From Sulfurisphaera ohwakuensis (GTDB lineage: Archaea > Thermoproteota > Thermoprotei_A > Sulfolobales > Sulfolobaceae): a stretch of DNA of 64,000 nt. Location of the stretch: NCBI RefSeq assembly GCF_009729055.1, contig NZ_CP045484.1:124001-188000 (forward strand). Direction: 5' to 3'. A program made the translations under genes and the position numbers. Positions 1 through 64,000 of this stretch are shown here, in pieces. Position 1 is the stretch's first letter, and each line of letters starts with the position of its first letter. Under the pieces are notes generated by a model, which had not been told where the DNA came from, did no database searches, and saw nothing but the letters and a program-made list of their open reading frames with translations.

Positions 1-720
1 AACCACAGAAGGATAGAAAAGCGAATTAAATTTATCATCAATATTAGCAATAATCTCTCCTTCTCCGATTCTTTTACATACAATATTACAATATTTTTCG
101 ACTTTATCGTTCACAAAAAGAAAGGAATATTTAATACCCTTATACATTCCCCTAACTCTTCTATCATACAGATCCTTAGCAAGATTTAAGGAGATATCAT
201 AGTTCTTAATAGTTTCCGATATCCAATCTTTATCTTCATCAAAGCCTTGAAATGATTCAAGAAAATCAATAGTATCTTTAATGCCATAAATCACAAAATC
301 AATATCAGAATTTTCATGCGAAATTCCAGCTAATAAACTTCCAGTAATTCCAATATTCTTAATGTTCACGTAGTCATAAATTTCCAAGGCTAAACTTTCT
401 AATTTATTTTCACTTTTTCTAATTATTTTTCTCATTTTTTCCTCGGGTTTTAAGTGCTTTACTATCATAGACTTTCGTAATATAGGAAAAGACACATCAT
501 AACAAGGCTCATATATATACTCCTGATTAACTTTGAGTAGATTATGAACACCATAATATCTTAATACTCTTTCATACCCTTTCCAAATTCCTTTTCCAGT
601 GTATATATATTTTAAATAGGCATATATATAACCGAAAGGGTTAATATTAGAGTAAACAACGTAAATATTATTGTCTTTACTAATTATTAAGTCTTTATCA
701 AGGAAATAATCTCTTCCCAT
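1..720 (-). CDS. Predicted nucleotidyltransferase (partial, C-terminus off window)
   Basis: The minus strand is open from an ATG at 720 to the window edge (240 codons), so the 3' end is missing. Around residues 130-155 it reads NIGITGSLLAGISHENSDID, the G-S...D-x-D signature of the nucleotidyltransferase (pol beta) fold, followed by FVIYG. The roughly 125 residues before this resemble the archaeal family of predicted nucleotidyltransferases COG1665; the substrate is unknown. The start lies 34 bp inside the 3' end of the DUF1464 gene on the same strand, which suggests translational coupling in one operon. The fold call rests on the motif; the COG assignment is from memory. Confidence 0.75.
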   Translation of the reverse strand, partial: MGRDYFLDKDLIISKDNNIYVVYSNINPFGYIYAYLKYIYTGKGIWKGYERVLRYYGVHNLLKVNQEYIYEPCYDVSFPILRKSMIVKHLKPEEKMRKIIRKSENKLESLALEIYDYVNIKNIGITGSLLAGISHENSDIDFVIYGIKDTIDFLESFQGFDEDKDWISETIKNYDISLNLAKDLYDRRVRGMYKGIKYSFLFVNDKVEKYCNIVCKRIGEGEIIANIDDKFNSLFYPSVV

Positions 721-1595
721 CCCTTTAATCTCACATATGATATTGCTGTATTAGAGCTTTTTAACATATCTAAGTATTTCCTATAAATACCACCACCAAC
801 AGCATTAGCAATATATGCTGAGCCCACAGCAGCTTCCTTAAACTTAAATTCAAACTTCTTACCAAAATCTAACTCATATTTTCTTTTCCCAGAAACAATA
901 ATCGGAATGTCGAACTTAGTAGAGTACCATTCAGCTATCATTCTAATTAACTCTTTTCCTTTTTCCCAATTACCACTACTATATATTACATCCTTAGTTA
1001 TCTTAGCATATTTGTGTAAAAGATAAGCAACCTCACCATCTATGAAACCAGCAGAAGTAGGACCAGGTATAATGGTACCACCAAACCCATCAATAATTCT
1101 ACCATTGACAACAATAATAACAGCAGAAAAGTTACTTCCTACTTCTACTAAAACAAAACTGTCATATAAAGTCCTATAGAAAAATGCTGAAGCTACTTTG
1201 TCTGCAGTACCCATGTCTATTACGTTAATTTTTCTGTATATTGGAACACTATCAAGCTCTATAACACTTGGAAGTACAAATGCATTGTTTAACCACATAG
1301 AACTCCTTAAAAAATTCCTTAAGGGTCCTTCTTTTTTAGGATCAGCTAATGATAAAAGAAAAATTTCCCTTTCTGTTATCTTATTTACTTTATAGAAGGG
1401 TAAACCGTGTCCAGAAGGAACCGCTATTAATAATGGTCTAGTTCTCACTATTTCCCTAACTAACGAGAAAGCATAATGAGGAATTAAAGATGTGGGAACT
1501 TCTTTATATGATAGCAAAATACCTAATTCACTTACTTCGGCAATAGCAAATGTATTACTACCTGGATCTATTCCGATAAACTTCATTTTCTTCAA
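687..1595 (-). CDS. DUF1464 protein, ASKHA-type (butyrate kinase-like)
   Basis: The 302-residue protein begins with MKFIGIDPGSN, the phosphate-1 loop of the actin/sugar kinase/Hsp70 fold, has a second loop VEVGSNFSAVIIV near residue 150 and a glycine-rich GSAYIANAVGGG near residue 260. This pattern matches archaeal DUF1464 (COG2441), annotated as a predicted butyrate kinase without proven activity. ATG codons at residues 1 and 4 are both possible starts; the second puts the beta-strand at the very N-terminus, as usual. It overlaps the genes on both sides by 34-38 bp, so the three genes are probably translated together. The substrate cannot be read from the sequence. Confidence 0.8.
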   Translation of the reverse strand: MKKMKFIGIDPGSNTFAIAEVSELGILLSYKEVPTSLIPHYAFSLVREIVRTRPLLIAVPSGHGLPFYKVNKITEREIFLLSLADPKKEGPLRNFLRSSMWLNNAFVLPSVIELDSVPIYRKINVIDMGTADKVASAFFYRTLYDSFVLVEVGSNFSAVIIVVNGRIIDGFGGTIIPGPTSAGFIDGEVAYLLHKYAKITKDVIYSSGNWEKGKELIRMIAEWYSTKFDIPIIVSGKRKYELDFGKKFEFKFKEAAVGSAYIANAVGGGIYRKYLDMLKSSNTAISYVRLKGWEEIISLIKT

Positions 1596-2154
1596 TATAA
1601 ATTTCTACCATTAAATCACTTTTCTTAACGTTGTACTTAACCTCTTTACCAGTTATGGTGTCTTTAAGTAAATTTTCCGCGAATTTTTTGAAGAATTCAG
1701 TATTTTTCTCCTTATCAAACTTGTATATTACTATTTGTTTTTCTGGAGAAGAATACATATTAGCCTTCTCGCCCATTAAAAGTTGAGATATGAAATCTAA
1801 AATAGCAATAAGTCTACTTATTTTACCTTCTTCAGTAAAGGAAAGAGTAGAAATATAACTTGAAATCAATAAAGATAAATCCTTTGGAGTTACAGATTCA
1901 ATATTAATAAATAAAGCCTTAACAGAACGTAGATGCTTCAAAAGTAAATAGTTAAGTTGAAGGTAATTTAACTCGTCTTGTAACGATCTGTAAAGAGAGA
2001 TATATAATTCAACTGCTTTATTCGTAATATCATACACAGTTCTTCCTTCTTCGTCCGCTATACTTTTTAATTCATTATATAATAACTCTTTCATAAAGCA
2101 TGATTGCCTACTTTTTTCTTCTCGATTTGCTTTCATGTATACAATTGTATACAA
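1558..2154 (-). CDS. Conserved archaeal protein with ribbon-helix-helix-like N-terminus
   Basis: This is a 198-residue protein of unknown function. Residues about 15-55 (MKELLYNELKSIADEEGRTV followed by YDITNKAVELYISL) look like a CopG/ribbon-helix-helix segment: a basic strand, helix, tight turn and helix. The rest is helical with a charged beta-rich C-terminus (KYNVKKSDLMVEIYIEE). It overlaps the DUF1464 gene by 38 bp and follows the 221-residue gene by 14 bp, so it is the middle member of a tight operon. A DNA-binding role is only inferred from the first 40 residues; it could equally be a dimerisation segment. The first codons MYTIVYMK may be replaced by the second ATG (residue 7). Confidence 0.55.
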   Translation of the reverse strand: MYTIVYMKANREEKSRQSCFMKELLYNELKSIADEEGRTVYDITNKAVELYISLYRSLQDELNYLQLNYLLLKHLRSVKALFINIESVTPKDLSLLISSYISTLSFTEEGKISRLIAILDFISQLLMGEKANMYSSPEKQIVIYKFDKEKNTEFFKKFAENLLKDTITGKEVKYNVKKSDLMVEIYIEENEVYRNRSR

Positions 2155-2168
2155 ACTTATTTATAAAT

Positions 2169-2834
2169 TTAATCCTTAACTTCCAAAGTCAAAATAGAAA
2201 ATTGTCCACTTTCACTTACTTGGGTTTTAGTAACAGATATATTAATCTCTAATAAAACATCCCTTAAAGCTTGGGATACAAACTCTAGGAGATTTTTATC
2301 AGCGGGCTTAGTAGATATTTTACATATAATATTATCTCCAGAAGTAGAACAGTCTATATTACCAAGAAAAAAGGAAATAAAAGGTAAAAAAGAAATAAGT
2401 TTTTCTATCTCATTAGAATTATGTTTATTTATTCCCGCTAGTTTTACCCATCTTAAGTAGTCTTTTCCAGAAGCTATTATAAAAGAATAAAGCATATCTT
2501 TAGCTTCATCATCTTTTTGAAGATACCTATTTATTATTAAACGTGCAAGGCTTGATACAAACAATTTCGTAGAAGCGTAAGAATAATAAATTCTTGAAAG
2601 ATTATATAAATCATCCCATGAGTTTTGGGTTTTTAATATTCTCTCTATCTCGGAAAAAATATTATGTAAGACGTTATCTACACTCTCATCTATATTCTTA
2701 TATCCATTAGAAGTAAAAAATGAAGATAATTTCCATTTTATAAGATTTTCAATATTATTTAGAAGTTGTGCATTTTCTTCAGACATAGGATGAACTACTT
2801 TTTTACCTTTCTTCTTCTCCTCTTTTTTTGTCAC
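2169..2834 (-). CDS. Hypothetical protein, first gene of DUF1464 operon
   Basis: The 221-residue protein has a very basic N-terminal tail (MTKKEEKKKGKKVVHP), then a mostly helical body and a beta-rich last 50 residues ending TLEVKD. I do not recognise a family. It has no signal peptide, no membrane helix and no cysteine cluster apart from two isolated cysteines (NIDCSTSGDNIICK). It is 14 bp upstream of the RHH-like gene and is the promoter-proximal gene of the three-gene operon. Codon use and A/T content resemble the neighbours, so it is probably a real lineage-specific gene and not a transferred one. The second methionine (residue 17) is an alternative start. Confidence 0.5.
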   Translation of the reverse strand: MTKKEEKKKGKKVVHPMSEENAQLLNNIENLIKWKLSSFFTSNGYKNIDESVDNVLHNIFSEIERILKTQNSWDDLYNLSRIYYSYASTKLFVSSLARLIINRYLQKDDEAKDMLYSFIIASGKDYLRWVKLAGINKHNSNEIEKLISFLPFISFFLGNIDCSTSGDNIICKISTKPADKNLLEFVSQALRDVLLEINISVTKTQVSESGQFSILTLEVKD

Positions 2835-2869
2835 ACTTACTAAAACAAGTTAAAGGTTAAAATATTATT

Positions 2870-2926
2870 TCATCAGTGGCTGCCCACAAGCTGTCACATT
2901 TCCATTCGGCTCTTTGTCATCATAAT
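2870..2926 (-). ncRNA. Candidate C/D box guide sRNA downstream of tRNA-iMet
   Basis: On the minus strand a C box ATGATGA (2923-2917) and a D box CTGA (2876-2873) are 40 nt apart, the usual archaeal C/D sRNA span. Between them a weak D' (CCGA) and C' (TGTGACA) can be placed. The D guide would read GCTTGTGGGCAGCCA. The element starts about 10 nt after the 3' end of the intron-containing initiator tRNA on the same strand, so it could be released from a tRNA-sRNA transcript. Internal boxes are imperfect and no target was checked. Confidence 0.4.
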
Positions 2927-2935
2927 GGGGGCGGG

Positions 2936-3034
<99 letters not shown>

Positions 3035-3174
3035 ACTCAATCCCGCCGTGTTTATTTATATTAATTAGACGTAATAAAGCTTTCTATTTATAACCCATTT
3101 TTGTGTCCTATATATGACACACGTTAAAGAATATAAGAGATAGCTTTAAATGTCGTTTTGTAGTAATATTTTAT

Positions 3175-3250
<76 letters not shown>

Positions 3251-3412
3251 CTGGCGGGCATGCCCCCATCCCTTTATATAACTTTCTATTATTTTATATA
3301 AAGGATCTACAAATTAATATCCTTATTTATCACTTTAATCTTTCTCTGTTAAGTAAACATATTCTTCTTAGTATCTTTTTACATAGAAAAATCTTTCTAT
3401 TCTTTCGAATGA
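3251..3412 (-). pseudogene. Decayed SSV-type integrase N-terminal fragment, int(N), at tRNA-Asp
   Basis: Reading the minus strand in the single frame whose codons start at 3307+3k gives EEYVYLTEKD, then five codons later FVDPLYKIIESYIKG, with in-frame stops at 3370, 3337, 3325 and 3316. This aligns without gaps over about 33 residues to the intact int(N) at tRNA-Ala (YYVYKIEKD...YIGPLDKIIEKYLEIG). The fragment runs antisense into the tRNA 3' end, exactly as SSV-type int(N) does. The conserved spacing in one frame despite four stops argues for real descent, not chance. The remainder of the element that brought it is gone. An alternative is random similarity in A/T-rich DNA, which I consider unlikely. 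Confidence 0.6.
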
Positions 3413-3548
3413 GATATATAAATTCTTATCATAAGATAAACTTTAGACTAAATAAAAAGGAATGTATATATGTTCTTTCTATGACATAATATTGATGAGT
3501 TTCAATAGGAGTTGCAATTCTTTATAGTTGTCTTCACTCTTTATATTT

Positions 3549-4250
3549 ATGCTATGTATTCATGTAAGTAACGTAGAAAAAAGATATGGTAATTTGATAG
3601 CATTAAACGGAATTTCCTTTGATATAAACTGTAATGAAAAATGGGCGTTACTGGGGCCTAATGGTGCTGGTAAAAGTACTTTATTAAAAATTTTGGCTGG
3701 ATTAATAAGACCAGATAAAGGAGAAGTGAAGATTATGGACAAAGATCCATCTTCGGTAGAAATAAAGAAAATTCTTGGATATCTACCGGAAGATGCTGAC
3801 CCTTTCCCCGGGCTTTCTGTTATAGATAATTTGAAATTTGTAGCCTCATTAAGAAATGTTGATGAAAACAAAATATACGACCTATTAGATGTATTAGATC
3901 TGCGCCATTACATCAATTATAAGGCTTCTACATTATCTAGAGGGAATAAACAAAAATTAGCTATTGCTATGGCTATTCTGCATGAACCTAATATTATTCT
4001 ACTAGATGAGCCTTTGAATTACCTTGATATTCCAACCCAAGAGACTGTAATAGAACTACTAAAGAAAATGAATACTTTACTGGTTTCAACTCATATACTT
4101 TCAGTCGCAGATAAATTAGCAACAAAAGTATTGATTATTTCAAATGGTATTATCAGATGGATGGGAGATTTCGTTGAGCTTAAGAAAATGGCTAATGGGA
4201 ACGAACCTATTGAACATATTATAGCTAAGCTAATTAAAGGATATTATTAG
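3549..4250 (+). CDS. ABC transporter ATP-binding protein (orphan)
   Basis: A single ABC ATPase domain of about 233 residues: Walker A GPNGAGKST (residues 36-44 from the ATG at 3549), Q-loop region YLPEDADPFPGL, signature LSRGN, Walker B IILLDEP, D-loop NYLD and H-loop STH. The signature deviates from LSGGQ in the way often seen in ABC-2 type exporters. I chose the ATG at 3549 over the upstream TTG at 3528 because the protein then begins MLCIHVSNVEKRYG, the usual first strand of the fold. No permease gene is adjacent: the next gene is a GNAT. It probably partners a membrane protein encoded elsewhere. The transported substrate is unknown. Confidence 0.85.
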   Translation: MLCIHVSNVEKRYGNLIALNGISFDINCNEKWALLGPNGAGKSTLLKILAGLIRPDKGEVKIMDKDPSSVEIKKILGYLPEDADPFPGLSVIDNLKFVASLRNVDENKIYDLLDVLDLRHYINYKASTLSRGNKQKLAIAMAILHEPNIILLDEPLNYLDIPTQETVIELLKKMNTLLVSTHILSVADKLATKVLIISNGIIRWMGDFVELKKMANGNEPIEHIIAKLIKGYY

Positions 4251-4311
4251 TTCATAAGAAAAGTTTTTTAAGTATAAGAGAAAGCATAAAATTGTAAAAG
4301 GAAAAGAGAAT

Positions 4312-4755
4312 ATGAGTATTGAAGAACTAATAACTTCTTCTCTTTCTAAATATGATAGCTATTATGCATTAAAAAATGCTAAATCCTCAAAAATTTTAAT
4401 ACAAAAATATAACGGAAAGGAAATAGGATTTGCAGAACTCAAAAAATATAAAAATATTGGGGCAATATTCTATGTAGGTATCTTACCAGAATACAGAGGT
4501 AAAGGTTTTGGAAAAGAATTAATAAAAAAAGCTGAAGAGATATTTAAAAGAAAAAATGTTGATATTATAGTAGCTTCAACAAAAAGTGATAATATTGCTG
4601 CAATTAAACTGTTTAAGAGTTTGGATTATACCATATTTAATAAAAAATATGTAAAGAATAAGATCATTGAGTTATTGGACGCGTATGAAGATGATACTAT
4701 TGTTTGCAAAGAATTAAATGAAAACATAGAATGTGGAAAGATAATATTTAAGTAA
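4312..4755 (+). CDS. GNAT family N-acetyltransferase
   Basis: The 147-residue protein has the GNAT motif A: strand IFYVGILPEYRGKGFGKELI (residues 52-71), where R62-G-K-G-F-G67 forms the acetyl-CoA pyrophosphate loop, followed by the motif B strand DIIVASTKSDNIAAIKLFKS. It is a transferase that moves an acetyl group to an amine; the acceptor is unknown and it is not the RimI/Ard1 type by length or C-terminus. The end overlaps the convergent CbiZ-like gene by 8 bp. It lies 61 bp downstream of the ABC ATPase with an A/T-rich spacer, so it may have its own promoter. Confidence 0.8.
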   Translation: MSIEELITSSLSKYDSYYALKNAKSSKILIQKYNGKEIGFAELKKYKNIGAIFYVGILPEYRGKGFGKELIKKAEEIFKRKNVDIIVASTKSDNIAAIKLFKSLDYTIFNKKYVKNKIIELLDAYEDDTIVCKELNENIECGKIIFK

Positions 4756-5278
4756 GTAATTCCTTTATTTTTTCTCGTATAATCCTAGCTATTCTCTTTC
4801 CTAATTCTGTTGAAGGACCTGAAAAATATTCATTGCCTGCAAGACTACCTACAGCAACTGCATCACTTGCAGTGCCAGTATATGGAAGGGATAAGTCTCT
4901 TAGCGCACCACATTTTGCTTCTGTAATAGTTCTTACCAGATCAACTAACCCATTAATGTTTAGGCTAAAGTCTAAAAATGCACCGACATTTATAGTACAA
5001 CCCGCATCTTCTCCACTTTCGCCTATTCCAACACTAAGGAAAATTTTTATTTTTCCATCATATTTTTCAAAAATAAACTTCTCTGATGCAGTCATAAAAG
5101 CTACACTATTTTCATTTACATATTGCATAATATCACTCCACGGGTTAGTATTACAGTAATTCTTATCTACTATCACTAAAACTATATTATCAACATAACT
5201 TATTCCTTCTGGATATAATGTTGACGAAAGAGTAATGTATTGTTTGTCTAAAGAATATCTTAGTACTTTTTTAATCAC
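4748..5278 (-). CDS. cbiZ: Adenosylcobinamide amidohydrolase-like protein (CbiZ family)
   Basis: The 176-residue protein shows the pattern of the CbiZ/DUF105 family (COG1865): INVGAFLDFSLNINGLVDLV, TEAKCGALRDLSLPYTGTASD near residues 120-140, and an STELGKRIARIIREKI helix at the C-terminus. Archaeal CbiZ cleaves adenosylcobinamide to adenosylcobyric acid so that salvaged corrinoids can enter B12 synthesis. The enzyme is cytoplasmic, and no signal peptide is seen. No other cobalamin gene is adjacent. Family call is from motif memory; loss of the active residues cannot be excluded, since the characteristic TGT-x-D stretch appears as TGTASD. Confidence 0.75.
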   Translation of the reverse strand: MIKKVLRYSLDKQYITLSSTLYPEGISYVDNIVLVIVDKNYCNTNPWSDIMQYVNENSVAFMTASEKFIFEKYDGKIKIFLSVGIGESGEDAGCTINVGAFLDFSLNINGLVDLVRTITEAKCGALRDLSLPYTGTASDAVAVGSLAGNEYFSGPSTELGKRIARIIREKIKELLT

Positions 5279-5401
5279 AGCAATGTCTTAATTCAAACTT
5301 AAATAAAACATTTCAATAAAATAAATTCTGAAGCAAGCTAGGATAATAGAGTTATTAGACATGAAAAACGTTTTTAATTTACTAATGCATATGTTATACT
5401 T

Positions 5402-5485
5402 GCCGGGGTGCCCGAGCGGTCTAAGGGGGCGGCCTGGAGAGCCGTTGGGGGTTTCCCCGCGCGGGTTCAAGTCCCGCCCCCGGCG
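5402..5485 (+). tRNA. tRNA-Ser(GGA)
   Basis: A class II tRNA with a long variable arm: acceptor GCCGGGG/CCCCGGC, discriminator G, anticodon loop CTGGAGA (anticodon GGA), variable arm TTGGGGGTTTCCCCGCG and T arm CGGG-TTCAAGT-CCCG. No intron. Short open frames on both strands here are translations of the tRNA. I looked for an integrase remnant downstream and saw none. Confidence 0.92.
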
Positions 5486-5852
5486 TACTAAATCTTGTTT
5501 ATACCCCTATATTATTCTTTATATGAAAATGTATAGAATATGTTACATATAACACACTATTTATTGTCAAAGTACTCCTTATTCCTACGATCATATATCA
5601 TTTTTCCCTTTCTTGTTTCATAGTTTGTAGTGAAATAACAATTATAAAAATTTTAAAATATTTAGATTTCTATATGTATTAAACCAAGACGTAACATAAC
5701 ATATAATTTAGTCGATTTATAATGAAGCTTTTTTCTTACTCTTCAAAGAAATCATTAATAACTTTTCTAACCTTACGATATATCTTAAATGTTTTCTCAA
5801 GGAGTGAAAAATGTTTATCCTTTAAAACTATTTTTAATTTATTATAGCAGTT
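5486..5852. other. Intergenic region, no gene seen
   Basis: This 367-bp A/T-rich stretch between tRNA-Ser and the insertion sequence holds no open frame with coding character on either strand. It contains no tRNA-derived repeat and no integrase-like residues. A T-rich run at 5640-5660 is unremarkable. Confidence 0.6.
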
Positions 5853-5870
5853 CCCTAGACCCCAATTTCA
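5853..5870 (+). repeat. Left terminal inverted repeat of IS
   Basis: CCCTAGACCCCAATTTCA; the reverse complement of the right end differs at one position. It lies just beyond the transposase stop. Confidence 0.8.
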
Positions 5871-6885
5871 TCACCCCGAAAATAATTCAAGAGAGTTAAA
5901 AAGTGAATAAAATAATTTAACTAAATATTCTTGCAAAATAGTAATATTATCTTGTAAGAGCAAGATGGTTAGGAGTAAGCGGAAGTCTTCTTTGCTCGTT
6001 GTCCCCTTGAGGAGCAAGTATAGTGTATAGATTAACATTGCTAGGAGGAAGATGAATAATCGGAATAGCCAACTCCTTGATGAGGTAAAGATTAGGAAAG
6101 ATTTGATTAACTTGTATGATGTTTCTATTGGTGTCCTAACCTTGTTATACCATTTTACAATAATACTCCTATTTACGTCTAGGTTTGTCCCCTTTGCCAA
6201 GTACTCCTTTTCCCTACCGTGATGTATTATTAGCCTAAAGGTTGCCTTCTTAGCATTTGACTTTGCAGTATAATCACCATCGAAGTTTCCATGTATTCCA
6301 ACCTTTTCCATGGCTACTCCAATGATGAAGTTAAACCTTGATAAGTAGTTGATCACGTCTACTGAATAGTATCCGGCATCTAGTGTTACTAGTTCTATTT
6401 CTAGGCCTAATGCTGGTATTTGTTGTATTGGGTTTTCAACTATCTCTAGCCTAGTCATTCTATGCGTGTGAATGCTAGTATTAGTGTTTTTTTCTTTACT
6501 CTTGTTGTTGCTGTTGCGTAACTCCATGCGTAACCTTTTTCTGAGCCGCTTAGTCCTTCTACTGGTTTTCCCTTGTATTTTACTGACGTTAGTCTATTGA
6601 TATTTTTACACGTTTTCTTCCGCCTAGTTCCTTAATGGAGGTTGTTTTGATCATGTTTAGCATTTGTTCTATTACTTGTGGTTGTTCTTCCACGTAGTTT
6701 CTTACTGTTTGTGGTGAGATGCCAAATTCTTTTGCCTTGTTTTCTACTGAATCTTTTGTTAGTGCTGCTGTTACAAGTGTTTTCTTGACTTCTTCTGCCT
6801 TTCTTCCCTTGAAGTTTATGATGGAAAATAATTTTTCCTTGATTTGTGCAAGTGTTTTTGGGTGGATGGAGTCTGGTATTATCAA
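5871..6885 (-). pseudogene. Frameshifted DDE transposase
   Basis: Three frames join into one transposase. The first 98 codons (6885-6589) carry a resolvase-like HTH segment (AKEFGISPQTVRNYVEE) and end KRVKISID just at the first catalytic aspartate. The next frame continues LTSVKYKGKPVEGLSGSEKG to about 6470. The third (ORF to 5871) resumes MTRLEIVENP, then LVTLDAGYYS (second aspartate) and KWYNKVRTPIETSYKLIK (catalytic glutamate with Y/R/K context). Thus there are two frameshifts, near 6590 and near 6470. The C-terminal hydrophobic helices are typical of this group. No active protein can be made without frameshifting. Confidence 0.85.
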
Positions 6886-6992
6886 GTTTGTTCCCCTAAA
6901 GTAATACCAGACTACATCTACCTTAACTTTTTCTCTAATTACAAATTTTCAAGATAATAGATAATTATTCCTTGTAATTATTTTTTGTAAAA

Positions 6993-7010
6993 TGAATTTG
7001 GGGTCTAGGG
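6993..7010 (-). repeat. Right terminal inverted repeat of IS
   Basis: TGAATTTGGGGTCTAGGG, complementary to the left end with one mismatch. It lies about 110 bp upstream of the transposase start. Confidence 0.8.
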
Positions 7011-7481
7011 TCTAAGAAATGGAATAGCAAATAATAATGTAGTCCAATGTTTGCGGAAAACAAGCTTATATTATTAATTTTTTTATAATTAACCAGGATA
7101 TCTACCATAGAAACTAGTAGCGGGAAATAATTATTGTAATTAACTACAGTTTTTAAATAATAGCTATGCAGTGAAAGAAAATTTAATATAACAATGTCAT
7201 CCAGATTATGGCATAAATATCAATAGAGTATCTCCATATTTCATAGAATTCCTTCATACAAAATATATGATATACCTCTTTATATATCTTACAAAGAGAA
7301 GATACTGGCAAAATGATTTGTCTTCTATTTTATAGAATTAAAATCAAAAATCTTTCACCAAATTTACAACTTTAGTTATAAATATAAGAATTAATTTAAT
7401 ATTATAATAATTAAAATACCATTAGCCAAAAACCATATATTAAATAGAATAAAAAGGCAAAAGGCTAATAAGTTGTAGCTT
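7011..7481. other. Intergenic region, no gene seen
   Basis: This 471-bp A/T-rich stretch lies between the IS and the stop of rpsJ. No open frame of coding character, tRNA or repeat was found. It follows the end of the ribosomal gene cluster and would contain its terminator; T-runs on the minus strand near 7460-7380 could serve. Confidence 0.5.
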
Positions 7482-7790
7482 TTATATTAATTCTATCTCT
7501 ATGTATACATCATCTGGTACTCTTACTCTCATTAATTGTCTCATGACTCTCTCATCAGATGCAATATCAATTATTCTTTTATGTATTTTCATTTCCCAAT
7601 GCTCCCATTTTTTCTTTCCTTCTCCGTGTGGTAATCTCATTACTGGAACTTCCATTCTTGAAGTCGGTAATGGAATAGGTCCACTTATTTCGACTCCAGT
7701 TTTTTGAGCCAAAGTTTTTATTTGATTCACTACAAAGTTTAAATTCTCTATATTAGTACTCCAAAGTCTAATTCTCGCCTTAGTAGGCAT
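7482..7790 (-). CDS. rpsJ: Ribosomal protein uS10
   Basis: A 102-residue protein with the S10 pattern: [21 protein letters not shown], then GPIPLPT and the RMPHGEG-type loop [22 protein letters not shown]. It is a component of the 30S head that also binds NusB/NusA-type factors in bacteria. The length is normal for archaea. It follows the EF-1A gene by 28 bp, the universal tuf-rpsJ order of archaea, and is probably co-transcribed with it. Confidence 0.97.
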
Positions 7791-7818
7791 AAAATCACCA
7801 TATAAAAAATATAAAATC

Positions 7819-9126
7819 TTATTTAATTTCTACCTTCTTTGGCTTTACATCAATAACTACTCCTACTCCCACTGTTTTACCCATATCTCTCATAGCAAAC
7901 CTTCCTAGCGCTGGGAATTCTCTAAATTTCTCAACAACTAACTCTTTTATAGGCTTCATTTTTACTATTGCTGAATCACCAGACTTTAAGAATTGTGGGT
8001 TCTTTTCAACCTCTTTACCGGTCTTTGGATCAATCTTTGAAGTAAGTTCTGTTATTCTACAAGCTACACTAGCTGTGTGTATATGAACTACTGGAGTATA
8101 ACCTACACTAACAGCTGTTGGATGCCATATTACTATTATTTGTGCCGTAAATTCGTCAGCAACAGTAGGTGGAACATTTAAGCTACCAGCAACATCTCCT
8201 CTTTTGATATCTTTCTTTTCAACGCCTCTAACGTTGAATCCAATATTATCTCCAGGTTCTGCTTTTTCAATTTTTGTATGATGAGTTTCAATAGATCTAA
8301 CTTCACCAACTTTTCCTACTGGCATAAATACTACTTTATCACCTACTTTAAGGACACCAGTTTCTACTCTACCTACTGGGACTACACCTACGCCAGAAAT
8401 TGAGTATACTTCTTGAATTGGTATTCTTAATGGTTTATCAACTGGTTTTGGTGGTATCTCTAGTTGATCTAAATATTCTTCTAATGTTGGACCAGTATAC
8501 CATTTCATATTTTCAGATCTCTGTGTTATATTTTCACCAGTTGGTGCAACTACTGGTACAAACTTAACTTTGTTCATATCAAATCCAAAGCTTTTCATAA
8601 ACTTACCTACTTGGTCTACAATTTCTTTGTATCTCTTTTCATCATAAGGTGGATCAGTTAGATCCATCTTATTTACAGCCACTATTACTTGATTAATTCC
8701 CATTGTTTTTGCTAGTATTATATGCTCTCTTGTCTGTCCTTCAGCACTCATTCCAGCTTCATATTCACCTTTCTTGGCTGAAACTACTAGTATAGCAGCA
8801 TCAGCTTGGCTTGCACCAGTTATCATGTTCTTTACGAAGTCTCTATGACCGGGTGCATCAATAATTGTAAAGAAGAACTTCTTTGTTTCGAATCTCATAA
8901 AGGTTAAGTTTATCGTTACACCTCTTTCTCTTTCTTCTTTTAATCTATCTAGTAAGAAGGCATATTTCTCTGATTCTTTACCTAGTTTCTTTGCAGCTTC
9001 TTCTGCCTCTTTTATTGTTTTTTCATCTAGAAAACCTCTATCCATCAAAAGTCTTCCAACTAAGGTGCTTTTACCATGGTCTACATGTCCTATAACAATT
9101 AAATTAAGGTGTGGCTTTTGTGACAT
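7819..9126 (-). CDS. tuf: Elongation factor 1-alpha (aEF1A)
   Basis: A 435-residue GTPase that delivers aminoacyl-tRNA to the ribosome. G1 GHVDHGKS (residues 13-20), switch [10 protein letters not shown]3 DAPGHRDF, G4 NKMD and G5 SAK-like VVAP motifs are all present, followed by two beta-barrel domains and the C-terminal [13 protein letters not shown] strand. The length is typical for crenarchaea. It lies between rpsG and rpsJ in the classic str-type order. In Sulfolobales aEF1A is among the most expressed genes; the codon use here (AGA, GGT, CCA rich) fits that. Confidence 0.98.
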
Positions 9127-9181
9127 CTTACTCCCTCTTGCACATAATTAACGTAACAAGCATTAAAAGTTTAGCTATAAG

Positions 9182-9766
9182 TTATCTCGAGCTTAATGCA
9201 ATTCTCTCAATTTCTTCTTTCTTTCTAATCGCAAAGCTTTTTGGATCATTGTTTGCTGCAGCAATTATTTCTTCAGCCAAGGCTTCTTCTATTGGTTTAG
9301 GATTATTAAATGAAGCTTCTTTTGCACCCATAACTAGATGTCTTAAAGCTAGGTCTACTCTTCTTTGTGGAGCTACATCTACAGCAACATAGTAAACAAT
9401 ACCACCGTACATTATTCTTGTTACTTCCTCTCTAGGAGCAGAGTTTTCTATAGCTCTAACTAATATTTGGATAGGATTTTGACCTGTTTTTAATGCTATT
9501 ATATCAAAAGCAGTTTTCACTATGTTATAAGCTAACATTTTCTTTCCCTTATTTCTACCTGGTCTCATTACATTATTGATAAGTCTTTCTACGATTGGTA
9601 ATTTAGCTTTTCCAAACCTCCTATGCTCATGCCTACCGCCTGTATGGGGCAAATAAACTGGCATTAAACTTATGTATTTCTTTAGACTAGGATCTCTAAT
9701 TTCTACTTTTGTATCCCACTTACCAAATACTTTGAGGTCTATTGATGAAACTTCAAAGGATTCCAT
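9182..9766 (-). CDS. rpsG: Ribosomal protein uS7
   Basis: The 194-residue protein has the uS7 core [20 protein letters not shown] and the C-terminal [19 protein letters not shown] with the [14 protein letters not shown] tail. It nucleates assembly of the 16S 3' domain and contacts tRNA at the E site. The N-terminal extension of about 55 residues is usual in archaea. It is the first gene after the opposing DUF151 gene, so rpsG-tuf-rpsJ must be driven from the 84-bp divergent promoter region 9767-9850. Confidence 0.97.
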
Positions 9767-9850
9767 ATTTTTATCTTATTGCAATAAACAGTTTTCCCTT
9801 AAATGTGTTTATGAAGGATTTTATAGTGCAAATACATAGTATATAATATA

Positions 9851-10330
9851 ATGAGCCAAGATAATTCAGAGGAGTTAATAAAAGTAGAAAAAGTAGAAGC
9901 GTTCTTTTACCCTATTCATGGGATTCCAACAATGGTATTATATCTAGAAGATGGAAGAGAATTTAAAATGTTTCAGATTCCACCAGAAATTGTTATAGCA
10001 TTAAATAGATTACAGGAGAAAAGAGATTACGAAGAATTATTAAGAGGTGATAAGAGAGAAAATATATATGATGTGCTTGCATTCTCTTCTGAAATTAAAG
10101 ATCAATTAAGCAAGATAATAAATAGAGTTGTTATAAACGATGTGAACGAAGAGTATGGAGTTTATATTGCTACTGTAGAATTTAAATTTGATGGAGTAAT
10201 CATAGAAAAACAATTAATTCCTAGTCATGCAGTTTTTCTTGCGATAGTATCTAATAGACCAATTTATGTAAAGAAGAGTTTAGTTGATGAACAAGAAAAA
10301 CAGGAGAGAAAAAGCGGAGAAGACGTATAA
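9851..10330 (+). CDS. DUF151 (bifunctional nuclease) family protein
   Basis: The 159-residue protein carries the DUF151/BFN domain (COG1259): GIPTMVLYLEDGREFKMFQIPPEIVIALN and, near residue 125, the strand-helix SHAVFLAIVSNRPIYVKKSLVDE, equivalent to the RPSDAIALA...PIYV block of bacterial and plant members. A plant member has nuclease activity; the archaeal role is unknown. It is transcribed against the ribosomal cluster, sitting between rpsL and rpsG and ending 4 bp before the rpsL stop. The acidic C-terminal 15 residues are extra. A TATA-like stretch TAGTATATAATATAATG precedes the ATG closely, suggesting a short or absent leader. Confidence 0.75.
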   Translation: MSQDNSEELIKVEKVEAFFYPIHGIPTMVLYLEDGREFKMFQIPPEIVIALNRLQEKRDYEELLRGDKRENIYDVLAFSSEIKDQLSKIINRVVINDVNEEYGVYIATVEFKFDGVIIEKQLIPSHAVFLAIVSNRPIYVKKSLVDEQEKQERKSGEDV

Positions 10331-10334
10331 AAAT

Positions 10335-10778
10335 CTATCTTACTGGCTTTTGTTTTTTACCCTTATATAGAGCATCCAAAGAAACACCATTAACCATAAT
10401 TACCTTATATCTTACTCCGGGTAAGTCTCCCATTGATCTGCCTAGAGTTCCTCCAATTCCAGCAATGACTACCTCATCATGTTCATCAATGAAGTTTACG
10501 CCACCGTCTCCAGGAACGAAAGCAGTAACTATTCTACCATTTTTTACTAATTGTACTCTTACAGCTTTTCTTACAGCAGAGTTAGGTTGCCTAGATTCAA
10601 TTCCTACTTTTTCTAATACTATACCTCTAGCCATTGGTGCCCCTTCTAATGGATCAAATTTTTCTTTTAATTTCAGCATTCTTCTCTTGAATTTTCTTTG
10701 ATGCCATCTAAACTTAAGTCTCTTTAACCTTAATTTCCTTGCAGCAAACATTCCTTTAGGTGATTTACCTCCTGCCAT
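10335..10778 (-). CDS. rpsL: Ribosomal protein uS12
   Basis: A 147-residue archaeal/eukaryal-type S12. It carries the conserved decoding-centre loops [18 protein letters not shown] and [15 protein letters not shown], with the basic N-terminus [20 protein letters not shown]. It ends 11 bp downstream of nusA and is the last gene of the rpo-containing operon. The convergent DUF151 gene ends 4 bp away, so both transcripts must terminate within each other's coding region. Confidence 0.97.
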
Positions 10779-10789
10779 TCTTCTTCACC

Positions 10790-11221
10790 CTAAGTTATAA
10801 TCACGGAATCAATATCCATATATCTTTTTAATATTAACTTTGCTCTAGTAACATTTCTCCCGTTCTTACCAATAGCGAGGCCCTTATCTTGAGGATCAAC
10901 GTTAATATAAACTGTCTTCTTAGAATTAGACTGAACCACTTTTACACTTCTCACCTTTGCAGGCGCCATTAAATTTCTTACTAAATCTTCTAGGTTATCA
11001 CTATATCCTACAATCTCAATTGATTTTCCTATAAGTTTTTCCAGTCTTTTTACATTAGAACCATTTTTACCTATAGCAGTTCCCATATTTTCTGGGTTTA
11101 CAAGAAATATAATTCTGTTATTTTCCTCATCTACGATACAGTCCCTTGCAGTTACACGCGTCACGTCTTGAAAAAGTGACATATACCTTAATTCCTCTGA
11201 AGTAAGCTTAATCTCAGGCAA
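10790..11221 (-). CDS. nusA: Archaeal NusA-like transcription termination factor (two KH domains)
   Basis: The 143-residue protein consists of two KH domains, seen from the paired GxxG loops [20 protein letters not shown] and [20 protein letters not shown]. It lacks the N-terminal and S1 domains of bacterial NusA, as all archaeal homologues do. It binds RNA; a role in transcription pausing or termination is assumed by homology. It abuts the L30e stop directly (start 11221, L30e ends 11222), so the two are translationally coupled. Confidence 0.95.
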
Positions 11222-11542
11222 TTATTGAGCCCCCTCCTTTATTTCTTCTAGTAATCTAGACTCGCCAAGATCTATAACACCAATAGTGGATATCATAAAT
11301 GGTTTTCCACAAAGTGTTCCTAATTCATATGCACTACCATTATACTGATAAACTGGAATATTAGATATCTTTGCATAAGCTAGAATATCATCCTTAAGAT
11401 CTTGCCTCAAGGTAGAAGCTATTATTACCATTTTTACTTTCCCTGTCTTCACCATTTTTATCGTTTTTTTGCTCCCAAAAACTACTTTACCTGTTCTTAA
11501 TAAAGTTTTTAGCTCGCTTTCAAATCCTGTTACTTCTGACAT
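11222..11542 (-). CDS. rpl30e: Ribosomal protein eL30
   Basis: The 106-residue protein has the L7Ae/L30e fold: GKVVFGSKKTIKMVKTGKVK, then IIASTLRQDLKDDILAYAKI, IPVYQYNGSAYELGTLCGKP and the final STIGVIDLGESRLL. It belongs to the 50S subunit. Position between rpoA2 and nusA is conserved in archaea. The gap to rpoA2 is 5 bp. Confidence 0.95.
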   Translation of the reverse strand: MSEVTGFESELKTLLRTGKVVFGSKKTIKMVKTGKVKMVIIASTLRQDLKDDILAYAKISNIPVYQYNGSAYELGTLCGKPFMISTIGVIDLGESRLLEEIKEGAQ

Positions 11543-11547
11543 TTACT

Positions 11548-15366
<3,819 letters not shown>

Positions 15367-15386
<20 letters not shown>

Positions 15387-18300
15387 CTACAGAAACTTTA
15401 TCACCTAATACTAATCTAGGTGATATAACCATACTCATTAACTCTTGTAAAAGTAACTTAAATGCATATGAAACCGTAACTGGATATAAATTTGCATTCT
15501 CACCATGTATTGGACATACGTATTTATTTCTAGTTCTATCGTACCAACCTATATATCCACATTTATCACAAACATAAATTGTTGCTTTATCTGAATTATC
15601 CAATAATCTATCTTTAATGAGCATTGCTGTTCCAAATCCTATAAGACAGTCTCTTTCCATTTCTCCAAATCTTAATCCACCTTCACGAGCTCTACCTTCA
15701 GTTGGTTGTCTAGTTAATATTTGTACCGGTCCTCTAGCCCTTGCATGCATCTTATCAGCAACCATGTGATGCAATTTTTGATAGTACACTATACCAAATA
15801 ATATTCTGCCCTTTAATTTCTGACCCGTTCTACCATCATAAACTACTTCTGTTCCATCTGGTAAGAATCCCGATTCCCTAATCCCTTTCCTTATTTCTTC
15901 TAAAGGAGGACTTTCAATAAATGGAGTAGCATCAACTGGTTTACCCGTTAGAGCAACATACTTGCCCGCCAAAGCTTCCATTATTTGCCCTATTGTCATT
16001 CTTGATGGTAATGCATGTGGATTTAAAATTATATCTGGAACTACTCCTTTTACTGTATATGGCATGTCAGCTTGATCTATCAGCATCCCTATTACTCCTT
16101 TTTGTCCGTGTCTTGTAGCGAATTTATCACCTATTTCTGGGATTCTAAGATCTCTCACTCTAACTTTTACTAGCTTATTTCCTTCAGATGACTCAGTTAC
16201 TAATACTAAATCTACTATACCCATCTCTCCATGTCTTGTAACAATTGAGGTGTCTCTCTTTGATTGCTCCGGAGATAGTTCTTTAAATTCTTGTAAAAAT
16301 CTTGGCGGACTAACTTTACCTATAAGTACATCTCCACCCTTTACTTCAACCTCTGGTGATACTATTCCATTATCTTCAAGTAATCTATAATACTCATTAC
16401 CCTTGTAACCCTTAGTGCCTGGCTCTGGCTTCATTATTTTGTCTTCTTGACCACCAGGATATTTCAACTCTTCAGTTGAATAAAGTCTGAAGAATGTTGA
16501 CCTATACATACCCCTTTCTACTGAAGATTTGTTCATGATAATTGCATCCTCCATATTATATCCAGTGTATGACATAACTGCTAAAATAGCGTTATTCCCA
16601 GCAGGTCTATCATTATAGCCTATAATGTCTAATATTTTTGTTCCTACCAAAGGTTTTTGCGGATAATGAAGTAAATGAGCACGAGTATCAGTTCTGAGTT
16701 GATAGTTAGCCGCATATAATCCTAGAGCTTGTTTAGCCATAGCAGATTGATATGTATTTCTTGGTGACTGATTATGTTCTGGATATGGAATAATCGAGGC
16801 TGTAATCCCTAATATAGCTGGAGGCCATATTTCTAAATGAGTATGATCTTTGGTTAAATCTTGGGGGTTAAGTGCAATATAGGCATTTTCCTCTTCTTCG
16901 GCATCTAGAAATTCAATCTTACCTTGTTTTACAAGATCATCAAAAGTTATCTCTCCTTTTCTTAATTTTTCTATGTCCTCTTCACTTACTAAGGGTTTAC
17001 CATCTTTAACAACAATTAGCGGCCTTCTAACTCTTCCCCCATCACAATTTATATGTACTTCATTTATGTATTCAGTAACTATATGAGCAACATTAACTTC
17101 ATCACTAATCTTACTAGATCTACGTAACTCTCTTATTTTTTCTGCTAGTTCTTTTCCATCTGGGTAATATCCTAGTAATCTCCCATTTAAATAGACTTTA
17201 CTCCAATTTAGATACTTATTTATATCTTCTTCAGCTGAAAGCCTTTCTATAAGTTCCTCTTGAGATATAACACCTTGCTCATAAATTACCTTCTCTATAC
17301 TTGATTCATTAATACCAACGGAAACTTGAGCTAATAATGCTAGGTTTTTAACTAATCCACTATTAGGACCTTCTGGTGTTTCAAACGGGCACATTCTACC
17401 CCATTGAGTACCATGTAAATCTCTAGCTTCAAAGTTCGGTTGTCCTCTAGCTAATGAGGATACTACTCTCCTTAAGTGACTTAACATTGATAACCAATTA
17501 GTTCTATCTAATAGCTGGCTTACACCAGTTCTTCCTCCAACCCAATTTCCAGTAGCTAGTGCGTGCCTTACTCTTTCAGTTATTATATCCGCCCTTACTA
17601 ATGCGGTTAATGAAAGTCTTCTACCCCTTACTTTTGCCTTTTCTAATTGATATACTAGGTCTTTTACAAATGCTTTAAATGCGACCCTAAATAAGCTTGT
17701 AAATAAATCTCCTGCTAGTCTAACTCTTTTATTAGCATAATGATCCTTATCATCTGGTTGCCTTCTTCCTAGATATAGTTCTAGAAGCTTATTTACAGCA
17801 GCAGCTAAATAATATCCCTTCTTTTTCCTATCTTCTGGAGACGTACCAATATGAGGTAAGAAGTATTTATCTATAATTTGCTCGGCTCTTTGAATTCTAT
17901 TTTCTCTTTTCTGGCCTATAGCTATCCTATTACCTATGAAATCAAGCGCATCTTCAACTGTAGTTATTGAACTTGCTTGCTCTAATGAAGGTAATAACTC
18001 ATTCTGTATTTCTGGATCTAAAGATACTGCATAAACAATATCCTTATCTGTAGTAAAACCTAGTGCTCTCATCATAATGACAAATGGAATTTTACCTGGA
18101 ACAGTAGCAAATGATACTTGAATACTACTATCCTTTAATCTTTCAATTACTACTTGAACTCTATATCCAGCAGCAGCTGATGTAATTTTTGCAACATGGG
18201 TTATATTAGAACCGCTTTTACCATAATCAACCAATACTCTATTAGTGGCTAAATCTTCTTGTGCAACAATTACTTTTTCTGTTCCATTTACTATAAAGTA

Positions 18301-18747
18301 GCCTCCAGGATCTTTAGGATCTTCTCCTATCTTTATTAGCTCATCATAAGTCATGTTAGATGTAGGATCTGCAATTGATTTTAACATAATTGGTAAATCT
18401 CCTATGTAAACCTCAATTGGTTCTCCTTCTATGTTATTCTCTATTGGAATCATAGTTAGATATAATGGGACCGCGTAAGTTAAATTCCTAAGTCTAGCTT
18501 CAAGAGGGGTTAATTCTTTAGGAGGTCCTTTATCTGTTTCCCTGATTCCAGGCCTATCATATCTTATTTTACCTAACTTAATTTTTAATCCAGGTATTTC
18601 TGTTATAATCTCTCCTTGTTCGTCTATTATTTGTTGTAGTTTATTTCGTAGAAAATCATTAAAAGAATCTAAATGTTGCCTCACTAAACCCCTTAGTTTA
18701 AAGAATGATTTAACAATTTCCCATCTTTCATCAACTGTAAGGCTCAC
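15367..18747 (-). CDS. rpoB: DNA-directed RNA polymerase subunit B (Rpo2)
   Basis: A single 1,126-residue B subunit, the undivided crenarchaeal form. Landmarks: the fork region [20 protein letters not shown], the PETPEG block [20 protein letters not shown], the hybrid-binding block [20 protein letters not shown], and the C-terminal zinc motif [20 protein letters not shown] near residue 1065. Methanogens and halophiles have this gene split into B' and B''; here it is intact. The start is 6 bp downstream of rpoH. Confidence 0.98.
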
Positions 18748-18753
18748 TTATAT

Positions 18754-19008
18754 TCACCCACTTATAACGTATCTATATACGACTACTTCTCCCGACAAAG
18801 AGCTTTTTCTAGTAATTTTAATTATATCTCCCGGTTTTGCACCAACTAATTTAGCTATAGGATCTGATGCTCTAATCCAAGGAAGTTGTTCTGGTTTTAT
18901 TCCCAACTCCTTAAGAATTTTATAAGCTTCTTCTATGCTTAGAACCTCGTGCTTGGGAACAAGCTCATGCTGACTAGGATCTATTTTAATTTTCGATGAA
19001 GAACGCAT
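18754..19008 (-). CDS. rpoH: DNA-directed RNA polymerase subunit H (Rpo5)
   Basis: An 84-residue subunit with the C-terminal Rpb5-like fold: [37 protein letters not shown] and [20 protein letters not shown]. Archaeal RpoH lacks the N-terminal jaw domain of eukaryotic Rpb5, in line with this length. It heads the rpoH-rpoB-rpoA1-rpoA2 series. The upstream gap of 55 bp to malic enzyme holds GGTGAATTATAATG, a Shine-Dalgarno-like GGTGA 8 nt before the start. Confidence 0.96.
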
Positions 19009-19063
19009 TATAATTCACCAAACCAAGTCGTAATATGTAAGTAGTTCCAACCACTTAAAAAAA

Positions 19064-20395
19064 TTATGTTAATGAAGAAAGGAGTTTTCTTGCAGAGTTT
19101 ATAATCTCTCTTGCGGAAGAATAAAGTTCCTCGTATGATAATGAAACTCTTGCAATACCTTGCTGTATAGCCTTCATACCTACAGCAGCTGCTACTCTTG
19201 GATATACTTCCCATTCAGTCATTTTGGGAATAATATAATTTTCATTAATTCCTTTTTCTCTAGCAAATGAAGCCAGTTCTCTAGCCGCTTCGATTACCAT
19301 TTCATCAGTTATAGTTTTCGCTCTAACATCTAAAGCACCCCTAAAAACTGCTGGAAATATTAAGGAGTTATTTACTTGGTTTGGTAAATCACTTCTTCCA
19401 GTAGCTACAATCCTAGCACCAGCATTTTTTGCTTCGTCTGGCCAGATTTCGGGAACAGGATTAGCTAAAGCAAACACTATTGGATCTTTATTCATTAGCT
19501 TTATCCAATCTGATTTTATTACACCAGGACCTGGTTTAGAAGCTGCAATTAAAACATCGGCACCTTTAAAAGCTTCTTCTACTGTCCTAGCACCAACTTT
19601 ATTTGTTTTTTCTAGAAGTTCATATTTCCACGGATTTTCCAACTTCATTGAATCCTCATCATTTCTTCCTTTGTACAATGGTCCTCTACTATCTATAACA
19701 ATCATATTTTCATAGGGAACACCATATTTATATAATAATCTAGCTGTAGCTATATTAGCTGCCCCGGCACCATATAGAATAACTCTTATATTTTTCGGGT
19801 CTTTGCCCGTTATCTCAAGAGATGTTATTAGTCCAGCTAGTGTAGCTCCTGCTGTACCTTGTTGATCATCATGCCATACAGGAATTTCTACTGATTGCCT
19901 TAATTTATCTAGAATATAAAAACATTTAGGTGATTCTATGTCTTCTAAATTAATCCCTCCAAAAGCTGGTTCTAATATTTTAACAGTCTCAATAATTTTA
20001 TCTGGATCCTTTGTACCTATTGGCAAAGGTATCGCGTCAACCCCACCTAAATATTTAAAGATCAAAGCCTTTCCTTCCATTACTGGCATTGCTGCCTCTG
20101 GTCCGATGTCTCCTAATCCTAGAACTCTTGTACCATCAGTTACTATAGCGATAGCATTCCACCTATAAGTATAATGAAAAGATAAATCTTTGTTTTTCGC
20201 AATTTCCCTGGATACTGCTGCTACGCCTGGAGTATATAAAACGGCAAAATCATCTATGGATTTTATGGGAACCTTGGGCAATATTTGTATTTTTCCCTTA
20301 TATTTAGAAGAAATTTCAATCGCCTTTTTATCTAATTCACTCAATGTAATAACACCAGTATCTTTACTAAATATAAGATTAAATTTTTTGATCAT
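19064..20395 (-). CDS. maeA: NAD(P)-dependent malic enzyme
   Basis: The 443-residue enzyme oxidatively decarboxylates malate to pyruvate. Conserved blocks are [36 protein letters not shown], the metal site [17 protein letters not shown], the Rossmann loop [15 protein letters not shown] and the late [15 protein letters not shown]. The length is that of the short bacterial-type enzyme. It lies upstream of rpoH on the same strand but 55 bp away, and faces the aIF5B gene head to head across 38 bp. Cofactor choice cannot be settled by eye. Confidence 0.93.
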
Positions 20396-20433
20396 GAAAT
20401 AGATATCAATGTAGTTTTAGTTGGTGAAAGATT

Positions 20434-22242
20434 ATGTCTCAACAGTTACAAAGTAGAAGACTTAGACAACCTATCGTAGTGGTTTTAGGCCATGTTGATC
20501 ACGGTAAAACAACATTATTAGATAAAATTAGAGGAACTGCAGTAGTAAAGAAGGAACCAGGGGAAATGACTCAAGAAGTAGGAGCTAGCTTCGTTCCTAC
20601 TAGTGTAATAGAAAAAATAGCAGAACCACTGAAAAAGACATTCCCAATTAAACTTGAAATACCTGGATTACTCTTTATTGACACTCCAGGGCATGAACTA
20701 TTTAGTAATCTAAGAAGAAGAGGGGGGAGTGTTGCAGATATTGCTATTCTTGTCGTAGATATAGTAGAAGGGTTTCAAAAACAAACCTATGAATCCTTAG
20801 AGATATTAAGAAGTAGAAAAGTTCCTTTCTTAGTAGCCGCAAATAAAATTGACAGAATACCTGGCTGGAAACCAATAGATACTTATTCCTTATTAGAAAG
20901 TATAAAAAGTCAAAGAAAAGATGTACAAACTCAACTAGATAATTACGTATATAGGCTTGTAGGACAATTAGCAGAATTAGGCTTCAATGCAGATAGATTC
21001 GATCGTATAAGAGATTTCACTAAAACAGTTGCAATAGTACCTGTTTCAGCTAAGACAGGCGAAGGAATAGCTGAATTACTTGCTCTACTTGCTGGATTAA
21101 CACAGAATTATATGAAAACAAAATTAAGATTTGCTGAAGGACCAGCTAAAGGTGTTATATTAGAGGTAAAAGAATTACAAGGACTCGGATATACTATTGA
21201 TGTTATTATATACGATGGGATATTAAAGAAGAATGATACAATTATAATTGGGGGTCTAAATGGGCCAATTGTAACAAAGGTAAGGTCAATTCTTGTACCA
21301 AAGCCTTTACAAGACATCAAAGTAGTTAAGACAGACTTAACACAAATTGATGAAGTTTATGCTGCTGCAGGTGTTAAGATTTATGCACCAGAACTTGAAA
21401 ATGCATTAGCAGGTTCTCCGTTATTTGTAGCAGAGAACGAGCAACAAGTTGAAGAATACAAGAAAATTATACAAGAAGAAATAGCTAGTGTAAAATATTA
21501 CAATGCAAACATAGCAGGTATTGTTGTTAAAGCTGATAGTTTAGGAAGTTTAGAAGCTATAGTTGAAGGACTAAAACAAAAGAACATTCCGATTAGATTA
21601 GCAGATATAGGTCCTATAACAAAAAAAGATATAACTGAAGCTGAACTTACTTTACAAGAAGCAAAAGAATACGGAATTATAGCCGCATTTAGAGTAAAAC
21701 CATTACAAGGCATAGAAATCCCAAATAGCATTAAGTTAATTTACAGCGAAATAATATACCAATTAATAGATGATATAGAGAAGTATATAACAGAAGTAAG
21801 AGAAAGTGAAAAGAGAAGAACTCTAGATTCTTTAATTCTTCCAGGCAAATTTAGGTTAATACCAGGTTATGTATTCCGTAGAAGTGATCCAGTAATAGTA
21901 GGTGTTGAAGTGCTAGGAGGAATAATAAGGCCAAAGTTTCCAGTTATGAAAAAAGATGGTAAAAGAGTGGGTGAGATACTTCAAATTCAAGATAATAAAA
22001 AAAGTGTAGATAGGGCTACTAAAGGAATGGAAGTAGCTGTTTCTATAAAGGGAAACATAATGGTAGGAAGACAAATTGATGAAGGAGAAATACTGTACAC
22101 TGATGTACCAAAGGAAGATTTAGAGATACTATTAACCAAATATAAAGATATAATCACAGATGATATGAAAGAAGTTATAAAGGAAATAATTAATATAAAA
22201 AGAGTTAATGACCCTACATATGCACTTGGGCTAAAGGTGTAA
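20434..22242 (+). CDS. infB: Translation initiation factor aIF5B
   Basis: The 602-residue archaeal homologue of eIF5B/IF2, which joins subunits and supports initiator tRNA binding. G1 [14 protein letters not shown] is at residues 18-31, then the switch [10 protein letters not shown]3 DTPGHELF, G4 NKID and G5 SAKTGEG; beta-barrel, linker helix and C-terminal barrel follow. It lacks the long N-terminal extension of eukaryotes, as normal. A GGTGAAAG Shine-Dalgarno lies 8 nt before the ATG. No intein is present, although infB inteins occur in other archaea. Confidence 0.97.
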
Positions 22243-22660
22243 CTAGCTCTTCTTCTTTGAAAAATATACTCATTTCTCTTTTTGCCTTTTCTTCGCTATC
22301 TGAAGCGTGTATAACATTTTCTGCTTTACTTAAGGCATAATCACCTCTTATTGTACCTGGTGGAGCCTCTTTAGGGTCAGTGTTTCCTATCATTTTTCTA
22401 ACAACACTAACAGCTTCATCTCCTTCGATTACCATACACACTACTGGACCAGAAGTTATATAGCTAATTAACTCCTCAAAGAATGATTTACCTTTATGCT
22501 CTTCATAAAGTCTTTCTGCAGTAGGTCTATCTATTTTAACCATTTTTAAGCCTATAATTTTAAGACCTCTTTTTTCAAATCTAGAAATTATTTCGCCAAT
22601 AAGATTTCTTCTTACACCATCTGGTTTTATCATAACAAAAGTTCTTTGGATACTCATCAC
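22214..22660 (-). CDS. ndk: Nucleoside diphosphate kinase
   Basis: The 148-residue enzyme balances nucleoside triphosphates. [20 protein letters not shown] opens the fold; the active histidine lies in ENVIHASDS (residues 114-122), and the Kpn loop and the GTIRGDYAL block are present. It converges on infB with a 29-bp overlap of the 3' ends and starts within the last codon of rpl24e (4-bp overlap), so it is coupled to that ribosomal gene. Confidence 0.97.
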
Positions 22661-22842
22661 TTACCACCTATATATGATTTTGTCCATTTCAACTTTTTAG
22701 GATCTCTATGTAGCTTCAACATTGATTTTTTACATTTATTTGAACAGAACCATAATATACTACCATCATTTCTTATATACATTAAACCGGTTGCTGGTGG
22801 TATTTCTTTTCCACAGAAACTGCACTGTTTAATTGAGGGCAT
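22657..22842 (-). CDS. rpl24e: Ribosomal protein eL24
   Basis: A 61-residue protein with the zinc ribbon [13 protein letters not shown]...[10 protein letters not shown]. It is the short archaeal version of eL24. It overlaps ndk by 4 bp, and the divergent rps28e lies 68 bp away, so the two ribosomal genes share a promoter region. Aromatic [16 protein letters not shown] at the end is the conserved rRNA-binding tail. Confidence 0.95.
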
Positions 22843-22909
22843 CTCATGATAATACAGAGAGTGAAGTATTTAAGTGAATTGGTTTTTTGATTACTAAGGG
22901 AATAAGAAA

Positions 22910-23816
<907 letters not shown>

Positions 23817-23850
23817 ACATTTTTATCCTTAAATGCTTTCATCAATAAAT

Positions 23851-25272
23851 ATGGTTAAAATAGGACTAGAAGTACACGTTCATCTTACATCATTGAAAAC
23901 TAAATTATTCTGCTCCTGTCCTAGTGATTATACTGGGAAGGATCCTAATACAAACGTATGTCCCATATGCTTAGGTTTGCCTGGCGCAATTCCAGTATTA
24001 AACGAAAACGCTGTAAAAGCAGCTATTATGGTTGCTCTAGCCATCAATGCCGAAATAGCTAATTCTTTGATTATGGTAAGAAAACACTATTTTTACCCCG
24101 ATATGGCAAAGAACTACCAAATCTCCCAATATGATGGACCTGGTAGCATTGCAATCAGTAAAGGTGGGTATCTAAAATTAAGAGAAGGCAAAACAGTTAG
24201 AATAAGAAGAATAAACATAGAAGAAGATCCTGCGAAGATAATCTATCCTACGGGATCAATGCTAACTAGCAAGTATACATTATTAGATTATAATAGATCT
24301 GGAATGGGACTGCTTGAAATTGTAACAGAACCTGATATGACAGAACCTAAAGAAGCTAGAGAATTTCTAGAGAAATTAAGATCTATATTAGAACACTTAG
24401 GTATATGTAATTGTGATTTAGAAGGAGCTATGAGAGCAGACGCTAATGTTTCAGTAGAAGGAGGAGAGAGAGTTGAGATAAAGAACATAGGTTCACCCAG
24501 AGAAGTAGAAGAAGCATTAAAATATGAAATTGCTAGACAAAAAGCTGCTATAGCACAAGGTTTACCAGTTAAAAGAGAAACTAGGCATTGGGATTCTGAA
24601 AGAAAAGTAACAGTACCTATTAGGACAAAGGAAACAGAAGAAGATTATAGATACTTTCCAGATCCGGATTTACCACCATATCCAATAACTCAAGATCTCA
24701 TAGAAGAAATAAGAAAGACTTTACCTGAATTACCCGATTTAAGGATAAAAAGGTTAGTCACTCAGTATGGAATTACAGATTACGATGCAACTGTATTAGT
24801 TATGGATAAAGCATTAGCTGATTTATTTGAAGAGACCGCGAAACATTATAATAATTATAAAAAGCTAGCCAATTTACTAATAAATGATTATTTAAGATGG
24901 TTAAATGATAAAAACCTAAGGCCTTCCCAATCCAGAGCTGGAAGCCAGCAGTTAGTAGAATTATTAAAGTTGCTTGATGATGGAGTTATCACAATAAAAA
25001 TAGCTAAGGAAATTCTTCCTGAAATTGTATTAGAAGGAAAAATGCCATCATCTATAATAAAAGAGAGAGGCCTTGTTGCAATAAAAGATGAAGATTACTT
25101 AATTAATGTAATAAAAGAAGTAATTAATGAAGAACCAGATGCTGCTGAAAAAGCTAAGAATGACCCTAAGGTTATAAATTATCTAGTCGGTAAAGTTATG
25201 AAAAAGACTGGAAAAAGAGCTGATCCACAATTAACGAACGAGTTAATAAAGAAAATTTTAGGCATTAAGTAA
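23851..25272 (+). CDS. gatB: Asp-tRNA(Asn)/Glu-tRNA(Gln) amidotransferase subunit B
   Basis: The GatB subunit (about 473 residues) of the GatCAB complex that converts Asp-tRNA(Asn) and Glu-tRNA(Gln). KIGLEVHVHLTSLKTKLFC starts the cradle domain, CPICLGLPGAIPVLNE contributes a zinc site with CSCPSDYTG, and KHYFYPDMAKNYQISQYDGP and EDPAKIIYPTG are conserved. The YqeY-like tail ends RADPQLTNELIKKIL. An upstream ATG at 23833 adds MLSSIN; I prefer 23851 because the fold begins at MVKIGLEVH. gatA and gatC are not adjacent. Confidence 0.95.
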   Translation: MVKIGLEVHVHLTSLKTKLFCSCPSDYTGKDPNTNVCPICLGLPGAIPVLNENAVKAAIMVALAINAEIANSLIMVRKHYFYPDMAKNYQISQYDGPGSIAISKGGYLKLREGKTVRIRRINIEEDPAKIIYPTGSMLTSKYTLLDYNRSGMGLLEIVTEPDMTEPKEAREFLEKLRSILEHLGICNCDLEGAMRADANVSVEGGERVEIKNIGSPREVEEALKYEIARQKAAIAQGLPVKRETRHWDSERKVTVPIRTKETEEDYRYFPDPDLPPYPITQDLIEEIRKTLPELPDLRIKRLVTQYGITDYDATVLVMDKALADLFEETAKHYNNYKKLANLLINDYLRWLNDKNLRPSQSRAGSQQLVELLKLLDDGVITIKIAKEILPEIVLEGKMPSSIIKERGLVAIKDEDYLINVIKEVINEEPDAAEKAKNDPKVINYLVGKVMKKTGKRADPQLTNELIKKILGIK

Positions 25273-25326
25273 TCACAGCGTGGGTTTTTCATCACTTCTC
25301 AGCACTTAAAACCTCGATCATCAAAA
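25272..25326 (-). ncRNA. Candidate C/D box guide sRNA
   Basis: On the minus strand: C box TGATGA (25323-25318), a 15-nt first guide TCGAGGTTTTAAGTG, D' box CTGA (25302-25299), spacer GAA, C' box GTGATGA (25295-25289) and a second guide AAAACCCACG. The terminal D box reads CTGT instead of CTGA. The 14-nt D'-spacer-C' block is identical to that of the candidate at 39290-39343. It lies antisense, immediately after the gatB stop. The degenerate D box is the weak point. Confidence 0.5.
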
Positions 25327-25351
25327 ATAATAGGAAGATGGTGATATTTAT

Positions 25352-26065
25352 TTGAATATGCAAAAAGACAAGGATTTAAGATTAAGATTAACAGTAGTGG
25401 ATTTACTTAAAGAATTAAAAAATAGTTTTACGTATAAAGAACTTGCTAAAATCTTTAATATTCAAGAAAGTTTATTATGTAGATACGTTAATGGTTCTAC
25501 TATTCCAAGTGAAGTACACGCAAAAGAGATACTTGACAAGTTAAAATCAAGAGATTTCCTAGTAAAATTTTTACTCAATAAAATAATTATTCATGATGAC
25601 GGATATATTGATACTTCACGATTACTATTTTATCCAAATTTACTTAAAATATTAATTGAAATGTATTATTATAGATTTTTCGAAAATAAAGAAATAACTA
25701 AAATAGCTACTGTTGCTGTTAACGGGATTCCTTTTGCCACATTAACTGCTGAAGCTCTAGCTAAACCTCTAATAATCATAAAAAAGCATAAAGATTCTAT
25801 GTTTATTGATTATATTGATGAAAGTTTAAAGGAGGCAGATGGTGTTATAACATCTATTTTTTTAAGAAAAGATTATATTTCAAAGAATGATAAAATACTA
25901 CTTATTGATGATGTAATTAGAAGTGGTAAAACAATTACTACAGCAACAAAACTAATTAGAAAAGCCGGGGCAGATATAGTTGGAGTTTTAGTAATAGCTA
26001 GTGTTGGAAACGAATGGAGTAAACATATTAATGGGATACCAATTAAACCATTATTTGTATTATGA
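25352..26065 (+). CDS. gfcR: HTH / phosphoribosyltransferase-like regulator (GfcR/PyrE-like family)
   Basis: The 237-residue protein joins an XRE-type HTH (residues about 18-55, FTYKELAKIFNIQESLLCRY) to a type I phosphoribosyltransferase fold with the PRPP motif ILLIDDVIRSGKTITTATKL near residue 185. This is the COG0856 family; its halophile member GfcR activates sugar-degradation genes, while the Sulfolobales role is unproven. TTG at 25352 is favoured over the ATG at 25358 since GGTGAT (25340-25345) is spaced 6 nt from it. The next gene starts inside its stop codon (ATGA overlap), forming an operon with the following three genes. Confidence 0.8.
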   Translation: MNMQKDKDLRLRLTVVDLLKELKNSFTYKELAKIFNIQESLLCRYVNGSTIPSEVHAKEILDKLKSRDFLVKFLLNKIIIHDDGYIDTSRLLFYPNLLKILIEMYYYRFFENKEITKIATVAVNGIPFATLTAEALAKPLIIIKKHKDSMFIDYIDESLKEADGVITSIFLRKDYISKNDKILLIDDVIRSGKTITTATKLIRKAGADIVGVLVIASVGNEWSKHINGIPIKPLFVL

Positions 26066-26649
26066 TAGCAAGAATTCTAAAAGATGTATACGTAATAAAA
26101 GGAAATTTTAACAGTTACTTAATTATTACTAACAATCAACATGTAATTCTAATCGATAGTAGTAATGGAAATGATTCTAGTATATTAATAGAGGGAATTG
26201 AGGAAATACTATCAAGATACGATAAAAGAATAGATTATCTAATATTAACAAGTCATTACGAGGAAGTCTCTGGAGGAGCCAATTATATTTCATCTTTTCT
26301 ACAAATACCTTATATCATAGCAAGTACAGAGGATGCAATACTCATTAGAAAGGGAATAGGCAAAGAAAAATCCTATACTCCAGCTAAAGTAAATCTTGAA
26401 ATTAAGGATATTACGAAGAAAATAGAAGAGGATATTTACATAATTAAATCAAAAGCACCTACTTTAGGATCCCTTCTTGTTCTACATAAGAATATTATCT
26501 TTAGTGGAGTTAACAAGATATCAGGTATTATGAATAGGATAAATTATATATGCAACGCATATGAATGTAAAAAGGTAGAAGAGTTTTGGTTTTCGAAGAA
26601 AGATGTGACTCATGCGGAAGATTTACAGAAACAAAATACTGTGGAGTGA
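26062..26649 (+). CDS. Metallo-beta-lactamase-fold protein with degenerate metal site
   Basis: The 195-residue protein starts like an MBL-fold hydrolase: IKGNFNSYLIITNNQHVILI then DSSNG, and LILTSHYEEVSGGANYI in the position of the T-H-x-H-x-D-H-x-G-G motif. Only one of the metal ligands (the first histidine) is kept; the others are Y, E and S. A late KAPTLGSLLVLHKNIIFSG corresponds to the H/D ligand region and also lacks the histidine. It is therefore probably not a zinc hydrolase of the usual kind. It overlaps gfcR by 4 bp and the Cys-rich gene by 64 bp. Confidence 0.7.
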   Translation: MIARILKDVYVIKGNFNSYLIITNNQHVILIDSSNGNDSSILIEGIEEILSRYDKRIDYLILTSHYEEVSGGANYISSFLQIPYIIASTEDAILIRKGIGKEKSYTPAKVNLEIKDITKKIEEDIYIIKSKAPTLGSLLVLHKNIIFSGVNKISGIMNRINYICNAYECKKVEEFWFSKKDVTHAEDLQKQNTVE

Positions 26650-26771
26650 AAAAAATTAATGTTTGCGTAGACTGTTGTTTACTCTGTAACATAAGAAGTA
26701 AGTGTGAGCTTAGGGTTTGGTTTCATGACCTAGTGCCTATAATAAGTGTTAAAGGGAAAATTTCAAGATGA
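26586..26771 (+). CDS. Small cysteine-rich (zinc-ribbon-like) protein
   Basis: A 61-residue frame from a TTG carries [14 protein letters not shown], then [14 protein letters not shown]: nine cysteines in 43 residues, in CxxC pairs typical of a zinc or iron-sulfur site. It overlaps the end of the MBL-like gene by 64 bp and the start of the riboflavin reductase by 4 bp (ATGA). I do not recognise the family. The regular cysteine spacing and the coupling overlap make it likely to be translated, but the start could be further in. A start downstream of the overlap would remove the first cysteine pair. Confidence 0.55.
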
Positions 26772-27403
26772 GACCCTATATTATAATATTCAGTACTACT
26801 ACTATAGATGGTAGAATTGCCTCAAAAGACTATTATAGTGAACTAAGTTGTCCTTACGATAAAATGAGATTACATATTTTAAGAACTGAAGTTGATGCTG
26901 TATTAGTTGGTTCGAATACTGTAAGGATAGACAATCCTAAGCTTTTAGTTAAGTATGCTAAGGGAAGAAATCCTATTAGAGTTACAATAAGTGAGAGTTT
27001 AAATTTTGATCCTAATCTAAATATATTTAGCGTACCTCCTGATACAATAGTTTATACTACTTATCAAGCTTATCTAAGGAATGAAGATAAAGCAAATGAA
27101 TTAAAGAAAAAAGGAGTGAAAATAAGAGTTTTAGAAAAGCTTTCATCTTGTATAATAGCAGAAGACTTATACAATTTAGGAGTAAAAAGAATTCTAATTG
27201 AAGGAGGAGGAAGAACTATATGGAATTTTATAAAGGATAATTGCTTTGATGAGATTAGGATAACAATATCTCCTAAAATTTTCGGAAATGGTGTTTCCGT
27301 AATAAATGGAGAAGGGTTCAAAGGAATAGAAGCACCAGAGCTTAAACTTGTAGATTGCAAAATATGCGAATGTAAAAAAGAAGTTCATTTAAGATATATG
27401 AGA

Positions 27404-27409
<6 letters not shown>
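26768..27409 (+). CDS. arfC: 2,5-diamino-6-ribosylaminopyrimidinone 5'-phosphate reductase
   Basis: The 213-residue protein is the RibD C-terminal/Rib7-like reductase of archaeal riboflavin synthesis, acting before deamination. Marks are the N-terminal [12 protein letters not shown], the [20 protein letters not shown] block and the NADPH loop [14 protein letters not shown] near residue 140. Archaea encode this reductase without the deaminase domain, as here. It forms an operon end with gfcR, the MBL-like gene and the Cys-rich gene. It converges on the radical SAM gene with a 6-bp overlap. Confidence 0.9.
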
Positions 27410-29152
<1,743 letters not shown>

Positions 29153-29221
29153 ATTTACCTATCTACTACATAAAGAATTGCCTATATATAAACAATTTCA
29201 CCGTATATACCATCAATTAGG

Positions 29222-30142
29222 TTAAAACCATCCTGTAAAATTATCCCAACCAGTTTTTTTAATTATTGATTTTTTATATTCTAATACAGCACGTGAAGTT
29301 ATTCTTCCAATTACATTGGGTGAAAAACCTAGATATTCCATATAATCAATAATTTCTGAAGCATTTTCATGCTTAACGACAATCAATGTTTCAAACTCTT
29401 CACCACCATATTTAAGTAAATCATCAATCTTTATTCCATATTCATAAGTTTTCTCAATAACATTTTTCGAAAAAGGCAAATCCAGTAATTCTATGCCTTT
29501 TTTAGAACGTTCAATAATGTTATATAAAGATATTATTAGCCCATCACTTATATCAGTTGAATAATTAATTGACGAGCAATAGTTCTCAAAGAGATCCTTA
29601 ATCCTTCTATTAATAATAGGGTGCCTAATTTTATTTATTTCTGTTTCAGTAAGTTTTATTTTCCAATTATTAATATATGATAGAAAAACAATAGATGTAT
29701 ACCCAATAAAATTACTTATTATAACTAAATCATTTTCCCGGATATTTTTTACATCTTTGTAACAAATAGCCTTACCTACACCAGCTACATCTATCCACCC
29801 AATAGTAGAAGCAGAATTAAGATCACCACCTATATAGAGAGAACCATAATAATCGCTAGCATCTTTAATTCCTCTTATCATATTTTCTATCTGTGATACA
29901 TGCTTCTTTTCTATTCCTAAAGAAGATAATATAAATTTCGGAATCCCTCCTTTTGAAAAAATATCACTCATTACAGCAGTAACAGCTTTCCATCCTATGT
30001 CATAAAAGTCCATGAAATCAAAAGTATAATCAAGTTTAAAACCATCAATTTTATACATATTATTATCCTTATCTACATATACATCATCTTCCACGTAACT
30101 ATATTTCCCTATAATATTTTTTATAATTTCGTGCTCACTCAT
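29222..30142 (-). CDS. thiL: Thiamine-monophosphate kinase
   Basis: An AIRS-family ATP-dependent kinase of about 306 residues that forms thiamine diphosphate. It has the early DDVYVD, the TFDFMDFYDIGWKAVTAVMS block for substrate/ATP binding, and YIGGDLNSA and STDISDGLI acidic metal-binding motifs. The open frame extends upstream to 30184, but the first 14 residues (MVRGSSPRGG) translate the tRNA-Thr gene. The start at 30142 (MSEHEII) is 12 nt after the tRNA and is certainly better. It may be co-transcribed with, and released from, the tRNA. Confidence 0.88.
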   Translation of the reverse strand: MSEHEIIKNIIGKYSYVEDDVYVDKDNNMYKIDGFKLDYTFDFMDFYDIGWKAVTAVMSDIFSKGGIPKFILSSLGIEKKHVSQIENMIRGIKDASDYYGSLYIGGDLNSASTIGWIDVAGVGKAICYKDVKNIRENDLVIISNFIGYTSIVFLSYINNWKIKLTETEINKIRHPIINRRIKDLFENYCSSINYSTDISDGLIISLYNIIERSKKGIELLDLPFSKNVIEKTYEYGIKIDDLLKYGGEEFETLIVVKHENASEIIDYMEYLGFSPNVIGRITSRAVLEYKKSIIKKTGWDNFTGWF

Positions 30143-30153
30143 AGTAATCACAG

Positions 30154-30251
30154 AGCCGCCGCGGGGACTTGAACCCCGGACCACCGGCTTTCTTGGATCC
30201 TTCTTAGGAACCTTACGAGGCCGGCGCTCTACCAGACTGAGCTACGGCGGC
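30154..30251 (-). tRNA. tRNA-Thr(CGU) with 24-nt intron
   Basis: Acceptor GCCGCCG/CGGCGGC, discriminator T, D arm GCTC/GAGC, anticodon stem CCGGC/GCCGG, loop CTCGTA plus A (anticodon CGT) and T arm CGGGG/CCCCG. A 24-nt intron (AGGTTCC...CCAAGAA) sits at 37/38. thiL starts 12 nt downstream on the same strand. Confidence 0.93.
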
Positions 30252-30283
30252 ATATTATAATTTAGAGTATCAAAATAAAATTT

Positions 30284-31636
<1,353 letters not shown>

Positions 31637-31647
31637 GGGAGAAATTA

Positions 31648-31654
31648 TTTATAA
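31648..31654 (+). promoter_or_regulatory. TATA box of purP
   Basis: TTTATAA centred 27 nt before the purP ATG at 31678. At the usual TATA-to-start distance in Sulfolobales, transcription would begin at or next to the ATG, giving a leaderless mRNA. It lies within the first codons of the alternative upstream frame, which supports rejecting the start at 31624. Confidence 0.6.
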
Positions 31655-31677
31655 GTAGTATATGTGATTTTTTATTA

Positions 31678-32679
31678 ATGTACATACTTACGATAGGAAG
31701 TCATTCATCATTACAAATATTACATGGAGCAAAAAAAGAAGGGTTTAAAACAGCTTTAGTAACGCCAGAAAAGAGAGTAAAATTCTACAAACAATTTGCT
31801 TTCATAGATGAAGTTTATGGATACAAAAATGAAGATAAGGCAGTAGATTATATTAATGACTTTGCAAATAACGGTATACTTATCCCTCACGGGAGTTTAG
31901 TAGAATATATTGGACCCGAAAGAGTAAATAAGATAAAAACAAAAATTTTTGGAAATAGGAACCTGTTCGAATGGGAAGCCAATCAGAAAAAGAAAATGAG
32001 TTTATTAAAGAGCGCAAAAATAAAAATCCCAGAACAATTTGAAAATCCAGAAGATGTAGATAGATTAGTTATAATTAAGTTACCAGGTGCTAAGGGAGGA
32101 AAAGGTTATTTTATAGCTAGAAACAAAAGCGAAGCAAAAGAAGGTTTAAATAAATTATTAGAACAAAAAATGATAAAAAGCATAGATGAAGTAATAATCC
32201 AAGAATATGTAATAGGTGTTCCTATGTATTTTCAATTTTTCAATAGTATTATATTAAATAGATTAGAAATTATGGGTATCGATATTAGGTATGAAACAAA
32301 TATTGATGGTCTAAGAAGACTTCCACCAGATATTAAGATAGACCCAACTTTAGTTGTAATAGGTAATATACCCGCAGTAGCTAGAGAAAGTCTGTTACCC
32401 ACAGTATATGAATACGGTGAAAATTTTGCTAATACTGTAAAAGAATTGGTACCTCCAGGAATGATTGGACCTTTCTGTTTAGAATCTGTAGTAACTGATC
32501 AAGGAGACATAGTGGTATTTGAATTCTCTGGAAGAATAGTAGCTGGAACTAATCTTTATGTTAATGGAAGTCCATATAGTTGGCTTTATTGGGATGAACC
32601 CATGAGCGTTGGCAGAAGAATTGGTAGAGAGATAAAATTAGCAATAAACTCTAATAAGTTAGATCAGGTGTTAACATAA
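31678..32679 (+). CDS. purP: FAICAR synthetase PurP, first copy
   Basis: An ATP-grasp ligase of about 333 residues that formylates AICAR with formate and ATP, the archaeal replacement for PurH transformylase. Conserved pieces: [20 protein letters not shown] at the N-terminus, [38 protein letters not shown] and the metal site [16 protein letters not shown]. The frame begins at 31624, but its first 18 residues are unlike the family and span the TATA box, so I use 31678. The second copy starts one nucleotide before the end of this gene. Confidence 0.93.
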
Positions 32680-33725
32680 TGGTTAGAATAGCTGTTCTTG
32701 CAAGTCATTCAGCCCTTGATGTTTTCGATGGAGCGAAAGATGAAAATTTTGAGACTATAGCTCTCTGTAAAAAAGGCAGAGAAAGACCTTACTTAGAATT
32801 TAAAAGAATTGTAGATGAATGCATAATTTTAGATGATTTCAAAGAAATAGCTTCAGAAAAAATAGATAATTATTTAACTTCTAGAGACGCTATAATAATT
32901 CCTAACAGAAGTTTAGCAGTATACGTTGGTTATGATAGCATAGAAAAAATGAGAACTAAATATTTTGGAAATAGAAAGATGTTAAGATGGGAAGAAAGAA
33001 CTGGAGAAAAAAATTACTATAAAATATTAGATGAGGCTAAAATTAGAAGACCTAGAATATTTAAACCTGAAGAAGTTGATGCTACAGTTATAGTAAAATT
33101 ACCTGAAGCTAAAAGAAGAGTTGAGAGAGGATTTTTCATTGCTGTTAATAAAAAAGATTTTGATGAGAAATTAGATTCCTTAATGAAGGCCGGTATTATA
33201 GATGAAAAAAGTGTTAATGAGATGGTAATAGAAGAGTATATATTGGGTGCCCATTTTAATATAAACTATTTCTATTCACCAATTTTTAATAGAGTTGAAC
33301 TTTTAAGCATAGATAGAAGAATACAGAGCGATCTAGATTCCTTTTACAGATTACCAGCTGAAATACAGCTTAAAGTTAATAGATTGCCAAGATTTATAGA
33401 AGTAGGACATGAACCAGCTACTATAAGAGAGAGTTTACTTGAAAAAGTTTTTGAAATTGGATACGCTTTTGTAGAAGCTACAAAAAAACTAGAACCACCT
33501 GGTATAATAGGACCATTTACACTTCAAGCAATGGTTACACCAGAATTAGATTTAGTAGTATTTGATGTAGCCCCTAGAATAGGTGGCGGTACTAATGCTC
33601 ATATGGGAATAGGCAGTCAATATTCTAAACTTTATTTCGGGAAGCCTATTAGTTTAGGTAGAAGGATAGCAATTGAGATAAAAGAAGGAATAAAAAATGG
33701 AGAACTTAATAAAATTCTTACATGA
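32679..33725 (+). CDS. purP2: FAICAR synthetase PurP, second copy
   Basis: A 348-residue paralogue of the preceding gene with the same layout: [67 protein letters not shown] and [16 protein letters not shown]. The H-S/ATP-contact residues differ between copies (HGSL versus NRSL), so one may have a regulatory or altered role. The two copies overlap by one base, so both are translated from one message. Archaea often carry two or three PurP groups; which one is active here cannot be decided by eye. Confidence 0.9.
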
Positions 33726-33840
33726 TAATTATAACATAACTTACACATAAGACTAACTAATTTTTCAGATATCTATAATTATAAATTAGTATTAGCTAAG
33801 TTTATATATTTTTAAGAGAGATTTATCAAAACGGTGTTTT

Positions 33841-34848
33841 ATGTTAAATATCCTTGTAGGAGGATTTTTTGGCGATGAAGGTAAGGGAAAAGTTGCAGCA
33901 TACCTTTCATTGAAAGATTCCCCATCTCTTTCTGTAAGAACAGGATCAATTAACGCTGGGCATACTGTAACATATATGGGAAAACAATGGAAATTAAGAA
34001 TTATTCCCTCAGCTTTTGTAAATACAACAACATATTTAGCATTAGCTCCAGGAGCTTTAACTTCAATTGAAGTATTAATAAATGAGGCAAGAGAGACTAA
34101 CTCATTAGATCGATTGTATATAGATCCACATGTTGGTATTATAACTGAGAAGGAAATCAAGGAAGAGAGAAATGATGAATACTTAATGAAGAGAGTAGGA
34201 AGTACAGGACAAGGAGTAGGATATGCTGAAGCAAAAAGAATTCTAAGAAAATTAAAACTAGCTAAAGATTATGACATATTATCTAAATTTTTGATTAATG
34301 TTCCAAATTTAGTTATAGAGAAATTAGAAAAGAATGAGACAGTTTTAATTGAAGGCACACAAGGTTACTACTTAAGCTTATACCACGGAGAATATCCTTA
34401 TGTGACAAGTAGAAATACTTCTTCATCAGGTGTTTTAAGCGAAGTAGGCATAGGACCAAAATACGTAGACCATGTAATAGTCGTATTCAAATCCTATGTG
34501 ACAAGAGTAGGTGAGGGACCTTTAGAAGGAGAATTAGATTGGGAAGAAGCTCAAAGGCTAGGGATTGCTGAAATAGCCACAGTTACTGGGAGAAAAAGAA
34601 GAAGTGCTCCATTTAATATTAAACTTGCAAAAGAAGCAATAAGAGTTAACTCAGCTACTCAAATTGCTATAACTAAATTAGATGCATTATTTAAAGATGC
34701 TAAAGGAGTAAAAGAATATTCAAAACTTCCCCAAGAAGCTAAGAAATGGATAGAAGATATAGAGGAACAATTAAAAGTACCAATCACACTAATTGGAACT
34801 GGAGAAGACGCACTGGATATGATCGACCTGAGAAAAGAAAAGCTATGA
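33841..34848 (+). CDS. purA: Adenylosuccinate synthetase
   Basis: The 335-residue enzyme catalyses GTP-dependent formation of adenylosuccinate from IMP and aspartate. It has the P-loop [27 protein letters not shown] and the [10 protein letters not shown] block. It is about 90 residues shorter than bacterial PurA (around 430), the normal compact archaeal version. It continues the purine run purB/purP/purP2/purA. Its own TATA candidate is TTTATATATTTTT at 33800-33812. Confidence 0.95.
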
Positions 34849-34858
34849 GGTGAAATAG

Positions 34859-36259
34859 ATGTACTTTGACACTATAATAATTGGTGCCGGACCTGCTGGA
34901 TTATTTGCGGCTTATGAATTAGCAAATCTAAATAAGAATGGTGTGAAAATTCTTCTGATAGATAAAGGAACAAGGCCACTGAAACGTGTGTGCCCATTAT
35001 TAAGTCCAAAAGAGAAGTGTACCTTTTGTAATCCATGTCATATCACATACGGTATAGGTGGTGCTGGAACGTACAGTAGTGGCATAATAAATCTTAGGCC
35101 AGATATAGGTGGAGAGCTTCATGAAATTATGAGAAGTTGGGATAAAGCACAAGAGTTAATTGATTATGTAGATCAAATACTTGTTAAATTTGGAGCACCT
35201 AAAGATAGATATTTTGAACCCAACATGGAAAAAGTAAAGGAAATCCAAAGAAGGGCTGCTAAAGTTGGCGCGGAATTTATACCAATAAGACAACGTCATA
35301 TAGGAACTGATAAGACGCCTATCGTTATTGAGAATATATTAAAATATATAGAGAGCAAAAATGTGCAAGTTGCTGAACTTACTGAAGCTCTAGAAATAGA
35401 AAAGAAAGGTTCTGAATTCATTATAAAAACTGATAAGCTAGGTGAAATAGAAACTAAAACTTTATTAGTTGCCCCGGGGAGAGCTGGAGCAAAATGGTTC
35501 CTAGAGCAAGCTAAGAAATTAGGAGTTGACATGGTTCCTGGACCCCTTGACATAGGAGTCAGAGTAGAAACAGAAGCCTTTGTGATGGAAGATTTAACTA
35601 ATGCTGTATGGGATCCTAAGGTTGTTATGTATACAAGGAAGTATGATGATAAAGTAAGGACTTTCTGTGTTAATCCAGGAGGATTTGTAATGAAAGAAGT
35701 TTATGATGACGGTACCATTGGAGTTAACGGACAAACTTTTGCAGATAGAAAAAGTAAAAACATAAACTTTGCGTTCTTAACTACTATTAAACTCTCAGAT
35801 CCATTAGAAGATACCATAGAATATGGTAAAAGTATTGCTAGATTGATGACCAGATTAGGAGGAGAAAAACCAATAATTCAACGTTTAATTGATTTTGAAA
35901 AGGGAAGAAGAAGTACATGGGATAGAATTAACAGATCTACTGTTAAACCTACCTTAAGGGATGTAACACCAGGGGATATAAGCATGGGATTACCATATAG
36001 AGTAGTCAGTAATATAATTGAAGGGTTAGAAAGATTGGATAATTTAGCTCCAGGGATTTACTCGTCTAATACATTGTTATATGCACCTGAAATAAAATAT
36101 TATAGCATGAAAGCAGTAGTAGATAGTAATATGGAGACTGTAGTGGATAATTTATTTGTAGCCGGAGATGGTGTTGGATTATCTAGAGGTATAAATGTAG
36201 CTGCAGCAACTGGAATATTAGCTGCAAGAGGAATTGCAATTAAATTAGGTCTTTTATAA
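34859..36259 (+). CDS. FAD-dependent dehydrogenase of unknown substrate (COG2509 type)
   Basis: The 466-residue flavoprotein opens with the dinucleotide fold [17 protein letters not shown] and ends with the FAD ribityl site [21 protein letters not shown] cysteine group [20 protein letters not shown] near residue 45 is conserved in this family and may bind an iron-sulfur cluster or be redox active. The middle holds a FAD/substrate domain. No physiological substrate is known. It follows purA by 10 bp with the Shine-Dalgarno GAGGTGA before the ATG, so it is in the purA transcript although no purine function is known. Confidence 0.8.
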
Positions 36260-36297
36260 ATAGTACTTTTTTAGCTTTTAGTATAATTATTTATCAT

Positions 36298-37263
36298 ATG
36301 GAGCTATCAGAAATTGATAAGAAGCTTATAATGGAGCTTGAATATCATTTTCCCTTTAATGAGAAACCTTTTAGTGAAATCTCAGAAAGGCTTGGAATTT
36401 CTGAAGAAGAGATTATAAAGAAAACTAAGGAATTACTGAGTAATGAGATTATAAAAAGAGTAGGGATGTATGTAAACTTTAGAGCTAAAGGAATGGAAGG
36501 GGCTCTAATAGCTGCTGAGATACCAATAGAAAATTTGGAAAAATATAGAAAAATTACATTAGCTATAAAAGAACTTACTCATAATTATATTAGAAACCAT
36601 CCAAAATATAATGTTTGGTTTGTATTAAAAGCTGAAAGCAAAGATAAATTGAAAGAAAATGTGAAAAAGATTCTAGAAGAAAGTAATGGTAGAGATTATG
36701 TGATTCTGTTCTCTAAAAAAACTCTTAAACTTAGCGTAAAGTACGATATAATAAGAGGTGTTTCATATAGCGAACCAGAAGAAATTCACGAAAAAATACC
36801 TACAGCTGAAGAATTAGGTATTCCGAAAGAGTTATTGAAAGACCTTTCGCTTCCATTACAGATTAGTTCAAGACCGTTCAGAAATATAGCCGAAAAATAT
36901 AATATGAAAGAAAGTGAACTAGTTGAACTAATAAAAGAACTTAAAGAAAAAGGAGTTATTAAAGATTATGGAGCGACAGTAAATGGCGATAAAGTAGGAA
37001 TTAAAGAGAATGCCATGATGCTAGTTAATTCAGATGATATAGAATCTTCTTGTTATAACCTGGCTAAAAATCTAAAGGAAGCTACACATGTTGTATTAAG
37101 AGAATCAGATAAAAAATGGGACTATTTATGCTATGCTATGATCCATGGAGCAAATAAAAAAATAATATTTGAAGTTGCAAAAAAAGGAGTCGAAATTACT
37201 AAAGCCAAGAGTTATATGCTACTATTTAGCTTAGATAATTTGAAACCTGGTATTGTAATTTAG
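36298..37263 (+). CDS. ahbAB: Siroheme decarboxylase, fused AhbA-AhbB
   Basis: A 321-residue protein with two Lrp/AsnC-like halves. The first (1-155) has [20 protein letters not shown] and the diagnostic [20 protein letters not shown]. The second (about 175-321) has the HTH-like [20 protein letters not shown] and [20 protein letters not shown] plus IHG. These are the AhbA and AhbB motifs of siroheme decarboxylase, which converts siroheme to didecarboxysiroheme in the archaeal heme pathway. In many species they are separate genes. It converges on pheA with a 38-bp overlap. An annotation as a plain Lrp regulator would be wrong. Confidence 0.8.
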
Positions 37264-38050
37264 TAAAACTACCTTTTATTTTTAACATAGATGTTATATT
37301 TCTAATTTCCTCTAATGTTACTTTTACTTTATTGTCTTTTATATTTCCTTCAAATTCCAAGTAAAAGTAATATTGCCATGGTATACTTTTTAACGGTCTT
37401 GAATAGATCATCGTCAAATTAATGTTATTGTTATAAAATTTCTCTAAGACCTTATATAATGCACCAGGTTTATGAGGTACAGTAAACATTACCATAGTTT
37501 TATCTCCGTCTTCCATAAGTTTTTTGGATATAACAATAAATCTAGTTATATTGATACTATCATTTATATCTCTTAAAATAATTTTTAAATTATATAAATT
37601 AGCTGCATACTCTGAACATATTGCAGCAGAATATTTTTGTTTAGATGCATATAAAGCTGCAGTAGATGTACTTTCTACTGGAACAAAATTAGTAAAATTG
37701 TATTTGCTAAGTGTTTCTTTTGCCTCATTTATGGCATGAGAATGAGAATAGATAACTTCTATATCGTTTAAACTATTGACGGAAGGATTTACTGCAAGAA
37801 CTAATTTTATTTCTTTTTCTATCTCATAATTCACATAAATCTCTTCATTTTTAAATAAGTTATCTAATGTTTCATGAACAGGCCCTTCTATGCTATTTTC
37901 TATAGGTACTATCCCTATAGAATTATCTGTTATACTATTAAATACTTCCGTAATAGTTCTTTTTGGTATTTTATCTCCTTCAAAAATCTCAGCAACCTCA
38001 TTAGTGAAACTTCCTTTGGGACCTAAATAGTAAATTCCATTTGGATCAAT
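37226..38050 (-). CDS. pheA: Prephenate dehydratase, probable ATT start
   Basis: The family starts with (M)[10 protein letters not shown]...; in this frame [18 protein letters not shown] begins at 38035 and [19 protein letters not shown] follows, both upstream of the first GTG at 37834. A stop TAG lies at 38056-38054, and after it only ATT-ATT-GAT precede the fold, so the start must be ATT (38053 or 38050). The TATA box TTTATATATA (38077-38068) is about 24 nt from 38050, so the message is leaderless at that codon. C-terminal ACT domain with [13 protein letters not shown] and the phenylalanine-binding region are present; about 275 residues, as usual. The 3' end overlaps ahbAB by 38 bp. Confidence 0.82.
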
Positions 38051-38067
38051 AATCTAACTTTTCTTCC

Positions 38068-38077
38068 TATATATAAA
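38068..38077 (-). promoter_or_regulatory. TATA box of pheA
   Basis: TTTATATATA on the minus strand, adjoining the ilvA stop codon. The distance to the ATT at 38050 is what a leaderless Sulfolobales promoter would show, which supports the unusual start. Confidence 0.6.
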
Positions 38078-39292
38078 CTATTCTACTAATTTAGCCTCAA
38101 TACCATCTAAAGCTAAGTTGTACATGAAATCTGAAAGAGCATCACCACTAGGTACTTCAAACATTACATAAATTTTAGTATAACCAGGTTTAACATCGCT
38201 ACTTGTTCTATCATGAACTACATCGATAACGTTACCTCTTATTTGTGCTACTCTACTTAATACTTTATTAAGGTATCCAGGTTTATCTGGTACTATTACC
38301 TTCACTTTGACTATTCGTTTATTCTTGAAAAGCATCTTATCTATAATTCTAGATAACATTGAAAGATCTATATTGCCCCCACTTAGAACCGGAATAACTT
38401 TATGGCTATAAGTAACTTGAATCTTTCCAGATAAAAGTGCTGCTAATGAAGCAGCAGCTGCTCCTTCTACTAATGTTTTATTTCTTTCTAATAAATATAC
38501 TATAGCATTTGCTATTTCTTCGTCATCAACAAGAACAATATCATCTACTAATTCATCTATTATATTAAACGTTATTTCAGAGGGAGATTTTACTAGAATT
38601 CCATCTGCTATTGAAAAAGAGGGTTCAATCTCTACTAGTCTATGAAGATCTTTTGAGACCTTTAATGAAGGAGAAGCTGAAGATTGTACACCTATTATTT
38701 TAGTTTTTGGATTTTTTGCTTTTAACGCTATAGATATTCCTGATATTAATCCTCCCCCTCCTATAGGAACAACAACAATATCCGGATTATATGGCAAAAG
38801 CTCTAGTCCTAATGTACCTTGACCCAAAATTACATCAAGATCTCCGTAGGGATGAACAAGAATACTTCCTTCTTCTCTTATAATTTCCTCAGCTTTTTTC
38901 ATACTCTCATGAAGAAATTGCCCATACAAAATAACTTGAGCACCATATGACTTTGTAGCCTGATATTTTGAGATTGGAGCAGTTTCTGGCATTACTATAG
39001 TTGCTTTAATTCCTAAAACTTTTGCAGCATATGCAACACCTTGAGCATGATTACCTGCAGAAACCGCTATAACGCCTTTTTTCCTTTCTTCTTCAGCTAG
39101 GTTTGTCAATTTTGAAAAAGCTCCTCTTACCTTAAAAGATCCCGTTTTTTGTAAATTTTCAAGTTTTAAATATATTTGAGCCCCTATCATATCAGAAAAG
39201 GTTTTTGAGTAATCAATAGGGGTCTCATGAATGTATTGTTTAATTCTATCTTGAATTTTTACTATTTCATCAAAATATTTTGTATAAGACAT
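38078..39292 (-). CDS. ilvA: Threonine ammonia-lyase (biosynthetic type)
   Basis: The 404-residue PLP enzyme deaminates threonine to 2-oxobutyrate for isoleucine synthesis. The lysine lies in [19 protein letters not shown] (around residue 57), PLP phosphate loop GGGGLISGI near 178, and SGGNIDLSM late. The C-terminal 75 residues form one ACT-like domain ([20 protein letters not shown]), so regulation by isoleucine or valine is likely. It is the neighbour of pheA but its stop is followed by the pheA TATA box, so pheA has its own promoter. Confidence 0.9.
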
Positions 39293-39343
39293 CAGGAAAA
39301 CCCTGCATTCATCACTTCTCAGAGATCGAGGGCTTCTTCACTA
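39290..39343 (-). ncRNA. Candidate C/D box guide sRNA overlapping the HIT gene stop codon
   Basis: On the minus strand: C box GTGAAGA (39341-39335, one change from GTGATGA), guide AGCCCTCGATCT, D' CTGA (39322-39319), spacer GAA, C' GTGATGA (39315-39309), guide ATGCAGGGTTTTC, D CTGA (39295-39292). All lengths fit archaeal C/D sRNA. The D' box contains the TGA stop of the HIT gene, and the sequence before it encodes its last residues SEEALDL. The ilvA start codon lies at its 3' end (39292). Targets were not examined. Confidence 0.6.
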
Positions 39344-39834
39344 ATTATCTTTTCTATTTCTGGCTTTAATTTGTTATAGGTATCTTCTAAAATCTCTGGA
39401 AGAACTTTGACACCACCTATAACTGGCATGAAATTAACATCTCCGTTCCATCTAGGCACTAAATGGATATGAACATGTTGATCAATTCCCGCTCCAGCGA
39501 CTCTGCCAATATTTATTCCTATATTAAAGCCATCTGGTGAATATACTTTTCTAATTGCTTTTATACTTACTTTGAGAAAATACATCATTTCTAGTATTTC
39601 CTTTTCTTCTAATCCTTCTATTGAACTGACATGTTTATAAGGAACAACCATTAAATGTCCAGGATTATAAGGAAACGCATTCAGTATAATAAATGAGAAT
39701 TTACCCCTATAAACGATCCAGTTATTTTTATCTTCCTTTTTTCCGATTACATCGCAAAATAAACATGAGGAGGACTTATTTTTTGAAGCTTCAGAGACAT
39801 ATTTTGACCTCCAAGGAGCCCAGAGAATATCCAT
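39319..39834 (-). CDS. HIT family nucleotide-binding protein
   Basis: A 171-residue HIT (histidine triad) hydrolase with [13 protein letters not shown] near residue 120. The zinc-type pair C-x-F-C ([11 protein letters not shown]) at the N-terminus puts it with the Fhit/GalT-like branch. [15 protein letters not shown] is the first strand pair. It probably hydrolyses adenosine phosphoramidate or dinucleoside polyphosphates; the substrate is unknown. Its 3' end doubles as part of a predicted sRNA. Confidence 0.88.
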
Positions 39835-39865
39835 AAATGAAATAAATTAAGAGATAGATTAAAAA

Positions 39866-40843
<978 letters not shown>

Positions 40844-40883
40844 TTTCTAAATGTTACTCTTCTTATTTACTCCTAATAAACTT

Positions 40884-41408
40884 TTATCCTCCCTTCCTTA
40901 AATACCAACCTATATCTAATTCCGGTATTATCTTAACTAGCTTATTCTCTCTTTTAATCTTAACATATGCTATAAAAAATCCATCGTCATTTAATGCTAA
41001 ATATCTGCCTTCATTTATTTCACTATTTATTGTAACTGGCTTTCCATAAGTAAGAATTTCACTTATTTTATTATTTATAAAAATTTTATTTTTACATATA
41101 TTAATTAAATATTTAGATAAAGGTAATAAAGGCTTTATTTTCCTATTCTTTGTAATAAGTAGTATAGGTTCCCCTAAAGCATATGGATTCAATCTAATTT
41201 TGGCTAAATTTTCTAAAAGTCGATTCAATCTCTTTGATTTATCCATAATTTCTATCATTGAATAATATGCTTTAAATAAAAATATTTCTTTATTTATAAG
41301 AAAATCATAATTTTCTGTACAATTATATATTTTCATTATCCTATTAATGAATTTTATTGCTTCATCTATGGAAATTATTTCTATAACTACTCCTTTATTA
41401 TTTTGCAA
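40884..41408 (-). CDS. PUA-domain protein linked to RNA methyltransferase
   Basis: A 174-residue protein whose last 75 residues ([20 protein letters not shown] followed by [20 protein letters not shown]) look like a PUA RNA-binding domain ending W-Y-L-R-K-G-G. The N-terminal part, with [20 protein letters not shown], resembles the pre-PUA region of Nip7-like proteins. It overlaps the upstream m5C methyltransferase by 22 bp. Since many NOP2/RsmB-type enzymes have a PUA domain, the two proteins may act together. Family membership is inferred from the fold pattern only. Confidence 0.6.
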
Positions 41409-42400
41409 ACAAAGAATCCCTCCGTACCGCTTTTATGAGGATAAAACCTAATGCAATTTCTTAAACTTTCATCAAATTTAATCCCGTTAAATTCAGTAAT
41501 TCCGCTAGTAGCAGGATAACCATAAATTTTATCTGTTTTTGCCCCATAATTTTCTATTATATAATTTACAACAGCTTCGTTCTCTTCTGGGGCTATACTA
41601 CAGCTAGAATACACTAATACGCCTCCAAGCTCTAGTAAATTATAAGCAATATCAATAAGTTCTAGTTGATTTCTAAAAAATATTTTTAAATCATCTATAC
41701 TAGTTTTAGTTTTTCTTGAAGGGTCTTCTGGTATAAGACCTTCACCACTGCACGGGACATCTAACAGAATTTTATTAAAGGACATATTTAATTTACGCAA
41801 TATTCTTGCATCTGTCCTAAGTAAAACAACATTTCTAATTTTCATTCTATTTATATTTGAATAAAGAGATTTAATTCTTTCCCTAGATTTTTCTATGGCA
41901 ACTATTAATCCTTTATTTTTCATTAATTGTGCTAGTTGCGTAGTTTTACTCCCCGGTGCAGCAGCCATATCAAGGACAAGATCATTTTCATTTGGATCTA
42001 ATACATATGGAGGAACCATCGACGCTAATCCTTGAATATAGTAGTAACCAGATAAATATTCTATTGTTGCACCTAAACTAGGTTTAGGTGGATATTGCTT
42101 TACTATATATCCATGCTTTAACCATGAAACTTTTTCTAGTTTAAATCCTTTATTTTTCATTATTTTTTCCAGTTTATCACAATCTACTATAAGATCATTA
42201 CATCTTATACTTTTCTTTAAAGGAAAAGAGCAACTGTATAAAAAATCTTCTGTTTCTTCTTCTCCCATGATTTTTATATATCGTTCTACCATATAAGATA
42301 GAAATTTATATTTTGATGCAAGGGAAATAGCCTTTAAACTAGGGGAGATTGCAAATAGATTATTATACTTTTTAACATAATTTTCAATTGTCATAACCAT
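41387..42400 (-). CDS. RsmB/NOP2-type RNA cytosine-C5 methyltransferase
   Basis: A SAM-dependent m5C methyltransferase. It has [20 protein letters not shown] (motif I), [18 protein letters not shown] (motif IV with PCS cysteine) and [20 protein letters not shown] (motif VI with the SC catalytic cysteine). The N-terminal 28 residues of the longer frame ([15 protein letters not shown]) are hydrophobic and read into the CYTH gene; I choose the ATG at 42400 or 42394, next to the divergent CYTH start. rRNA or tRNA target is unknown. Catalytic cysteines are both present. Confidence 0.88.
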
Positions 42401-42956
42401 GAAACATATTGAGAGAGAAATAAAAATAAAATTAATCTCTCCAAACATTGAAGAATTGGAAAAAATATTAAATATTAAGTACAAACTATTTAATGAAGAA
42501 CATCAAATAGATATATATTATAATAGTCCAGTAAGAGATTTTAGAAAAACTGACGAAGCTTTACGTCTTAGATTAGTTAATAATGAAGTAGAATTAACAT
42601 ATAAAGGACCTAAACTCTCATCCGAGTCAAAATCAAGAGAAGAGATAACTGTTAAGATAGATAATCTAGATTCTATGGATTTAATTCTACAGAGATTAGG
42701 GTTCATCAAAGTTTTAAAAATAGAAAAAATAAGAAAAAATTATAAGATTAATAATTTTACTGTATCTCTAGATAGAGTATTTAACTTAGGAGATTTCGTT
42801 GAGATAGAAGGAATAGACATCACTGATGAGGAACTAATTAATTTCGTAAATAACTTTTTAAAAGAGTATAATATTGAGGGAGAAAAAACACTTAAGTCCT
42901 ACCTTGAATTATTAGTTGATAAACTTGAGAAAGAGTCAAATAGCAATACTTACTGA
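42399..42956 (+). CDS. cyaB: CYTH-domain protein (class IV adenylate cyclase / thiamine triphosphatase type)
   Basis: A 185-residue protein with the CYTH signature: REIKIKL (the E-x-E-x-K motif in variant form), then [20 protein letters not shown] near residue 45 and [14 protein letters not shown] proteins hydrolyse triphosphates or cyclise ATP; archaeal members are usually called CyaB without proof. [11 protein letters not shown] is the late strand. Its start codon overlaps the divergent methyltransferase start, and its 3' end overlaps the SAM hydrolase by 41 bp. Confidence 0.82.
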
Positions 42957-43706
42957 CTTTGGAATTTCTGATAACTATAACGGTGTAATGGAAGGAGTAA
43001 TAAGGAAAATAAATCCAAACGTAGATATTACATATATAACTCCAAATGCTAAAGAATTTAATATATATGCTGGAGCCTATTTACTATATACAGCATACCG
43101 GTATTTTAAGAAAGGAACTATATTTTTGGTAGTAATAGACCCTGGAGTTGGAACTGAAAGAAAAGCATTACTAATCAAAACTAAAAATTATTATTTTATA
43201 GGTCCAGATAATGGAGTTTTATACCCATCAGTAGAAGAAGATGAAATAGAAAAAGTAATATATATTAATAATCCAAAACTGTACCTGTCTAAAAATATCT
43301 CTAATACATTTCATGGTAGGGATATATTCTCAGTAGCTGCTGCATATCTTTCATTAGATGTGGATATTAATGTTTTTGGGAATGAGATTAATAAAAATGA
43401 AATAGAAAAATTATCATTTTTATTTAACGAAATGCGTGAAGATAAAAATATAACATATTGTGGCAAGATTCTCTATATAGATCATTTTGGAAATGTTGCC
43501 ACTTCAATTAGAATTAAAACCACTAAAAATTTTAAATACGTTCTCAAGTATAAGGGAAATGAATATGAGTTATTTGCAGTAAAAACTTTTGGAGAAGGAG
43601 AGCAGAATAAATTACTCTTATACAATAACGGATATGGTTTCTTAGAAATAGGAATAAATAAAGGCAATGCCTCAATAGTTATTAATGCGAAAGAAGGTGA
43701 GGATGT

Positions 43707-44225
<519 letters not shown>

Positions 44226-44280
44226 GTCACCAAATGGAAAATATTATATTTTTTAAACTATTATATATAACTGATAGCTA

Positions 44281-45204
44281 ATGATGAAATTAGAAACATA
44301 TTATAATGTATATCCTTGGCATGCTAATCATTTTGGTAGTTTACACGGCGGAATTTATATGAACTGGTTAATAGATACAGCGGGCATGTTAATGTCTGGT
44401 ATAAGTAGAGGCAACTATTTGCTTGCATCAGTAGATTATATTTATCTTTTTAGACCGGGAAAAGTAGGTGACGTAATTAGAATTGTAGCAGAACCTTTAG
44501 CTAGTTGGGAAAGCTCTGTAGAAATAAAAGTAAAGGCTTGTATAAAGAGGGATAATAAAGAAGAATTAGGAGCTTTAGGCTTAACTACATATGTAGCTGT
44601 AGATGAGAATAATAGACCTAGACCACTACCCATAAAAATTGGAACTAACGAAGAAGCAAATAAAAGGAAAGAAAAAAGATTAGAAAGAAAGAAAAAAGAT
44701 GCTGAAGATAATGAAGACCTTTTACCTGGAATGAGCTTTGGAAGAAGTTATATAAGAACTATATATCCAGAACATGGTTTTATGAATGGAATATTATACG
44801 CTGGAAAGATGTATACAATGTTAGATGAGGCATTAGCTATAGTAGCTAAATTATACTCTAAAGGTAATGTGTTTACTGCAAGTGCAGGCTATGCTAATTT
44901 TCTCACCCCGGTTAGAATTGGAGACATATTAGAAATTCAGGGGGCAATAGAATATACGGGTAATACTTCTTTGGATGTTGGAGCAAAAGTATTTGCTATT
45001 AATCATTACACTGGTGAAAAAAGATTAGTCACCAGAACAGTATTCTCTTTTGTTGCAATAGATGAAAATGGCAAACCAAAGCCAATAAACAAGATTACGC
45101 CAGTTACAGAAAAAGAAAAGAGAATATTTGATGAAAGATTAAAGGAAAGAGAGGAAAGAATAAAACTATCTAAAAACATTCAAGAAAGTGAGAGTTGTAG
45201 CTAA
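44281..45204 (+). CDS. Acyl-CoA thioesterase with two hotdog domains
   Basis: A 307-residue protein made of two hotdog folds: [20 protein letters not shown] with [20 protein letters not shown], and later [20 protein letters not shown] with [20 protein letters not shown]. The active-site asparagine/histidine and G-G motifs resemble the acyl-CoA hydrolase family. A charged linker ([19 protein letters not shown]) joins the two, and a charged helix ends the protein. The substrate chain is unknown. TATA candidate TTTTTTAAA lies about 30 nt upstream. Confidence 0.85.
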
Positions 45205-45782
45205 ATAATTTTTTTAGATAAAAGAAATGTAGATAAACTACTTGAAATTTCATGAGCTATTTTTAGTGGTAAAGGTATTCTATCAAATACTTGATATTCT
45301 TCAATAATATTTTTTGCAATTTTTAGATCTAAATTTGTATATATGTAAACATCACCCCTTAAAGTAGATACTCTTGTTAAGTTAGAAATCACGTTTATAA
45401 TAATATCTCTCCTTTTATCATTGAAATGTCTATCTAACGCTCTAGTAATTTTAAATATATTTGGTTTAGACGAATAAAATATAATATATTTACTTTTTAA
45501 TTCACTAGGATTTACAAAATTAAATCCACCAAAGGTTAATCCATCTAATATACATACATCACCAGTTTGTAAGGAATTCAAAACAGAAGTGCCATCATCA
45601 CCATCTACAATTATAAAATCAAAATCTATGTCAATTATATCATAATCCTTAAAAACTACTGATAGCATTACCGTACGGCCGTTTCTGCCCTTATATTTTA
45701 AAGGAAAGTATCCATCATCTATCCCAGAGACTAGCAATTTTACTATCTTTTTCAGAAATTGCCTTAATAACTGTTTCCTCAT
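45201..45782 (-). CDS. DUF99 (endonuclease V-like) protein
   Basis: A 193-residue protein with [28 protein letters not shown] and [19 protein letters not shown], the DUF99 pattern (COG1628) related to endonuclease V. Its function is unknown. The frame opens inside the 3' end of orc1/cdc6 (68-bp overlap); a TTG at 45737 would start it near the fold (LLVSGIDDG), with less overlap. Genomic position after the Cdc6 gene is shared by Sulfolobales as far as I recall. It converges on the thioesterase with a 4-bp overlap. Confidence 0.75.
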
Positions 45783-46914
45783 TAACTGCTAGGTTGACTT
45801 CCTTAGTTTTTCCATATCTTCCTCTATTCACAACCCTTGCAGTAATAATTCCTAACATATCTAATTCATTAATAATATCACTAACTCGCCTTTGAGTAAC
45901 ACTTTCAACACCAATCTTCTTAGCTAACTTAGTGTATACGTCATAAACTTCTCCAGTAGTAAGGGTTCTCCTTTTTTCATTGACACCGATCACAATAGCT
46001 AAAAGAACTAACTTAGAATGAAAAGGGAGAGTTGAAACAACCTCATATACTCTATCTCTTTCTATTTCAACCCTAGCTTTGTTTACATGCTCTATAGTTA
46101 ATTTTTCAGCACCTTCTCTCTCTGCTACTTCACCCGCAACTCTTAAAAGATCTAAAGCCCTTCTTGCATCTCCATGATCTCTTGCAGCAATAGCTGCACA
46201 TAATTTAATTACATCATCAGAAACGACAGAATCATAAAATGCTAAAGTAGCCCTCCTTTTTAGAATGTCCTCTAATTCTTCAGCATTATAGGGAGGAAAT
46301 ATTATTTCCTCTTCACTTAAACTACTTTTAACCCTAGGATCAAGAAACTCAACAAATTTAATATCATTAGTTATACCTATGATAGAAACCTTACTTTTAC
46401 CCATTTCGTAATTAGCCCTAGTTAATCTATATAAAATATCATCACCATGCTTTTTGACTAAGGCATCTATCTCATCTAAAACTATAACTAAAATTGGCTT
46501 TAATTCTAATACTTTTTTGATAAATCGCCTATATAATTCTGCAGTAGAAATCCCTGTAAAAGGGACCTTTGAACCTAAATTTTCAAGAAGATCAGCTAAG
46601 ATTCTATATGGGGTATCTGTTTGCCTAGTATTAATATATACATAAATAAAAGAATTGGATATTTTCTCATGAAGCTTCTTGACCACAAATTTTGTTACAG
46701 CAGTTTTCCCAGTACCCGTTAAACCATAGATGAAAATATTATTTGGTTTTTCTCCTCGCATTAATGGAGAAAGTATTTCAACTAATCTTTTAATTTGCTC
46801 TTCTCTATGAGGTAACTCTTCTGGAACATAATCTGGTAATAATAACTCTCTGTTTCTAAAGATTCTAGAACGACTTAAGGATGATAATATCTCATCAATA
46901 ATCTTACTCATCAA
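45715..46914 (-). CDS. cdc6-1: Orc1/Cdc6 replication initiator
   Basis: A 399-residue AAA+ initiator. Walker [16 protein letters not shown] (about residues 64-78), Walker [13 protein letters not shown], sensor 1 ITND, arginine-rich [13 protein letters not shown] sensor 2 and a C-terminal winged helix ([19 protein letters not shown]). It binds ORB boxes at the adjoining origin; the next ORB lies 60 bp upstream of the start. Proximity to oriC1 and the sequence identify it as the Cdc6-1 type. A leaderless TATA box CTTTTTATG is at 46946-46938. Confidence 0.95.
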
Positions 46915-46937
46915 ACTCTAATTTTAAGGCTATATGA

Positions 46938-46946
46938 CATAAAAAG
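46938..46946 (-). promoter_or_regulatory. TATA box of orc1/cdc6-1
   Basis: CTTTTTATG on the minus strand, centred 28 nt upstream of the ATG at 46914, between the gene and ORB1. The initiator bound at ORB1 would sit next to its own promoter, allowing autoregulation. Confidence 0.55.
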
Positions 46947-46954
46947 CCTAAGTC

Positions 46955-46974
46955 ATTTTACCCCCCAGTAAAAT
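46955..46974. repeat. Hairpin ATTTTAC-N6-GTAAAAT abutting ORB1
   Basis: Perfect 7-bp inverted repeat with a 6-nt loop (CCCCCA). It ends at the first base of ORB1 and lies upstream of the cdc6-1 TATA box. A regulator or an origin accessory site is possible. Confidence 0.6.
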
Positions 46975-46994
46975 ACCCCTCTGTTTCCACTGGA
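46975..46994 (-). repeat. ORB1
   Basis: ACCCCTCTGTTTCCACTGGA on the plus strand; identical, as reverse complement, to ORB3 over all 20 positions. Confidence 0.85.
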
Positions 46995-47033
46995 GATTTA
47001 TAAGATATTACAACAAGCTTAATGGATACCAAT

Positions 47034-47053
47034 ACCCCTCTGTTTCCACTGAA
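47034..47053 (-). repeat. ORB2
   Basis: ACCCCTCTGTTTCCACTGAA; one difference from ORB1 at the second last base. Same orientation as ORB1, 59 bp away. Confidence 0.85.
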
Positions 47054-47141
47054 ATAAGAGAAAAAGCAAGTATAAGATATTTTAAAGCGTTTTGTATAAT
47101 TCACTACATCCTGAATAAGAAAAAGATAAAGTTATATTGTT

Positions 47142-47161
47142 TCCAGTGGAAACAGAGGGGT
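47142..47161 (+). repeat. ORB3
   Basis: TCCAGTGGAAACAGAGGGGT, inverted relative to ORB1 and ORB2. It lies 55 bp before tRNA-Ala. Confidence 0.85.
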
Positions 47162-47216
47162 TCCCATCTGTTTAAGATGAGAAAGATTAATTAGCTATTA
47201 TATAATAGTAAGTTAT

Positions 47217-47466
<250 letters not shown>

Positions 47467-47788
47467 ATTTAAATTATGTCCCTTTTATGTACTATAATCT
47501 TTAAAGCACGGGGCTATTGCCCTCGTTATCTGTTAGATTGAAAGAAGAGATAAAAAATTCTATATTAGTAATATTAACCGTTTAGTGTTATTATCATAAT
47601 TATTTTTATTTTTATGAAATTTTAGTATTTTTTACGCAACAAGTTTTGATTCCTCTCAACTATTGTACTATAAAACTGCTTAGTTATCTTAAAATCAATT
47701 GTTAATTATTAAATTTTATAGTATATGGGAAACAGTAACATAGTTTTGAACTATATGAATATAAGGTAATATAGAGAATAGATATATT
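47467..47788. other. Intergenic region, no gene seen
   Basis: A 322-bp A/T-rich stretch. A short G/C-rich hairpin (ACGGGGCTATTGCCCTCGT, 47508-47526) is the only structure visible; it lies close to the int(N) start and may be a relic of the lost element or a terminator. Nothing else was found. Confidence 0.5.
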
Positions 47789-48136
47789 GTGCTATCATCA
47801 ATAATTAAAGCTAAATCTGCTGTTATCGAAGGTAGAATAGTAAAATTGCAGTTGGCTGATTCTTATTTTTATATTTATATTTTTATGGGGAAATATAGAG
47901 ATTATATTCTTAATGAAATATTATGTTCATGTAAAAATTTCTTATTTAATAATATTTTTAAGAATAATAATAAATGCTATCACCTATATGCATTAGAGTA
48001 TGCTCTCGAGATGGATAAAATTTTAACACTAGAAGTTACTGAAGATCTCATGAGAGATATTATTATGGAGATTTATACCATGGATAAGTCATTTATACTA
48101 CGGAAAATACTATTTAGCCGAGGTTTAATACATTGA
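47789..48136 (+). CDS. Hypothetical protein
   Basis: A 115-residue protein with a GTG start, of unknown function. It has a hydrophobic segment (LADSYFYIYIFMGKY) near residue 23 that is too polar to be a certain membrane helix, then a helical acidic C-terminal half. It overlaps the following small membrane protein by 4 bp (TTGA), suggesting co-translation in the Elf1/GGGP synthase operon. It could be a lineage-specific gene. A different start would alter only the first 15 residues. Confidence 0.45.
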   Translation: MLSSIIKAKSAVIEGRIVKLQLADSYFYIYIFMGKYRDYILNEILCSCKNFLFNNIFKNNNKCYHLYALEYALEMDKILTLEVTEDLMRDIIMEIYTMDKSFILRKILFSRGLIH

Positions 48137-48327
48137 TTCCTACGTTAGGTATTCTTTATTTGACTGTTGTGGGAGTTATAGTATCTGGTTTAATATATAT
48201 CTCTTTTGCGGAAGTTTTTAAGAGTGGAATAAGAATTAAGCTTCAGAGAAGTAAAATAAGCAAAGGTGGATCAGATGGGGGGAAGAAGAAAAAGAAGAAA
48301 GCAACTACTTCTAAGACCAAAACCTAA
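48133..48327 (+). CDS. Small membrane protein with basic tail
   Basis: A 64-residue protein: residues 3-26 (GILYLTVVGVIVSGLIYISF) form one clear membrane helix, followed by a strongly basic cytoplasmic tail with KKKKKK. The start is TTG, overlapping the previous stop. It overlaps the Elf1 gene by 53 bp. Function unknown; by layout it resembles small single-helix proteins of the cell envelope. The long overlap with Elf1 leaves some doubt that the end is correct. Confidence 0.5.
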   Translation: MIPTLGILYLTVVGVIVSGLIYISFAEVFKSGIRIKLQRSKISKGGSDGGKKKKKKATTSKTKT

Positions 48328-48598
48328 AATCCCTAATACCTTTGAATGTCCTAGATGTGGAAAAGTAGCGATAACGGTAGAAATTAAAAATGGGATCGCC
48401 AAAATAAAGTGTGGAAATTGTGGACTAGAAGACCAATTTGAAGTTCCTCCAATATTTGATGAAGCTAACGCATATGGGAAGTTTATTGATAGATATTTTG
48501 AAGGGAAGATAGAAATAAAAGAGAGTAATATTGAGGAGAAGGAAGAAAATGAAACTGAGAGGGAAAGTGAGGAAGATAATTCAGGAGAAACTGAATGA
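48275..48598 (+). CDS. elf1: Archaeal Elf1-like transcription elongation factor
   Basis: The protein (107 residues from the ATG at 48275) has the Elf1 zinc ribbon [20 protein letters not shown] followed by KCGNCG, preceded by the basic [17 protein letters not shown] tail and followed by an acidic tail. Elf1 binds RNA polymerase near the downstream DNA. The frame opens at 48266, but MGGRRKRR is the usual beginning. The 3' end overlaps the GGGP synthase by about 50 bp. Confidence 0.8.
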
Positions 48599-49301
48599 AG
48601 GAAAAGTTTTGCATTTTTCTTTATTCGATCCTGATAAAGTAAATCTAGAATCAATTTATTCAATAGCATTAAAGCTGGTAGAATCTGGTACAAGTGGTTT
48701 TTTAATAGGTGGAACTTTAGGAGTATCTAAAGAAAAACTTGACAGCATAATAGAGATTCTTGAAGATTTTGAGGTACCTAAGATAATTTTTCCTAGTAAT
48801 GTCAATTTAATAACTGAAAAAGCCGATGCAATACTTTTTATGTCTCTCCTAAATTCAGATGATATTTATTATATAACTGGGGCTCAATTAATTGCAGCAC
48901 CCATAATTAAGAAGCTTAAGTTAGAATCATTACCTACAGGGTATATAATTGTTGGGCATGGAGGAACAGCTGCTCATGTTGGTAAGGCTAGAGTAATACC
49001 TTATGATAATGTTGAATTAATAGTCGCATATTCTATAATGGCTGAACTTTTTGGAATGGATTTCGTTTATTTAGAAGCAGGCTCAGGTGCACCAGAGCCC
49101 ATAAAACCTTCAGTTATCTCTATTACTAAGAAATACTTAGAAAATTCTAAAATTATAGTAGGAGGTGGAATTAGAAGTGAAGAGATAGCAAAAGAATTAG
49201 CTCTTGCTGGAGCAGATATTATAGTAACTGGGAATATTATTGAGCAGAATTTGGAAAAAGCATTAAAAATAGTAAAGGAGATTAGTAATATTAGGAGATA
49301 A
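48549..49301 (+). CDS. Geranylgeranylglyceryl phosphate synthase
   Basis: The enzyme makes the first ether bond of archaeal lipids from sn-glycerol 1-phosphate and GGPP. It is a TIM barrel with [43 protein letters not shown], and the phosphate-binding [21 protein letters not shown] start at [10 protein letters not shown] (48549), since the preceding MRRRKK is read from the Elf1 tail. About 250 residues, as in Sulfolobales. It links to the tetraether synthase candidate at 27404. Confidence 0.95.
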
Positions 49302-49303
49302 TT

Positions 49304-49480
49304 ATGCCATCAAGTAAAAAGAAGAAAGAAACAGTACCTTTAGCGTCTATGGCTGGATTAATTAGATATTATGAGGAGGAAAACGAAAAAATTAAGATTT
49401 CTCCGAAACTTTTGATAATTATAAGTATAATTATGGTAGCTGGAGTAATAGTAGCATCTATATTAATCCCACCCCCATAA
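49304..49480 (+). CDS. secG: Preprotein translocase subunit Sec61-beta (SecG-type)
   Basis: A 58-residue gene: MPSSKKKKETVPLASMAGLI, RYYEEENEKIKISPKLLIII and a C-terminal membrane helix SIIMVAGVIVASILIPPP. The cytosolic basic/acidic N-terminus with GLIRYYEEE and a single tail-anchored helix match archaeal Sec61-beta, which binds SecYE. It starts 2 bp after the GGGP synthase stop and is followed within 5 bp by RNase P RNA. The length and helix position are typical. Confidence 0.92.
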   Translation: MPSSKKKKETVPLASMAGLIRYYEEENEKIKISPKLLIIISIIMVAGVIVASILIPPP

Positions 49481-49484
49481 AAAA

Positions 49485-49797
49485 TAGGGGGGAGCCCTAG
49501 ATTGGGCTACGGGTTACTGAGGAAACACCGGCCTCCAGGTCCCAAGGAGACCCCATTAAGGGGTAGGGGTAGCACCCCTAGCAACTACACAGAAACGAGA
49601 CTGGCATGATAGCAGATGAAGATGATTTGATGGTAACCCAAGTAATTGGGTTACCTAAATGAGAGCTATCATGCCAGTTGAAACGGTAGTCTCTCCTGGA
49701 GCAAGTGGGGAAAAGATGAGAAGGGACCCGATTTTCCCCGAGACGCTAAGTCAAATCCCAAAAATACAGAAGCCGGGTTATGCTAGGGCTCCCCTAT
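49485..49797 (+). ncRNA. rnpB: RNase P RNA
   Basis: P1 pairs 49485-49501 (TAGGGGGGAGCCCTAG) with 49783-49797 (CTAGGGCTCCCCTAT). Conserved regions are visible: CR-I (ACTGAGGAAACACCGGCC, near 49516), an ACACAGAAACGAGACTGG block near 49586 and the 3' ACAGAAGCCGGGTTATG near 49765. The hairpin CTGGCATGATAGC/GCTATCATGCCAG (49600-49678) is a perfect 13-bp stem. The gene runs directly after the Sec61-beta gene. The Tsr3 gene overlaps its last 15 nt on the other strand. Confidence 0.9.
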
Positions 49798-50286
49798 TAT
49801 CTTTTCTATTACTTCTCTCTCTATTTCTAATATTTCATTTTCTGATTTATTTCTATAAGATTCTAATAATTCTTTATTAAGTTCTAAAAAAGTATGTCCC
49901 CATTTAATAATATTTGCAATTTTTATGGCTTCTTCTACCTCATTTAATATATACAATGAAGCTATCACTGCTTCTATTGATGATAACTTATATGCAATCC
50001 CATAATTTGTTGGATTGCCTGCGAAAAGAATAGGTAATCTTCTATGTTCTCCTTTTATTTTCTCAAATTCAATTTTAGAAGTAGAATTCCATGAAGTGTC
50101 AACAATAGTTATACCAGTTTTTAATGCAATATCTTTATCGAAAATAGATAGAATTCTTTTAGAATATGGATCGAGAATTATACCTTTTCCATATCTTGTT
50201 AATTCTGCAAAATTCAATTTAATTAATTTTTTTCCTGTACATTTCTTAGGATCATCTCTATGATAATCTATAATATATACTTTCAT
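49783..50286 (-). CDS. tsr3: Archaeal Tsr3: rRNA aminocarboxypropyltransferase
   Basis: A 167-residue SPOUT-type enzyme transferring the acp group from SAM to a pseudouridine-derived base of small-subunit rRNA. Motifs are [47 protein letters not shown] followed by [20 protein letters not shown], and EAVIASLYI. The length is normal for archaea. Its stop region lies on the 3' strand of P1 of RNase P RNA (15 nt). Confidence 0.9.
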
Positions 50287-50342
50287 TAATTGTCATAAAG
50301 TTCTTATAACTTTATAATTAATAAACCTTCTGTAGATTAAAA

Positions 50343-50594
50343 ATGGCCTCTGCAATAGTCCTCATAAATACAGATGCTGGTGGAGAAGACGAGGTATTTG
50401 AAAGATTAAAAAGTATGAGTGAAGTCACAGAAGTTCATGTAGTATATGGAGTTTACGATATAGTAGTGAAAGTTGAGGCAGATTCTATGGATAAATTAAA
50501 AGATTTTGTGACAAATACAATAAGAAAATTGCCTAAGGTGAGATCAACATTAACAATGATAATAGTAGAGGGAAAGAGTCTGGTCAAAAAATAA
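50343..50594 (+). CDS. Single-domain Lrp/AsnC ligand-binding protein (RAM)
   Basis: An 83-residue RAM domain without a helix-turn-helix: SAIVLINTDAGGEDEVFERL, EVTEVHVVYGVYDIVVKVEA and the last RSTLTMIIVEGKSLV. Such stand-alone domains may form oligomers with full-length Lrp proteins or bind amino acids. It is co-transcribed with tiaS, which begins within 4 bases of its stop. No DNA-binding part is visible. The ligand is unknown. Confidence 0.85.
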   Translation: MASAIVLINTDAGGEDEVFERLKSMSEVTEVHVVYGVYDIVVKVEADSMDKLKDFVTNTIRKLPKVRSTLTMIIVEGKSLVKK

Positions 50595-51880
50595 TTATTG
50601 GTATTGACGATCACGATTCTCCAGTAGCTGGATGTACTACTCATTTTTCAACATTGCTAATTAAAGAATTAATTAAGGAAAAGATAAAACTTTTAGATTT
50701 TCCTTATCTCGTTAGATTAAATCCTAATATTCCGTGGAAAACTAGAGGTAATGCCAGCATAAAAATAATTATTTATAGTGAAAGAGACATAGATGAAATA
50801 GCTGATATTGTATGGAATAAATCAATAGAATATACAGAAAAAATTAGTAAATCGGCAAAATATAATAGAAAGCCTGGCTTAGCGATATCAAATAAGGATA
50901 TCTTTGATAGATGGTTTTACGAGAAAGCTGTAAAAGATGTTATCCCATTAAATTTGGCTATAGAATATGCAAAAAAACAAGACGTGATAATAAAGGGAGA
51001 TCGAGGTATTATAGGAAGCATTGCTGCGATTTCATATAAACCTAAAGCGTTTACTTATGAACTTATAACTTATAGACCAGAAAATGAGTGGAATAAGAAT
51101 AAAAGAGAGATTAATATTAATAGTGTTATAGAATTTGAGAATAAATATTTTCCCTATATTTTTGAAAATATTGATTATATAAAGAAATATCTGTTAATTT
51201 CTCCTCATGGTAATGATCCTATTCTATATGGAATTAGAGGAATTGACGTTAATATTTTATTAAAAGGACTAAATGAAATCATAACTAATGATAAAATAAA
51301 TATGGCTATGATATTTAAGACTAATCAAGCTACTGATGAGCATATAAACTCGTTTTCCAATTATTTTTATCAGACTACAGAAATTGAAGGAGAGGTCTCT
51401 AAAATAGAGATTATCAGAGGCGGTGATGTAATTATTAACGTTAATGGTAGTACAATAATAGTATATAAAGAAACTGGGGAGTTAAATAATGCTTCTAAGT
51501 TGTTAAAGGCAGGAGATACTGTAAGAGTTATTGGAGCAGTTAAACCCTCAATTAAATATGGAAAGATAATAGAAGCCGAAAAAATAGAGGTTATTAAATT
51601 AAATAACAAAATTTTTAAAAACCCAAAATGTCCTAAATGCAACGGATCTACTGAATCTTTAGGAAAAGGCAAAGGATTTAGATGCAAAAAATGCGGTTTT
51701 AGGTTCATTGGAGAAAAAGAATTAAAAGAAATTCCTAGGGAATTAACTTTAGGAATTTATCAATCTAGATATTATAGACATTTAAGTAGACCAATTTATC
51801 TTAATTTAGCTGAAGAAGAATATTTGGATACAACTACAATAAATAATATTATAAATTATTTGGTCAACTTCGAAAAGTAA
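50591..51880 (+). CDS. tiaS: tRNA(Ile2) 2-agmatinylcytidine synthetase TiaS, non-standard start
   Basis: TiaS (about 430 residues) attaches agmatine to C34 of tRNA-Ile(CAU) so that it reads AUA. The N-terminal motif IIIGIDDHDSPVAGCTTHFS lies upstream of the first TTG (50654), and the enclosing frame, open from the TAA at 50534, has no ATG, GTG or TTG before it; ATA at 50591 or ATT at 50594 is the best start. The rest is collinear: NPNIPWKTRGNASI, the OB domain EGEVSKIEIIRGGDVI and the C-terminal zinc ribbon CPKCNGSTESLG...CKKCGFRF. It overlaps the Lrp-like gene. Confidence 0.85.
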   Translation: MIIGIDDHDSPVAGCTTHFSTLLIKELIKEKIKLLDFPYLVRLNPNIPWKTRGNASIKIIIYSERDIDEIADIVWNKSIEYTEKISKSAKYNRKPGLAISNKDIFDRWFYEKAVKDVIPLNLAIEYAKKQDVIIKGDRGIIGSIAAISYKPKAFTYELITYRPENEWNKNKREININSVIEFENKYFPYIFENIDYIKKYLLISPHGNDPILYGIRGIDVNILLKGLNEIITNDKINMAMIFKTNQATDEHINSFSNYFYQTTEIEGEVSKIEIIRGGDVIINVNGSTIIVYKETGELNNASKLLKAGDTVRVIGAVKPSIKYGKIIEAEKIEVIKLNNKIFKNPKCPKCNGSTESLGKGKGFRCKKCGFRFIGEKELKEIPRELTLGIYQSRYYRHLSRPIYLNLAEEEYLDTTTINNIINYLVNFEK

Positions 51881-51950
51881 TATATATTCCTTACCTTTTA
51901 AGCGGATGTTAGGAATAGCATATTTATTACTTGTTATTCTAATCTATTTT

Positions 51951-52028
<78 letters not shown>

Positions 52029-52078
52029 GCTTTCATAATGAATTGAAAGATATTTTCATTCTCTTTATAAGTACATTA

Positions 52079-52108
52079 ATGCAAGGTATCTAGGTAAAAA
52101 TGCAAAAT
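52079..52108 (+). repeat. Putative left arm-type sites (ATGCAA motif pair)
   Basis: ATGCAAGGT at 52079-52087 and ATGCAAAAT at 52100-52108, 21 bp apart, inside the left end of the plasmid. The same two words recur at 59375 and 59408 near the right end. Integrase arm binding is inferred only from this symmetry. Confidence 0.4.
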
Positions 52109-52136
52109 CCTTATTAAGCGGAATGCTAAACATATA

Positions 52137-53423
52137 TTGATGGTCAGTTTCGATATTTCGAGGCTAAACTATGATCAAAGGCTCCGCGTGCTTAAGAAGG
52201 CAGTAGAAAAGCACGGTAAGGCATATATTGCGAGAGTGTGCAATGTCAACTTAGCCACTATTTATCGTTATCTGAATGGTCAGATTTCAACAATACCAGA
52301 TGAGGTAGTTGAGAAGATATTGCAAACATTAACAATTGAGGAGATTAGTGATGCGATCTATGGTCTAAGGACTATTGAAGTTGATCCCACGATTGCTTTA
52401 AGTGTAGTAGTTAAGGCAATGAAGGATGAGGGCTTTCGAAACTTCTTCCTATCCTTACTTTATAAATACTTAGGAGATTATTTGAAGCAAACATCTCAGT
52501 CCTATGTCGTTACAGAAGAAGATGTTAAACTGTTTGAGAAGATTGTTAGGGAGACTAGAACTAAGAAGACTGCAGATGATCTAATTAGGTATTTAGCACG
52601 TGCTTTAGCAGAATTAAATAATGAACTGACTCCTGACAAGTTAAAGGAATATATATATGAATTAACGGAAGAAAATAGGGGTAGAGCCAGACACACTGCA
52701 AGAGCATTAAAACTCTTCATTAAAGAAGTAGTAAAGTTAAGAGATAGCCACTTAGCACGAGAGTTATATGAATCATTTAAGATACCTAAAGCTAAGACTA
52801 ATTATAAGCCTATCAGCCTGAGCTTAGACACATTAAAACAAATATTTAATAATATAGAGGATTTGGGCGCTAAGGCATTCTTCCTACTTTTGGCTGAAAC
52901 CGGGCTTCGTGTTGGTGAAGTGTTAAATCTAAGAGTTGACCAGATAGATTTAGAGCATAGGATTATTCACATTAGTAAGGTTAGTGAGACTAAAAGAGCT
53001 TACATTAGTTTCCTTCACGAAAGCACGGCGAAATGGCTAAAGGAGGTGTATTTGCCATACCGTGAAGAGTTCATTAAACGTTATGAGAGTAGTATACGCA
53101 AACTGGCTGAGGCAAACCCTGAGCAGAATATAGATATCGAGGCGTGGAAGACCAAACTATTCCCATTCAGAGAGGACATGTTAAGAGCTGAGATTAAAAT
53201 TGCAATGAGGAAAGTTTTGGGAAAAGAGTTCAGGCTTTACGATTTACGAAGCCTCTTCGCATCTTACATAATAAAGCAAGGAGTTAGCCCTATGATAGTT
53301 AATTTATTGCAGGGTAGAGCACCACCACAGCAATTTCAAATACTACAGAACCACTACTTCGTGGTTTCCGATATTGAGCTTCAACAATATTACGAAAAGC
53401 ACGCGCCACGATTGCTTCCATAA
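52137..53423 (+). CDS. Tyrosine recombinase / integrase
   Basis: A 428-residue integrase with an N-terminal helix-turn-helix-like segment (GKAYIARVCNVNLATIYRYL) and a C-terminal catalytic domain. The active-site arginine lies in ETGLRVGEVLNLR (R near 258), the second arginine in FRLYDLRSLFASYIIKQG (R near 371; Y-D-L-R in place of H-x-L-R), and the nucleophile is the tyrosine in LQNHYFVV (Y407). It directly follows its tRNA target. Unlike SSV integrases it does not contain att within the gene. It should catalyse integration and excision at tRNA-Arg. Confidence 0.88.
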   Translation: MMVSFDISRLNYDQRLRVLKKAVEKHGKAYIARVCNVNLATIYRYLNGQISTIPDEVVEKILQTLTIEEISDAIYGLRTIEVDPTIALSVVVKAMKDEGFRNFFLSLLYKYLGDYLKQTSQSYVVTEEDVKLFEKIVRETRTKKTADDLIRYLARALAELNNELTPDKLKEYIYELTEENRGRARHTARALKLFIKEVVKLRDSHLARELYESFKIPKAKTNYKPISLSLDTLKQIFNNIEDLGAKAFFLLLAETGLRVGEVLNLRVDQIDLEHRIIHISKVSETKRAYISFLHESTAKWLKEVYLPYREEFIKRYESSIRKLAEANPEQNIDIEAWKTKLFPFREDMLRAEIKIAMRKVLGKEFRLYDLRSLFASYIIKQGVSPMIVNLLQGRAPPQQFQILQNHYFVVSDIELQQYYEKHAPRLLP

Positions 53424-53463
53424 TTCCGTATCCATGCAGTACTTTGCGAACTGCGGGAAGCTA

Positions 53464-53514
53464 AGCAGAGGTTAGCAAACCTGAGCAAATTTTAGCAGAA
53501 TTAAGCAATAAGCA
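53464..53514 (+). repeat. Exact 10-bp phased AGCA array
   Basis: AGCA occurs at 53464, 53474, 53484, 53494 and 53504, each exactly 10 bp from the next, with a last copy 7 bp on at 53511. The flanking trinucleotides vary. One helical turn spacing puts all copies on the same DNA face. It lies just after the integrase gene. Confidence 0.7.
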
Positions 53515-53578
53515 AGTGCTTATGGAATAGGAGATATAGGACCCCGTGCTTAAATTCTCTGCTCTGCTGCACTCGCAT

Positions 53579-53662
53579 TGCGAAATTCTGCGAATGCAAT
53601 CCCATTATACAATTGACGACCTTAGAAGTGTGTATGAAAAACATGCACCACGACTACTTTAA
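53579..53662 (+). pseudogene. Stranded C-terminal end of a second tyrosine integrase
   Basis: The frame reads CEILRMQSHYTIDDLRSVYE followed by KHAPRLL and TAA at 53660. It aligns with the C-terminus of the intact integrase (FQILQNHYFVVSDIELQQYY then EKHAPRLLP), including the nucleophile tyrosine in SHYT. Only about 27 residues remain; no catalytic arginines are upstream. It probably derives from an earlier or recombined integrase. The ATG at 53594 is fortuitous. Confidence 0.7.
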
Positions 53663-53782
53663 AATTATAAATTTTGTAAAAGGCATTTTTGTAAAAAGCA
53701 TTTTTTATAACAATAAGTTCCCCTAATTAATAATTTTTTAACTTTCCCATCAATGGGATCTCTCCTATATGCATATTGTGAG

Positions 53783-54139
53783 CTACTCCGCCCTAAAGGG
53801 CGAGATTTTCCGCCCCCTTTGAATCCCCTTTTCTATGAGCTTAACTGCTACTAAATCTGCTAACTCACTTTCAAAACCTTTATTTTTTAACAAATCACGT
53901 AGACGCGAATGCAATTTATCAACCATAATATGCAAAAACCCTTGAATCATAACTTCTCTGAACTTCTCATCGTTTCCTTCGCTGAGAAGAAATGCTATAA
54001 GCATTAAATCTTCCACATTATGCCCCCACTTCTTCCTATGATTCCTACCGCGATATAGATCGATTAGCTCATCAACGCGCTCATCATATTTAGCCAACAG
54101 CTTTTTAGCTATCCTCTTATGGTATTGTCTACCCGGCAT
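53783..54139 (-). CDS. Basic plasmid protein of unknown function
   Basis: A 118-residue, strongly basic protein ([39 protein letters not shown]). It is all-helical in appearance with no known motif. I do not recognise the family. It lies opposite in direction to the integrase and on the same strand as repA. The charge suggests nucleic-acid binding; that is inference. It has a well placed ATG and no better alternative. Confidence 0.6.
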
Positions 54140-54498
54140 ATTTTAATCTTAGATTCTAAGCTTAAAAAACGAAGGCTACAAGAGTATTACTCTCCCCGGC
54201 TAATAAAACCTATATAGGATTCCGTTAGACATCATAGACTTCATTCAGGGTGTAAGCCCACCGTTTGTCCCTACACTTTCATTTCACTCATTTTATGTTC
54301 AATGAGAGAGTGTAGGGACTTAGCCCTCAACCACTGTGGGTCATGGGACTCCTTTGAGCCCAACGGCACGGGACTCACATCTCTGTAATCCCTCTCACCC
54401 TTTTGGGCATAGCCCACATCGGTGTGAGAGATCATCTTTATCAGAAAAATTTTAACATTATCAAATATAAAAAGATTTTTATTAACGTGAAAAAGGGT
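54140..54498. other. Structured non-coding region of the plasmid
   Basis: 359 bp without a gene. It includes a strong hairpin, arms GTCCCTACACT (54268-54278) and AGTGTAGGGAC (54310-54320), with an inner stem CTCATT/AATGAG (54288-54293, 54302-54307). A second inverted pair is CTCTCAC (54392-54398) and GTGAGAG (54424-54430), with an inner CCC/GGG. The region is G/C rich compared with the surroundings. It may be a replication origin or a regulatory RNA. Confidence 0.55.
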
Positions 54499-54744
54499 TC
54501 AGCCCAAACCCTGTATCATTCTTTCGAATTCATGTAGAGCATCTAGAAGTATTGGCATTGCTCTTTTCCCCAACACGCGAATTAGCTTCTCGCACCTCTC
54601 ATCGCTTATTATACCCTTTTCCTTAGCCTGATACGCCGTTTTCTTACTATAGCCTGCAATGATTAAATCTTCTATTGAAGCTATATCTAACAACTTTCGT
54701 TTGTAACTCACTGGCAAGAATTCGCAGACCATTCCTATCCCCAT
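54499..54744 (-). CDS. Small helix-turn-helix-like plasmid protein
   Basis: An 81-residue protein with IEDLIIAGYSKKTAYQAKEK as a likely helix-turn-helix, followed by helices (GKRAMPILLDALHEFERMIQ). No family is recognised. The start ATG at 54744 is about 23 nt from the TATA box CTTAAATAC (54771-54763), so the mRNA is leaderless. A 16-bp repeat covers its start and recurs 42 bp upstream on the far side of the TATA box, consistent with autorepression. The alternative start MVCEFLPV is at residue 5. Confidence 0.6.
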   Translation of the reverse strand: MGIGMVCEFLPVSYKRKLLDIASIEDLIIAGYSKKTAYQAKEKGIISDERCEKLIRVLGKRAMPILLDALHEFERMIQGLG

Positions 54745-54789
54745 ATGAACATCGAAGCACTAGTATTTAAGCCTTCCTATCCCCATATG
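54732..54789 (-). promoter_or_regulatory. Paired 16-bp operator-like repeats around a promoter
   Basis: CATATGGGGATAGGAA (minus strand) at 54747-54732 and 54789-54774, identical over 16 bp and 42 bp apart. The first covers the start codon and transcription start, the second lies upstream of the TATA box at 54771-54763. This brackets the promoter. Confidence 0.65.
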
Positions 54790-55229
54790 GAACGATTTTT
54801 GCAGTTAAAGTGTTCAAAAAATTCAATGTTGAGGGATTAATCTCGTAAAAGTGTTTTTAGTCCCTCGTTTTAACGGTTCTATTAGGGGTTTGGCTAGGAC
54901 TATGAAAGGAATATGACAAAGATTCCTCAGTTCTGCAAAAAACTGAATTCTTTTTCAACTGCAGCTGAGAAAAATTCAATTTAGCACGGGTGTGTTTGGA
55001 GTTGAGGAAAGCCGATAGATAAATTCAGTTAATCTTTGTAAGATTATTTGAAAATCACGATTACTATAGTAATATTATCACGAGGCTGACTACTTATGTC
55101 CAATGTGTCCAACTAAAAATATATTATTTTTTTAAATTTTCTGACACTTTTACAGCCGTGGGGAGAAAAAAAAGTTGGACACAATGGACATAAATTGGTC
55201 ATGACAGTTTAAAAATTCAATTAAAAAAT
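54745..55229. other. Intergenic region of the plasmid with operator and inverted repeat
   Basis: 485 bp without a gene between repA and the small HTH gene. It holds the operator repeat, several palindromic words (AACTGCAGCTGAG near 54957) and the 21-bp inverted repeat 55094/55173. The rest is A/T-rich. Confidence 0.55.
55094..55193. repeat. 21-bp inverted repeat behind repA
   Basis: TTATGTCCAATGTGTCCAAC (plus a last T) at 55094-55114 and its reverse complement at 55173-55193, 20 of 21 positions pairing. The 58-nt spacer is A/T-rich and contains GTGGGG. It lies 36 bp beyond the repA stop. Candidates are the plasmid origin or a terminator. Confidence 0.65.
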
Positions 55230-57833
55230 TCAATCAAACCGCACGTGCTCTTCATCAATCCAGTGACATAACCCTTTCTTTTCACACCAGTCTAACAATT
55301 CGTATGCCCTAAGCCCTAACTCGTCTTGTAAATCCTTCCTACTTCTGATCTTACCCTGGTACTCTTTGTATAATTCTAATAATGAATTACTGGAATCCCC
55401 ACCGCTTTTTTCACCTGGGCTAACCCCCGTGTTGTCTTCAATCTTCTTCAGTCTAATTCCTACGTAACACCAAACCCTTTCTCTGTCAATCTTCTTCCTA
55501 TCTTTAGTTATCCTAAACCTGGTCTCAAGTCTTTTAGTAAATATAGCCTGGTTTTCCGGTCTTTTGTCATTCTCCTCACACCATTCCGCATAAGCCTGGT
55601 AAAGCTCTTTCACGGGCGTGAATAGGTCACCATTCTTAGGGTCATACTCAGCCCTACCGCTCTCTAATAAATCCTTAATAAAGGCATAAACAGTGTCTGT
55701 CGTCCTCTCCCACTTCTCCTTAATGTCTGCACTACTATCCTCAAAGTCAAACTTCTTCTGCTGAAGCACACGTGCAAATGCTAAAATGCTAACTGTTATT
55801 GTTCCTTCTATCTCATCTTTTGTAAATGTCCTATCAAAGAATTTAGGATCATCATCAAACTGGTGCGGGAATTCTATCACTATCCACCTTCTCCAAAAAC
55901 CATAAGTTTGGTCTTTTACCACGGGCAATTCGTTTGTAAGGTTGATTAGTTTAGCATAATTGATGAAATATATGGGGTCTTTGAACTTCTTTTGCCCTTC
56001 AATATAATCATTCCCCGTGAGTTTTTTGAATAGATCAGTGTTTGTTACTTTGAAGGCAAATAACTCACTACTAATATTTGCCAATTTATGGTACAGTTCA
56101 ATTGATGCAAACTTATCCCCTTCCATGATCCTCTTTAACGATACTGCTGAAGTATTTTGTTTTCCTAAAATCTTCAACAAAAGATTGGTAAATGTGGTTT
56201 TTCCATTACTACCGTTACCCACTAACAATATTGCCTTATTAAAATCATACCGTGGATAGAGTGTATAACCAATAATCTCAAACAATAGGATCCATTTATC
56301 ATCAACCCATTGCTTAAACGCCTCTAAGCTTTTAGGACAAACACGGCGTGCTAACTCTTCAATACCCTGGACTGTTATCTCCTTACCCTGGAATTTCTCG
56401 ATTTCATCAATTTTCACATTCCATGGTATGTAATGGAATGCGAAAACTTTAGGACTCCTCTCTTTTGCATCATACCAAATTATTCCTTTCTCAGTCCACT
56501 CCAGGGTACCATTCTTGAATGCTATCCTCATGGGCTCTTTTACCAAAGGCTTAAGGGTTCTCCTCATAATCTCATCTTTAATATTCCTAACCACGCGTGA
56601 CTTGTCAGCACCAATTGGGAAATCCTTATACTCCTCAAGTTTCTCGTTAATGTCTTCCTCTATACTGATATCATACGGCTCAAAAATTCCCTTCTTTTTA
56701 TCGAATACAAATAAACCTACTAACCACTCCTTAATCTGATCACTTTGTTTAAAGGTTACTATTTTACGCTCACGCGTGATTTCTTCAGCAATAGCTTCAA
56801 TAACTATTTTTTTAGCCCTGGACTTGTCTTCTTTAGATACCTTCTTAGCCTCTAGGTACTTTGATACTATACTCCACGCATTTTTGAGAGTTAATAGGAA
56901 ATATTTGCGTGAATCCCATTTCTCATTATTCTTAGCCTTAGAGTCTTCTGGCAAAACCTTGAGTATTAGACCTGGGTCCCTAAGCCCGTGATATAGCAGT
57001 GTTTTAATTATTCTAAAGTCTCCACGACTCCTATCAATTCCTACATCAGCATAAGTTTTTCCATCGCAGATTACCTTATACTCAACACTCTCATGTTTCA
57101 ACTGCTTACATATTTCATTCTTAGCCTCTTCAACACTCCTAAACTTATTCTTCTTCTTGAGTTCACCAATAAGTTCATCTTCAATCTCCTTATCCTCTTC
57201 TTCCTTCTTTCCTTCAACCCACCCCCGTGATGAACTGTTAAGCTCTATCCCTAGTTTCTTACCCTGGTCAGCTAGAAATTTCAACAACCCTTTGAGGTCT
57301 ACTTTTGATATTTCATTATTATTTAATGGAACATAGCACGTGGTATAATCTTGTCCTTTCCACGGGCATTTCTCGCTTGTGCAATGTTTATGGTTAATGC
57401 ACGATTCCGGGCCTACTACATAGGAGTTGAATGATTGTAGGTCTGCAATGCCTTTGTTATCCTTAGTGAACACGGGGTTGAATTTATGCTCTGGGATCTC
57501 ATCAGCGGTAACGAAAACATGAAGCCCACCGTGAGGAGTATTTACACAGAGTGTTTTACTACACAAGTCATTAAGAGCGAGTTCGCCTATCCATATTTTC
57601 AGCAGTTCTTTGTCCTCAAAGTCCAGGATTACTAACCCTTTTTGCCCACCTGGTACTGCGTAGTTATAACCCTTCTCAATCATCTCTAAGTACTGCTTCT
57701 TCTCTTCCTCAGTTAACGGGATCGTGCTATATTTTTGCCACTCCTTAATCACGGATTTTTTGCTCTCTGGGTCTATTGGGAAAATAGCAAAACCGTGATC
57801 AATAAACCATTTAGCAAACTGCAGTTTATCCAT
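55230..57833 (-). CDS. repA: pRN1-type replication protein RepA: primase-polymerase and SF3-like helicase
   Basis: An 867-residue protein. The N-terminal third is the archaeo-eukaryotic prim-pol fold: IDHGFAIFPIDPESKKSVIK, GLVILDFEDKEL holding the D-x-E metal ligands, then NTPHGGLHVFVTADE. The C-terminal half is a helicase of superfamily 3: Walker A GNGSNGKTTFTNLLL (residues 536-551), Walker B-like KLANISSELFAF, LINLTNELPVVKD and an arginine finger in FWRRWIVIEFPHQF. It ends in a winged-helix-like region. The layout and size equal pRN1 ORF904, which primes and extends DNA. Overlaps the Cys-rich gene by 8 bp. Confidence 0.92.
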   Translation of the reverse strand: MDKLQFAKWFIDHGFAIFPIDPESKKSVIKEWQKYSTIPLTEEEKKQYLEMIEKGYNYAVPGGQKGLVILDFEDKELLKIWIGELALNDLCSKTLCVNTPHGGLHVFVTADEIPEHKFNPVFTKDNKGIADLQSFNSYVVGPESCINHKHCTSEKCPWKGQDYTTCYVPLNNNEISKVDLKGLLKFLADQGKKLGIELNSSSRGWVEGKKEEEDKEIEDELIGELKKKNKFRSVEEAKNEICKQLKHESVEYKVICDGKTYADVGIDRSRGDFRIIKTLLYHGLRDPGLILKVLPEDSKAKNNEKWDSRKYFLLTLKNAWSIVSKYLEAKKVSKEDKSRAKKIVIEAIAEEITRERKIVTFKQSDQIKEWLVGLFVFDKKKGIFEPYDISIEEDINEKLEEYKDFPIGADKSRVVRNIKDEIMRRTLKPLVKEPMRIAFKNGTLEWTEKGIIWYDAKERSPKVFAFHYIPWNVKIDEIEKFQGKEITVQGIEELARRVCPKSLEAFKQWVDDKWILLFEIIGYTLYPRYDFNKAILLVGNGSNGKTTFTNLLLKILGKQNTSAVSLKRIMEGDKFASIELYHKLANISSELFAFKVTNTDLFKKLTGNDYIEGQKKFKDPIYFINYAKLINLTNELPVVKDQTYGFWRRWIVIEFPHQFDDDPKFFDRTFTKDEIEGTITVSILAFARVLQQKKFDFEDSSADIKEKWERTTDTVYAFIKDLLESGRAEYDPKNGDLFTPVKELYQAYAEWCEENDKRPENQAIFTKRLETRFRITKDRKKIDRERVWCYVGIRLKKIEDNTGVSPGEKSGGDSSNSLLELYKEYQGKIRSRKDLQDELGLRAYELLDWCEKKGLCHWIDEEHVRFD

Positions 57834-58035
57834 GCCTCATCGCCCTAAAGAGCGTATAGGGATCATTTCCACGATAGACTCCTTCTCTAATCTCAGCGTA
57901 AATTCGATCTTCGAGTGTTGGTGGGCATTCGGCATAATACCCCATCTTTCCACACATGGAACTATCGCTAAAGCAGTGCCTTCCGAATGGGCATGAAGAT
58001 TTTTTATAAAGTTTAACAGAGATTAATTTAGCCAC
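57826..58035 (-). CDS. Small cysteine-rich plasmid protein
   Basis: A 69-residue protein with CPFGRHCFSDSSMCGKMGYYAE and a final C as a four-cysteine group, possibly a zinc site. Basic N-terminus (AKLISVKLYKK). It overlaps repA by 8 bp and is translated upstream of it, so it may be the equivalent of the small gene that precedes repA in pRN plasmids. In those plasmids that position is occupied by the ribbon-helix-helix CopG, but this sequence does not resemble CopG. Function unknown. Confidence 0.6.
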   Translation of the reverse strand: MAKLISVKLYKKSSCPFGRHCFSDSSMCGKMGYYAECPPTLEDRIYAEIREGVYRGNDPYTLFRAMRHG

Positions 58036-58062
58036 CGTGCCACGCCCCCTTTTCCTTATTTT

Positions 58063-58338
58063 TTAACTTAATTGCACAATCAATGTGATTTTCTTTACTT
58101 GACTCCAGTCTAGAAGATTTTTCGGTAAACCTATAGCTAAAGTACCATTTTTATTTACGCTGTAAAATGTCTTGAAACCGATAGGGATAATCGAATCCCC
58201 AACCTTTGCGTACACGTAGTATTTTCTGCCTTTTTCTATGACTTCTGAAAATATTTTGGGAATAAATCCATACACGTGGTCTTTCGTGACTTCCACTGTT
58301 ACTGAAGGGATAACTAGCTGTTTCAATTCGATTGACAT
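58063..58338 (-). CDS. Hypothetical plasmid protein, possibly AbrB-like
   Basis: A 91-residue, beta-rich protein. The segment SVNKNGTLAIGLPKNLLDW recalls the swapped-hairpin AbrB/SpoVT fold (K-x-G-x-I-x-L-P). The first half VTVEVTKDHVYGFIPKIFSE is unlike it. The start ATG at 58338 has GGTGAT 4 nt upstream. It faces the divergent 271-residue regulator, and its TATA box (minus 58381-58372) overlaps an operator-like repeat. It could be a copy-number regulator; that is inference. Confidence 0.5.
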   Translation of the reverse strand: MSIELKQLVIPSVTVEVTKDHVYGFIPKIFSEVIEKGRKYYVYAKVGDSIIPIGFKTFYSVNKNGTLAIGLPKNLLDWSQVKKITLIVQLS

Positions 58339-58363
58339 GCTATCACCAGGCTCATCTATGCAA

Positions 58364-58399
58364 TTTCGCTATATATATAAATTCATGAAGAAAGCGAAA
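58364..58399. promoter_or_regulatory. Operator-like inverted repeat, copy 1
   Basis: TTTCGCT (58364-58370) with AGCGAAA (58393-58399) as inverted arms, overlapping the TATA box of the minus-strand 91-residue gene. The distance between arms is the same as in copy 2. It is followed by a mini-frame MKKAKGDLI. Confidence 0.6.
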
Positions 58400-58449
58400 G
58401 GGGATTTAATCTAAACGAAATGAGATAAACTGAAGAAAATGTGGTAAAC

Positions 58450-58458
58450 TTATATATT
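58450..58458 (+). promoter_or_regulatory. TATA box of the 271-residue plasmid gene
   Basis: TTATATATT centred 26 nt upstream of the ATG at 58480, the leaderless distance. The operator copy 2 begins 4 nt further on. Confidence 0.65.
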
Positions 58459-58461
58459 GCG

Positions 58462-58497
58462 TTTCGCTAAATAACTATTATGAGTGAGAAAGCGAAA
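58462..58497. promoter_or_regulatory. Operator-like inverted repeat, copy 2
   Basis: TTTCGCT (58462-58468) and AGCGAAA (58491-58497), with the same spacing as copy 1 at 58364. It overlaps the transcription start and the first codons (AAAGCGAAAGAT) of the 271-residue gene. Confidence 0.6.
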
Positions 58498-59295
58498 GAT
58501 TTGGTAAGGGAAATTCTCATTGAGAAACGTGAAGTTGGTAAAGATGAGCTAATGAGAGAGCTGAATGTCTCGGCACGGCGTGTTGAGCAATTAATTAGGG
58601 AGTTGAATGAGGAGTTAATTAAAGATGGTTTGAGAATAATAGGTGAGGGTAAAAATCCCAGAATATATAGATTAGTGAAAATCGAATATGATGACTTTAC
58701 GCTAACTCCTGATATTGCTTCAGCACTGCTTAGATTCAATAATCTAACTACCGCGTGCAGACTTGTACAAAAGTTTAATAAGATACTTCCGCGTGCTTTA
58801 GATCTGTTAAAGGAATCGAGGTGGAGATTGCTGTATTTCACGGCTTTGGCACAAATTAAGAGTGGTAGTATGAAAGTTATCGGAGACCAACAGATTGAAC
58901 TAACTGATGAAGATGTTAAATTTCTGAAGCAAAACATTACACGAGAGAATTATAATTTATTCAACACCTTTGTGTTTTCCAATGGCGAGGTGTTAAAACA
59001 GTTCTTCGTTAAGTTAAAGTGGTCTGACATTGAGCAAAACCCCGTGCTTTTGACAATAGTTCAGGTTGTACAAAATATGGGTTTGCACAGAGAAATCATT
59101 TGTAATGTGGATCCCGAATTCATCGTGTTTTGGGGTCGTGGAATGGAAGAACAACTAGTATCGGAATGTACACCTACAAAGCAAACAGAGATGTTAGTGA
59201 AATTAGATGAGGTAAGGGAAAGAATCTCTAAAGTATATAATGAAGTTAGAGATCTTTTAGTCCCACAAAAAACGGGTGAAGGTGTGTTATATTAG
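58480..59295 (+). CDS. Winged-helix plasmid regulator, unknown family
   Basis: A 271-residue protein. The first 65 residues form a winged-helix domain (KRE.VGKDELMRELNVSARRVE with LIRELNEELIKDGLRIIGEG), the remainder is unrecognised and contains a C-terminal coiled-coil-like helix (LVKLDEVRERISKVYNEVRD). Leaderless promoter with operator-like repeats around its TATA box and the divergent one. It may repress both genes, an inference from layout. It is the last gene before attR. Confidence 0.6.
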   Translation: MSEKAKDLVREILIEKREVGKDELMRELNVSARRVEQLIRELNEELIKDGLRIIGEGKNPRIYRLVKIEYDDFTLTPDIASALLRFNNLTTACRLVQKFNKILPRALDLLKESRWRLLYFTALAQIKSGSMKVIGDQQIELTDEDVKFLKQNITRENYNLFNTFVFSNGEVLKQFFVKLKWSDIEQNPVLLTIVQVVQNMGLHREIICNVDPEFIVFWGRGMEEQLVSECTPTKQTEMLVKLDEVRERISKVYNEVRDLLVPQKTGEGVLY

Positions 59296-59322
59296 CAAGA
59301 TGATTTGAAAAGCACGCAGAGG

Positions 59323-59345
59323 CAAAATGTATATTTGGCATTTTG
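59323..59345. terminator. Short hairpin after the plasmid regulator gene
   Basis: CAAAATG (59323-59329) and CATTTTG (59339-59345) form a perfect 7-bp inverted repeat followed by TTTAACAATTATTTTT. A terminator for the regulator gene is plausible. Confidence 0.35.
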
Positions 59346-59374
59346 TTTAACAATTATTTTTCGAAATGCTTTAG

Positions 59375-59416
59375 ATGCAAAATAGCACGTGCAAAAACTA
59401 GCCTAAAATGCAAGGT
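59375..59416 (+). repeat. Putative right arm-type sites (ATGCAA motif group)
   Basis: ATGCAAAAT at 59375-59383, GTGCAAAAA at 59390-59398 and ATGCAAGGT at 59408-59416, just inside the right end of the plasmid. They match the left pair at 52079 and 52100. Confidence 0.4.
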
Positions 59417-59424
59417 TATGTGCT

Positions 59425-59467
59425 CTTCGGAGCCGGTGGTCCCGGGTTCAAATCCCGGCGGGCCCGT
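59425..59467 (+). repeat. attR of the integrated plasmid
   Basis: CTTCGGAGCCGG... through 59462 is identical to the tRNA-Arg 3' half for 38 nt, then one mismatch and CCGT. The 5' half of the tRNA is absent, so this is not a functional tRNA. It is also the left att of the older SSV-type element. Confidence 0.9.
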
Positions 59468-59834
59468 TGTGGGGGACACCCCCACACCCCCACTTTCTTT
59501 CAATTTTAGATAAGTCTCTACGACGTCAGCTAAAGGACCTATGTAACGCTCTTTTATCTCACCATTTATCGTTTCCAATTTATAGACATAATACTGACCT
59601 TTCCTTTCCCTCAAAATTATGTCACCATATTTATAACGCATCTTATCTTTCGCCATTTCGCCTCAAGTATTATGGTTACTAAAATCAGTTTATAAGTAGT
59701 TGACTAATGTCAAAATTGCCGTAAAAATGTGAGGAGTTGAACAATTTAATTAATTTTATAGTCTCGATTCCTAGGTAACTATAACGCTAATAAATGCATA
59801 ACAGATTTTAATTTATTAAGTTTGTATGCTTTTA

Positions 59835-60590
59835 ATGGTAAGTAGAGTTACAGATTGGCTTAGGCAAGCTGGAGAAATCTCAGATCTGCAGAAATTAACT
59901 ATCAAAATGATCTTTATGAGAAATTTTGTTATGAGTTCTAACGGACCATAGAGAAGACTGTTAAAGTCTTGCTTAGCTATTTGATAAAGAATAGAGAAGG
60001 ATACTCAAATTCAATTACTTTTATTTTACAGTCTCTTTCCTATTCAAATTCCTAGTGAGATGCTAGGTGTGTTCAAGAGCTTAATAACTACTATTACATT
60101 CCTTCTTCCTATTCTAATGCATATGATCAAAGGGCGTTGATTGATTATTATAATACAGATAACGCCGATAGATCCTAGATTATAATGAGAAGATTTTATC
60201 GGTAATAAATAAAATTAGCAGAGAATATATATGTAACATATTCTAATTAATTCAAAACTAGTTATATTATTTTGTTCCTATGCTAAGGGAGAGTATGCTA
60301 ATGAACTCAACATAGATGTTCTGGTAGTTGTTGATGTATTTCCTAAGAGATCCTAGAGAAGGTTTTGTTATGACTTATAACTTACATTTGCCTCAAATAA
60401 TGCTAGTAGCAATGAATACTCAAATTTTCTAAAGAAATTAAGTGAGATTTAATTTTATTCTATGAATTTTAGAAGATAGAAAATATTATATAGTGAAGAA
60501 GAATTTAGGAAGATAATGTTAGAAAAATAAGGAAGTTAGAAAGAAGTTCAAGAGAATAGGAAATTTATGGGAATGGTAATTTACAAATAA
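59835..60590 (+). pseudogene. Decayed fused HEPN-nucleotidyltransferase (HEPN-MNT) gene
   Basis: Several frames carry one recognisable protein. HEPN: VTDWLRQA (59847), NDLYEKFCYEF-stop-RTIEKTVKVLL (59906-59972), GYSNSITFILQSLSY (59999) and PSSYSNAYDQRALIDYYNTD plus NADRS (60100-60174). Minimal nucleotidyltransferase: KLVILFCSYAKGEYANELNI followed by DVLVVVDVFPKRS (60255-60352), where the usual F-G-S is F-C-S. The tail YSEEEFRKIMLEK ends at TAA 60588. At least five stops or frameshifts break it. HEPN-MNT pairs act as toxin-antitoxin systems. It lies inside the former territory of the SSV-type element. Confidence 0.8.
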
Positions 60591-61214
60591 TTAATTATAA
60601 ATTATATATAAATTATATGCTTATTTTATTAAAATATCAAAATATATATACAACTCTATGTTAAATTTTTTTTACTATATTCTGTAATTCTAGTTAATAT
60701 TTCATACTTAGCTAAAGTATATTAGAGTTAGTTGATTCATCTTTTAGAAAAATAACACGCACAAATTTCCATAAGCAAGTAATGGTCAAACTATAAAATG
60801 TATGTAAGAGCCCTTGGCTATGATTATCATTTACCATAATAGATAGAACACTTAGTAATGGTTTTTAGGTATCCATAAAATGTTATATCTTATAATAAAT
60901 TTATTAGGATTATACTTAAAGGCTAATGTAAACCTAGTGGAAAATAATCTTACTTATAAAATATAAAGAGAGAATATAAGTTCGAAAATTCTTAAAAATT
61001 AGTATAAATATTAAAACTAATTTAAATTTAAATATTAATATCTATTAATTTAATGATATGTAATGAATATTCTAAATATATTATAATATACTTTTAAGTT
61101 AATGTTTCAGCAAAAAGTCAGGTTTTAATAATTGGATTCTGTTATTACTTAACACTCTTAATGCTAATCAAAAATCCTAAGGTAATTTTTTAAGTTAATT
61201 AAATATGTCATGAT
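60591..61214. other. Intergenic A/T-rich region, no gene seen
   Basis: About 620 bp, very A/T-rich, without an open frame of coding character. I looked for another copy of the tRNA-Arg 3' half that would mark the far end of the SSV-type element and saw none here. Possibly degraded element DNA. A promoter for the microprotein at 61215 may lie at its end (TTAAGTTAATTAAATATG). Confidence 0.5.
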
Positions 61215-61319
61215 GTGGTGAAGGTTTTGGTTTTTGAGGAAGATTGGGAAGAAGAATTTGACGAGTTTGAGGAAGAGGAAGATTGGGAAGAAGAAGAGTT
61301 TGAAGAGGAAGAATGGTAA
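61215..61319 (+). CDS. 34-residue acidic microprotein upstream of ABCE1
   Basis: GTG at 61215 or 61218 opens VKVLVFEEDWEEEFDEFEEE followed by EDWEEEEFEEEEW and TAA (61317-61319). After a short hydrophobic strand it consists almost only of Glu and Asp with F and W, in two related blocks EEDWEEEFDEF and EEDWEEEEFEE. The frame stays open while the other frames hold stops, and the stop lies 44 bp before ABCE1. It resembles an acidic ribosome- or polymerase-binding peptide; I know no named family. Both GTG starts are equally possible. Confidence 0.5.
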   Translation: MVKVLVFEEDWEEEFDEFEEEEDWEEEEFEEEEW

Positions 61320-61352
61320 TAAATTAAAGTTTTTTCTTACTTTTATTTAAGT

Positions 61353-61357
61353 TAGGT
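61353..61357 (+). promoter_or_regulatory. Shine-Dalgarno of ABCE1
   Basis: AGGTG 6 nt before the ABCE1 ATG at 61364. Its presence argues that ABCE1 has a leader or is read from a message that includes the acidic microprotein. Confidence 0.6.
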
Positions 61358-61363
61358 GTCATT

Positions 61364-63175
61364 ATGAGAGTTGCAGTAATTAATTATGATTTTTGTAAGC
61401 CAGATAAGTGTAATTTAGAATGCATTGCTTTCTGTCCTATTAATAGATCAGGTAGTAAAGCTATTGAATTATCTGATTTAGTTAAAGGAAAACCGATAAT
61501 ATATGAGGAGACTTGTATCGGTTGTGGTATATGTATTAAGAAATGCCCTTTTGAGGCTATAGATATTGTAAATCTTCCAGATGAGTATGGTGAAGATGTA
61601 ATACACAGATATAAAATAAATGGTTTCAAGCTTTTCGGAATTGTAACACCAAAAAGAGGATATATAATAGGAATATTAGGGAAAAATAGTACTGGTAAAT
61701 CTACTATTCTAAGGATTTTAAGCGGCGAGCTTATTCCTAATTTTGGCGATCCTCAAGCTAAATTAACTACTGATGAGGTTTTAGATCATTTTAAAGGAAA
61801 AGAAATATATGACTATTTTTATCAATTATATAATAAAAAAATAAGAGTAGCACATAAGATACAATATGTAGAATATGCAGCTAAATATCTTAAAGGTACT
61901 GTAAATGAATTACTAAAAAGAGCTGATCAAAGGGGGAAAATAGATGAAGTTAGGGAACTCCTTAATATGAAAAGTTTTTGGGAAAAGGATGTAAGATATT
62001 TAAGTGGTGGTGAATTACAGAAATTATTAATAGCAGCTACATTATTGAAGGATGCTGATATATACCTATTTGATGAACCTTCGTCTTATCTTGATATTAG
62101 GGAGAGAATAAATATGGCTTATGGAATACGCGAATTAACTAAAAATAAATATGTTTTGGTAGTAGAGCACGATCTGATTGTCCTAGATTATTTAGCAGAT
62201 TTAGTAAACATTATATATGGCAAAAGCTCTGTTTATGGAAGGGTTTCTAAAACATATAGTAATAGAGTAGGAATTAATAATTTCTTAAGAGGTTATTTAC
62301 CAGCTGAAAATGTAAAAATAAGACAAGAGGAAATAAAGTTCAATTTGAAAGATCTTACAGATTTAGATTTTAACCCACAAGCTTTACAAAAAGTTATTTG
62401 GACAGATATTACAAAGAAATTAGAGAGCTTTTATTTAGAAGTAAAAGGTGGTTATGCGAGAGAAGGGGAAGTAATAGGTATAGTAGGTCCTAATGGGATT
62501 GGTAAAACAACTTTTATGCGTATTTTAGTGGGTGAAATAAAACCTGATTCTGGTGAGGTCTTAACAGAGGGGCTTACATTATCATACAAGCCACAAAAAA
62601 TTGTTCCAGATTATGATGGAACAGTGCAGCAATACTTAGAAAATGTAAGAAAAGATATATTATCCTCTTCCTCCTGGTTCTACGAAGAAGTTATAAAAAG
62701 ATTAAATTTGCATAGGATTTTAGAGTCATATGTAAAAGATTTAAGTGGTGGTGAATTACAGAAATTATATATTGCAGCAGCTCTTTCTAGAGAAGCAGAT
62801 ATATATGTTCTTGATGAACCTTCATCATATTTAGATGTAGAAGAACGATATATAGTAGCAAAAGCGATAAAAAGAGTTACTAGGGAGAGAAAAAGCGTTA
62901 CTTTTATGGTAGATCACGATTTAGCTCTACATGATTATATAGCAGATAGAATAATGGTATTTTCTGGCACTCCAGGGTTTCATGGCATAGGTAAAACTCC
63001 ACAAACTCTAAGTAGCGGTATGAATGAATTCCTAAAGGAATTAGGAATAACATTTAGAAGAGATATGGATACTGGAAGACCTCGAGTAAATAAGCCAGGT
63101 AGTTATCTAGATAGATTACAAAAAGAAACTGGGGAATATTACTCTTTAAAGGTTATAAAAGAAGAATCCGCATAA
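61364..63175 (+). CDS. abce1: Ribosome recycling factor ABCE1 (Rli1)
   Basis: A 603-residue ABC protein. The N-terminus has iron-sulfur cysteines (CKPDKCNLECIAFCPINRSG and ETCIGCGICIKKCPFEAID). NBD1 Walker A is GKNSTGKST (near residue 109), LSGGELQKLLI and YLFDEPSSYLD follow; NBD2 has GPNGIGKTT (near 378), LSGGELQKLYI and YVLDEPSSYLD. A helix-loop-helix insert follows NBD1. ABCE1 splits terminated ribosomes into subunits with aRF1/Pelota. An acidic microprotein precedes it. Confidence 0.97.
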   Translation: MRVAVINYDFCKPDKCNLECIAFCPINRSGSKAIELSDLVKGKPIIYEETCIGCGICIKKCPFEAIDIVNLPDEYGEDVIHRYKINGFKLFGIVTPKRGYIIGILGKNSTGKSTILRILSGELIPNFGDPQAKLTTDEVLDHFKGKEIYDYFYQLYNKKIRVAHKIQYVEYAAKYLKGTVNELLKRADQRGKIDEVRELLNMKSFWEKDVRYLSGGELQKLLIAATLLKDADIYLFDEPSSYLDIRERINMAYGIRELTKNKYVLVVEHDLIVLDYLADLVNIIYGKSSVYGRVSKTYSNRVGINNFLRGYLPAENVKIRQEEIKFNLKDLTDLDFNPQALQKVIWTDITKKLESFYLEVKGGYAREGEVIGIVGPNGIGKTTFMRILVGEIKPDSGEVLTEGLTLSYKPQKIVPDYDGTVQQYLENVRKDILSSSSWFYEEVIKRLNLHRILESYVKDLSGGELQKLYIAAALSREADIYVLDEPSSYLDVEERYIVAKAIKRVTRERKSVTFMVDHDLALHDYIADRIMVFSGTPGFHGIGKTPQTLSSGMNEFLKELGITFRRDMDTGRPRVNKPGSYLDRLQKETGEYYSLKVIKEESA

Positions 63176-63207
63176 AGTTTTTATCTGTATAGAGTAATAA
63201 GAAAGTG

Positions 63208-64000
63208 ATGAAAACTACTATAAGTGTAATAAAGGCGGATATAGGAAGTTTAGCTGGGCATCACATAGTTCATCCGGACACTATGGCAGCCGCTAATAAA
63301 GTATTAGCTTCTGCTAAAGAGCAAGGAATAATTTTGGATTACTACATAACTCATGTTGGTGATGATCTTCAACTTATAATGACTCATACTAGAGGAGAAC
63401 TCGATACTAAAGTTCATGAAACTGCTTGGAACGCATTTAAAGAAGCTGCAAAGGTAGCTAAAGATTTAGGTTTATATGCTGCGGGTCAAGATTTACTATC
63501 AGATTCATTTTCAGGAAATGTAAGAGGTTTAGGTCCAGGAGTAGCAGAAATGGAAATTGAAGAAAGAGCATCTGAACCTATCGCTATTTTTATGGCAGAT
63601 AAGACTGAACCTGGTGCTTATAATTTGCCCTTATATAAGATGTTTGCTGATCCGTTTAATACACCCGGTTTAGTTATTGATCCTACCATGCATGGTGGTT
63701 TTAAGTTTGAGGTGTTGGACGTTTATCAAGGAGAGGCAGTAATGCTTTCAGCACCTCAAGAAATCTATGATTTATTAGCTCTTATAGGTACACCAGCTAG
63801 ATATGTTATAAGGAGGGTATACAGAAACGAGGATAACTTATTAGCTGCTGTAGTTTCCATAGAAAGGCTGAATTTAATAGCTGGAAAATATGTAGGTAAA
63901 GACGATCCTGTTATGATAGTAAGGTTACAACATGGTTTGCCAGCTTTAGGTGAAGCATTAGAAGCTTTTGCTTTCCCACATTTAGTTCCTGGATGGATGA
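63208..64000 (+). CDS. fbp: Fructose-1,6-bisphosphate aldolase/phosphatase (partial, C-terminus off window)
   Basis: The frame runs from ATG 63208 off the right edge (264 codons). TISVIKADIGSLAGHHIVHP with the aspartate/histidine ligands, THVGDDLQLIMTH, DLLSDSFSGN, MADKTEPGAYNLPLYKMFAD and DPTMHGGFKFEV match archaeal type V FBPase. It is a bifunctional enzyme that condenses DHAP and GAP and dephosphorylates the product for gluconeogenesis. The full protein is about 380 residues. I recall that the S. tokodaii enzyme was structurally solved and the sequence seems to be that one. Confidence 0.95.
   Translation, partial: MKTTISVIKADIGSLAGHHIVHPDTMAAANKVLASAKEQGIILDYYITHVGDDLQLIMTHTRGELDTKVHETAWNAFKEAAKVAKDLGLYAAGQDLLSDSFSGNVRGLGPGVAEMEIEERASEPIAIFMADKTEPGAYNLPLYKMFADPFNTPGLVIDPTMHGGFKFEVLDVYQGEAVMLSAPQEIYDLLALIGTPARYVIRRVYRNEDNLLAAVVSIERLNLIAGKYVGKDDPVMIVRLQHGLPALGEALEAFAFPHLVPGWM

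Follow-up and report, generated by a model that had tools for sequence, protein, structure and literature searches.

A decayed SSV-type int(N) beside tRNA-Asp(GTC) in Sulfurisphaera

In type I archaeal integrases, attP is part of the int gene, which is split when the element integrates into the 3' half of a tRNA gene; int(N) stays at the restored tRNA (PMC8371274). Here, we ask whether a short minus-strand frame with four stop codons beside tRNA-Asp(GTC) of Sulfurisphaera ohwakuensis is the remnant of such an int(N) and, if so, which kind of element left it and when. The analysis covers a stretch of 64,000 nucleotides (the window), the rest of the genome and comparison loci from relatives and viruses.

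An interrupted integrase frame antisense to tRNA-Asp

tRNA-Asp(GTC) is located at 3175..3251 on the plus strand (ARAGORN; Rfam tRNA, 58.8 bits) and is the integration target, with the att core in its 3' half. The SSV-type int(N) pseudogene abuts its 3' end at 3252..3412 on the minus strand, as identified by translation, profiles, DNA alignment and blastn. Translation of 3200-3430 (minus) gave ...FFYVKRY*EEYVYLTEKD*SDK*GY*FVDPLYKIIESYIKGWGHARQRRGRDLNPGQG, in which the YVYLTEKD motif (3338-3361) and FVDPLYKIIESYIKG (3269-3313) are separated by stops; all four stops are TAA (3368-3370, 3335-3337, 3323-3325 and 3314-3316). From GY*FVDPLYKIIESYIKGWGHARQ, the frame continues antisense into tRNA-Asp as RRGRDLNPGQG. 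As a reference, separate from this relic, we used the intact int(N) at 47272..47466 on the minus strand (PF07935, 79.2 bits), which reads YYVYKIEKDSNGNVKETYIGPLDKIIEKYL and is located beside its target tRNA-Ala(GGC) at 47217..47291 on the plus strand. The distance from YVY to PL is 21 residues in both copies. The motif spacing in a frame with four stops, as well as the antisense entry into the tRNA 3' end, which is the place and direction expected of int(N), had been claimed in a preliminary description of the locus, and both are borne out.

With four stops within ~50 codons and only short motifs, the frame could be A/T-rich DNA that resembles int(N) by chance. In agreement with this caution, the match of the X-masked frame to PF07935, the N-domain of the SSV1 integrase, is 14.3 bits (E 0.052 against all Pfam), under the curated cut-off of 22 bits; a PF07935 search of the whole genome lists the relic at 13.3 bits with 4 TAA. 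Against this stands the score of 18.2 bits, or 22.2 bits in another tiling, with our own profile of non-redundant int(N) (56 in all, from Sulfolobaceae and SSVs), from which the tRNA-Asp copies of the genus were left out. None of 3000 dinucleotide shuffles, read through in six frames, reached 18.2 bits, the maximum being 11.0; by this profile, the relic resembles the SSV integrase N-domain more than chance allows, while its Pfam score is below the Pfam cut-off. Aligned locally to the intact int(N) as DNA, with no translation involved, the relic scored 76 against a null maximum of 34. Moreover, the relic without the tRNA matches viral int DNA at E 2e-7 in a collection of 2.3 billion bases and is found at the same position in four species. 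Based on the shuffles and the DNA alignment nulls, we reject chance similarity, which we regard as extremely improbable. The earlier proposal of a fossil SSV-type int(N) thus withstands comparison with shuffled sequence, and the homologous DNA in other genomes is integrase-related.

When the whole window was scanned by read-through with our profile, only the known int(N) at 47.3 kb and 59.5 kb scored higher, and the best unrelated place reached 7.5 bits. Among the 36 tRNA trailers of the genome, nine int(N) scored 32-116 bits, Asp-GTC 18.2 bits, Leu-TAA 17.0 bits and the other 25 at most 1.7 bits. The tRNA-Leu(TAA) trailer, which lies outside the window (L174; G000:C1:324598-324981), carries a second decayed int(N), recovered by reading through as ...KYYIIK*R*KKRSIAGSLDKIIEFYVK. 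tRNA-Asp had been described as a third integration target; this is true only within the window, because the genome has int(N) at no fewer than 10 further tRNA genes. These sites include the tRNA-Arg 3' half near 59430. At this locus (51952-59656), tRNA-Arg(TCG) is followed by a gene for a 428-aa tyrosine integrase (52137-53423) and one for an 867-aa replication-like protein; a repeat of the tRNA 3' half comes next, near 59420-59466, and behind it lies an SSV-type int(N). This arrangement suggests that a plasmid encoding an unsplit integrase entered a tRNA gene in which an older SSV-type insertion was already present.

Occurrence in the genus and decay

The relic is not strain-specific. Using DNA local alignment to the intact int(N), with the hairpin and tRNA excluded, we found it in all four genus members compared (G000-G003), with scores of 76, 62, 53 and 47 and respective null maxima of 34, 34, 34 and 30. 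By the same alignment, 23 tRNA-Asp trailers of other Sulfolobales genomes were at null level, none of them scoring above its own null maximum, and thus had no relic. In L025 and L031, which represent two other genera, tRNA-Asp is accompanied by an intact int(N). Directly after the YVYLxxKD/N motif, each of the four species has a stop codon (TAA, TAA, TAA and TGA), and the T that creates this stop is found in none of the aligned intact relatives; also, the orthologue of the ABC-transporter gene follows tRNA-Asp in all four. The copy in G001 is weak as a protein (6.2 bits), and its identification rests on the DNA alignment together with the shared stop codon. In this species, the distance from tRNA-Asp to the ABC gene is ~0.74 kb (L100, 9821-10563), compared with ~0.3 kb in the other three, and no int(C) was found in the extra DNA of the interval.

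The simplest reading of these alignments is that a single integration took place and that the gene was already dead in the ancestor of the genus; most likely, the relic predates the split of the four members compared. Alternatively, tRNA-Asp could have been hit twice, once in G001 and once in the ancestor of G000, G002 and G003, with independent decay of the two insertions. Living SSVs use tRNA-Asp repeatedly, and a separate insertion in G001 still deserves consideration in view of the longer distance to the ABC gene and the different hairpin in this species. However, all four species share the position of the stop and the neighbourhood of tRNA-Asp and the ABC gene, which argues against it, and we consider separate integrations improbable.

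Consistent with a dead gene, the relic has diverged at the pace of silent sites. Beyond the first 31 nt after tRNA-Asp, the comparison of G000 with G003 shows 24 differences in 136 sites (17.6%) and six gap runs, and that of G000 with G002 shows 9 in 142 (6.3%); the corresponding values at the four-fold sites of the ABC gene are 17.7% and 8.4%. Within the first 31 nt, there are no differences between G000 and G003 and one between G000 and G002. Thus, the relic beyond the tRNA-proximal 31 nt behaves as unconstrained DNA. Stops and frameshifts in all four species leave no conserved open frame; together, the frameshifts and the neutral divergence rule out a functional, recoded int(N).

The source element and its traces

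When a 211-base query that included the tRNA half was compared with 50,697 phage records, the top eight matches were Sulfolobus islandicus SSVs (E 2e-20 to 1e-16). In these eight (MK054220 and seven others), a single continuous alignment with 74-75% identity spans the att core and int(N), so that homology to an intact int continues through the att core. Four further SSVs in the whole phage collection match the int(N) part alone (E 2e-7). Among the comparison loci, blastn with 3252-3425, without the tRNA, matched SSV int at E 4e-11 and the intact int(N) of another genus at E 3.5e-12. The viral int reads the att core in the frame of the relic (...QRRGRDLNPGQGLDRPP), and tRNA-Asp-GTC is the integration site of MK054220 and its relatives, the S. 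islandicus spindle-shaped viruses (PMC6452263, Table 1). Because of the eight matches, the common site and the shared frame, we conclude that the relic is the left edge of such an element. The orientation is reversed in SSVK1 (L119) and MK054219 (L118): unlike in MK054220 and the relic, their int reads the tRNA-Asp core as the sense strand (ACRAPDPGSNPGRG), and int(C) rather than int(N) should therefore end beside the tRNA in these two viruses.

The source element was likely a virus rather than a plasmid, although no element gene remains at the relic to decide between the two. SSV-type integrases are present in the plasmid records NC_010365 and NC_013777, and conjugative plasmids also use tRNA genes (PMC3718332); nevertheless, an integrated plasmid with an SSV-type integrase is an unlikely source, given that the nearest known DNA is that of SSV genomes and that identity between the plasmid integrases and SSV int(N) does not exceed 49%.

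Little else of the element is left. No match to int(C) was detected in 20 kb around tRNA-Asp in G000, G001 and G003, and an exact 26-nt match to the tRNA-Asp 3' half, as expected of attR, was found only at tRNA-Asp itself, near matches not lying beside the locus. In G002, a weak int(C)-like match lies 7.7 kb upstream but resembles the integrase of the unsplit type at 53.2 kb of the window, and a candidate attR in G011 (L103) is the 3' half of a different tRNA; both were discarded. Viral or other element genes are absent beside the relic, which is bounded by the start of an ABC-transporter ATP-binding gene (3558..4250, plus strand) 0.15 kb past its end. As no int(C), attR or element gene is left, integration is not demonstrable by a paired boundary, and the locus is an int(N) remnant, not an integrated SSV provirus.

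Between the tRNA and the relic's motifs, folding and the comparison set revealed a slightly decayed copy of a G+C hairpin (3252..3268; TGGCGGGCATGCCCCCA) of the kind found beside SSV-type int(N) genes; the other int(N)-associated hairpins in the window are at 47292-47309 and 59468-59486, and MK054220 has such a palindrome as well. Among loci L001-L098, 38 of the 50 trailers with int(N) (score of at least 40) have an exact G+C-rich palindrome in their first 27 nt, compared with 2 of 72 without int(N) and 3% of shuffles, although these counts are not independent events because the loci are related. Mean folding energy over the first 32 nt is -12.3 kcal/mol in int(N) trailers versus -2.7 kcal/mol in the others (p 1e-17); for the relic, it is -7.1 kcal/mol. 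The arms vary with pairing kept (TGTGGGGG/CCCCCACA, TGAAGGGG/CCCCTTCA, TTAGGGGG/CCCCCTAA and TAGGGGGA/TCCCCCTA), and the hairpin occurs in all three codon phases (6, 19 and 14 cases). This pattern points to a dyad in the DNA or RNA, and not the protein, as the target of selection. We tentatively speculate that SSV-type int carries a sequence-flexible hairpin outside the tRNA att half, serving as a 3' trailer structure of the restored tRNA or as an arm site of the integrase, and that this hairpin outlives int; if so, hairpin scars would mark former insertions after the loss of int(N). Both palindrome trailers without an int(N) score belong to tRNA-Asp (L026 in G019 and L020 in G026), and their hairpins may be scars of insertions whose int(N) has gone. 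The words 'hairpin' and 'terminator' are absent from the review PMC8371274, and the compensating G+C hairpin of int(N) genes may be a newer finding than the relic itself.

A related possibility, compatible with an ancient integration and about as tentative, is that the hairpin brought in by int took over as the 3' trailer or terminator of tRNA-Asp and that the first ~31 nt were retained for this reason. The contrast between 0 of 31 differences there and 24 of 136 in the rest fits this idea, as does the occurrence of hairpins in int(N)-bearing trailers and not in others. However, in other tRNA trailers of the genus, which have no hairpin, identity over the first 30 nt is also often 90-100%, and the sequence of G001 differs in this part. 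Because trailers are so often equally conserved, we take the conservation of the 31 nt as suggestive and do not accept it as proof of function.

A proposed history and its place among known systems

Altogether, we consider it highly probable that the relic is the decayed int(N) of an SSV-like element that integrated at tRNA-Asp(GTC) in the ancestor of the genus and of which the rest was lost. Homology, position, direction, frame, presence in four species, the shared-codon stop, neutral-rate divergence and the lack of int(C) nearby all support this reading. According to this model, the element, most likely a fusellovirus but perhaps a plasmid whose integrase is of this type, would have entered the 3' half of the tRNA gene, and its self-splitting tyrosine integrase would have cut int in two, so that int(N) remained in antisense orientation at the restored 3' end of the tRNA. 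The remainder, including int(C) and attR, would later have been deleted up to the present ABC-transporter gene, and int(N) would then have decayed as non-coding DNA, with constraint kept only on the tRNA half and perhaps the adjacent hairpin, as tRNA gene and trailer. The viral identity of the element, the single integration event and this order of loss are the parts that we infer.

Use of tRNA-Asp by spindle-shaped viruses or their kin, as the relic indicates, dates from before the diversification of the genus and continues to this day. In three S. islandicus strains, int(N) remnants at tRNAs, including Ala-GGC, have been tabulated, and Asp-GTC is absent from that table (PMC3718332, Table 5). 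Because the survey compared annotated proteins, a frame with four stops could escape it, in line with the earlier suggestion that the relic is invisible to ORF-based annotation. Scanning tRNA trailers with stops read through brings to light integrations that escape ORF-based surveys and offers a countable record of old integrations in Sulfolobales.

tRNA-Asp as an SSV target and int(N) relics at tRNAs were known already; what is new is a very eroded example at Asp-GTC. The relic shares with the type I (suicidal) SSV-type int(N) fragments at Sulfolobales tRNAs (PMC8371274; PMC3718332, Table 5) the split integrase, the position, the direction, the N-domain and the frame that runs antisense into the tRNA; however, it is far more eroded, with four stops, frameshifts in relatives and no open frame. 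With the S. islandicus SSVs at tRNA-Asp-GTC (MK054220 and relatives; PMC6452263), it has in common the tRNA, the core frame and ~74% DNA identity in int(N), but these are complete virus genomes, many of them replicating, while the relic is only a left edge. The degenerate SSV-like provirus at tRNA-Thr(GGT) of S. islandicus (PMC3718332) is likewise a shared, decayed remnant from which a single old integration was inferred; in contrast to the relic, which is int(N) only and genus-wide, it has kept several viral genes and was placed after the split from S. solfataricus.
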